Below the pieces are notes generated by a model. It did no database searches. It had not been told where the DNA came from and worked only from the letters and a program-made list of their open reading frames with translations. Below, one piece after another: positions 1 through 38,594 of a stretch of 38,594 bases of DNA. Origin of the DNA: Sphingomonadaceae bacterium (GTDB taxonomy: Bacteria; Pseudomonadota; Alphaproteobacteria; Sphingomonadales; Sphingomonadaceae); assembly GCA_021741065.1 (NCBI GenBank), contig JAIOYN010000009.1:1-38594 (forward strand), in the 5' to 3' direction. The position numbers and the translations under genes were made by a program. The stretch's first letter is position 1. Each line of letters begins with the position of its first letter.

Positions 1-210
1 TTCATCTTGGCAGATCACGTCCAGGCTGGCGATTATATCGAAGTCGGCATGCTCGGCGCTTATGGCTGTGCCATGCGGACAGAGTTTAACGGCTTTGGTG
101 AAACTGAGACGTTGGTCGTTGGAGATCAGCCGATGGCAACGCTTTATGGCTGGACTCCAGCCAATGACACAGGCGTTCGAGCAACGCGGTCGCAAAGCTC
201 AAAAGTCTAA
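1..210 (+). CDS. Type III PLP-dependent ornithine/lysine decarboxylase, C-terminal fragment
   Basis: The frame is open from the first base and ends at TAA 208-210, so only the last 69 codons are present and the start lies outside the window. The peptide reads GDYIEVGMLGAYGCAMRTEFNGFG, the C-terminal beta-barrel signature of eukaryotic-type (fold III) ornithine/diaminopimelate/lysine decarboxylases. In these enzymes this region contributes to the dimer-interface active site that binds the substrate. The family decarboxylates basic amino acids to polyamines (putrescine or cadaverine) in the cytoplasm. Whether the substrate is ornithine or lysine cannot be told from this fragment. A strong hairpin with a T-run follows 32 bases downstream. 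Confidence 0.85.
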   Translation, partial: FILADHVQAGDYIEVGMLGAYGCAMRTEFNGFGETETLVVGDQPMATLYGWTPANDTGVRATRSQSSKV

Positions 211-242
211 GTTGCATTTGACAATTTGTATAAGGTGCATCA

Positions 243-273
243 CCCTCCCCATCTTATGATGGGGAGGGTTTTT
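243..273 (+). terminator. Intrinsic terminator that also contains the Shine-Dalgarno of the next gene
   Basis: An 11-bp perfect stem pairs 243-253 (CCCTCCCCATC) with 258-268 (GATGGGGAGGG) around a TTAT loop, followed by TTTTT at 269-273. It looks like a classical Rho-independent terminator for the decarboxylase gene. The 3' arm contains GGAGG at 263-267, eight bases before the ATG at 276 of the next gene. The same hairpin would therefore hide the ribosome binding site of any transcript that reads through. Stem and T-run are seen directly; function is inferred. Confidence 0.8.
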
Positions 274-275
274 AT

Positions 276-704
276 ATGAATACGCCTATTTTAGCGCCAG
301 CAGCGGTATTGGTGCTGTGGTCAGTTTTCATGATGTATTGGCTCATGGCGGCGCGGCTTCCGGCTATGGCAAAAATCGGGGTGGACCTTAGCAAGGCTGC
401 GCCCGGCGGACGGGGACAAGACATTGATCCAAATTTGCCGCCGCCTGTGGCTTGGAAGTCCCATAATTATGCCCACCTCATGGAGCAGCCTACGGTCTTC
501 TACGCAGCGGTCGTAATCTTGGCTGTATCTGGCGGCGCAACTGAAATTTCTGTATATTTGGCATGGGGTTACACCGTCTTGCGGGTGCTACACAGTGTCT
601 GGCAATCGACGGTAAATATCGTCAGCGTCCGTTTTGTTTTGTTTCTGTTGTCATCATTATGCCTGACGGCTTTGGCCGTACAGGCAGTGATTGCTACAAT
701 TTAA
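276..704 (+). CDS. MAPEG-family membrane protein (first of a tandem pair)
   Basis: A 142-residue, strongly hydrophobic protein with about four predicted transmembrane segments (roughly residues 5-27, 72-90, 92-112 and 118-140). The stretch HNYAHLMEQPTVFYA (about residues 64-78) matches the conserved N-x-x-H/N-L-x-E-x-P-x-x-F-Y segment of the MAPEG superfamily (membrane-associated proteins in eicosanoid and glutathione metabolism). Bacterial members of this type have no established substrate. The ATG at 276 is supported because it aligns exactly with the start of the paralogue at 717. Its Shine-Dalgarno GGAGG (263-267) lies inside the preceding terminator stem. The next gene follows after 12 bases, so the two are probably one transcript. 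Confidence 0.85.
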   Translation: MNTPILAPAAVLVLWSVFMMYWLMAARLPAMAKIGVDLSKAAPGGRGQDIDPNLPPPVAWKSHNYAHLMEQPTVFYAAVVILAVSGGATEISVYLAWGYTVLRVLHSVWQSTVNIVSVRFVLFLLSSLCLTALAVQAVIATI

Positions 705-716
705 AGGGGGAGCGAT

Positions 717-1160
717 ATGCAGAGTAGCATTTTAGGGCCGGTCGTCGCACTTGCAGCGTGGACGATGATTATCTGGATTTGGATGTATGCCACGCGGCTG
801 CCAGCGATGGGCCGTGCGGGTATTGATGGAACCAAGGTTGTCGGATCTACTGGTGGGGCGTTGCGCGATGCGCTTATCGCCAAGGGCGAAGAAAAAGCAT
901 CATGGGTTGCAGATAATTACAACCACTTACACGAAGCTCCTACGGTGTTTTATGCGGTGTGCTTGGTGTTGGCGATGGTAGGACAAGGCGACAATTTGAA
1001 CGCGACTATTGCGTGGGCATATGTCGGTCTTCGCGTTGCACACAGCTTGGTTCAGATCTTTTCTAACCGCGTGATCATACGCTTTGCTTTGTTTGCGTTG
1101 TCATCCATCGCACTAATGATGCTCGTGGCGCATGCCGTAATGTCGGTGCTGCTCCACTAA
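717..1160 (+). CDS. MAPEG-family membrane protein (second of a tandem pair)
   Basis: A 147-residue paralogue of the preceding gene. The first 30 residues align without gaps (both have an ILxP...LxxW core, then W/Y-x-M-x-A-x-RLPAM). The conserved motif is DNYNHLHEAPTVFYA (about residues 66-80). About four membrane helices are expected. A strong Shine-Dalgarno (AAGGGGGA, 704-711) precedes the ATG with good spacing, unlike the occluded site of gene one, so this copy can be translated independently. Its stop codon TAA (1158-1160) overlaps the stop codon of the convergent methyltransferase gene. Substrate unknown; a glutathione-linked or other membrane detoxification role is only a family-level guess. 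Confidence 0.87.
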   Translation: MQSSILGPVVALAAWTMIIWIWMYATRLPAMGRAGIDGTKVVGSTGGALRDALIAKGEEKASWVADNYNHLHEAPTVFYAVCLVLAMVGQGDNLNATIAWAYVGLRVAHSLVQIFSNRVIIRFALFALSSIALMMLVAHAVMSVLLH

Positions 1161-2356
1161 CGGCTAAAATGGCCTACTAGCTCGATATGGGTTGACCAGC
1201 GGAACTGCCCCACCGGCCAGATCCGCTGCAACCTGTATCCAGCGGCAACCAAGGTTCTTGCATCCCGCGCAAAGCTGGCAGGATTACAACTTACATAAGC
1301 GATGCTTGGCACATTCGATGCAGCAAGCTGCGCGACTTGCTCTTTTGCACCAGCGCGTGGTGGATCAAGTACCACCGTTTGAAATTTATTCAGCTCTTCC
1401 AAAGCAAGCGGCCGTCGGAAAAGGTCGCGATGCTCTGCAAATATCGTCAGGCCATTACGTCCCGCCGCAGATTTAAGGGCCAGGCTGGCCTGAAGGTCGG
1501 CTTCGCCCGCGTAAATTTTGCGGCCTCCGCCCATGGATAAGGCGAAAGTGCCAGAACCTGCGAACAAGTCGGCAATGATTGTGTCGCTTCCTACAATCTC
1601 GTTCACCGCGTTCACCAATGCGGCCTCACCGTCAACCGTAGCCTGAAGAAAGCCATAAGGCTGATACCCTACCGCAACACCGCCAAGCGTTACTGTAACG
1701 GGCTCGGGCTCATAAAAGGGTACTAGGCCATATCCTTCATCCAATGACAAACGCGCAAGATTGTGCGTTTTAGCAAATTCGGACAATAGCTCATGCGTGT
1801 CCAGATCATTGGCGATCCAGTTTTCGATCAGGACATCGACGCCTTGGTCAACCATCGCCAATTTAATCTGCACCTGACGTGCACGGTTCAGCCGAGGCTC
1901 AAGCAAATCGCGCATGGGCGCAAGCAAAGAGAATAGCTCTGGCGCCATGACATCACACTGTCGCAAATCAATGATTCGGTGGCTTTTCTCGGTACTAAAG
2001 CCCAGCTGAAAGTGCTTTCCAGCCCATGCCGAACGCACCGCGATGCGGCGGCGGGTCTTAGGAGGCGACAAGTGAACGGGCATCACTTCGCCAATCTCGA
2101 CCTGTTGCGTAGCAAGGGCGTGCGTTACCCGTTCGGCGATAAACAGGCGCAGACTATCTTCGTCGAGATGCTGCAACTGACAACCACCGCATAAAGGGAA
2201 ATGCTGGCATGGCGGCGCAACATGATGCGGGCCATGGATCAAGCCGCCCGATGGATCAACAATATCGCCTGGAGCGGCAAGCGCCACATAACGGCCATTT
2301 GCAGTGACGCCATCACCGCGCGCGGCTACCCTGATAATCTCTTGTGTCAATTCCAT
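1157..2356 (-). CDS. Class I SAM-dependent RNA methyltransferase, TrmA/RlmC/RlmD (m5U) family with Fe-S motif
   Basis: A 399-residue protein starting at the ATG at 2356-2354, preceded by GGGGCGG; a TTG at 2386 would add ten unlikely residues. An N-terminal TRAM-like region is followed by a C-x5-C-G-G-C cluster (Cys50, Cys56, Cys59) plus Cys134, the [4Fe-4S] ligand set of RlmD-type enzymes. The SAM-binding motif is ADLFAGSGTF (262-271), then LDPPRAG (330-336) and the catalytic loop YVSCNP with Cys357. The family transfers a methyl group to C5 of a uridine in 23S rRNA or tRNA. Which uridine is modified cannot be read from sequence. It is the last gene of the leftward block and begins 41 bases after ilvD. 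Confidence 0.92.
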   Translation of the reverse strand: MELTQEIIRVAARGDGVTANGRYVALAAPGDIVDPSGGLIHGPHHVAPPCQHFPLCGGCQLQHLDEDSLRLFIAERVTHALATQQVEIGEVMPVHLSPPKTRRRIAVRSAWAGKHFQLGFSTEKSHRIIDLRQCDVMAPELFSLLAPMRDLLEPRLNRARQVQIKLAMVDQGVDVLIENWIANDLDTHELLSEFAKTHNLARLSLDEGYGLVPFYEPEPVTVTLGGVAVGYQPYGFLQATVDGEAALVNAVNEIVGSDTIIADLFAGSGTFALSMGGGRKIYAGEADLQASLALKSAAGRNGLTIFAEHRDLFRRPLALEELNKFQTVVLDPPRAGAKEQVAQLAASNVPSIAYVSCNPASFARDARTLVAAGYRLQRIWPVGQFRWSTHIELVGHFSR

Positions 2357-2397
2357 ACCGCCCCATGCCCGTGACGAGGCAAGCAATCAACCGGCGA

Positions 2398-4119
2398 TTA
2401 AATATCAGCGAAAACGTGTGTTTCCTTGGCGCCACCAGGATGCGTGACCGCGCCCTTATAGGCAGGACCAACATTTTGGGCATAACGCCAGATTGCGCCA
2501 GATTGATAATCCGTCTCACGCGGTTTCCAATTTTTACGACGGTCCTTTATGACTTCCGCAGCAACGTTCAGATCAATTACGCCTGTTTCGGCATCAATCA
2601 TGATTTCGTCACCATCCTCGATCAAGGCAATTGGTCCACCCAACGCTGCTTCTGGTCCAACATGGCCAATGCAGAAGCCGCGCGTTGCGCCAGAGAAGCG
2701 ACCATCAGTAATGAGCGCAACCTTTTCACCCATCCCCTGCCCGTACAGCGCGGCAGTAGTCGACAGCATTTCACGCATGCCTGGCCCTCCCCGTGGTCCT
2801 TCATAACGGATAACAATGACTGAACCTTCGCGAATTTCTCTTGCCTCAACCGCTGCGAAGCAATCTTCTTCACAATCGAAAACCTGTGCGGGGCCAGTGA
2901 AAGTCAACCGGTCCATGCCCGCAACTTTCACGATTGCACCCTCTGGCGCCAGTGTACCGCGAAGTCCCACAACGCCGCCAGTGGGGGTTATGGGTGCCGT
3001 TGCTGGATAGATAACCTTTTGATCTGGGTTCCAAGTGATTTTGTCGATATTCTCACCAAGTGTTTTGCCCGTAACTGTCATGCAGTCGCCAAACAACAAC
3101 CCCTCGGCTAGCAAGGACTTCATCAACATGTAAACGCCACCAGCATCATACATGTCGCGGGCGACAAACTGACCGCCGGGTTGCAGATCGGCCATATAAG
3201 GGGTCGTCTTGAACGCCTCGGCCACATCGAACAGATCAAAATCAATGCCGGCCTCATGCGCCATGGCGGGTAAATGCAAAGCGCCGTTAGTTGAACCACC
3301 AGTTGCGGCGACAATTCGTGCAGCATTTACAAAGGCTTCTCGCGTACATATGTCACGCGGCCTGATGTTACGCGCGAGCAATTCCATAACTTGAACGCCC
3401 GCCGCATGCGCGATTTGGTCGCGGGTCGAATATGGCGCTGGTGCCATGTTGCTGTTCGGTAAAGACAGGCCAATCGCCTCGCCGACGCAGGCCATGGTGT
3501 TTGCGGTATATTGTCCGCCACAAGCGCCGTGGCCGGGGCAGGCAACGCGCTCAAGCTCTTCCAGTTCCGATAAAGGGCAGGCGCCTGCGGCATATTTGCC
3601 GACGATTTCGAACACGTCTTTAACGGTCACGTCCTTGTTGTTATGACGGCCTGGTAGTATCGAACCGCCATACACAAAGATTGAAGGCACGTTTAAACGC
3701 AACATCGCCATCATGATACCGGGCAGAGACTTGTCGCATCCTGCAAAGCCCACCAGCGCATCATAGCAGTGGCCACGCACCGAAAGCTCAACCGAATCCG
3801 CAATCACTTCACGGCTAACGAGTGAGGCTTTCATTCCCTGATGCCCCATGGCGATGCCGTCCGTCACGGTGATGGTATTGAACCGGCGTGGCATACCGCC
3901 GCCCTGCTCCACGCCAACGCGTGCGATATCAGCTTGGGCATCAAGTGTTGTATTGCACGGGGCACTATCATTTCCCGCGGAGACCACGCCAACAAAAGGT
4001 CGCGCAATTTCTTCGGCAGTCAGACCCATTGCGTAATAATAGCTGCGATGCGGGGCGCGTTCAGGCCCTACAGACACATGGCGGCTTGGCAATTTGGACT
4101 TGTCGAACTGATTTGGCAT
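2398..4119 (-). CDS. ilvD: Dihydroxy-acid dehydratase
   Basis: A 573-residue protein starting at ATG 4119-4117, with an ideal Shine-Dalgarno (GGAGG) just upstream; the open frame extends further but without support. It catalyses the Fe-S-dependent dehydration of 2,3-dihydroxy-3-methylbutanoate and its isoleucine homologue to the 2-oxo acids, the third common step of valine and isoleucine synthesis. Visible landmarks are SAPCNTTLD (Cys55), [12 protein letters not shown] (86-97), [11 protein letters not shown] with Cys128, and [16 protein letters not shown] with Cys200. Three conserved cysteines are as expected for the [2Fe-2S] or [4Fe-4S] cluster. Length is typical. It sits 35 bases after the amidohydrolase-like gene on the same strand, probably in one transcript. 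Confidence 0.97.
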
Positions 4120-4154
4120 AGAGACCTCCGTTAAGCCGTGCGCTTTAAGCCATT

Positions 4155-4892
4155 TTATATGCATAAGCCAAGCTGTTCCGAAACAAAATGGCACATATCT
4201 GCCAATGTGCGCGCATATCTTGCTTGGCCATCTGGGTGGCAGGATATGTCCTGCCGCATCTCGATGCCGATATAGGGGATGTTATTGGCTTCGGCATGGC
4301 GATTCATCGTCGCGTTGAGCAGCTTGCCGGAATAAGGAAGTTGGTCGCCAACGAAATATCCTGCATTTTCAATAAATTGGATCGCCAATTTGGAGGCTGT
4401 CTCTTGTTCATTATACAAAATCCCAACCTCCCAAGGCCGTGCGTCTTGTGGTGTGCTCTCAAGGGCTGGTGTGAAGCTGTGGAGCGATAAAATCAGTGCC
4501 GGGCGGTGTTGAGACAGCAACTGCTGCAAAAAGTCGTGGTACGGCCTGTGAAAACGTTTCAGCCTTGTCTCTTTGTCCTTCAGGCTGATAATGTTCCCCG
4601 GAATGATCACACCGTCGCTTTGCTTGGGCATCACCGCAGCATCATGCGTGTCGCGGTTTAAGTCGACAACAAGGCGCGAATACCCACCCAGATAGGCCGC
4701 AAAGCGAGCGTCCTGTGTAATCAAGCGCGCAACGGGAGTGACGCCAATGTCCCACGCTATATGCGCATTGAGGAACGCCGCATCGATGCCAAGGTCAACG
4801 TCGGCGGGAACATGATTTGACGCATGGTCCCCGATGATAAGGAAACCGCCTTTTTTTGGCGTTCCCAATACTTCGAAGGGAGCATCCGTCAT
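4155..4892 (-). CDS. N-formylglutamate amidohydrolase family protein
   Basis: A 245-residue protein. The start chosen is ATG 4892-4890, which overlaps the TGA of ispE (4891-4889) in an ATGA junction and implies translational coupling; a TTG at 4919 is possible but less likely. Motifs are [11 protein letters not shown] (19-29), with the Asp/His expected to bind zinc, [13 protein letters not shown] (72-84), and a late YIGIEMRQD segment. The family hydrolyses N-formylglutamate (histidine degradation) or related N-acyl amino acids. No hut genes are nearby, so the true substrate is uncertain. Such orphan copies are common beside housekeeping genes in alphaproteobacteria. Cytoplasmic; no signal peptide. 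Confidence 0.85.
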
Positions 4893-5716
4893 CGCAGCAT
4901 AGTGCCCATGGACCACCAATGCGGGTCAAGCGCTGCTCTTGCCGCCTCCAGCGACGTCACATCATCAAATAACGCAAAACATGTTGCGCCAGACCCAGAC
5001 ATACGCGCCATAGCTGGTTGCGCCTGCGAAAGCCTGGTCAAAATGTCGGTAACCACAGGACATATCTCAGACGCTATCGGTTCAAGATCGTTGCGTCCGG
5101 CAATTGCCGCATCCCACACAGCACCGCGATCAATTGCGCCGCCGTCAACGCCGTCCCATGCCTTAAATATTGCCGCCGTAGAAACGGATTGAAGCGGGTT
5201 CACCAGCAACACATGCCGAGCCGTGATGTTGCTATCGTCTAAAAAAGAAAGCGCTGTTCCGGTACCGGTGCCGAAACTTGGGCGGCTAAAAACGCAAGCG
5301 GGAATGTCGGCCCCCAGTGGCGCGAGGATATCGGCCAGTAATTGTTCGGAGGCACCCAATCCCCAAAGCTGGTTAAGGAGCCTTGCTGTGGCCGCTGCAT
5401 CTGCTGACCCACCGCCAATGCCGGATGCAATGGGCAGTTGTTTGTTGAGCTGGATGGCTGCGCCTTCAGTTACTCCAAAATGCGCTTGCATCAAATAGGC
5501 CGTTTGAAGGACAAGATTGCTATCATCCGCCTCCAGACCATTTCCAAATGGGCCATCAATCTCTAAGCTCAAGACATTAGACAATTGCGCGCCCAAAACG
5601 TCGCCATGCCGCGCAAAGGCGAACAGCGTTTCGATATCATGATAGCCATCCTCCCGCCGTTTCCTGACGTGCAAGGCGAGGTTTATCTTTGCAAAGGCTA
5701 TTTCAGAATGTTCCAC
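4889..5716 (-). CDS. ispE: 4-(cytidine 5'-diphospho)-2-C-methyl-D-erythritol kinase
   Basis: A GHMP kinase of the non-mevalonate isoprenoid (MEP) pathway that phosphorylates CDP-methylerythritol on its 2-hydroxyl with ATP. The open frame reaches 5785. I choose the GTG at 5716-5714 because AAGGG lies just upstream and the protein then begins VEHSEIAFAKINLALHVR, matching usual IspE N-termini (275 residues). Lys10 is the catalytic lysine of the AKINL motif. PIASGIGGGSADAAA (about 95-109) is the ATP loop, with Asp106 catalytic. MSGSGATCFALF near the C-terminus is GHMP motif 3. It lies 43 bases downstream of ETF-QO and overlaps the next gene. Confidence 0.93.
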   Translation of the reverse strand: MEHSEIAFAKINLALHVRKRREDGYHDIETLFAFARHGDVLGAQLSNVLSLEIDGPFGNGLEADDSNLVLQTAYLMQAHFGVTEGAAIQLNKQLPIASGIGGGSADAAATARLLNQLWGLGASEQLLADILAPLGADIPACVFSRPSFGTGTGTALSFLDDSNITARHVLLVNPLQSVSTAAIFKAWDGVDGGAIDRGAVWDAAIAGRNDLEPIASEICPVVTDILTRLSQAQPAMARMSGSGATCFALFDDVTSLEAARAALDPHWWSMGTMLR

Positions 5717-5759
5717 GATTGCCCTTAACCCCGGGATTGCGACCAAAGCGCCACCAGCA

Positions 5760-7400
5760 TTACATATTGGGGTAGTTAGGCCCACCGCCCCCCTCTGGGG
5801 TCACCCAATTGATATTCTGGTTCGGGTCCTTAATGTCGCAAGTCTTGCAATGGACGCAGTTTTGCGAATTGATTTGATAGCGGGCTTCCTTACCCTCCTC
5901 TTCAATCCACTCATACACACCCGCGGGGCAATAACGTGTCGATGGGCCAGCAAATTCCATAAACTCGCTGCTCTTCTGCAAATCGATATCCTTGACTTGC
6001 AAATGGACTGGCTGGTCTTCGGCATGGTTAGTGTTCGACAGGAAAACCGACGACAGACGGTCAAAACTGAACACCCCGTCGGGCTTCGGATACTCAATGC
6101 GCTCGGCGTTGTTTTTCTTTTTCAGTGCTTTATGGTCTGGATGATGCTTCATCGTAAATGGCATGCGAATACCGAAATTCTCTAGCCACATGTTGACGCC
6201 AGCAAGCGCGCTACCTAGCAAGTTACCGTATTTTTCGACCAGCGGAAGGACGTTGCGGACCATTCGCAGTTCTTTGTAAATCCAGCTATTTTCATAGGCC
6301 GTCTGGTACGAAGTGAGTGCGTCATGTTCGCGGCCCGCCGCCAGCGCCTCAACGGCAGCTTCAGCTGCCAGCATGCCCGACTTCATCGCCGTATGCGTGC
6401 CCTTGATACGCGGCACGTTGACGAAACCAGCCGAACATCCAATCAGTGTGCCACCAGGGAATGCAAGTTCTGGTACCGATTGCCACCCGCCGTCGCTAAT
6501 CGCGCGTGCGCCGTAGGAAACACGGCGTCCACCGGCGAGTATCTTCTTTACCTCCGGATGGGTTTTCCAGCGCTGAAACTCTTCAAAGGGTGAAAGATAA
6601 GGATTTGAATAATTGAGCCAAACAACAAAGCCCAAGGCGACCTGATTGTTTGCATGGTGGTACAAAAACGCGCCGCCATTGGCGTCCGTCAAAGGCCAGC
6701 CCTGACTATGGATCACACGACCGGCAGAGTGCTGCTCCGACGGAATATCCCACAATTCCTTAATACCAATGCCATAAACCTGCGGCTCGCAATCCTTATC
6801 TAGGGCAAATTGCGGCTTGAGCAATTTGGTAAGATGGCCGCGCACACCTTCGGCAAAGAAGGTATATTTTGCGTGCAATTCCATGCCCCGCATATAGTCG
6901 TCCTTATGGCTGCCATCACGGGCAATGCCCATGTCACCTGTGGCAACGCCTCGCACAGAGCCATCAGCGTTGTAGAGAATTTCTGCTGCGGAAAATCCGG
7001 GGAAAATTTCTACACCCAGATTTTCAGCCTGCCCTGCCAACCAGCGGCAAACATTACCAAGCGATCCCGTATATGTACCCTTATTATGCATGAAACCGGG
7101 GGTTAAGAAATGCGGCATATTGAACTTGCCGGTCTTGGTCATGATCCAATGCTGATTGTCATTAACGGGCGTATCGGCCAGCGGACAACCCATATTGCGC
7201 CAGTCAGGCAGCAACTCATCAAGCGCCTTGGGATCAATAACCGCACCGGACAATATGTGCGCGCCCACCTCGGAACCTTTTTCAAGGATGCAGACGCTGG
7301 TGTCGGGAGATAATTGTTTTATGCGGATTGCGGCCGAAAGTCCCGCTGGCCCAGCGCCAACAATTACAACATCATAGGGCATCGACTCACGTTCACTCAT
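5760..7400 (-). CDS. Electron transfer flavoprotein-ubiquinone oxidoreductase
   Basis: A 546-residue protein, the normal family length. It passes electrons from reduced ETF (fed by acyl-CoA and other dehydrogenases) to ubiquinone at the inner membrane. The N-terminus carries a Rossmann FAD motif VIVGAGPAGLSAA (12-24). The C-terminal ferredoxin-like domain supplies four cysteines: Cys491 in YCPAGVYE, and Cys515, Cys518 and Cys521 in NCVHCKTCDIKDP, the single [4Fe-4S] cluster. The protein ends in the typical PEGGGGPNYPNM tail. The ATG at 7400-7398 is preceded by AAAGG. It is the first gene of the leftward block, and 7401-7514 is a divergent promoter region shared with the gene at 7515. Confidence 0.96.
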   Translation of the reverse strand: MSERESMPYDVVIVGAGPAGLSAAIRIKQLSPDTSVCILEKGSEVGAHILSGAVIDPKALDELLPDWRNMGCPLADTPVNDNQHWIMTKTGKFNMPHFLTPGFMHNKGTYTGSLGNVCRWLAGQAENLGVEIFPGFSAAEILYNADGSVRGVATGDMGIARDGSHKDDYMRGMELHAKYTFFAEGVRGHLTKLLKPQFALDKDCEPQVYGIGIKELWDIPSEQHSAGRVIHSQGWPLTDANGGAFLYHHANNQVALGFVVWLNYSNPYLSPFEEFQRWKTHPEVKKILAGGRRVSYGARAISDGGWQSVPELAFPGGTLIGCSAGFVNVPRIKGTHTAMKSGMLAAEAAVEALAAGREHDALTSYQTAYENSWIYKELRMVRNVLPLVEKYGNLLGSALAGVNMWLENFGIRMPFTMKHHPDHKALKKKNNAERIEYPKPDGVFSFDRLSSVFLSNTNHAEDQPVHLQVKDIDLQKSSEFMEFAGPSTRYCPAGVYEWIEEEGKEARYQINSQNCVHCKTCDIKDPNQNINWVTPEGGGGPNYPNM

Positions 7401-7514
7401 TGCCTTTATCCTTTACCCGGCGTATAAATCGAGCCGTCCCGTTATAAGAACAGCCTGTGGGAATTGCCATGCCAAGCAATTGACCCTGCCGTCAACTGGT
7501 GACTGAAGGGATTT

Positions 7515-8267
7515 ATGGAGGATCGCGCAGAAACTTCGACATTTGCCGTGGTTGAATCCCTAACAGGCTGGTGGGCACTGGCTGGGTTGGACTCGGCTGT
7601 CAGCGACAGCGCCGTGAACTGGCTGGCCGATGATGCTCTTGAAAAGACTCCAACTGCGCCTTTGGTTGACACGCCCGCCAAAAAACCCGCTGAGCCGGTT
7701 AAAGCCCCGGCAAGTGCATGGCCCACCGACATTGCAGAGCTTCGCCAGATGGTGGCCAGTGGCGCTCCCCTGCCAGGAAATGCTTATGGTCCGGTTCGCT
7801 TCCCGTCTGTTGGCCCGATTAGCTGCGATGTGATGGTCATATCGGATTTACCAGACATAATAGCTACGCCAGAAACAACGATGCCATTGAATGCAGCCCT
7901 TCTGCATCGGATGCTGAGCGCAGTTGGGATAGATGTGACAGATTGTTATTGCACGTGGTTGGCTACGAGTATGCCGTCAACAGCGGAAGTTCCTGAAAAC
8001 GACCTACCCGAACTCGCCGCGTTTATGCGGCATCAGATACAGCTGATTGGACCTACATCGCTCGTGATACTCGGTTCCGCCGCATGCAAGGCTCTGTTGG
8101 GCCAAGAACTGATGCAGGCGCGGGCAGAGTTATGTGACGTCGAACATGATGGCCTGAACGTCCCAACGCTGGTGACATTTCATCCGCGAACCCTTATTGC
8201 GCGGCCTGCCATAAAAAAGCAGGCTTGGAGTGATTTGCAGATGTTTGCGAAAAGGGTAGTCCAATGA
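7515..8267 (+). CDS. Uracil-DNA glycosylase superfamily protein, probably catalytically degenerate
   Basis: A 250-residue protein with ATG at 7515 after GAAGGG. Residues 1-45 form a short conserved-looking helix (SLTGWWALAGLD), 45-70 are Ala/Pro/Lys-rich linker, and 90-250 resemble a family-4/5 UDG fold. The C-terminal element TFHPRTLIARPAIKKQAWSDL (221-241) matches the HPS...L.NP..K...W.DL motif that closes the UDG active site. However, the GEAPG water-activating motif is replaced by SDLPD (110-114), and the CxxC cysteines that hold the [4Fe-4S] cluster are absent. It may be a non-catalytic paralogue or have changed activity. Its TGA overlaps the ATG of the transglycosylase (ATGA, 8264-8267). 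Confidence 0.75.
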   Translation: MEDRAETSTFAVVESLTGWWALAGLDSAVSDSAVNWLADDALEKTPTAPLVDTPAKKPAEPVKAPASAWPTDIAELRQMVASGAPLPGNAYGPVRFPSVGPISCDVMVISDLPDIIATPETTMPLNAALLHRMLSAVGIDVTDCYCTWLATSMPSTAEVPENDLPELAAFMRHQIQLIGPTSLVILGSAACKALLGQELMQARAELCDVEHDGLNVPTLVTFHPRTLIARPAIKKQAWSDLQMFAKRVVQ

Positions 8268-10024
8268 GCCTGACGAAAACTAAGGCGCTTTGGTTAGCTT
8301 TTGCTTTGGCTTGCGCGCCCTTTGCGACAGCTCAAGCGAACACCAGCGGTGGATTTCGTACTGTTGTATCCTCGCAGCCAGCACCCAGTGTTCTAAGTGC
8401 CCAAGAAAAGGCCGTTTTCACGGCGATCTACGACGCTATTCGGGCAGAAGAATGGGATGACGCTGCGCGGATGATTGATGCGGCGCCACAAGGCCCGATG
8501 TCTGCGATGGCGCGCGCGGAAATGTATGTTGCACCGAATAGCCCAAAGGCGGAGGCAGAGCAGTTACAAGCCCTACTTGCGGCTGCACCTTATTTGCCAC
8601 AGGCTGAACAATTGGCGACTATTGCCCGTAAGCGCGGCTTGGAGATACTTCCCGAACGGCCCAGCATTCGGCGTTTTTCATGGCTGGGTGGCACACCAAA
8701 AAGGGATTTACCCGCGAATAAGGCAAGCGATAGCATAAGAGCCGAGTTGCAGGTATTTATTAAAAATGACCAATCTTTTGCAGCCGAACAATTTTTGGAG
8801 AGCAAAGCGTTGGAATTGTCTCCCGAGGCGCTCACAGAATTGCGCTATCGTGTAGCATGGTCTTATTATATTGAAAATGATGATGCTTCCGCAAAGCGCG
8901 TTTCTGCTATTGCAAAAGTTGCCGGCGGAGAATGGGGTACGCAGGCCAGCTGGGTACTTGGTCTCGCCTCTTGGCGGCTGGGTGATTATGCCGCTGCCTA
9001 TGACGCCTTTGATCATGTTGGCCGCTTGGCCAGTAACGATGACTTAAGGGCTGCCGGGCTTTTTTGGGGCGCACGCGCGGCGATGGCCGCAAAACAACCG
9101 CAATATATGCAGTCCAAGATGCAAAAGGCCGCGCAGCTGTCGGAAACCTTTTATGGTTTGCTCGCCAGCGAAGCGCTTGGAATGGAACCGATCGCGCGCA
9201 AGGTCGCCAAAGTCATCAAGCTGGATTGGGCGAGTTTGAAAAACCAGCCGAACGTCGTCTTGGCCGTATCGCTTGCAGAAATTGGCCAGAATAAGCTGGC
9301 CGATTCAGCACTGCGTCATCAGGCGAGAATTGGAGATGTCCGGCAACACGCCAACCTTGCGCAGTTGGCGGGTTCGTTGAACTTGGCTTCAACACAGTTC
9401 TGGTTCGGCCATTATGGCCCTTCACGTGATCAGAGCAACGCTGCAGCACGTTATCCTCTGCCCAATTGGGAACCAACCGGCGGTTGGCGCGTCACGCCAT
9501 CCTTGATCTATGCACACACGCTCCAAGAATCTAATTTTCGCACTGATGTGATCAGCCCCGCTGGCGCACGCGGCCTCATGCAGGTCCGCCCCGGAACCGC
9601 TCAGGACCTTGCGAGGGCGCGCGGTGTGCTCTTCACAGCATCCGAACTGGACCGTCCGGCTATCAATTTGGAATATGGGCAATCCTATTTGGAAAAGCTG
9701 CGGGACTTGCCCACAACGGGCGGGCTGCTTCCAAAAGTGATCGCTGCTTATAATGCAGGACCGTCCCCTGTTGCACGCTGGAACAGTGAGATACGCGACA
9801 ATGGCGATCCGTTATTGTTCATCGAATCTATCCCATTTTGGGAAACGCGCGGGTATGTGGCAATAATTTTACGAAATGAGCGACAACAGGGCCTCCGGAA
9901 GCTTGAAAGGCCTGGCGCAATATATGTGGCCCAAATTTCCGGATGCAAATGGAACGGTCACCGCGCGCCGCATGACAGGTGGTGTCAATGCCGCTCGATG
10001 AAAGCAGGACGTTTAAACCGGTGA
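8264..10024 (+). CDS. Soluble lytic murein transglycosylase (SLT) with a frameshifted C-terminal tail
   Basis: A 586-residue exported enzyme that cleaves peptidoglycan glycan strands to 1,6-anhydro ends. A Sec signal peptide spans about residues 1-26 (hydrophobic ALWLAFALACAPFA, then AQAN). Residues 30-390 form a helical repeat region like Slt70. The catalytic SLT domain covers roughly 405-530, with IYAHTLQESNFR (Glu422 catalytic), GARGLMQVRPGTA and AYNAGPSPVARW. After GYVAIILRN (AAT 9875-9877) the frame departs from family sequence. The other frame, from 9876 to TGA 9999-10001, reads a normal-looking tail (GLAQYMWPKFPDA...RMTGGVNAAR). The annotated 48-residue tail is therefore out of frame and cysteine-rich. 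The catalytic domain is intact. Confidence 0.88.
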   Translation: MSLTKTKALWLAFALACAPFATAQANTSGGFRTVVSSQPAPSVLSAQEKAVFTAIYDAIRAEEWDDAARMIDAAPQGPMSAMARAEMYVAPNSPKAEAEQLQALLAAAPYLPQAEQLATIARKRGLEILPERPSIRRFSWLGGTPKRDLPANKASDSIRAELQVFIKNDQSFAAEQFLESKALELSPEALTELRYRVAWSYYIENDDASAKRVSAIAKVAGGEWGTQASWVLGLASWRLGDYAAAYDAFDHVGRLASNDDLRAAGLFWGARAAMAAKQPQYMQSKMQKAAQLSETFYGLLASEALGMEPIARKVAKVIKLDWASLKNQPNVVLAVSLAEIGQNKLADSALRHQARIGDVRQHANLAQLAGSLNLASTQFWFGHYGPSRDQSNAAARYPLPNWEPTGGWRVTPSLIYAHTLQESNFRTDVISPAGARGLMQVRPGTAQDLARARGVLFTASELDRPAINLEYGQSYLEKLRDLPTTGGLLPKVIAAYNAGPSPVARWNSEIRDNGDPLLFIESIPFWETRGYVAIILRNERQQGLRKLERPGAIYVAQISGCKWNGHRAPHDRWCQCRSMKAGRLNR

Positions 10025-10515
10025 ATGTCGCGCTTCTGACTGTATCAGACACGCGGGGCATTGAGAACGATACCAGCGGCGATATCCTGGCCGAACGGAT
10101 CGTCGTCGCCGGGCACAAAATCGCTGATCGCGTCATTTTGCGCGACGACACTGCGTTAATCACTGCGCAATTGTATAATTGGATCGAAGACGATCACATC
10201 GATGTTGTCATCTCAACCGGTGGCACCGGGCTAACCGGACGCGACGTGACACCAGAGGCGCTTGACCGCGTAAAGACCAAGGATATTCCAGGTTTTGGCG
10301 AGCTTTTCCGATGGTTAAGCTTCGCAAGCATCGGTACATCCACGATACAATCGCGCGCCTGTGCCGTGCTGGCGGGCGGTACGTATATTTTTGCCCTTCC
10401 CGGCTCAAATGGCGCGGTTAAAGACGGTTGGGACCAGATTCTGATCCACCAACTCGACAGCCGCCATCGTCCCTGCAATTTTGTGGAACTGATGCCTCGC
10501 TTGCGCGAAACATAA
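9988..10515 (+). CDS. moaB: Molybdenum cofactor biosynthesis protein B
   Basis: A 175-residue MogA/MoaB-type protein of the molybdopterin-binding family. It starts at ATG 9988 with AGGTGG upstream; the in-frame GTGs at 9979 and 9982 are weaker choices. Motifs are ISTGGTGLTGRDVTPEAL (the molybdopterin-binding loop), GFGELFRWLSF, and FALPGSNGAVKDGWDQIL. The family adenylylates molybdopterin or assists that step in cofactor synthesis. It overlaps the frameshifted transglycosylase by 37 bases, but would overlap the restored frame by only 14. Its pathway partners moaC and moeA lie at 28-29.7 kb. Confidence 0.93.
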   Translation: MPLDESRTFKPVNVALLTVSDTRGIENDTSGDILAERIVVAGHKIADRVILRDDTALITAQLYNWIEDDHIDVVISTGGTGLTGRDVTPEALDRVKTKDIPGFGELFRWLSFASIGTSTIQSRACAVLAGGTYIFALPGSNGAVKDGWDQILIHQLDSRHRPCNFVELMPRLRET

Positions 10516-10518
10516 TGT

Positions 10519-10541
10519 AGCCGGCTTACGCCGGATATTTT
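10519..10541. terminator. Weak hairpin between convergent moaB and acyl-CoA synthetase
   Basis: CCGGC (10521-10525) pairs with GCCGG (10530-10534) around a TTAC loop, followed by ATATTTTA on the + strand. The stem is only five base pairs and the T-run is broken. This is a candidate terminator for moaB at best. Confidence 0.35.
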
Positions 10542-10564
10542 ACCACCGGGACGCAGCGGCGACC

Positions 10565-12163
10565 TTAATCCTCGAGCACAAAATCCTTAAACTGCGCGCG
10601 AAGCACTACCTTTTGGATTTTGCCTGTACCTGTGTGCGGCAGTTCGTCCACGAACAGGACACGGTCGGGCATCCACCATTTAACGACACGTTCGGCCAAA
10701 TAAGCCTTTACGGTCACTTCATCGACGTCCGCTCCGGGTTTCTTCACGGCAATAAGAACGGGCCGTTCATCCCATTTAGGATGAGGAATACCAATTGCGC
10801 CTGCTTCGGCAATACCGGGACAACCAACCGCGATATTCTCGAGCTCAACCGAACTGATCCACTCACCGCCCGATTTGATGACATCCTTCACACGGTCGGT
10901 GATCTGCATTGTACCGTCCGGATGCAGCACAGAAACATCGCCGGTATCAAACCACTGATCCGCATCAACAGCGTCCGCCTCGGCCTTGAAATAGCGCTTA
11001 ATGACCCATGGCCCGCGTATCTGCAGCGCGCCAGATGTCACCCCATCACGCGGTGCGACATTGCCGTTCTTATCGATCACGCGCAGCTCCACGCCAAATG
11101 GTGTGCGGCCTTGCTTACATACGATATCGATTTGCTGCTCCAGCGTTAAATCGTCCCAATCGGGGGTCGGCGCACCCATTGTACCAATAGGCGATGTTTC
11201 GGTCATACCCCATGCGTGGGAAACGCGCACGCCTGACGTCATCAAACGATCTATCATAGCCCGCGGCGCAGCCGACCCACCAATCGTGACCAAGCGCAGC
11301 TTGCCCAGCGTCGCGTCGCGCCCCACTGCCGCCTCTGCATCAAGATGCGCGAACATTGCGAGCCACACTGTGGGTACACCTGCACTATGGGTAATGCCTT
11401 CTTGCAGCATTAAGCCATGCAAGGTTGCAGCATCATTGGTGGTGGAAAACACAAACTTCACACCCGCAGCAGCGCCCGCAAAGGGCAAGCCCCAGCTTGC
11501 GGCATGGAACATCGGCACGATCGGCAACAACGCAGACTGCGGGCTAAGGTCAAAAATGGCGGGCGCGATTTCCGCCATGGCATGCAACATTGTCGAGCGG
11601 TGTTGATATAAAACACCCTTTGGATTGCCGGTTGTCCCGCTGGTGTAACACAACATACATGCGTCGCGCTCGTCGCCGGTTGCCCATTCGTAATTGCCGT
11701 CTTGGTCCGCGATGAACGCGCCATAGCTGTCATCGCGATCAAATATAACATAATGCTCAACAGTCTTCAGATGCGGCTTCAACCGGTCGATAATGGGCTG
11801 GAACATTGCGTCATACATCAACACCCTATCCTCGGCATGATTCATGATGTAGATTAGGTCTTCATCAAACAGCCGCACGTTCACGGTGTGGATGACCCCG
11901 CCAAAGCCAATCGCGCCATACCAAGCCGCCAAATGCCGGTGATGGTTCATTGCAAAGGTGGCAATGCGATCCCCTTTTTGCAGGCCAAGGCCCGCAAAGG
12001 CTTGCGCCAATTTGCGCGCTTCGGTGGAGACGCCAGACCAATTTGTGCGCTCAATAGTCCCGTCGGTCCAACGCGTCACGATTTCGCGCGGGCCATGCTC
12101 GCGCGCTGCGTAGTCGATCAAACGTGGAACGCGAAGGTCCCAATCTTGCATGGTGCCGTGCAT
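10565..12163 (-). CDS. Acyl-CoA synthetase (AMP-forming, medium/long-chain fatty acid type)
   Basis: A 532-residue ANL-superfamily ligase that activates a fatty acid with ATP and CoA. The start chosen is ATG 12163-12161, eight bases from GGGAG; an internal ATG at 12151 would also fit. Motifs are [13 protein letters not shown] (P-loop), [13 protein letters not shown] (A5), [14 protein letters not shown] (A7), [17 protein letters not shown] (A8), and the C-terminal [10 protein letters not shown] with the catalytic lysine (A10). Chain-length preference cannot be fixed from sequence. It lies 68 bases downstream of dnaE on the same strand. ETF-QO in the same window is consistent with active beta-oxidation. 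Confidence 0.92.
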
Positions 12164-12231
12164 CACAATCTCTCCCTCTTACCCCGCTGCAGATTACTGC
12201 AGACGCAATTTCTGTCTACGATTTTCGCAGT

Positions 12232-15200
12232 TCAGCGCACCAATGCCAAAACAGGGCCCGATGGTGCAAGCTCTACATTTTCGATGCCGTCAATTATCCG
12301 CACCTGGTCCAACAAAGATGCATCGATCTGAAAGCGGCGGCCAAGTACGATATGCACCCAACGTCCGTCGGCGGTGCGGGTTTTAATGACCAATTCGCTT
12401 CGCCCCCCATCCAATGGCGCGACGACTTGCGCGAGCTGCGCCATGGCTGCTTCTTGCGTTACTTCCAACTGCATTTTTAAGCGCGACACACTGGTCAACC
12501 CAGATAAGGCTTTGGCGCTTTTCACCGTAAAGCTTGGCGTTTCATCGCCGGCCCGCATGTCCATTTCGCAATGCAGCAAAAGGCACTCTGCGTCTTTTGC
12601 CCAATCGGCAAGTTGCATACCGACCGCCTCGTCAAAACATCGCACCGAAAACTGGCCGCTATTGTCCGAAAAATCCGCAATCATAAAGCGCTTGCCCTTG
12701 CGCGATTCGCGCCAACGGACGCCTTCAATCAATGCCGACATTGTGGCGGCACGGCGGACACCTTCGGGTATTGGCCCGCTTTCGAGCCAAAACGCATAAG
12801 GCTTTGCGCCGTGGCTAATGGCCAGCGCATCATATTGCGAACAAGGATGTGCCGAGAAATAAAAGCCAAATGCGTCTTTTTCCTGGTTCATGTGTTCGGC
12901 GGGTGCCCAGTGCACGCTGCTGTCGACCCGTAGCGCGGCCATGTCGGACCCGCCCGCACCAAAGAGGCCGCCCTGCCCGCTTTCGCGTGAATCGCGCGCG
13001 GATTGCGCTGCTGCCAAAAGTGTTTCCGCCGCCGCATGTACCGCGCCACGATTTGCTTCCAACGCATCAAAAGCCCCCGCAGCCGAGAGATTTTCAAGGC
13101 TTCGGCGGTTGATCTGGCTTGGATCAACGCGGTTGGCAAAGTCATCTAGGCTTTTGAACAATCCCGCCGTCGCGCGTTCCGCCACCAATATTTCCATTGC
13201 CCGTTCGCCGACATTTTTGATGCCGCCCAGCGCATACCGCACCGCATGTTCGCCATGCGCATTGGTCTCTACGGTAAATTCGGCTTCGCTGCGGTTAATG
13301 TCCGGCTGTAAACAGGTGACATCAAGCCTGCGCATATCGTCCATGAAGGTTGCAAGCTTATCGGTCTGGTGCATGTCGAAGCACATGGAGGCAGCAAAGA
13401 ATTCCTCGGGATGATGTGTCTTTAGCCAAGCAGTTTGATAGGCCAGCACTGCATAAGCCGCGGCATGGCTTTTGTTAAAACCATAGCCTGCAAATTTATC
13501 GATCAAGTCAAACAGTTCATTGGCGCGGTTGGGTGCGATTGCGTGCGTCGCGCAGCCTGTAACAAAGCGTTCGCGCTGGGCGTCCATTTCGGCTTGGATT
13601 TTTTTACCCATCGCGCGGCGCAGCAGATCTGCTTCGCCAAGGCTGTAGCCAGCCAAAATCTGCGCGGCTTGCATAACTTGTTCCTGATAAACGAAGATCC
13701 CGTAGGTTTCGTTCAAAACAGGCTCCAGCAATGGGTGCGGATATTCAATGTTCTCCTCGCCATTTTTGCGGCGACCAAACATCGGAATATTGTCCATTGG
13801 TCCCGGACGATAAAGCGACACGAGCGCGATAATGTCACCAAAGTTTGTTGGTTTCACCGCCGCGAGTGTGCGCCGCATGCCTTCGGATTCCAGCTGAAAC
13901 ACACCGACAGTATCGCCCCGCTGCAGCAGTTCATACACCGCCGTGTCATCATGCGGCAGCAAGTCGAGATTGACCTCCACACCGCGCTTGGCGAGCATCT
14001 GGCTGCCCTTTTGCAGAACGGACAGGGTTTTCAGTCCCAAAAAGTCAAATTTTACGAGGCCAGCGCTTTCCACATATTTCATGTCGAATTGCGTCACCGG
14101 CATGTCCGAACGCGGATCTCGATATAAAGGCGCCAATTCAGACAATTCGCGGTCGCCAATCACCACGCCGGCAGCATGTGTCGAACTGTGGCGCGGTAGC
14201 CCCTCCAACTTCATCGCAAGATCGAACAGCCGCTTCACCTGCGCGTCGCGTCGATACTCTTCTCGCAACTCCGCCACGCCAGACAAAGCGCGCTTCAAAT
14301 CCCATGGATCAGCGGGCAGATTTGGCACTTGCTTGCAAAGCCGATCAACTTGGCCGTAGCTCATCTGCAGCACGCGCCCGGTATCACGCAAAACTGCGCG
14401 TGCCTTTAGCTTTCCAAAAGTGATGATTTGCGCGACCTGACGGGAACCATATTTTTTCTGCACATAGCGAATGACTTCGCCACGCCGTGTTTCGCAAAAA
14501 TCGATATCGAAGTCAGGCATCGACACACGGTCGGGATTCAGGAAACGTTCGAACAGAAGGCCGAGCTTGATCGGGTCGAGGTCAGTAATTGTTAGCGCCC
14601 AAGCGACCAGCGAGCCTGCACCCGATCCACGGCCCGGGCCAACGGCAATATCCTGTTCCTTGGCCCATTTGATGAAATCGGCAACGATCAGGAAGTAGCC
14701 CGGAAATCCCATCGCGCAGATGACATCGGATTCGAACTTTAACCGATCAAAATAGACTTGCCGTTCGGCGGGATCCGTTACGCCCGCAATCTCAAGTCGC
14801 TTTTCAAGCCCAAGCCGCCCGTCTTCCCGCAATTGCGCGTCTTCAGCGGTCCGGTCGCCGGCAAGGCTGGGTAAGATGGGGTTCCGATATGGGGCGAGTG
14901 CGGCACAACGTTGGGCGATGACTAGGGTATTGGCCAATGCTTCGGGCACATCGGCGAACAACTCCCCCATTTGCTTACCCGTTTTAATCCACGTGTCCCG
15001 GCTGCTCCTGCGGCGGTCCGCGCTTTCGATATAGGTACCGTCCGAGATGCACAGCATGGCATCATGCGCATCGAAGAAGTCGGGTTCCGCAAAAAAGGCA
15101 GGATTAGTGGCTACCAGAGGTATGTCGCGGGCGTACGCAAGGTCAATCAGCGCTTCTTCTGCCGCTTCTTCAAACGCATCGTTGCGCCTGCTGAGTTCGA

Positions 15201-15708
15201 TATACAGACTGTCGGAAAACAGCGCCTGAAGATGCGTCAGGTAGCTGGATGCGGCATCATGTTGCCCCGCACTTAGCAATTGCGCCAACGCACCCTCTGC
15301 TCCCCCTGTGAGCGCGATCAGGCCGTCTTTATGGTCAGCAAGCTGTTCCAGCGTCACATGCGCGTCAAGATCCTCTGGGCGGTCCAAATGCGCCATGGAA
15401 ACCAATCGGCACAAATTGTTATAACCGCTTTCATCTTGAGCAAATAATGGCAACCAATCACGGATGAACTTTCCGTCGGACGTCGGGCGCCGGATAGCCA
15501 GCAACGCGCCAATGATCGGCTGCACACCGCAAGATTTCGCACCGTCCTGAAATGGCATAACGCCATACAGCCCGTTACGGTCACAAATCGCTATCGCGGG
15601 AAAGCCGAGCTTCTTTGCAGTTTCGCCAATGGCCTTTGGCTCAATCGCGCCTTCCAATATGGTGTATGCGGAATACACGCGGAGGGGAACGAAGGGTACA
15701 TAAGCCAT
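12232..15708 (-). CDS. dnaE: DNA polymerase III subunit alpha
   Basis: The 1158-residue replicative polymerase (E. coli DnaE is 1160). The N-terminal PHP domain begins PLRVYSAYTILEGAI and continues AICDRNGLYG (40-49). The usual metal-binding histidines are Tyr12 and Arg44 here, so the PHP site looks inactive. AVGPGRGSGAGSLVAW and MPDFDIDFCETRRGE follow, with catalytic Asp399 and Asp401. The fingers, a helix-hairpin-helix region, and a C-terminal OB/tau-binding portion complete the standard class I arrangement. Proofreading must come from a separate DnaQ-type epsilon. The start is ATG 15708-15706 with only a weak GAG upstream. It lies 62 bases after the glutathione peroxidase gene. Confidence 0.97.
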   Translation of the reverse strand: MAYVPFVPLRVYSAYTILEGAIEPKAIGETAKKLGFPAIAICDRNGLYGVMPFQDGAKSCGVQPIIGALLAIRRPTSDGKFIRDWLPLFAQDESGYNNLCRLVSMAHLDRPEDLDAHVTLEQLADHKDGLIALTGGAEGALAQLLSAGQHDAASSYLTHLQALFSDSLYIELSRRNDAFEEAAEEALIDLAYARDIPLVATNPAFFAEPDFFDAHDAMLCISDGTYIESADRRRSSRDTWIKTGKQMGELFADVPEALANTLVIAQRCAALAPYRNPILPSLAGDRTAEDAQLREDGRLGLEKRLEIAGVTDPAERQVYFDRLKFESDVICAMGFPGYFLIVADFIKWAKEQDIAVGPGRGSGAGSLVAWALTITDLDPIKLGLLFERFLNPDRVSMPDFDIDFCETRRGEVIRYVQKKYGSRQVAQIITFGKLKARAVLRDTGRVLQMSYGQVDRLCKQVPNLPADPWDLKRALSGVAELREEYRRDAQVKRLFDLAMKLEGLPRHSSTHAAGVVIGDRELSELAPLYRDPRSDMPVTQFDMKYVESAGLVKFDFLGLKTLSVLQKGSQMLAKRGVEVNLDLLPHDDTAVYELLQRGDTVGVFQLESEGMRRTLAAVKPTNFGDIIALVSLYRPGPMDNIPMFGRRKNGEENIEYPHPLLEPVLNETYGIFVYQEQVMQAAQILAGYSLGEADLLRRAMGKKIQAEMDAQRERFVTGCATHAIAPNRANELFDLIDKFAGYGFNKSHAAAYAVLAYQTAWLKTHHPEEFFAASMCFDMHQTDKLATFMDDMRRLDVTCLQPDINRSEAEFTVETNAHGEHAVRYALGGIKNVGERAMEILVAERATAGLFKSLDDFANRVDPSQINRRSLENLSAAGAFDALEANRGAVHAAAETLLAAAQSARDSRESGQGGLFGAGGSDMAALRVDSSVHWAPAEHMNQEKDAFGFYFSAHPCSQYDALAISHGAKPYAFWLESGPIPEGVRRAATMSALIEGVRWRESRKGKRFMIADFSDNSGQFSVRCFDEAVGMQLADWAKDAECLLLHCEMDMRAGDETPSFTVKSAKALSGLTSVSRLKMQLEVTQEAAMAQLAQVVAPLDGGRSELVIKTRTADGRWVHIVLGRRFQIDASLLDQVRIIDGIENVELAPSGPVLALVR

Positions 15709-15770
15709 GTCTCATCGTTAGAACACGCGCCTGATTCGACAAGGTCTGTTTTCGGCTAAGCTGTGGACAA

Positions 15771-16259
15771 TCAGGCTGCCTCGGCAAGCAATTTTTCAAT
15801 GTCCTTTGCCAGCGCCTCTGGCTTTACCTGTGGGCCATGGCGAGCCACGACATTCCCTTTGCGATCCACAAGAAATTTGGTGAAGTTCCATTTGATTCCG
15901 CGTGAACCCAACAGGCCAGCTTGCTGCTGTTTCAGATAATGCCACAGCGGATCTTCTTCCGTTCCGTTCACGTCAATCTTCGCGGCCAATGGAAACGACA
16001 CATCATATGTTAGCGAACAGAAATTCTGAATTTCTTGCGCGTCGCCAGGCTCTTGCGCGCCGAACTGGTTGCACGGGAAGGCCAATATTTCGAGACCTTG
16101 CTCCTTATATTGGCGATAGAGCGCCTCTAGGCCCTTATACTGGGGCGTGAAGCCGCATTTGGATGCCGTGTTCACCACCAGCAACACTTTGCCCTGATGC
16201 GCGGCCATCGCCTCAGTCCCACCACCGGGCATTTTTACTGTGAAATCATAGACTGACAT
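15771..16259 (-). CDS. Glutathione peroxidase family (thiol peroxidase)
   Basis: A 162-residue GPx-fold peroxidase that reduces hydroperoxides. The catalytic tetrad is visible: NTASKCGFTPQY with peroxidatic Cys36 (cysteine, not selenocysteine), FPCNQFG with the conserved Gln, and KWNFTKF with Trp and Asn. The FPCNQF cysteine and the later FCSLTYDV cysteine suggest a thioredoxin-linked 2-Cys mechanism, as in most bacterial GPx proteins; this is inference. No signal peptide, so cytoplasmic. AGGGG lies eight bases before ATG 16259. It is 17 bases downstream of lolD and upstream of dnaE on the same strand. Confidence 0.93.
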   Translation of the reverse strand: MSVYDFTVKMPGGGTEAMAAHQGKVLLVVNTASKCGFTPQYKGLEALYRQYKEQGLEILAFPCNQFGAQEPGDAQEIQNFCSLTYDVSFPLAAKIDVNGTEEDPLWHYLKQQQAGLLGSRGIKWNFTKFLVDRKGNVVARHGPQVKPEALAKDIEKLLAEAA

Positions 16260-16276
16260 TTAGCGTCCCCTAATTG

Positions 16277-16948
16277 TTATCCAAGCTTACCTTCATGCAA
16301 GCGCACGACGCGGTCCATCTTCGCCGCCAATCGCTCATTATGTGTGGCCACTATCGCAGAAGATCCTTCTTCACGCACCAGCGCCATGAATTCACCCAGC
16401 ACAATATCGGCCGTATGCTCGTCCAGATTGCCGGTTGGCTCATCCGCCAGCACCAGCTTTGGTCGGTTCGCCAATGCCCGCGCCACAGCGACGCGCTGCT
16501 GCTCCCCGCCCGACAGTTTTGACGGCCGATGGTGAAGGCGTTCTGATAGGCCCAATTGAGCCAGCAAATAAGTCGCGCGATCAAGCGCCACATCGGGCGC
16601 GGCATCCGCAATCAACTGCGGCAAAATCACATTTTCCAACGCATCGAAGTCCGGCAGCAAATGGTGAAATTGATATACAAAGCCCAGTTTTTGACGACGG
16701 ATCTCGGTTTGGCGATCCACGCCGGCTGCGCTAACTTCCTCACCATCGAGTTTGATCGACCCTGAAAATCCGCCTTCCAAAAGGCCGATTGCTTGTAGCA
16801 TGGTCGATTTGCCGGAACCCGATGGGCCAAGCAAAGCCACCAGCTCGCCTTTCCCAACAACAAGGTCAATACCGCGCAGGACATGGATGGTTACATCGCC
16901 TTGCACAAATTTGCGGCGAACATCGACGAGTTCTAAGATATTACTCAT
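16277..16948 (-). CDS. lolD: Lipoprotein-releasing ABC transporter ATP-binding protein
   Basis: A 223-residue ABC ATPase. It starts at ATG 16948-16946, overlapping the stop of the upstream lolC/E gene (TAA 16943-16941) by eight bases, so translation is probably coupled. Motifs are Walker [10 protein letters not shown], the Q-loop region [12 protein letters not shown] typical of LolD, signature [15 protein letters not shown], Walker [13 protein letters not shown], and H-loop ATHNERLA. With its membrane partner it drives transfer of mature lipoproteins from the inner membrane to the periplasmic chaperone LolA. Confidence 0.95.
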
Positions 16949-18191
16949 AACGCAGCACCTGAACTGGGTCCGTACTTGCCGCCTTGAGCGCCGGGTACAA
17001 GGTTGCAAGGAAGCTGAACAGCAAAGCCAGTCCGCAGATAGCCAACACTTCAAACGGGTCGGTGCGCGACGGCAACTCGGTCAGGAACCGGATCGATGGG
17101 TCCCACAAATTCTGTCCGGTCACAAACTGAATGAAATTTACCACCGACTGCCGGAAATACAGAAATATCGCGCCCAATATCATGCCGAGAACAATCCCCG
17201 ACGAGCCAATCAGCAAACCGACAGTCATAAAGATTTTCAGCAGGGATTTGCGCGACGCCCCCATGGTCCGCAATATGGCGATGTCCCGCGTTTTGGCGCG
17301 CACGAGCATGATTAATGAAGACAAGATGTTGAACACTGCGACAAGAACAATGATGGACAGCACGACAAACATCGCGACCCGCTCAACCGCCAAAGCCTCG
17401 AACAAAGAGGCATTCATGCTTTTCCAGTCGACGATCTGCCCCTTATTCTCAAGCTTAGGTAATAAGGGCCCGAGAATCTCATTCACCTTGTCCGGGTTTT
17501 CGGTCTTGATTTCGATCATGCCGATTTCATCCCCCATCAGCATGAGGATTTGCGCGCGTTCGATAGGCATGATCACAAACGCTTTGTCATAATCATACAC
17601 GCCCACCTCAAAGATCGCCGCGACCTCATAAGAAATCTCACGCGGCACGGTGCCAAATGGCGTGGTGCGACCGGCTGGGTTGATGATCGTGACATTCTGC
17701 CCGACCTGAACCCCAAGTTTTTGGGCAAGCCGCGATCCAATCGCAACCTTGTCTTCATTGGCGGTTAACCTGCGCAAATCGCCGGCGACAGTCTTTCCCT
17801 TCAACGTGTCGTTTCTCAGGATATCATTTACCGACATGCCGCGTGCCAATATGGCCTCAACGCGGCCATTGAAGGTGGTCAGCAAGGGCTGCTCAATCAA
17901 CGCCGTTGCATCGGTGACGCCCTCTGTTTGCCTCACGTCGGTGAGGATTTGACGCCAATCTTGCAGGCGGCCGCCATAGCCTTGAACCACGGCATGCCCG
18001 TTCAGGCCAACGATCTTGTCAAATAATTCGGCACGAAAACCGTTCATCACGCTCATCACGATGATCAACGCCGCGACACCCAATGCAACCGCAACGAGGC
18101 TGATACTGGCGACTAAGAAAATAAAGCCCTCACCCTTACCTGGGAGCAGATACCGGCGTGCGACCAGATATTCATATCGCGACAATATCAT
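16941..18191 (-). CDS. Lipoprotein-releasing ABC transporter permease (LolC/LolE family)
   Basis: A 416-residue membrane protein starting [15 protein letters not shown] (ATG 18191-18189), the usual family N-terminus; an ATG six codons upstream is possible. A first TM helix (about 26-49) is followed by a large periplasmic MacB-like domain (50-265), then three TM helices in an FtsX domain (about 270-295, 315-345, 375-400). Only one LolC/E-type gene is present beside lolD, so the complex is probably a LolF-like homodimer rather than LolC plus LolE, as reported for many non-gamma proteobacteria. Its promoter should lie in 18192-18450, where a + strand small RNA is also predicted. Confidence 0.93.
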
Positions 18192-18258
18192 GTGCGGACA
18201 CTCATCCATGTTTTCGGCATGGATTGTCCTTAGGTTCCGCCATGACGGCTGGCAAGTA

Positions 18259-18286
18259 TTGTTGCAGCAGCGCAACAGCATATAAA
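18259..18286 (+). promoter_or_regulatory. Sigma70-type promoter with embedded inverted repeat, driving the predicted small RNA
   Basis: TTGTTG (18259-18264) and TATAAA (18281-18286) are separated by 16 bases and face the + strand, where no protein gene begins before the terminator at 18456. A perfect inverted repeat, TGTTGC (18260-18265) and GCAACA (18272-18277), spans the -35 and spacer and could be an operator. Prediction from hexamers only. Confidence 0.45.
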
Positions 18287-18292
18287 AAAGCG

Positions 18293-18490
18293 TTGGGCAG
18301 AGTCTGGTTCCGTTTGCAAAGCGAATAGCAAAAGATGATGCAGTATTTGAATGCGTCGAAAGCCCGAAACGGCCGATGGTTCAGGGAGAAAAATCAGACC
18401 CGCCGGTGGGGACCGGTAGAGGACTGAAACCACGCGCTGAAAAAGCCGCAAAGTGAGGCCGTTCGGAAATTCCGGGCGGCCTTGTTTTTT
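18293..18490 (+). ncRNA. Predicted structured small RNA of unknown family (about 200 nt)
   Basis: No protein gene fits here, yet the + strand has a promoter-like pair (18259-18286) and a strong intrinsic terminator (18456-18490). Between them are nested perfect helices: 18302-18309 with 18392-18399 (8 bp, one G-U), directly stacked on 18310-18315 with 18367-18372 (CCGTTT/AAACGG, 6 bp), and inside that 18337-18342 with 18352-18357 (6 bp, one G-U). A separate hairpin 18403-18416 has stem CCGGT/ACCGG and a GGGG loop. GGTTCAG (18378-18384) can also pair with 18424-18431 with one bulge, giving a pseudoknot or an alternative fold. I do not recognise tmRNA, RNase P RNA or SRP RNA. A divergent 6S RNA cannot be excluded. 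Confidence 0.55.
18456..18490 (+). terminator. Strong intrinsic terminator of the predicted small RNA
   Basis: A 12-bp stem pairs 18456-18467 with 18471-18482 around an AAT loop; only two pairs are G-U. It is followed by TG and six T residues (18485-18490). The T-run is on the + strand only, so it does not serve the leftward lolC/E transcript. Confidence 0.8.
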
Positions 18491-18535
18491 GTTGTGGTTA
18501 ATTTTGCAGACTATTTTTTGTCATGATTTTTTAGC

Positions 18536-18563
18536 CTTGCATTTTTTCCGGCACATCCCATCT
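18536..18563 (+). promoter_or_regulatory. Heat-shock (RpoH-type) promoter of hsp20
   Basis: CTTGCA (18536-18541) and CCCATCT (18557-18563) resemble the sigma32 consensus CTTGAA / CCCATNT with about 15 bases between. The position is about 100 bases upstream of a small heat-shock gene. A perfect 9-bp inverted repeat begins two bases downstream (18565-18585). Confidence 0.55.
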
Positions 18564-18564
18564 T

Positions 18565-18657
18565 GCCTTTCGGAGGCCGAAAGGCTCCAAAAACGAACAT
18601 GTTGGCCGCTGCATTTGCGGGGTTAGCGATGAACCAAATTGCTTGAAGGAGAATTTG
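18565..18657 (+). promoter_or_regulatory. ROSE-like RNA thermometer in the hsp20 leader
   Basis: The leader has three consecutive stem-loops: GCCTTTCGG/CCGAAAGGC (18565-18585, perfect), CCGC/GCGG (18606-18620), and a 3' hairpin in which CAAATT (18635-18640) pairs with AATTTG (18652-18657). The last hairpin encloses TTGCT (18639-18643) facing the Shine-Dalgarno AAGGAG (18646-18651). A U(U/C)GCU stretch opposite the Shine-Dalgarno, including a G-G mismatch, is the diagnostic feature of ROSE thermometers, which melt on heating and allow small-Hsp translation. If transcription starts near 18570, part of the first stem's 5' arm would be missing from the RNA. Confidence 0.6.
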
Positions 18658-18659
18658 TA

Positions 18660-19145
18660 ATGACGCGTTTTGATTTTACACCCTACCGCCGGAACACTGT
18701 TGGCTTTGACCGCCTATTCGAGCTGCTCGAAAGCACAGGCCGTGCCGCGCAGAATGAGAATTACCCCCCGTTCAACATCGAGCGCACTGGTGAGAATGAT
18801 TATAAAGTAACTGTCGCCGTTGCTGGGTTCAAGACGGATGAGATCGACATAATTGCGCAACAGAATTTGCTCATCGTCACCGGCAGCAAACATTCCGAAA
18901 GCAATGATAATCGCGATTTCCTGCATATGGGCATCGCGAACCGGAACTTCGAACGCCGGTTTCAACTTGCAGACCATATTCATGTGATCGATGCAGACAT
19001 GGCAGACGGTCTTTTGATTATCACCCTATTACGAGAGGTGCCCGAAGCGTTAAAGCCACGCAAAATTGCGATTGGCGCGAAAGCGGCGTCCACGGTGATT
19101 GAACATGATGCAGCGCCCAAGAAAAAAGGGCCGAAAGCGGCTTAA
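18660..19145 (+). CDS. Small heat-shock protein, Hsp20/IbpA family
   Basis: A 161-residue alpha-crystallin-type chaperone that holds unfolding proteins in the cytoplasm. It starts MTRFDFTPYRRNTVGFDRLFELLE, the conserved N-terminus of alphaproteobacterial class A sHsps, at ATG 18660 eight bases after AAGGAG. The alpha-crystallin domain runs from about 40 to 135 (YPPFNIERTGENDYKVTVAV ... GLLIITLLREVPE). A short PRKIAI segment (about 140) matches the I-x-I C-terminal anchor, followed by a Lys/Ala-rich tail. It is a single-gene unit with its own heat-type promoter, thermometer-like leader and downstream hairpin. Confidence 0.95.
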   Translation: MTRFDFTPYRRNTVGFDRLFELLESTGRAAQNENYPPFNIERTGENDYKVTVAVAGFKTDEIDIIAQQNLLIVTGSKHSESNDNRDFLHMGIANRNFERRFQLADHIHVIDADMADGLLIITLLREVPEALKPRKIAIGAKAASTVIEHDAAPKKKGPKAA

Positions 19146-19158
19146 GCATTAGAAAATG

Positions 19159-19190
19159 GGGCGGCAGGATAAAACCGCCGCCCTGTCTCT
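19159..19190. terminator. Hairpin between convergent hsp20 and pyrG
   Basis: GGGCGGC (19159-19165) pairs with GCCGCCC (19177-19183), with an 11-base loop. The downstream sequence is only moderately T-rich on the + strand (TGTCTCTGTT) and carries CATTTTC on the - strand. It probably serves both genes weakly. Confidence 0.5.
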
Positions 19191-19191
19191 G

Positions 19192-20826
19192 TTATACCAA
19201 TCGGATTTGCGTTAGCGCAGCCTTCACAAAGCTTGCGAACAAGGGGTGCGGCGCAAATGGGCGTGATTTCAATTCTGGGTGGAACTGCACGCCGATAAAC
19301 CAAGGATGATCCCGACGTTCGACAATTTCGGGCAATTCGCCATCGGGCGACATACCGCTGAACACCAATCCGCCTTGCTCCAGCGCATCCTTATAATGGA
19401 CATTCACCTCATAACGGTGGCGATGCCGCTCGGATATGTCCTTCGTGCCGTAAATGGACGCGACATGGCTGTTGCCATCCAGCACGGCATCATAAGCGCC
19501 CAAACGCATCGTGCCGCCCATATCTCCGCCCGTTTCGCGCTTTTGAATGCCCTCTTGGCTCATCCATTCGGTGATAATGCCCACAATTGGTTCATTTGTG
19601 GGGCCAAATTCCGTACTGGATGCGCCCGACAGTCCTGCGGTGTTCCGCGCGCCTTCTATACATGCCATTTGCATGCCTAAGCAGATCCCGAAAAAGGGCA
19701 CCTGGCGTTCACGCGCGAATTTGACGGCCGCAATTTTGCCTTCGGAGCCGCGTTCACCAAATCCGCCAGGAACCAAAATGGCGTTCATGGGCTCAAGCGC
19801 GGTTGCAATGTCATCTTCGGATTGCTCGAACAATTCGGCGTCAATCCATTTGATATTGACCTTCACCCGGTTCGACAGGCCGCCATGCGTTAAAGCTTCG
19901 TTCAGTGATTTATACGCATCCGCAAGGCCGACATATTTGCCGACAACACCGATGGTCACTTCACCTTCCGGGTTGGACTGCCGATCGATGATATCGTCCC
20001 AACGGCTAAGGTCAGGCGCGCCTTCCGATTCAAGGCCAAATGCCCGCAACACTTCGGTATCAAGGCCTTCGGCATGATATTGCAGGGGCACGGCATAAAT
20101 GCTCTTTGCGTCCAAAGCAGGAATAACCGCCTCTTTGCGGACGTTACAAAATGCCGCAATCTTGGAGCGCTCGGCCTCCGGAAGCGGATGTTCACAGCGA
20201 CACAGCAACACATCGGGTTGAATACCCAAGGATGTCAGCTCGCGCACGCTGTGCTGGGTGGGCTTCGTTTTCAATTCACCCGCAGCGGCAATATAGGGAA
20301 CCAAGGTCACATGCACCGATAAGGTCCGTTCGCGACCCAGCTCGTTACGCAGTTGGCGAATGGCCTCAATAAACGGTAGCGATTCGATATCGCCCACAGT
20401 GCCGCCGATTTCGCACAGAACAAAATCCAAATCCTGCGTCTCGGCCTTGGCGAATTCTTTAATGGCGTCGGTAACGTGCGGGATGACCTGCACCGTTGCG
20501 CCCAAATAATCACCGCGGCGCTCTTTTTGGATAATATTCTGATAGATCCTGCCCGACGTGATATTGTCCGACTGCCGAGCCGAAACGCCAGTAAAGCGTT
20601 CATAATGGCCAAGGTCGAGATCGGTCTCGGCTCCGTCATCGGTCACATAGACTTCGCCATGTTGATAAGGCGACATGGTGCCTGGGTCGACATTCAAATA
20701 AGGGTCAAACTTCCGTATGCGGACGCGGTAGCCGCGCGCCTGCAACAGGGCGGCAAGCGATGCCGCCATAAGACCTTTGCCAAGCGAGGAGACCACGCCA
20801 CCGGTGATAAAAATGAACCGTGTCAT
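19192..20826 (-). CDS. pyrG: CTP synthase
   Basis: A 544-residue protein that aminates UTP to CTP with glutamine and ATP. The N-terminal amidoligase domain begins [28 protein letters not shown], with P-loop [10 protein letters not shown]. The C-terminal class I glutamine amidotransferase carries [14 protein letters not shown] with the catalytic cysteine and [12 protein letters not shown] with the His/Glu pair. Length is typical. The start is ATG 20826-20824; no obvious Shine-Dalgarno is seen, which is odd for a housekeeping gene. It follows secG by 99 bases in a tpiA-secG-pyrG order seen in many proteobacteria. Confidence 0.97.
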
Positions 20827-20925
20827 GGGAGAAAAGGCCTAAGCCAACTTTGCACCAAAACACAAGCGCACGAATCCGCCAGATGAAAATTAACTTGTGT
20901 AAAACGGTTTTTCCGACCGGAACGA

Positions 20926-21291
20926 TTATTTGTCGAGCGGCACTTCGGTTGCAGGCGCTGGAACGGCGGGGGTCGCAGCCGCCGGCGCAGTCGTTGCAGG
21001 CGCGGTAGGCGCCGCAGGCACTTCCGTCCGTTGCAGGCTGTTGTCGATTTCGCCGCTATTGCCCTTTTTCGCCGCAACAAAGGCCAATGATATCGACAGA
21101 ATGATGAAAACGGTCGCCAGTATCGTGGTTGTGCGCGTCAAAAAGTCTGCTGCACCGCGGGCCGACATCAGGCCCGATGGGCTTCCCCCCATGCCCAAGC
21201 CGCCGCCTTCGGAGCGCTGCATCAAGATGACGCCAACGAGCGATGCCGCGATAATGGCCTGAACGACTATGAGAAAATGAAAAAGACCCAT
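20926..21291 (-). CDS. secG: Preprotein translocase subunit SecG
   Basis: A 121-residue protein of the SecYEG channel. It starts MGLFHFLIVVQAIIAASLVGVILMQRSEGGGLGMGG at ATG 21291-21289; a GTG upstream at 21342 is less likely. There are two TM helices (about 2-22 and 52-72) joined by the conserved QRSEGGGLG loop and a FLTRTTTILA segment. The C-terminal 40 residues are an Ala/Pro/Thr-rich low-complexity tail, common in alphaproteobacterial SecG. It lies 79 bases downstream of tpiA. Confidence 0.95.
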   Translation of the reverse strand: MGLFHFLIVVQAIIAASLVGVILMQRSEGGGLGMGGSPSGLMSARGAADFLTRTTTILATVFIILSISLAFVAAKKGNSGEIDNSLQRTEVPAAPTAPATTAPAAATPAVPAPATEVPLDK

Positions 21292-21370
21292 GAGAGAAAT
21301 TCCGAATATAAATGGCGAAGTACCAAAGTTTATGGGGCTCACATAGCGAGCGCATCCAAATTCTTCAATG

Positions 21371-22117
21371 CTATTCGCCGCTGGCCTGAGCTGCGGCCAA
21401 TATGGGCTGGAATTTAGTAGCAGTCAGGCTGGCCCCGCCAATTAATCCGCCATCTACATTTGGCACCGCCAAAAGCTGCGCGGCATTGTCGCCATTCATG
21501 GAGCCTCCATATAAAATACGTATCTTTTCGCCCTCCGCGCCAAAACGCGTAACCAGCGCAGCGCGAATGGCGGCATGCATGTCCGCCACATCGGCTGGTT
21601 CGGCAACGCGGCCCGTTCCAATCGCCCACACAGGCTCGTAAGCAACACTGAGCCAAGTGCCTGCAGAGGCGTCAGGTAAAGAACTTGCCACTTGGCCGAG
21701 GACAACTTCTAACGCTTTTCCCGCCTCGCGTTCGTCCAGCGTTTCGCCGACGCACACAATGGCTTTCAAACCAGCAGACTTGGCCGCTTCGGCTTTCGCA
21801 CAGACATCACTGTCCTTTTCCCGCTGCGCTGCGCGACGTTCGCTATGGCCTACAATCGTAAGCACCGCACCTGCGTCCGATAACATGTCAGCGGAAATGC
21901 AACCTGTATGCGCCCCAGCCCTTTGCATGTGGCAATCCTGACCGCCAATTGGAAACGCACCAACGGCGGTGACAGCACGTGTAATAAGCGTGGCCGGCAA
22001 ACACACCGCAGAATCTACAGATGGATATAGCTGCGCCAGGTCAGAAATGGCCGTTATCTCGTCCAGATCACGGGACACACCATTCATTTTCCAATTTCCG
22101 ACGATAAACTTGCGCAT
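21371..22117 (-). CDS. tpiA: Triosephosphate isomerase
   Basis: A 248-residue TIM-barrel enzyme that interconverts dihydroxyacetone phosphate and glyceraldehyde-3-phosphate. It starts MRKFIVGNWKMNG at ATG 22117-22115, five bases after GAGGTG; the longer open frame upstream has no support. The lysine of GNWKMNG, IVGHSERR (catalytic His), AYEPVWAIGTG (catalytic Glu and flexible loop) and LYGGSMNGDNA with DGGLIGGASL (phosphate binding) are all present. First gene of tpiA-secG-pyrG, divergent from the PpiD-like gene. Confidence 0.97.
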   Translation of the reverse strand: MRKFIVGNWKMNGVSRDLDEITAISDLAQLYPSVDSAVCLPATLITRAVTAVGAFPIGGQDCHMQRAGAHTGCISADMLSDAGAVLTIVGHSERRAAQREKDSDVCAKAEAAKSAGLKAIVCVGETLDEREAGKALEVVLGQVASSLPDASAGTWLSVAYEPVWAIGTGRVAEPADVADMHAAIRAALVTRFGAEGEKIRILYGGSMNGDNAAQLLAVPNVDGGLIGGASLTATKFQPILAAAQASGE

Positions 22118-22270
22118 CTGGCACCTCAAAATTTCATGGGCTACGAATCTGTGTTGGCTATCCATGCTTTCCATCATTTGGGCAAGTCTATCCCTTGATT
22201 GCAAGCGGCTTGCCGCCTAAAGCGTCTCGCACAAGCCACTTAGCGCCGTATCCGCAGGAAATCGTAGTTC

Positions 22271-24211
22271 ATGATTAGCTCTATCCGTTCTCTCATTAAT
22301 TCAAAATTCGGCGCGATTTTCGCGCTCGCTTTCATTGGATTAATCGCCATTGCCTTTGCACTTGGCGATGTAAGCGGTTCGAGCAATTTCGGCGCGTTAA
22401 GCGGCGGCAACGTCGCCCGCGTAGGGGACAAGGACATCACCTTAGGTGAACTGAATGACTCATTGGAAAACCAGTTGAGGGCGGAACGTCAAAACGTTCC
22501 AACGCTTGATATGACCCAATTTGTCGATAGCGGTGGGCTCGACTCCACTTTGGAACAATTAATCAACCGTTATGCAATCACGGTTTTTGGTGAAAATTAT
22601 GGCGTGGCCGTGAGCAAGCGTCTGGTCGACTCCGAAATACGAAAGATCCCGGGGGCTATGGGGCTGGACGGAAAGTTCAGCGCCGATGCGTTTCGCGCCT
22701 TTGCCCAACAAATCGGCGTCAGTGAAAAAGCAATACGCGACGATTTAACCCAAAGTTTATTCGCACAGCAGATTTTGCCTGCAGCCGCCAGCGGACCAGC
22801 CGCACCTGACGGCATGACCTTGCCTTATGCGTCATTGATGCTGGAGCAGCGTACCGGGCAAATCGCGTCCATCCCGGCGACAGCATTTTTGCCGACACGC
22901 GCGCCAAGCGAGGCCGTGCTGGCGAAGTTCTACAGCGACAATGCAACAAAGTTCACCATCCCTGAAAAGCGTGCGGTTAGCTATGCTATCTTCGGACGCG
23001 ACATCATTGCGCAACGCGCCAAGCCGAGCGACACCGACATTGCCGCATATTATAAGGCCAATGCGGCCCAGTTTGCGGCGTCACAAACGCGTAACATCAG
23101 CCAAGTCATCGTCCCAACGGAGGCGGCTGCAAAATCCGTAGTCGCGCAAGTTGCTGCCGGTAAATCGCTACCTGCCGTTGCTAATGAACTGGGGCTATCG
23201 GTGACGACAGCGGCAAATGTGACCAAAGATAGCCTGACAAGCTCCGCAACGGCGGCAGTGGCCAATGCGGTTTTTGCCGCGGCACAGGGAAGCGTTGCCA
23301 AGCCTGCACGGGGTAAGTTGGGCTGGGCCGTGATCCGGGTCGATACCATTAACAATGTCGCGGCAAAGTCACTGGCGGCCGCGCGTGCCGACATTGAGAA
23401 GGATTTGCTCAAAACACGCAGCGAAGAGATGCTGACCGAAATGACCGCAGAGATAGAAGATGCGTTTGCAGACGGCGCAACGATTTCCGATGTGGCGAAG
23501 CAGAATGGTTTAACAGTCAATAACTCGCCTAAGTTGCTTGCGACCGGGCAGGACATCAGCAATCCTGCCTATAAGCCAATCCCAGAAATGGAGGCCATGT
23601 TGCCCGCTGCATTCCAGATGGAAACCAGCGGCGAGGCGCAATTGATTGAGTTGGTGCCTGGCGAGAAATTCGCCATGATTGCTGTTGCTGATTTGGAAGA
23701 AGCCGCACCGCCGCCCTTGGATGACGTACGCAGCATCGTTCAACAGCAATGGGCTTTGTCGGAAGGCGCAAAGGCCGCACGTTCCGCGGCGGATGCCATG
23801 CGCAAGGCGGTAGACGCTGGGCAGCCACTTCAAGCGGCGCTTGCCGCCGCGGGTATCAAGGGCGCCCAAGTTGAGCGGCTTAGCGGCACCCGCGCAGACA
23901 TCTCCCGCGAGGGGCAGCCCGTTCCCCCGCCATTGTCCATGATGTTCGCCATGAAAAAGGGGACGGCAAAGATTCTGGCGGCGGGTGGAGATCGTGGCTG
24001 GTATGTTGTGCATCTTAACGACGTTATAAAGGGTGACGCGCGTGGTAATGCACCCATGCTGATGGCACGCAAGCAAGAGCTCACAGGCATATTGCAACAA
24101 GAATATGCCGCGCAGATGATCGTATCGGCCGCTAAAGATGTCGGCGTTGAAAAAAATAAAGGTGGTATCGAAGAACTCCGCACCCGCCTGACAAACCGTG
24201 ACGGTAACTAA
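22271..24211 (+). CDS. PpiD/SurA-type peptidylprolyl isomerase, membrane-anchored periplasmic foldase
   Basis: A 646-residue protein with one N-terminal TM anchor (about 13-31, FGAIFALAFIGLIAIAFALG), then a SurA-N-like helical region (GGNVARVGDKDITLGELNDSLENQLR, about 45-170). A parvulin (PpiC) domain lies around 270-365 (TRNISQVIVPTEAAAKSV...KLGWAVIRV), and a further helical region follows to the C-terminus. The architecture matches PpiD, which assists folding of proteins emerging from SecYEG. The parvulin domain lacks several usual His and Cys active-site residues, so the chaperone role may dominate. It opens the long rightward cluster; its stop overlaps the trpE start. Confidence 0.88.
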   Translation: MISSIRSLINSKFGAIFALAFIGLIAIAFALGDVSGSSNFGALSGGNVARVGDKDITLGELNDSLENQLRAERQNVPTLDMTQFVDSGGLDSTLEQLINRYAITVFGENYGVAVSKRLVDSEIRKIPGAMGLDGKFSADAFRAFAQQIGVSEKAIRDDLTQSLFAQQILPAAASGPAAPDGMTLPYASLMLEQRTGQIASIPATAFLPTRAPSEAVLAKFYSDNATKFTIPEKRAVSYAIFGRDIIAQRAKPSDTDIAAYYKANAAQFAASQTRNISQVIVPTEAAAKSVVAQVAAGKSLPAVANELGLSVTTAANVTKDSLTSSATAAVANAVFAAAQGSVAKPARGKLGWAVIRVDTINNVAAKSLAAARADIEKDLLKTRSEEMLTEMTAEIEDAFADGATISDVAKQNGLTVNNSPKLLATGQDISNPAYKPIPEMEAMLPAAFQMETSGEAQLIELVPGEKFAMIAVADLEEAAPPPLDDVRSIVQQQWALSEGAKAARSAADAMRKAVDAGQPLQAALAAAGIKGAQVERLSGTRADISREGQPVPPPLSMMFAMKKGTAKILAAGGDRGWYVVHLNDVIKGDARGNAPMLMARKQELTGILQQEYAAQMIVSAAKDVGVEKNKGGIEELRTRLTNRDGN

Positions 24212-25673
24212 GCCACAGCTCATCTGGCGAAAGCGCATTGCTGACACCGAAACACCGGTGTCAGCGGCGCTGAAATTGTTTGAGGCAGAGCGCGGCGATT
24301 TCATTTTGGAGTCAGTCGAAGGCGGCGAAACACGCGGTCGCCATAGCCTTATTGGAATTGCCCCCGACCTTGTGTTCCGCGCCGCTGGCGACAAGGCAGA
24401 AATCAACACCCAATGGATGACCGATCGGGAGGCGTTTGTGCCCGCCCCGCTACCGTCACTCGATGCCTTGCGTGCCTTGGCAGCGCAATGTCGAATGGAT
24501 GTCCCTGAAGAATTGCCACCTGCCCTTGCCTGTCTCGTGGGCTATTTCGGCTATGAGACCATCGGTCTTGTCGAGAAGCTTCCGCGCGCGCCGCAATCGT
24601 CGTTGGAATTGCCGGACATGCTGTTTGTGCGACCAACCGTCATTCTTTTGTTCGACCGCTTGAAGGACGAGATGTTCCTCGTCTCGCCTGTTTGGACGGG
24701 CATGGAGGATACCCAAGCTGTTGCGGGCGCGTATGAGCGTTTGGATGAGGCCGAGCGGCTGCTCGATGCAGGGCATGTTGACAAGGTTCAGCCAGCTTCG
24801 CAGGACGATGGACAAGAGCTGAAGCTGCAGCCGGTGCTGCCAGCAGGGCGCTATTCCGAAATGGTAGCCTCAGCCAAGGATTATATCCAGGCAGGCGACA
24901 TTTTTCAGGTGGTGCTGGCACAGCGGTTCACCGCGCCTTTTGCTCTGCCGCCTGTCCATCTCTATCGCGCATTGCGGCGGATAAACCCTTCGCCGTTTCT
25001 GTATTTTATCGACCTTCCGGGATTTGCGCTCATCGGGTCGAGCCCGGAAATCTTGGTGCGTGCGCGCGGCGGTGAAGTAACGATCCGTCCCATAGCGGGA
25101 ACACGGCCGCGTGGGAAAACCAGCCTTGAGGATGCAGAAAACAAAGTATCTTTGCTGGCGGATCCTAAAGAGCGCGCGGAACATCTCATGCTACTTGACC
25201 TTGGTCGCAACGATGTTGGGCGCGTGACAAAGGGCGGCAGCGTGACCGTCACAGACAGTTATATGGTCGAATTTTACAGCCATGTGATGCACATCGTGTC
25301 GAATGTTGTAGGCGAATTGGCGGATGATAAAGACGCCATTGATGCCTTATTCGCTGGCTTTCCAGCAGGCACTGTGTCCGGCGCGCCCAAGGTCCGCGCG
25401 TGCGAGATCATTGCCGAGTTAGAGCCAGAAACCCGCGGTGCATATGCGGGCGGGGTTGGCTATTTCTCCCCTAATGGCGACATGGATAGTTGTATCGTCC
25501 TGCGCACGGCGGTGGTCAAAGACGGCATCATGCATGTGCAGGCAGGCGCTGGCATTGTTGCCGACAGCAACCCCGAATATGAACAACGCGAGTGTGAGGC
25601 CAAGGCTGGCGCCCTGATCGCCGCGGCGCGCGAGGCCATTCGTGTAGCGGACGAAGCAAAATTTGGGCAATAG
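24198..25673 (+). CDS. trpE: Anthranilate synthase component I
   Basis: A 491-residue protein that converts chorismate to anthranilate with ammonia from TrpG. The GTG start at 24198 overlaps the PpiD-like gene by 14 bases; no in-frame ATG lies nearby and the N-terminus is family-like. FILESVEGG (about 34-42) carries the L-L-E-S tryptophan feedback site. The chorismate-binding core shows IRPIAGTRPRG, ENKVSLLADPKERAEHLMLLDLGRNDVGRV, FPAGTVSGAPKVRA and GAYAGGVGYF. There is no space for a leader peptide or attenuator, so transcription is probably from the foldase promoter. Confidence 0.96.
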   Translation: MTVTKPQLIWRKRIADTETPVSAALKLFEAERGDFILESVEGGETRGRHSLIGIAPDLVFRAAGDKAEINTQWMTDREAFVPAPLPSLDALRALAAQCRMDVPEELPPALACLVGYFGYETIGLVEKLPRAPQSSLELPDMLFVRPTVILLFDRLKDEMFLVSPVWTGMEDTQAVAGAYERLDEAERLLDAGHVDKVQPASQDDGQELKLQPVLPAGRYSEMVASAKDYIQAGDIFQVVLAQRFTAPFALPPVHLYRALRRINPSPFLYFIDLPGFALIGSSPEILVRARGGEVTIRPIAGTRPRGKTSLEDAENKVSLLADPKERAEHLMLLDLGRNDVGRVTKGGSVTVTDSYMVEFYSHVMHIVSNVVGELADDKDAIDALFAGFPAGTVSGAPKVRACEIIAELEPETRGAYAGGVGYFSPNGDMDSCIVLRTAVVKDGIMHVQAGAGIVADSNPEYEQRECEAKAGALIAAAREAIRVADEAKFGQ

Positions 25674-25714
25674 TGCCTCTTCCACCCATGCGGCAAAGCC
25701 GCTAGGGACGCCGC

Positions 25715-26314
25715 ATGATCTTAGTCATCGACAATTATGACAGCTTTACTTGGAACCTCGTCCATTATCTGATGGAGCTTGGCGCACAGGTTGAAGTTGT
25801 GCGCAATGACGACATTTCCGCAAGTCAGGCATTGTCATCCGGCGCGCAGGCTTTCCTGATATCTCCCGGTCCAAAAACGCCCAATGAAGCGGGCGTGAGC
25901 CTTGATCTCGTGGCCGCTTGCGCCGATGCTGGCAAGCCATTACTCGGCGTGTGCCTTGGTCACCAGACGATTGGGCAGCATTTTGGCGGGACTGTCGCGC
26001 GCGGTGGGTTAATGCATGGCAAAACCTCGCCCGTTACGCATGATAATAGCGGCCTTTTCGCAGGATTACCCTCCCCGTTTCTGGCGACGCGTTACCATTC
26101 CTTGATCGTTGAAAATGTTCCCCCAAGCTTGGTTATAAATGCCACCAGCGATGACAGCCATGTCATGGGCTTTCGCCACGCGACATTACCCATTCATAGC
26201 GTGCAATTTCATCCCGAAAGTATCGCGACCGAACATGGGCACGCCATGTTATCCAATTTCATGCGTATTGCGGGAATGGCGGTCTCAGAGCGCGCATTAA
26301 GGGAGCTCGCGTGA
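25715..26314 (+). CDS. trpG: Anthranilate synthase component II (glutamine amidotransferase)
   Basis: A 199-residue class I amidotransferase supplying ammonia to TrpE. It starts MILVIDNYDSFTWNLVHYL at ATG 25715 after AGGGA. The catalytic triad is visible: GVCLGHQTIG (Cys) and QFHPESIATEHGH (His, Glu). It sits 41 bases after trpE, and its TGA overlaps the trpD start (GTGA, 26311-26314). In some bacteria this subunit also serves aminodeoxychorismate synthase (PabA); the context favours tryptophan. Confidence 0.95.
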   Translation: MILVIDNYDSFTWNLVHYLMELGAQVEVVRNDDISASQALSSGAQAFLISPGPKTPNEAGVSLDLVAACADAGKPLLGVCLGHQTIGQHFGGTVARGGLMHGKTSPVTHDNSGLFAGLPSPFLATRYHSLIVENVPPSLVINATSDDSHVMGFRHATLPIHSVQFHPESIATEHGHAMLSNFMRIAGMAVSERALRELA

Positions 26315-27306
26315 ACCCCTTTAGCAAGCTTCCCGACCCGCGAAATATGTTCGCCCATGATGAGGCTGCACAGGCCTTCGCCGACATATTGGATGCCCGC
26401 GCGTCAGAGGAAGAGATTGAAGCCTTTCTGATTGCGCTGACCGCGCGTGGTGAGACGATGGTGGAAATCGCGGCTGCGGCGCAGGCGATGCGCGACAGGT
26501 TAATCCCCATAGACGCGCCAAAGGGTGCGATAGACGTGTGTGGCACCGGTGGTGATGGGCATCATACGTTGAATGTCTCCACCGCCGTATCTTTGGTTGT
26601 GGCCGCTTGCGATGTGCCTGTCGCCAAGCATGGCAACCGGGCGGCATCATCCAAGGCTGGCGCTGCAGACACCTTGGAGGCGCTGGGCCTCAACATGGAG
26701 CGCGCCGGTCAGAACGCGGAAGAAACGCTGAAAGACTTGGGCATCTGTTTCCTGTTCGCCGCCAATCACCATCCCGCGATGAAGCGTATTCACCCAATCC
26801 GCCAACGTATTGGCCAGCGCACAATATTCAATCTGATGGGTCCGCTGGCTAATCCCGCCCGTGTGAAGCGGCAGCTTATCGGCATTGCACGCCCTGCCTA
26901 TGTCCCTGTTTATGCAGAGGCGCTGCATCATTTAGGCACCGAACATTCGCGGATCATTTCAGGCGACGAAGGCTTGGACGAATTGAGCTTGGCTGGCGGC
27001 AATGCAGTTGCGGTCGTTGAACCCGACGGCGTTCGCTATCAGCGCACCACTGCGGCGGATGCGGGTCTACCCGTTCACCCTGTCGAAGCCATCCGTGGCG
27101 GAGATGCGGCGCATAATGCACTTGCATTGCGCAAATTGCTTCAGGGCGAGCATGGCGCCTATCGCGACGCCGTTTTGTTCAACGCGGCGGCGGCTTTGCT
27201 GGTCGCGGGCGTCGTGGACACTATCCCCAAGGGCGTGGAAGAAGCAGCGGAGGCCATCGACAAGGGCCTGGCCAACGCGCTGCTCAATTGTTGGGTGGCC
27301 TATTGA
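26311..27306 (+). CDS. trpD: Anthranilate phosphoribosyltransferase
   Basis: A 331-residue protein that joins anthranilate to PRPP. The GTG start at 26311 is coupled to the trpG stop. The motifs are [15 protein letters not shown] (PRPP pyrophosphate loop), [21 protein letters not shown], and [18 protein letters not shown]. Length is normal. Its TGA (27304-27306) overlaps the trpC ATG by one base. Confidence 0.96.
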
Positions 27307-28088
27307 TGGCGGACAAGCTTGCAGAAATTTGCGCGACCAAGCGGGTCGAGGTTTCAGAACGCAAACCAAAAGGCTTGGCGCATTGGCCAACGCCGTCGGA
27401 TCCTCGCGGCTTTGAAGTGGCTTTGCGTGCGAAAGGCCAGACCGGCATTGCGCTGATTGCAGAAATAAAGAAAGCCAGTCCCTCCAAAGGCCTGATCCGT
27501 GCGGATTTTAACCCAGCGGCGCATGCTGCGGCCTATCAGGCAGGGGGCGCGGCATGCTTGTCCGTGCTGACCGACGCGCCTTATTTTCAAGGGCATGAGG
27601 ATTATCTGATCGCGGCGCGTGCGGCGTGTGACCTGCCCGTGATCCGCAAGGATTTCATGGTCGACCCGTGGCAATGTGCAGAAGCGCGCGCGATGGGCGG
27701 TGATGCGATATTGATCATCGTAGCGGCGCTGGATGATGTCGTGATGGCGGAAATTGAAGATGCTGCGCGGCAGGAAAATCTGGATGTGTTGGTGGAGGTC
27801 CATGACGAGGCTGAACTTGAACGGGCGCTGAAGCATCTGAAATCCAATCTGGTTGGCGTGAACAACCGCAATCTGAAAACCTTCGACGTTGATCTGGCCA
27901 CAACAGAGCGTCTGGCGAAACTCGTGCCGGATGACATTCTGCTGGTCTGCGAAAGCGGCATTTCGACGCATGCCGATTGCCTGCGCATGGCAGAGGCCGG
28001 CGTTAACACCTTCCTTGTCGGCGAAAGCCTGATGCGGCAGGAAGATGTAATGCAGGCAACACAAAGGCTTTTGACAGGGCATGGCTGA
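27306..28088 (+). CDS. trpC: Indole-3-glycerol-phosphate synthase
   Basis: A 260-residue TIM-barrel enzyme that cyclises carboxyphenylamino-deoxyribulose phosphate. The start is ATG 27306-27308 in a TGATG junction with trpD. The motifs are [15 protein letters not shown] (catalytic Lys), VIRKDFMVD (catalytic Lys), [24 protein letters not shown] and VCESGIS. No TrpF domain is fused, so that gene must be elsewhere. It overlaps moaC by eight bases. Confidence 0.96.
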
Positions 28089-28548
28089 TATTACGCATCT
28101 GGACGCCGATGGCGGCGCGCATATGGTCGATGTGTCGGCCAAAGCGGACACCGCGCGGGAGGCTGTTGCCGAAGGGCGGATCACCATGTCTGCCGAAGCG
28201 CTTGCGGCGATACGCGCGGGCAATATGAAAAAAGGCGATGTGCTGGGCACGGCGCGCATCGCTGGCATACTGGCGGCGAAGAAGACCAGCGACCTCATTC
28301 CTTTATGTCACCCTTTGATGTTGTCCAAAATCAGCGTTGATTTTGAATATGAGGCCGCCGCCATTCGTGTCGAAGCGCGGGTGCGGTTAAACGGGCCGAC
28401 GGGTGTGGAGATGGAGGCCTTAACCGCCGTCAGCGTAACCTTGCTGACCCTGTATGACATGGCAAAGGCCATGGACAAATCCATGATCATTTCGGACGTG
28501 CGCTTGCTCTCCAAAACAGGCGGCAAATCGGGCGATTATCGCGCATGA
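28081..28548 (+). CDS. moaC: Cyclic pyranopterin monophosphate synthase
   Basis: A 155-residue protein of molybdenum cofactor synthesis that, with MoaA, converts GTP to cyclic pyranopterin monophosphate. It starts [21 protein letters not shown] at ATG 28081. Motifs are [40 protein letters not shown] (catalytic Lys and Asp) and [12 protein letters not shown]. It overlaps trpC by eight bases and moeA by four (ATGA, 28545-28548). Confidence 0.97.
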
Positions 28549-29726
28549 TCTTGATTGCAGAAGCGCAGGCCAGATTGCTGGCACTAGCCTCTCCTTTGCC
28601 GCCCGTTGAACGAGAGCTTATGCAGGCCGTGCGGCACTATATGCACGCGCCGTTGATAGCCGAACGCACGCAACCTGCAGCGGACCTGTCCGCGATGGAT
28701 GGCTATGCCATCGCCGTACAAGACTTTCCCGGTCCATGGCGCGTGATTGGCGAAAGCGCCGCGGGGCATCCTTTTAGTGGCAGCTTACAACGCGGCGAGG
28801 CCGTCCGTATTTTCACCGGGGCGCATGTGCCCCAAAATGCCGATAGCGTCCTCATACAAGAAAATGCCGCGCGCGATGGCGACATGTTGCGCGCGACCGT
28901 TGACCGCGTCCCTATGCGCGGGGCCAATATCCGCCGCCTTGGAAGTGATTTTTGTGTCGGTGACGCAGTGCTGCAAACGGGCACATATTTGGACACAGGG
29001 GCGATATCCGTGGCGGCGATGGCGGGGCATGGCCGGCTTAATGTGGGCGGCATTCCGCGCATTGCGATTGCCGCCACGGGCGACGAATTGGTTCCCGCAG
29101 GTTCGGCCTGTAGCACGGCCCAAATCCCATGCTCTAACAGTCCTATGTTGCAAGCCATGCTGGCTGGCCTGCCCTGTGATGTCCGCGACGCAGGTATTTT
29201 GCGCGATGATTTGGGCGCCCTGGAACGCAGCCTGTCGGCGCTTTCCGAACAGGTTGATATCATCGTCACGACTGGCGGGGCATCAGTGGGTGATCATGAT
29301 CTGGTGCAAAGCGCGTTGTTGAACATCGACGCGCAGATGGATTTCTGGAAAGTGGCGATGCGGCCCGGAAAACCGCTTATGGCCGGAAAGGTTGGGAACG
29401 CGGTCGTGCTCGGCTTACCCGGCAATCCGTCTTCTGCCTTCGTCACCGCATTTTTGTTCCTCTTGCCGCTCATTCGGCACATGGCAGGGTGCGATGCGCC
29501 CCTGCCCGCCTTGTTTGAAGCGCCAACCGCCATCGACTTACCAGCTGGCGGCGACCGCGCTGAGTATTTGCGCGCCACAGTTGAGGGCGGGCATATCGCC
29601 CCATTCATATTGCAGGACAGCGGCCTGACACGCATCCTTTCCCAAGCCAATGCGCTGCTCGTACAACAACCACATGTTCCGCCGCGTCCTAAAGGAACAA
29701 TGGTTCAATATATGCGCTTGTCGTAA
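28545..29726 (+). CDS. moeA: Molybdopterin molybdenumtransferase
   Basis: A 393-residue protein that inserts molybdate into adenylylated molybdopterin, completing the cofactor. Landmarks are the N-terminal SAMDGYAIA (about 49-57), [30 protein letters not shown] (MoCF domain), [11 protein letters not shown] and [12 protein letters not shown]. Length is slightly short but complete (E. coli 411). The start is ATG 28545, coupled to moaC. It is the last gene of the overlapping chain; lexA follows after 91 bases with its own control region. Confidence 0.96.
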
Positions 29727-29754
29727 CATCGGAACACAATATCCGCGATTGTTC

Positions 29755-29786
29755 TTGACTTAACCACTTTTGTTCTCTAATCGTTC
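29755..29786 (+). promoter_or_regulatory. lexA promoter with LexA (SOS) box
   Basis: GTTC (29772-29775), seven bases, then GTTC (29783-29786) is an exact match to the alphaproteobacterial LexA operator GTTC-N7-GTTC. A TTGACT -35-like hexamer lies at 29755-29760, placing the box over the expected -10 region (around 29778-29783), 31 bases before the lexA start. Autorepression is inferred. Confidence 0.75.
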
Positions 29787-29817
29787 CATTCATGTTCAAC
29801 AGGATGGAACCCTGAAT

Positions 29818-30501
29818 ATGCTCACCGCGAAACAGCACGAACTGCTTTTATTCATTAACCAGCGATTGGATGAGAGTGGCATTTCCCCTTCGTTTGAGGA
29901 AATGAAAGAGGCGCTTGATCTGAAGAGCAAATCCGGGGTGCACCGTTTGATCGGTGCGTTGGAAGAACGCGGTTTTATTCGGCGACTGGCCAACCGAGCG
30001 CGCGCGCTTGAAGTTATGAAAATGCCCGAAGGCGGGAATGTGGGCGGCAACAATGTGGCGCGCTTTGCACCTGTGAAGGAAACCAAACCGCAAATTCAGA
30101 TCCCTGTTGCGGCAAATGATGTCATGGAAATTCCGCTCCACGGCAAGATTGCTGCCGGCGTGCCGATTGAGGCACTTGAAGGTCAGAATTCATTATCCGT
30201 GCCCATGGCATTGTTAGGCGCAGGAGAGCATTATGCGCTTGAGGTGTCCGGTGACTCAATGATTGAGGCGGGGATATTGGATGGCGATTACGCCCTTATC
30301 CGTAAGGCAAATACGGCGCGCGATGGCGAAATTGTCGTGGCGTTGGTGCGCGGTGAGGAAGCAACATTGAAATATCTGCGCCGTGAAGGTCAGCAAATCC
30401 GTCTTGACCCCGCCAATGGCAGTTATGAGCCGCAATATTATGCGCCGCATGAGGTTGAGGTTCAGGGTAAGCTGGCCGGACTGCTCCGCCGATATCATTG
30501 A
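29818..30501 (+). CDS. lexA: SOS repressor LexA
   Basis: A 227-residue repressor. It starts [21 protein letters not shown] at ATG 29818, the conserved start; the longer open frame lies over the operator. The winged-helix DNA-binding domain covers 1-65, with the recognition region [23 protein letters not shown]. The self-cleavage bond Ala113-Gly114 is in [10 protein letters not shown]. Catalytic Ser147 is in [10 protein letters not shown] and Lys185 in ATLKYLRR. RecA-stimulated cleavage derepresses SOS genes. Its stop overlaps that of convergent comEC by seven bases. Confidence 0.97.
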
Positions 30502-32648
30502 ACTGAGGCCTCAGCCGTTGCGCGCGCCTGTAGTGCGGCGTGCCCCCAAGGTGTATGCCGGTTGCCCTCATTTGCCGTAACGACGCGTTGTGCATCCAAA
30601 TAAAAGGCCAGACCGCCGCTTTGTTCAAGCAAGCGGCGGTCCGCTTTTATCCATTTTGGGCGGCATGATGCTGGCAACCAGCGATCACTAACAACGATAT
30701 CGACGCGCTTACATGCGGCGGCCATTTCCATGGACGGTATCGGGTTGCGTGTTCTGGTGGCGAGTAACGTCCACGTACGGCCCGTCCCGCGTACGGTAAT
30801 CATGTAATTGTCCAACGTGCACTGGACGCCGGGCCAATCCTCAATCGGCGTTGCTTGCGCTTTACTTCCCGCCTTCTCAAAAATCATCCCGCGGGCAAAA
30901 TCACCAGCCCTGCCGCGCAGCAATGCCACCTCTCCATCTGCACTGACTAAGGCTAGATGTTTGCCATCGCCCGTCACCAAAATATCGGGACGTGGCGCCG
31001 TCACCATTGCAACGATCCCAATCGCGCACAACGACACACCAAAATAGCGGGCATTTGTAGTCAGCAAACCAAATAACAACGCGCCCATAACAAAAGTGCC
31101 AAAGGCCCATATTGGCATCGCAGGCATCATAGTGACCGCGCCCGGCAAGCTACTGACGGAATGCGCGAGCGCCAATATTGCGACGATGCCCTGCCCTGCC
31201 AGCCACCAAAATGGCTGCTCCAAGCCAATCACGTCAAAAACCAGCGCCAGTGCTTCGAACGGCATGATGATGAATGTTGTCATCGGGATGGCCACAACAT
31301 TGGCCAAGGCGCCATAGAGCCCTGCTTTGTGGAAATGGAACAAGGCGATGGGGGTTAGTACAAGCTCAATAGCCACGCCGGTCAGGATGAGCGAGACGAC
31401 CGCCCGCGTCGCTTTTCGCACCAAGCTTTCATCGCGCCGTTCGGTAAAGCGTTTAACAACTGGCAAATCATGCATGACCACGATGGTCGCAACGGCGGCA
31501 AAGCTAAGCTGGAAACTTGGGCCAGCCATGGCCTCGGGCCAGAATATTAAGACTATCAACGCACCGAAGGCCACCAGTCGCAGCGTGAGCGCGTCCCGTC
31601 CCATAGCCAATGCAATCAAAATGAGGATCGCAGCGATGCAGGATCGAACCGTTGGCACTTCGGCTCCCGTCAACAATGTGTAGGCAAGCGCCCCTATGGC
31701 AGCCGTTGCTGCGGCAACCACCGGTATGGGAATCCGCAATGCCAGCCATGATGACAGAGACAAAAGCCGGCTGACCGCGATAAAAATGAAGCCAACCACC
31801 GCGGTTACATGCAGCCCGCTTATCGATAGTAAGTGCGCCAGCCCGCTGTCCCGCATCGCTTGTGCATCGGCCTCGCTGATATGCCCCTGATCTCCGGTGA
31901 CCAATGCTGCACCTATTGCGCCACTCCCTTCGGGCATGGATGCAAGTATATGGTCTGTCAACGCGGCACGCTTCCTCGCGAACCAGGCCCAGCTATCTGC
32001 TTTATGATAAAGCTGCACCTCCCCCAAAGCCGTTCCGGTTGCGCCAATCTGTTGAAACCATGCGCGCCGGGCAAAGTCATATCCGCCGGGCAAGGTTGGT
32101 CCAGCCGGCGGCAGCAGGCGGGCGCGCAGGCGAATGATTGCACCGGGTTGGAAGTCGTCTTGATATTGTTCCGGTGACAGGTTCACACGGACAAAAGGTG
32201 GTAAGTCAGAGTTGTTGCCAGTGGCGAGCCGCAACCGATAGACATTGCGCGCGGAGATATTTTCCACCGCTTCAATCCGCCCATACAATTCCCCAGTCCA
32301 TATTTTTCCTAAAACTGGCTGGGCGACGGTCGTTGAACGAAAGGCAATTAGCAGAAAACCAAGCAATATCGCAACAGCAGCCATCTGGGCCAACTGCCGC
32401 AACCGGCTATATCGCGGCGCCAGCATCCCGAAAAACAACAAGGAAGCGCATGACATTGCCAATCCGGCCCAAGCAGAACTGCCAAAAAACTGCCAGTATG
32501 CCACGCCGAATCCGATACCAACGGGTAGCCATAAGGGTAATTGGTCGCGTTCGCGGTCGAGCCAGTTTTCCAGAACCGCAAACAGCGTAATTGGCGCACC
32601 GAACCGGACGTTTCCTTCTGTAACAAAATTGCCAAATTTCTGTTCCAC
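30495..32648 (-). CDS. ComEC/Rec2 family membrane protein
   Basis: A 717-residue protein expected to form the inner-membrane channel for single-stranded DNA during natural transformation. The GTG start at 32648 is chosen because no ATG lies upstream of the first TM. An N-terminal DUF4131-like region (about 30-200) contains two TM helices and an OB-like domain. The competence domain (about 225-530) shows [16 protein letters not shown] and [16 protein letters not shown], with multiple TM helices. The C-terminal soluble part (540-717) lacks the HxHxDH metallo-beta-lactamase nuclease motif found in Gram-positive ComEC. Whether this strain is competent is unknown. Confidence 0.9.
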
Positions 32649-32847
32649 TGCAGCTATTTAGAATCAATGAGTGAAAGCGCAATTTATCCACGATATAGAA
32701 GCTATTGTTTGCCTTGACGCCCATGAAATTTCCTATCATTGGGTTAGGCGATGACATAGCCATTTTCTCCCCACGAAAAATTGGCATTTAAACGGTCTTA
32801 GATTGTCGTCACGGGCGTCTCCCGCGTCCCGTATCATTAAAAAACAT

Positions 32848-32862
32848 GCCTTTCTAAAAGGC
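32848..32862 (+). promoter_or_regulatory. Small hairpin in the gltA upstream region
   Basis: GCCTTT (32848-32853) and AAAGGC (32857-32862) form a perfect 6-bp stem with a CTA loop, about 40 bases before gltA. The 250-base gap 32649-32899 otherwise shows no gene. I could not identify a convincing promoter, so the role (operator or leader hairpin) is open. Confidence 0.3.
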
Positions 32863-32899
32863 AGCACGTTATATAGCTTAGTAGATTTGGAGTTTGAAA

Positions 32900-34186
32900 A
32901 TGGCCGATAATAACGCAACGCTCACCGTTGGCGAAACCAGCTATGACTTGCCCATCATGAAGGGTACAGAAGGCCCTGACGTGATCGACATCCGTAAGCT
33001 CTACGGGGCGTCGGACCATTTCACCTTTGACCCCGGCTTCACCTCGACCGCAAGCTGTGAGTCCGCCTTAACCTTTATTGATGGCGACAAAGGTATCCTT
33101 TTGCATCGTGGATACTCCATAGAAGAACTGTCTGAACAGTCGAGCTTTATGGAAGTGTCCTATCTGCTTTTGAACGGCGAACTGCCAAGTAAAAAACAAT
33201 TGGACAAGTTCAGCCATACAATCTCGCGGCACACCATGCTGCACGAGCAATTGGCAACTTTTTACCGTGGTTTCCGCCGCGACGCTCACCCCATGGCCAT
33301 TATGTGTGGTGTAGTCGGCGCGCTTTCCGCATTTTACCACGACTCCACCGACATCAGCGACCCGACACACCGGATGATTTCAAGCCATCGCTTGATTGCA
33401 AAGATGCCCACAATTGCGGCCATGGCGCATAAATATTCGGTCGGGCAACCTTTTGTCTATCCCGACAACAACTTGTCCTACACCGGCAATTTTCTGCGTA
33501 TGACCTTTGGCGTACCAGCCGAAAAATATCAGGTAAACCCTGTCATTGAGCGCGCGATGGACCGGATTTTCATCCTCCACGCCGACCATGAGCAGAATGC
33601 GTCCACCTCGACTGTCCGCCTTGCGGGATCATCTGGCGCCAATCCGTTTGCGTGTATCGCTGCCGGTATCGCGTGCCTTTGGGGCCCTGCCCATGGTGGC
33701 GCGAATGAGGCTGCATTGAACATGCTGCGCGAAATCGGCACCCCGGACCGCATCCCACATTATATTGAGCGGGCGAAGGACAAGAATGACCCGTTCCGTT
33801 TGATGGGCTTTGGTCACCGTGTTTACAAAAACTATGATCCACGCGCCTCGGTTATGCAGAAGACCGTTCGCGAAGTTCTTAGCGAACTGAACATCAGCGA
33901 TCCTATTTTCGACGTAGCGATGCAACTGGAAGAAATGGCGTTGAATGACCCATATTTCATTGAGAAGAAGCTGTTTCCGAACGTCGATTTCTACTCCGGC
34001 ATCATCCTATCGGCGGTTGGTTTCCCGACCGAAATGTTCACCGTGTTGTTTGCGCTATCGCGGACCGTGGGTTGGGTTGCGCAATGGAACGAAATGATTT
34101 CGGATCCCGCGCAGAAAATTGGCCGCCCGCGTCAATTATACACCGGACCAAATCACCGTCCTTATCCAAGCTTAGACGCACGCTGA
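32900..34186 (+). CDS. gltA: Citrate synthase (type II, hexameric class)
   Basis: A 428-residue protein condensing oxaloacetate and acetyl-CoA at entry to the TCA cycle. The start is ATG 32900, seven bases after GGAG; an in-frame TTG two codons upstream is ignored. The catalytic triad matches the E. coli enzyme almost position for position: His265 ([12 protein letters not shown]), His306 ([14 protein letters not shown]) and Asp363 (NVDFYSG). The N-terminal domain typical of NADH-sensitive type II enzymes is present. A single-gene unit. Confidence 0.97.
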
Positions 34187-34198
34187 AACATCGCGGAA

Positions 34199-34226
34199 GG
34201 CGGAGCGTAAAGATTGCAGCTCCGCC
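34199..34226. terminator. Hairpin downstream of gltA without T-run
   Basis: GGCGGAGC (34199-34206) pairs perfectly with GCTCCGCC (34219-34226), with a 12-base loop. No T-run follows on either strand, so it may act as an RNA 3'-end stabiliser or a Rho-related end rather than a canonical intrinsic terminator. It lies between convergent gltA and the gene at 34273. Confidence 0.5.
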
Positions 34227-34272
34227 TCAGGTAGCCACGGCACGTTGAATTTGCGTTAACGCGGCTTTCGGC

Positions 34273-35496
34273 TTAGCTTGATGCATCTCCGTCGGCATCG
34301 CGCTTCATGCTTGCGATGAGCAAGATGCTAAGTTGCAACACCATGATCCACTGCAATGCCGATGTTATTCCAATGGTCCCGGCTCCGACAATAGCCAATA
34401 ACGCCAAAGCAGCAGGTGAATGTAGCAATTGTTTCGCCCAATTGGGCATCGTCATTTTTCGCGCAAGGTAAGCAAGCGAGGCCACGGCAAAAGCCGCAAA
34501 TAAGGCATTGTCATGATATGATGTTGCCACATAAGCGCTGCCAAACATGGCCAATATGATCAGCGCCCACGTGACAACAGACAGGCTCTGTATGTGATCA
34601 CTGCCATCTGCATCATCTGTTGCTGCCAGACGTAGTGCGTTCGCCGCGATGGAGAGAAAGGCTGCGCCGCTTGCTGCTGTGGCTAAATTTCCAATCCCCA
34701 ACGCAACTGCCACTAATGCGATCACAACGCTTGCGAATTTGGTCGCAGTTACCGCTGCTGGGCTCTGCCAGATCAGGGGAACGATACGGGCAAGGATTGG
34801 CCCGAACACATGTGCCTCAATATAGCCTGCCCTGCTTGCCACACGCCGCAGAAGTATCTGGCGATTGAGTTCCGAAAAATCCTGCGCGCCCGTCAAAATG
34901 GTCAGCGTGCCATTTTGAACATGCTGTTGCGACAACGGGCGGAACGGAACTTTGGCCAGCAAAGCCTGCCGCAGCAGCGACGATATAATGCTCCAGTCTT
35001 CTGGCAGGTCACGCAACATGGCGATAGCGTCATATCCGACAACCGAGACACCGGCCCAACGCGTATTAATATCAATACGTTCAAACGCGCGATTTTCGTC
35101 ACGGCCATCAATGGTTGTGATGAAATTGTCGCTGAATTTGAGCAGCGTCTCAATCAAGCCCAGCTGGACATATAAATGCCCGGATTGCACCCATATCCGG
35201 TCGTCAGTGTCGATGTGACGCAGGATGTCCGCGCCCGTACGGACAAAATCGACCGTCAATTTACGCAAGCGGCAACGGTCGGCCAGCGCGATTAATGCGC
35301 CATCGATATTTTCGACCTCAATCAGAAAGCTTGGGATACCGGCACGCGCGAGCATCATTATCTGATATTCGATCAAGGATACGCCAGCCAGGTCCGAACG
35401 CGAAGCGCCGGTCGCCGCATCCTGTCCACTGCCATTATCGTCCGCGACGGAGAGTAAGGCGATTGTCGGGATATTCGAATTTCGCACGGATATCAT
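34273..35496 (-). CDS. Membrane protein with degenerate nucleotidyltransferase and CDP-alcohol-transferase-like halves
   Basis: A 407-residue protein of unproven function, starting at ATG 35496-35494. Residues 8-205 resemble a sugar-phosphate nucleotidyltransferase fold: an initial strand IPTIALLSVADD, then LAGVSLIEYQIMMLARAGIPSFLIEVE, where active enzymes have the AGxGxRL loop and V-x-G-x-P-L-I-x-R/Y-x-L. The glycine-rich nucleotide loop is missing. Residues 245-397 hold five or six TM helices, placed where inositol-phosphate-type bifunctional enzymes have the CDP-alcohol phosphotransferase. The DGxxAR...GxxxDxxxD motif is not present, and the nearest stretch reads LRLAATDDADGSD. Likely a pseudo-enzyme or a diverged family; assignment is inference from layout. 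Confidence 0.6.
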   Translation of the reverse strand: MISVRNSNIPTIALLSVADDNGSGQDAATGASRSDLAGVSLIEYQIMMLARAGIPSFLIEVENIDGALIALADRCRLRKLTVDFVRTGADILRHIDTDDRIWVQSGHLYVQLGLIETLLKFSDNFITTIDGRDENRAFERIDINTRWAGVSVVGYDAIAMLRDLPEDWSIISSLLRQALLAKVPFRPLSQQHVQNGTLTILTGAQDFSELNRQILLRRVASRAGYIEAHVFGPILARIVPLIWQSPAAVTATKFASVVIALVAVALGIGNLATAASGAAFLSIAANALRLAATDDADGSDHIQSLSVVTWALIILAMFGSAYVATSYHDNALFAAFAVASLAYLARKMTMPNWAKQLLHSPAALALLAIVGAGTIGITSALQWIMVLQLSILLIASMKRDADGDASS

Positions 35497-35701
35497 TTTC
35501 CCGATATGAAGGATCAAGCCGTTTTGCCAACAGAAATTTTGGATACTTACCCAATATACGCGCGATGAGGCGCTCTATTGCGGTCATCATTTCACCATAG
35601 CAGCGGCCAAATTCGCCTTAGTCCTAAACCATTTTCCGTCCCTTATCGCGATTTGATAAGTTTGCGTTTCTCTCATCGAATAATGTGTTAAATGGGACGT
35701 T

Positions 35702-37993
35702 ATGACTACACGCTCCAAAATCGTCGGCCTGAACCGCGACATCACTGAAACCGACCAAGAAGCGACCTCGCCGCGCGCGAGCAGCAATGCTGAAGGCGCG
35801 ACCGAAGATCATCAAGTAGTGGACCAGGATTATGATGATGTTGCGGACGAAACGGCGCCTCGCTTAGGTATCGGGCATTATGTTGTCGCGACACTGCTGT
35901 TGATCGCATTTGCCGCATGGTCGGCATTTTTTGGCCTGACTTATTGGCCTGAAGCGCAAGTCGGCATGAACAATGATCGGATTGTGACGCTGATCGCGAC
36001 TTGGGCTATTCCCACGCTTTTTATTGCTGTCCTCTGGTTGCTGGTCATGCGCAACAGTAGCCGAGAGGCCACACGCTTTGGCAAAGTGGCAAATATTTTG
36101 CGGATCGAAAGCGACGCTTTGGCAGTCCGGATGCGGACCGTGAACGAAGAAATAGCGCTTGCGCGCCAATTTCTGTCGCAAAATGCGCGTGAGCTGGAAA
36201 CATTGGGTCGCCAGTCCTCAAAAAACCTGGTGGACTCTGCGCAGTTGTTATCGGCTGCCCTGGCCGATAGCGATGAGAAGGCAAAGACGCTGGAATCAGT
36301 GAGCAACGCCGCCAATACAAATTTTGAACAACTCCGCAAACATTTGCCAGTTGTAACCAGCGCCGCGAGAGATGTCAGCAACCAGATCGGAAGCGCAGGT
36401 AATGATGCGCAGATCCAGATTAAGTCGCTGATAGCTGCCCTTGAACGCGTAAGCGATGCTGGCAAGTCAGTAAGTGACTATATTGAGAATGTCGAAACAC
36501 GCGCAGATGACTTGTCTATCCGGCTCGCGCAATCGCTGGGTAACAGTGCGAAGCTACTCGATGATACTAGCATTGAAGCGCTCGACCGAAGCACCGAAAT
36601 GGCCACGCTTATGGACCATGCCGCACAAGCAATTTCCAATGGCATCGCGCAGGCATCAAGCGAAGTCGATACCGTCATTGCCCGCAGTAAAGCACAAATC
36701 CTGTCCAACCTTGCCGATTTACGTCGGGCTTTGGGTAATATTGAAGCCCAATCCAGCCAGGAAGAGGCGCGCATTCAGGCTATGATCGCGAATATCAGCG
36801 AACATATCCAAAACAGTGCCATGCAGATTTCAGAGATTGACCGCGCAGCCACGGACCAAACGGCCAAGCTTGCCTTTGCCGTATCGGCGCTGGGCGAAAG
36901 CACTCGTTCGGTGGGAAGTGCCCTGTCGGATAACCAATTGACTACGGCCAGCTTACTTGACCAATCGGACAAGTTAATAGGTTCACTCAGCACGGCCAAT
37001 TTGGAGATTGGTCACAAGATTCCCGCCGCGATGGACAGCGTAAACGCGCGCATGACACAAGGCATAGAGCAAGTGAACGCAGCTTTATCCGCCGCGGAAG
37101 CGCTTGACAATATAAGCGACGGAACGCTTGCAAAGCTGAACGATATTGAACAGTTAATCTCCGCGCAACATGATGCGGTTGGCGCGCTGATGGCCGAAAG
37201 CGATGCACATTTTGCCGCACGTCATGAGCAAGCCGACGCCCTCGGTGCTGCGCTGAAGCAAACGCAGGCCCTATTGCAGGACATGGCTGGCGAAGCAAAT
37301 GACAACTTGGTCACGTCTTTGCTTCGTGTGCGTGAAACAACGCGCGCTGCCGCCGAAAGCAGCCGCAAGATCCTCGACGAAGAACTGGCGCATATCGCGG
37401 ATCAGTTGACAGAACAAAACCGCACGGCCTTGGCCAATGCACTGGATGCGCAGGTCGCATCGATGAATGAAGCGGTGCAGGAAGCCATAGCGCGCAACAT
37501 CGAATTGTCGGAAACCGCATCTTCCTTGGTGGCCAAGCAGCTCGGCGAACTCAATGACATGACGACGAGCCTTGAGGGCCGAATTGCCGACACAATCAAC
37601 AGCTTTGAATCGGTCCAAGATGACAGCTTTGCCCGCCGTATGGTGATTTTGACCGAATCTTTGAATTCGACTGCTATCGACGTCACCAAGATATTATCCA
37701 ACGACGTGACGGATACCGCATGGGCGGCTTATTTGAAGGGCGACCGGGGCGTGTTTACCCGTCGCGCCGTGCGCTTGCTGGATTCACGTGAGGCAAAGAT
37801 CATTGCCAAACATTATGGCGATGACAGCGCGTTTCGCGAACATGTAAACCGTTATGTACATGATTTCGAAGGTATCATGCGCCTGTTGCTCAGCACGCGC
37901 GACGGCAACGCCATCGGCGTTACCTTGCTGTCGTCGGACATTGGGAAGCTTTACGTCGCGCTGGCGCAAGCCATTGAACGGCTGCGCAACTAG
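35702..37993 (+). CDS. Two-TM, long coiled-coil protein (TipN-like architecture), function unknown
   Basis: A 763-residue protein with ATG at 35702 after GGGA. Residues 1-55 are acidic, hydrophilic and Pro/Glu/Asp-rich; two TM helices follow (about 59-81 and 94-116). About 500 residues of Ala/Ser/Asp-rich amphipathic helix (130-650) come next, with many heptad-like repeats that resemble chemoreceptor or apolipoprotein coiled coils. The last 110 residues form a conserved-looking domain (GDRGVFTRRAVRLLDSREAK ... LLSSDIGKLYVALAQAIERL). No HAMP or MCP signalling tip is seen. Two N-terminal TM helices plus a long coiled coil recall the Caulobacter pole marker TipN; this is similarity of layout only. 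Confidence 0.6.
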   Translation: MTTRSKIVGLNRDITETDQEATSPRASSNAEGATEDHQVVDQDYDDVADETAPRLGIGHYVVATLLLIAFAAWSAFFGLTYWPEAQVGMNNDRIVTLIATWAIPTLFIAVLWLLVMRNSSREATRFGKVANILRIESDALAVRMRTVNEEIALARQFLSQNARELETLGRQSSKNLVDSAQLLSAALADSDEKAKTLESVSNAANTNFEQLRKHLPVVTSAARDVSNQIGSAGNDAQIQIKSLIAALERVSDAGKSVSDYIENVETRADDLSIRLAQSLGNSAKLLDDTSIEALDRSTEMATLMDHAAQAISNGIAQASSEVDTVIARSKAQILSNLADLRRALGNIEAQSSQEEARIQAMIANISEHIQNSAMQISEIDRAATDQTAKLAFAVSALGESTRSVGSALSDNQLTTASLLDQSDKLIGSLSTANLEIGHKIPAAMDSVNARMTQGIEQVNAALSAAEALDNISDGTLAKLNDIEQLISAQHDAVGALMAESDAHFAARHEQADALGAALKQTQALLQDMAGEANDNLVTSLLRVRETTRAAAESSRKILDEELAHIADQLTEQNRTALANALDAQVASMNEAVQEAIARNIELSETASSLVAKQLGELNDMTTSLEGRIADTINSFESVQDDSFARRMVILTESLNSTAIDVTKILSNDVTDTAWAAYLKGDRGVFTRRAVRLLDSREAKIIAKHYGDDSAFREHVNRYVHDFEGIMRLLLSTRDGNAIGVTLLSSDIGKLYVALAQAIERLRN

Positions 37994-37997
37994 GCGA

Positions 37998-38525
37998 TCA
38001 ATTCGCCTTTGGCTCCGGCATTGCGCCCAATTTCGCTTTAAGGTCAACCGCACTTGCCTGCGCCTGTTCTCTGCGTGACGCTGCATCGATAGCGATCGTA
38101 AGTCGGGCGACGGACGCGCAATCGGCGCGGCACACTGTCGTCAGGCGGGCCATATTCTTGCGCGCCTGTTCCAGCGCGCCTTTCGCAATAAAAGCTTCCG
38201 CTTGCTCGGCCAAAGCGACCTGGTCGTTGGCATCAATCTCCAGCGCTTCTGTATAAAAACCGATGGCTTTCCCGTTCAACCCTTGGGCCTTTACGGCGCG
38301 TGCCATGGCAATATAAGCGGCGCGGTTGCGTGGGTCGACCGCCAGCGCGCTTTCATACCAGCCGATTGCACTATCGAGGCGGCCAGCGTTGGCTTCTTCG
38401 TTGCCGGTTCTCACCAACGCGATCGAACGCGCATCAATATCTTTGTCCGCGCGACCGCTAATGCTGGCGCTCGACATAATGGCAAGTGTGAGTGACAGGG
38501 CAATAGCCGCGGGTGAAAAACGCAT
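37998..38525 (-). CDS. Exported TPR-repeat protein
   Basis: A 175-residue protein starting MRFSPAAIALSLTLAIMSSASISGRA (ATG 38525-38523, GGA upstream); an ATG at 38534 is equally possible. The first 25 residues form a Sec signal peptide. Two clear tetratricopeptide repeats follow (about 35-67, GNEEANAGRLDSAIGWYESALAVDP; and 69-101, AKGLNGKAIGFYTEALEID-like) and a partial third to 133. Cys132 and Cys136 (VCRADC) could form a disulfide in the periplasm. The C-terminus is helical and charged. Probably a scaffold for a periplasmic complex; the partner is unknown. It ends four bases from the convergent coiled-coil gene. Confidence 0.82.
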   Translation of the reverse strand: MRFSPAAIALSLTLAIMSSASISGRADKDIDARSIALVRTGNEEANAGRLDSAIGWYESALAVDPRNRAAYIAMARAVKAQGLNGKAIGFYTEALEIDANDQVALAEQAEAFIAKGALEQARKNMARLTTVCRADCASVARLTIAIDAASRREQAQASAVDLKAKLGAMPEPKAN

Positions 38526-38594
38526 AAAATTCATCCAAAAATTATTGGTCCGCTTCGCTATCACAGCTTTTGGAGCCTCGCGAAGAAAAATCCG

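Follow-up and report, generated by a model that had tools for sequence, protein, structure and literature searches.

Does the leader of the small heat-shock protein gene hsp20 at this locus act as an RNA thermometer of the ROSE type, as the original prediction from its letters proposed? The window, by which we mean the whole stretch of 38,594 nucleotides that was analysed, belongs to a Sphingomonadaceae genome assembly of 1.9 Mb in 133 contigs (84% complete), in which there is one Hsp20 match. Among the relatives listed for this Hsp20, the closest is that of Sphingorhabdus sp. EL138, with 96% identity, which makes a Sphingorhabdus-like host very likely. The gene, which starts at an ATG (18660-18662), converges with a CTP synthase gene on one side and diverges from a permease gene on the other; the FtsX and MacB_PCD domains of the permease suggest a protein of the LolC/E type. 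We hold it to be highly probable that hsp20 is a sigma-32-controlled small heat-shock gene of this Sphingorhabdus-like bacterium and that the leader directly 5' of it, in its 5' UTR, is an RNA thermometer of the ROSE type. The leader is ROSE-like by each criterion of sequence and structure that can be tested here, and it lies below the automatic cut-off of Rfam. The features of the locus are collected in Table 1.

Table 1. Features of the hsp20 leader and gene, in window coordinates
Feature	Position	Strand	Details and basis
RpoH (sigma-32) type promoter match	18536-18563	+	-35 CTTGCA 18536-18541, N15, -10 CCCATCT 18557-18563
Hairpin I: GGAG/CUCC + CC/GG, bulged G18576, GAAA loop	18572-18588	+	RNAalifold on 27 leaders; same layout in the Rfam ROSE fit
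Hairpin II	18601-18627	+	RNAalifold; 3 of 9 pairs changed on both sides, 92.2% of cells paired
Hairpin III, presumed thermosensor: CAAAUU/AAUUUG clamp, unpaired G18641, CUU/GAG inner stem	18635-18657	+	Folds and family-wide covariation
U(U/C)GCU anti-Shine-Dalgarno motif (UUGCU)	18639-18643	+	Sequence; kept in relatives
Shine-Dalgarno AAGGAG, part in loop, part paired in hairpin III	18646-18651	+	Sequence and fold
hsp20 CDS (small heat-shock protein, 161 aa)	18660-19145	+	PF00011, 66.1 bits (cut-off 20.8)

The predicted fold of the leader (18565-18665) has an energy of -34.2 kcal/mol, compared with a mean of -24.7 kcal/mol for shuffled sequences (z -2.84; 2 of 200 shuffles as good). It closes with the hairpin that motivated the prediction, for which the coordinates of TTGCT, AAGGAG and the clamp CAAATT (18635-18640) opposite AATTTG (18652-18657) had been given correctly to the base; the TT of TTGCT doubles as the inner end of CAAATT. 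The two further stem-loops that had been proposed ahead of it are also present, which gives the leader three, within the two to four of ROSE-like leaders, and there is covariation in all of them. The first of these is 18572-18588, favoured by both the alignment and the fit to the ROSE model, and not the minimum-energy stem 18565-18585, which is not the conserved one. In the 3' hairpin, the U(U/C)GCU motif is imperfectly paired with the Shine-Dalgarno (SD) region, as had been described. The G-G mismatch named with it does not appear in the predicted fold, where G18641 is a bulge with nothing opposite. A G-G pair in the SD hairpin is known for ROSE elements, and one could possibly form at G18641. 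The distance from the motif to the ATG, which had been described as compact, is ordinary, as its 21 nt fall within the 17-28 nt of relatives.

The promoter match CTTGCA-N15-CCCATCT is similar to both the RpoH1 (CTTGAA-N15-16-CCTATAT) and the RpoH2 (CTTGCC-N15-16-CCTATCT) promoters described in PMC4843759, a paper that gives rpoH1 alone for Sphingomonadales. The loose pattern CTTGNA-N12-19-C[CAT][AT]T[ACT]T was found in 74 of 180 hsp20 leaders, compared with 6 of 3600 letter-shuffled regions, and is absent from the remaining leaders. No sigma-70-type site was found in 18150-19400. The match suggests that hsp20 uses sigma-32 and, if it is right, transcription would be expected to start near 18570, where the Rfam ROSE match also begins; part of the minimum-energy stem 18565-18585 would then be outside the RNA. 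Just 5' of this promoter, a terminator-like stem followed by T-rich sequence occupies 18450-18488 of the + strand, and 5' of that stem the + strand has short ORFs only.

A search with Rfam at its gathering scores returned no matches anywhere in the window. With the threshold lifted, the region 18400-18800 was compared with 4227 families, of which three matched at E<=10, the best being ROSE (RF00435). This match runs from 18570 to 18663, takes in model positions 1-94 of 94 and extends to the hsp20 start codon. Its score of 23.0 bits corresponds to an E of 0.24 over all 4227 families, and to roughly 6e-5 (0.24/4227) for ROSE alone, the family that had been named beforehand. The comparison with Rfam that had been proposed as a check thus singles out ROSE among all families, at a score short of the gathering cut-off of 45 bits; that cut-off is an annotation threshold and not a biological feature. 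RF00435 was also run against 149 genomes from this bacterial family, among them the own genome, and matched 22 at E<=0.001, 16 of them above the cut-off, in a search with stricter filters that lost some weak matches, so that true recall may be somewhat higher. Wherever they were compared with the Hsp20 places found in the family genomes, RF00435 matches end at Hsp20 starts. Some presumed orthologous leaders fall just below the cut-off (G013 and G115 with 41.5 bits, G102 with 38.2), near misses that would follow from the leaning of Rfam covariance models on sequence similarity, as stated in PMC2873474. The expectation that a sphingomonad example would extend the ROSE family is weakened by these numbers: elements above the cut-off already occur in this bacterial family, and the window adds a further example, AU-clamped and from an environmental freshwater sphingomonad. 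Separately, G017, G031, G057 and G102 have two to five RF00435 matches per genome (five in G057, four in G102; loci among L085-L114), located at Hsp20 starts where compared.

The motif itself is far more widespread than the Rfam matches. The hsp20 leaders examined, nearly all from Sphingomonadales, comprise 53 loci from the list of relatives, together with 27 of 30 loci and 100 further places from a search of family genomes, 180 in all; L055, L056 and L057 were dropped as repeats of the window, L015 and L032, respectively. Of the 141 family genomes that had a match in that search, 130 are represented, and some leaders occur twice, the 183 loci amounting to 176 distinct 93-nt leaders. In 174 of the 180 leaders, or 170 of the 176 distinct ones, T[TC]GCT lies 17-28 nt 5' of the start codon. 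The six outside this count are L160 and L164, which have ACGCT instead, L176, L204, L207 and L197, the last because its start codon was missed by the script. None of the 109 aligned leaders of presumed orthologues departs from UUGCU at its G, C or last U, and the unpaired G of the SD hairpin is likewise present and unchanged in all of them. As a side observation, 27 of the 174 leaders (L022 and L023 among them) have an ATG 5' of the motif whose reading frame continues across the thermometer hairpin and joins that of hsp20, so that automatic annotation could arrive at an over-long Hsp20.

Absence of covariation from orthologous leaders had been named beforehand as the result that would count against a thermometer. 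Covariation was found, family-wide in hairpin III and within the genus in hairpins I and II. For hairpin III, the arms were anchored by sequence alone, pairing being ignored, and both anchors were located in 175 of 180 leaders (those without both are L160, L164, L176, L204 and L207), which reduce to 120 distinct arm sets. The pairs 18638-18654, 18637-18655, 18636-18656 and 18635-18657 (p3-p6) are kept in 109, 100, 102 and 97 of these, respectively, more than in all 1000 shuffles, and the pair types seen in the clamp are A-U, C-G, U-A, G-C and G-U. The two positions outside the clamp are paired in just 51 and 52 of the 120 sets, indicating that the stem ends there. Among the 68 distinct arm sets of presumed orthologues, picked by an M-x-R N-terminus, the outer three clamp pairs (p4-p6) do better than every shuffle, and there is little variation in the first; the remaining 52 sets have all four clamp pairs above every shuffle.

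Covariation was also measured on a MAFFT alignment (A2) of the 109 presumed orthologous leaders (108 distinct), which leaves out the 58 of 183 loci with the other Hsp20 type. In hairpin III, 97.3% of cells are paired and 24 are double-changed, compared with a shuffled mean of 4.5. In 500 shuffles, the observed values for paired percentage, double-changed cells, pair types and covariation score were never reached; the count of pairs showing a double change, 4 in the alignment, was reached in 3. When the partner was slid by 1-3 columns, pairing was at most 62.6%; the slide of +3 produced more double-changed cells (36) but paired in only 36.9%. In A1, the alignment of 27 Sphingorhabdus-group leaders (26 distinct), hairpin III does not vary and is hence uninformative on covariation, so that its covariation comes from more distant relatives and paralogues only. 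Hairpins I and II have four pairs with double changes in A1 (reached by 1 of 500 shuffles; the pair types by 8 of 500), with 96.8% of all cells paired, and the hairpin I pair 18575-18585 is changed on both sides in 4 of the 26 distinct sequences. The shuffle statistics ignore relatedness; safer evidence comes from the slid controls and the pair-type count.

The invariance of hairpin III within the genus group would also be expected if the conserved block were a protein or sRNA binding site, for example a repressor site, and not a folding element. Across the family, however, the letters change while the pairing stays. Moreover, a Bradyrhizobium leader of this type was first read as a factor-binding site and later shown to work by RNA structure, according to PMC4166951, and we consider a binding site extremely unlikely.

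The conserved letters could, in principle, be coding. A short uORF of 15 codons (18599-18646, + strand; MLAAAFAGLAMNQIA) crosses hairpin II, ends inside hairpin III and is open in 15 of the 27 A1 leaders, that of the window included. Also, the TTG at 18639 is in the hsp20 frame and is taken as the start in the mechanical ORF list. Against both stand the variation of the uORF in unpaired columns, which is not concentrated in third positions (1/6, 3/7 and 2/8 for the three codon positions), the loss of the uORF start codon in L013-L020, and the distances from the motif to the ATG, which fall in all three frames (70, 45 and 59 of 174 with remainders 0, 1 and 2), the UUG frame not being kept, for example, in L010. 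With no codon-position signal, a start that is lost and a frame that is not kept, the uORF and the in-frame UUG start were rejected as coding, and we give practically no credence to this explanation of the block. A different role for the uORF, in one Sphingorhabdus clade, would place its stop in the SD hairpin, where a translating ribosome could open the hairpin as a second, translation-coupled input; this we regard as very unlikely.

The thermometer reading was also approached from the side of the window. A covariance model (R1) was made from the 27 A1 leaders only and run over 66 sources, 43 of which (window included) matched in the leader at E<0.05; the matches in L030 and L031 stop ~25 nt before the start codon and are out of register. 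From the 24 RF00435 loci above the cut-off that were obtained, 16 (L085-L100) were given to R1, which recovered 13 at E<0.05, scored L090 at 0.34 and missed L097 and L099. Leaders of the window type and Rfam-recognised ROSE elements of the same family thus identify each other. In a class-wide search of 289 genomes, R1 had matches at E<=0.001 in 3, one of them the own genome; this search scored 13 candidates per genome and missed the motif-bearing family members G091, G041 and G014, so its count says nothing on distribution. Two of the R1 matches are outside the family, L217 (G429) and L218 (G390), and lie directly 5' of Hsp20 genes (PF00011 69.7 and 65.2 bits), both with ATTGCTC and then GGAGAAT. 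In L218, the SD overlaps an ATG, and the true start there is uncertain. A search of the own genome with the leader model gave one strong match, the second, at E 3.8, being at chance level.

Computed melting was less informative. Hairpin III alone has computed energies of -7.3, -5.6 and -3.5 kcal/mol at 20, 30 and 42 °C, and the nearest-neighbour probability that GGAG is unpaired rises gradually, being 0.9% at 20 °C and 4.6% at 42 °C, a 5.25-fold change. Of 28 control genes, 18 were no less closed than this leader at 30 °C, and 15 changed by the same factor or more. With longer flanks, the hsp20 leaders were not separated from the 28 controls (one-sided P 0.49 for closedness at 30 °C and 0.09 for fold change). 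An earlier version with 11 controls had given P values of 0.005 and 0.06, respectively; the closedness signal was lost with more controls and longer sequence, and in neither version was the window's own leader among the most closed. In PMC2896394, a similar computation is reported to give no significant distinction between the known thermometers rpoH and ibpA and other mRNAs; the computed opening is thus weak evidence either way and is not taken as support.

Gradual opening of this unexceptional kind, together with the RpoH-type promoter match, would suit a static structure, in which the hairpin lowers hsp20 translation by a fixed amount and heat control is all transcriptional via sigma-32. 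We think this unlikely, since it sits poorly with a motif kept in nearly every leader, with the invariance of its G, C and U in the presumed orthologues and with the compensated clamp. Furthermore, the same arrangement is heat-responsive by experiment in Pseudomonas ibpA and is described for rhizobial small heat-shock genes (PMC3669281).

The evidence therefore upholds the original reading of the leader as ROSE-like, with ROSE the best Rfam match over the full model and covariation present; a temperature response is what its likeness to known elements would lead one to expect. As a ROSE-type thermometer, the leader would be transcribed from the heat-shock promoter with a start near 18570. At normal temperature, the three hairpins would be folded, with the AU-rich hairpin III pairing UUGCU with the SD region and hindering ribosome binding. 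On warming, hairpin III, the weakest, would open first and allow Hsp20 to be translated, and the GC-richer hairpins I and II would remain folded, a role assigned to them by analogy with the Pseudomonas ibpA and rhizobial elements (PMC3669281 and PMC4166951).

A search of the literature on ROSE or RNA thermometers and sphingomonads (Sphingomonas, Novosphingobium, Zymomonas, Sphingomonadales) gave no sphingomonad ROSE element by title or abstract start, which is not proof of absence. In a paper on Hsp17 of Sphingomonas melonis (PMC10434288), the term "RNA thermometer" occurs, within the available text, solely in a reference title. The Waldminghaus 2005 survey predicted >40 ROSE elements in alpha- and gamma-proteobacteria, as cited in PMC4166951, and its list may include sphingomonads. 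The gap between the spread of the U(U/C)GCU-SD arrangement and the far fewer genomes flagged by RF00435 argues for a broader Rfam model, and the leaders form a large natural collection in which the effect of clamp composition on opening temperature could be studied.

Several thermometer classes invite comparison. FourU thermometers, such as that of Salmonella agsA, also mask the SD by pairing before a small heat-shock gene, but do so with four consecutive U (PMC4166951), whereas the masking strand here is UUGCU, within CAAAUUGCUU, and hairpin III has no UUUU; membership of that class was rejected. The short ROSE-like thermometers of Pseudomonas ibpA, as described in PMC3669281, share with this leader a U(U/C)GCU imperfectly paired with the SD, its position in the 3' hairpin and a sigma-32-dependent small heat-shock gene. 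Those elements fit two hairpins into a 61-62 nt UTR, whereas the leader here would have three in about 90 nt, counted from the transcript start expected from the promoter match. Compared with RF00435, the leader scores 23 bits (<45), its hairpin II differs in sequence, its clamp is AU-rich, and the fitted alignment lacks most of the outer stem of the last hairpin in the model. With the ROSE elements of that family (Bradyrhizobium hspA ROSE1 and its rhizobial relatives), it nevertheless shares the small heat-shock gene, the several hairpins, a hairpin I with a bulged G, the UUGCU opposite the SD with an unpaired G, and an end at the start codon.
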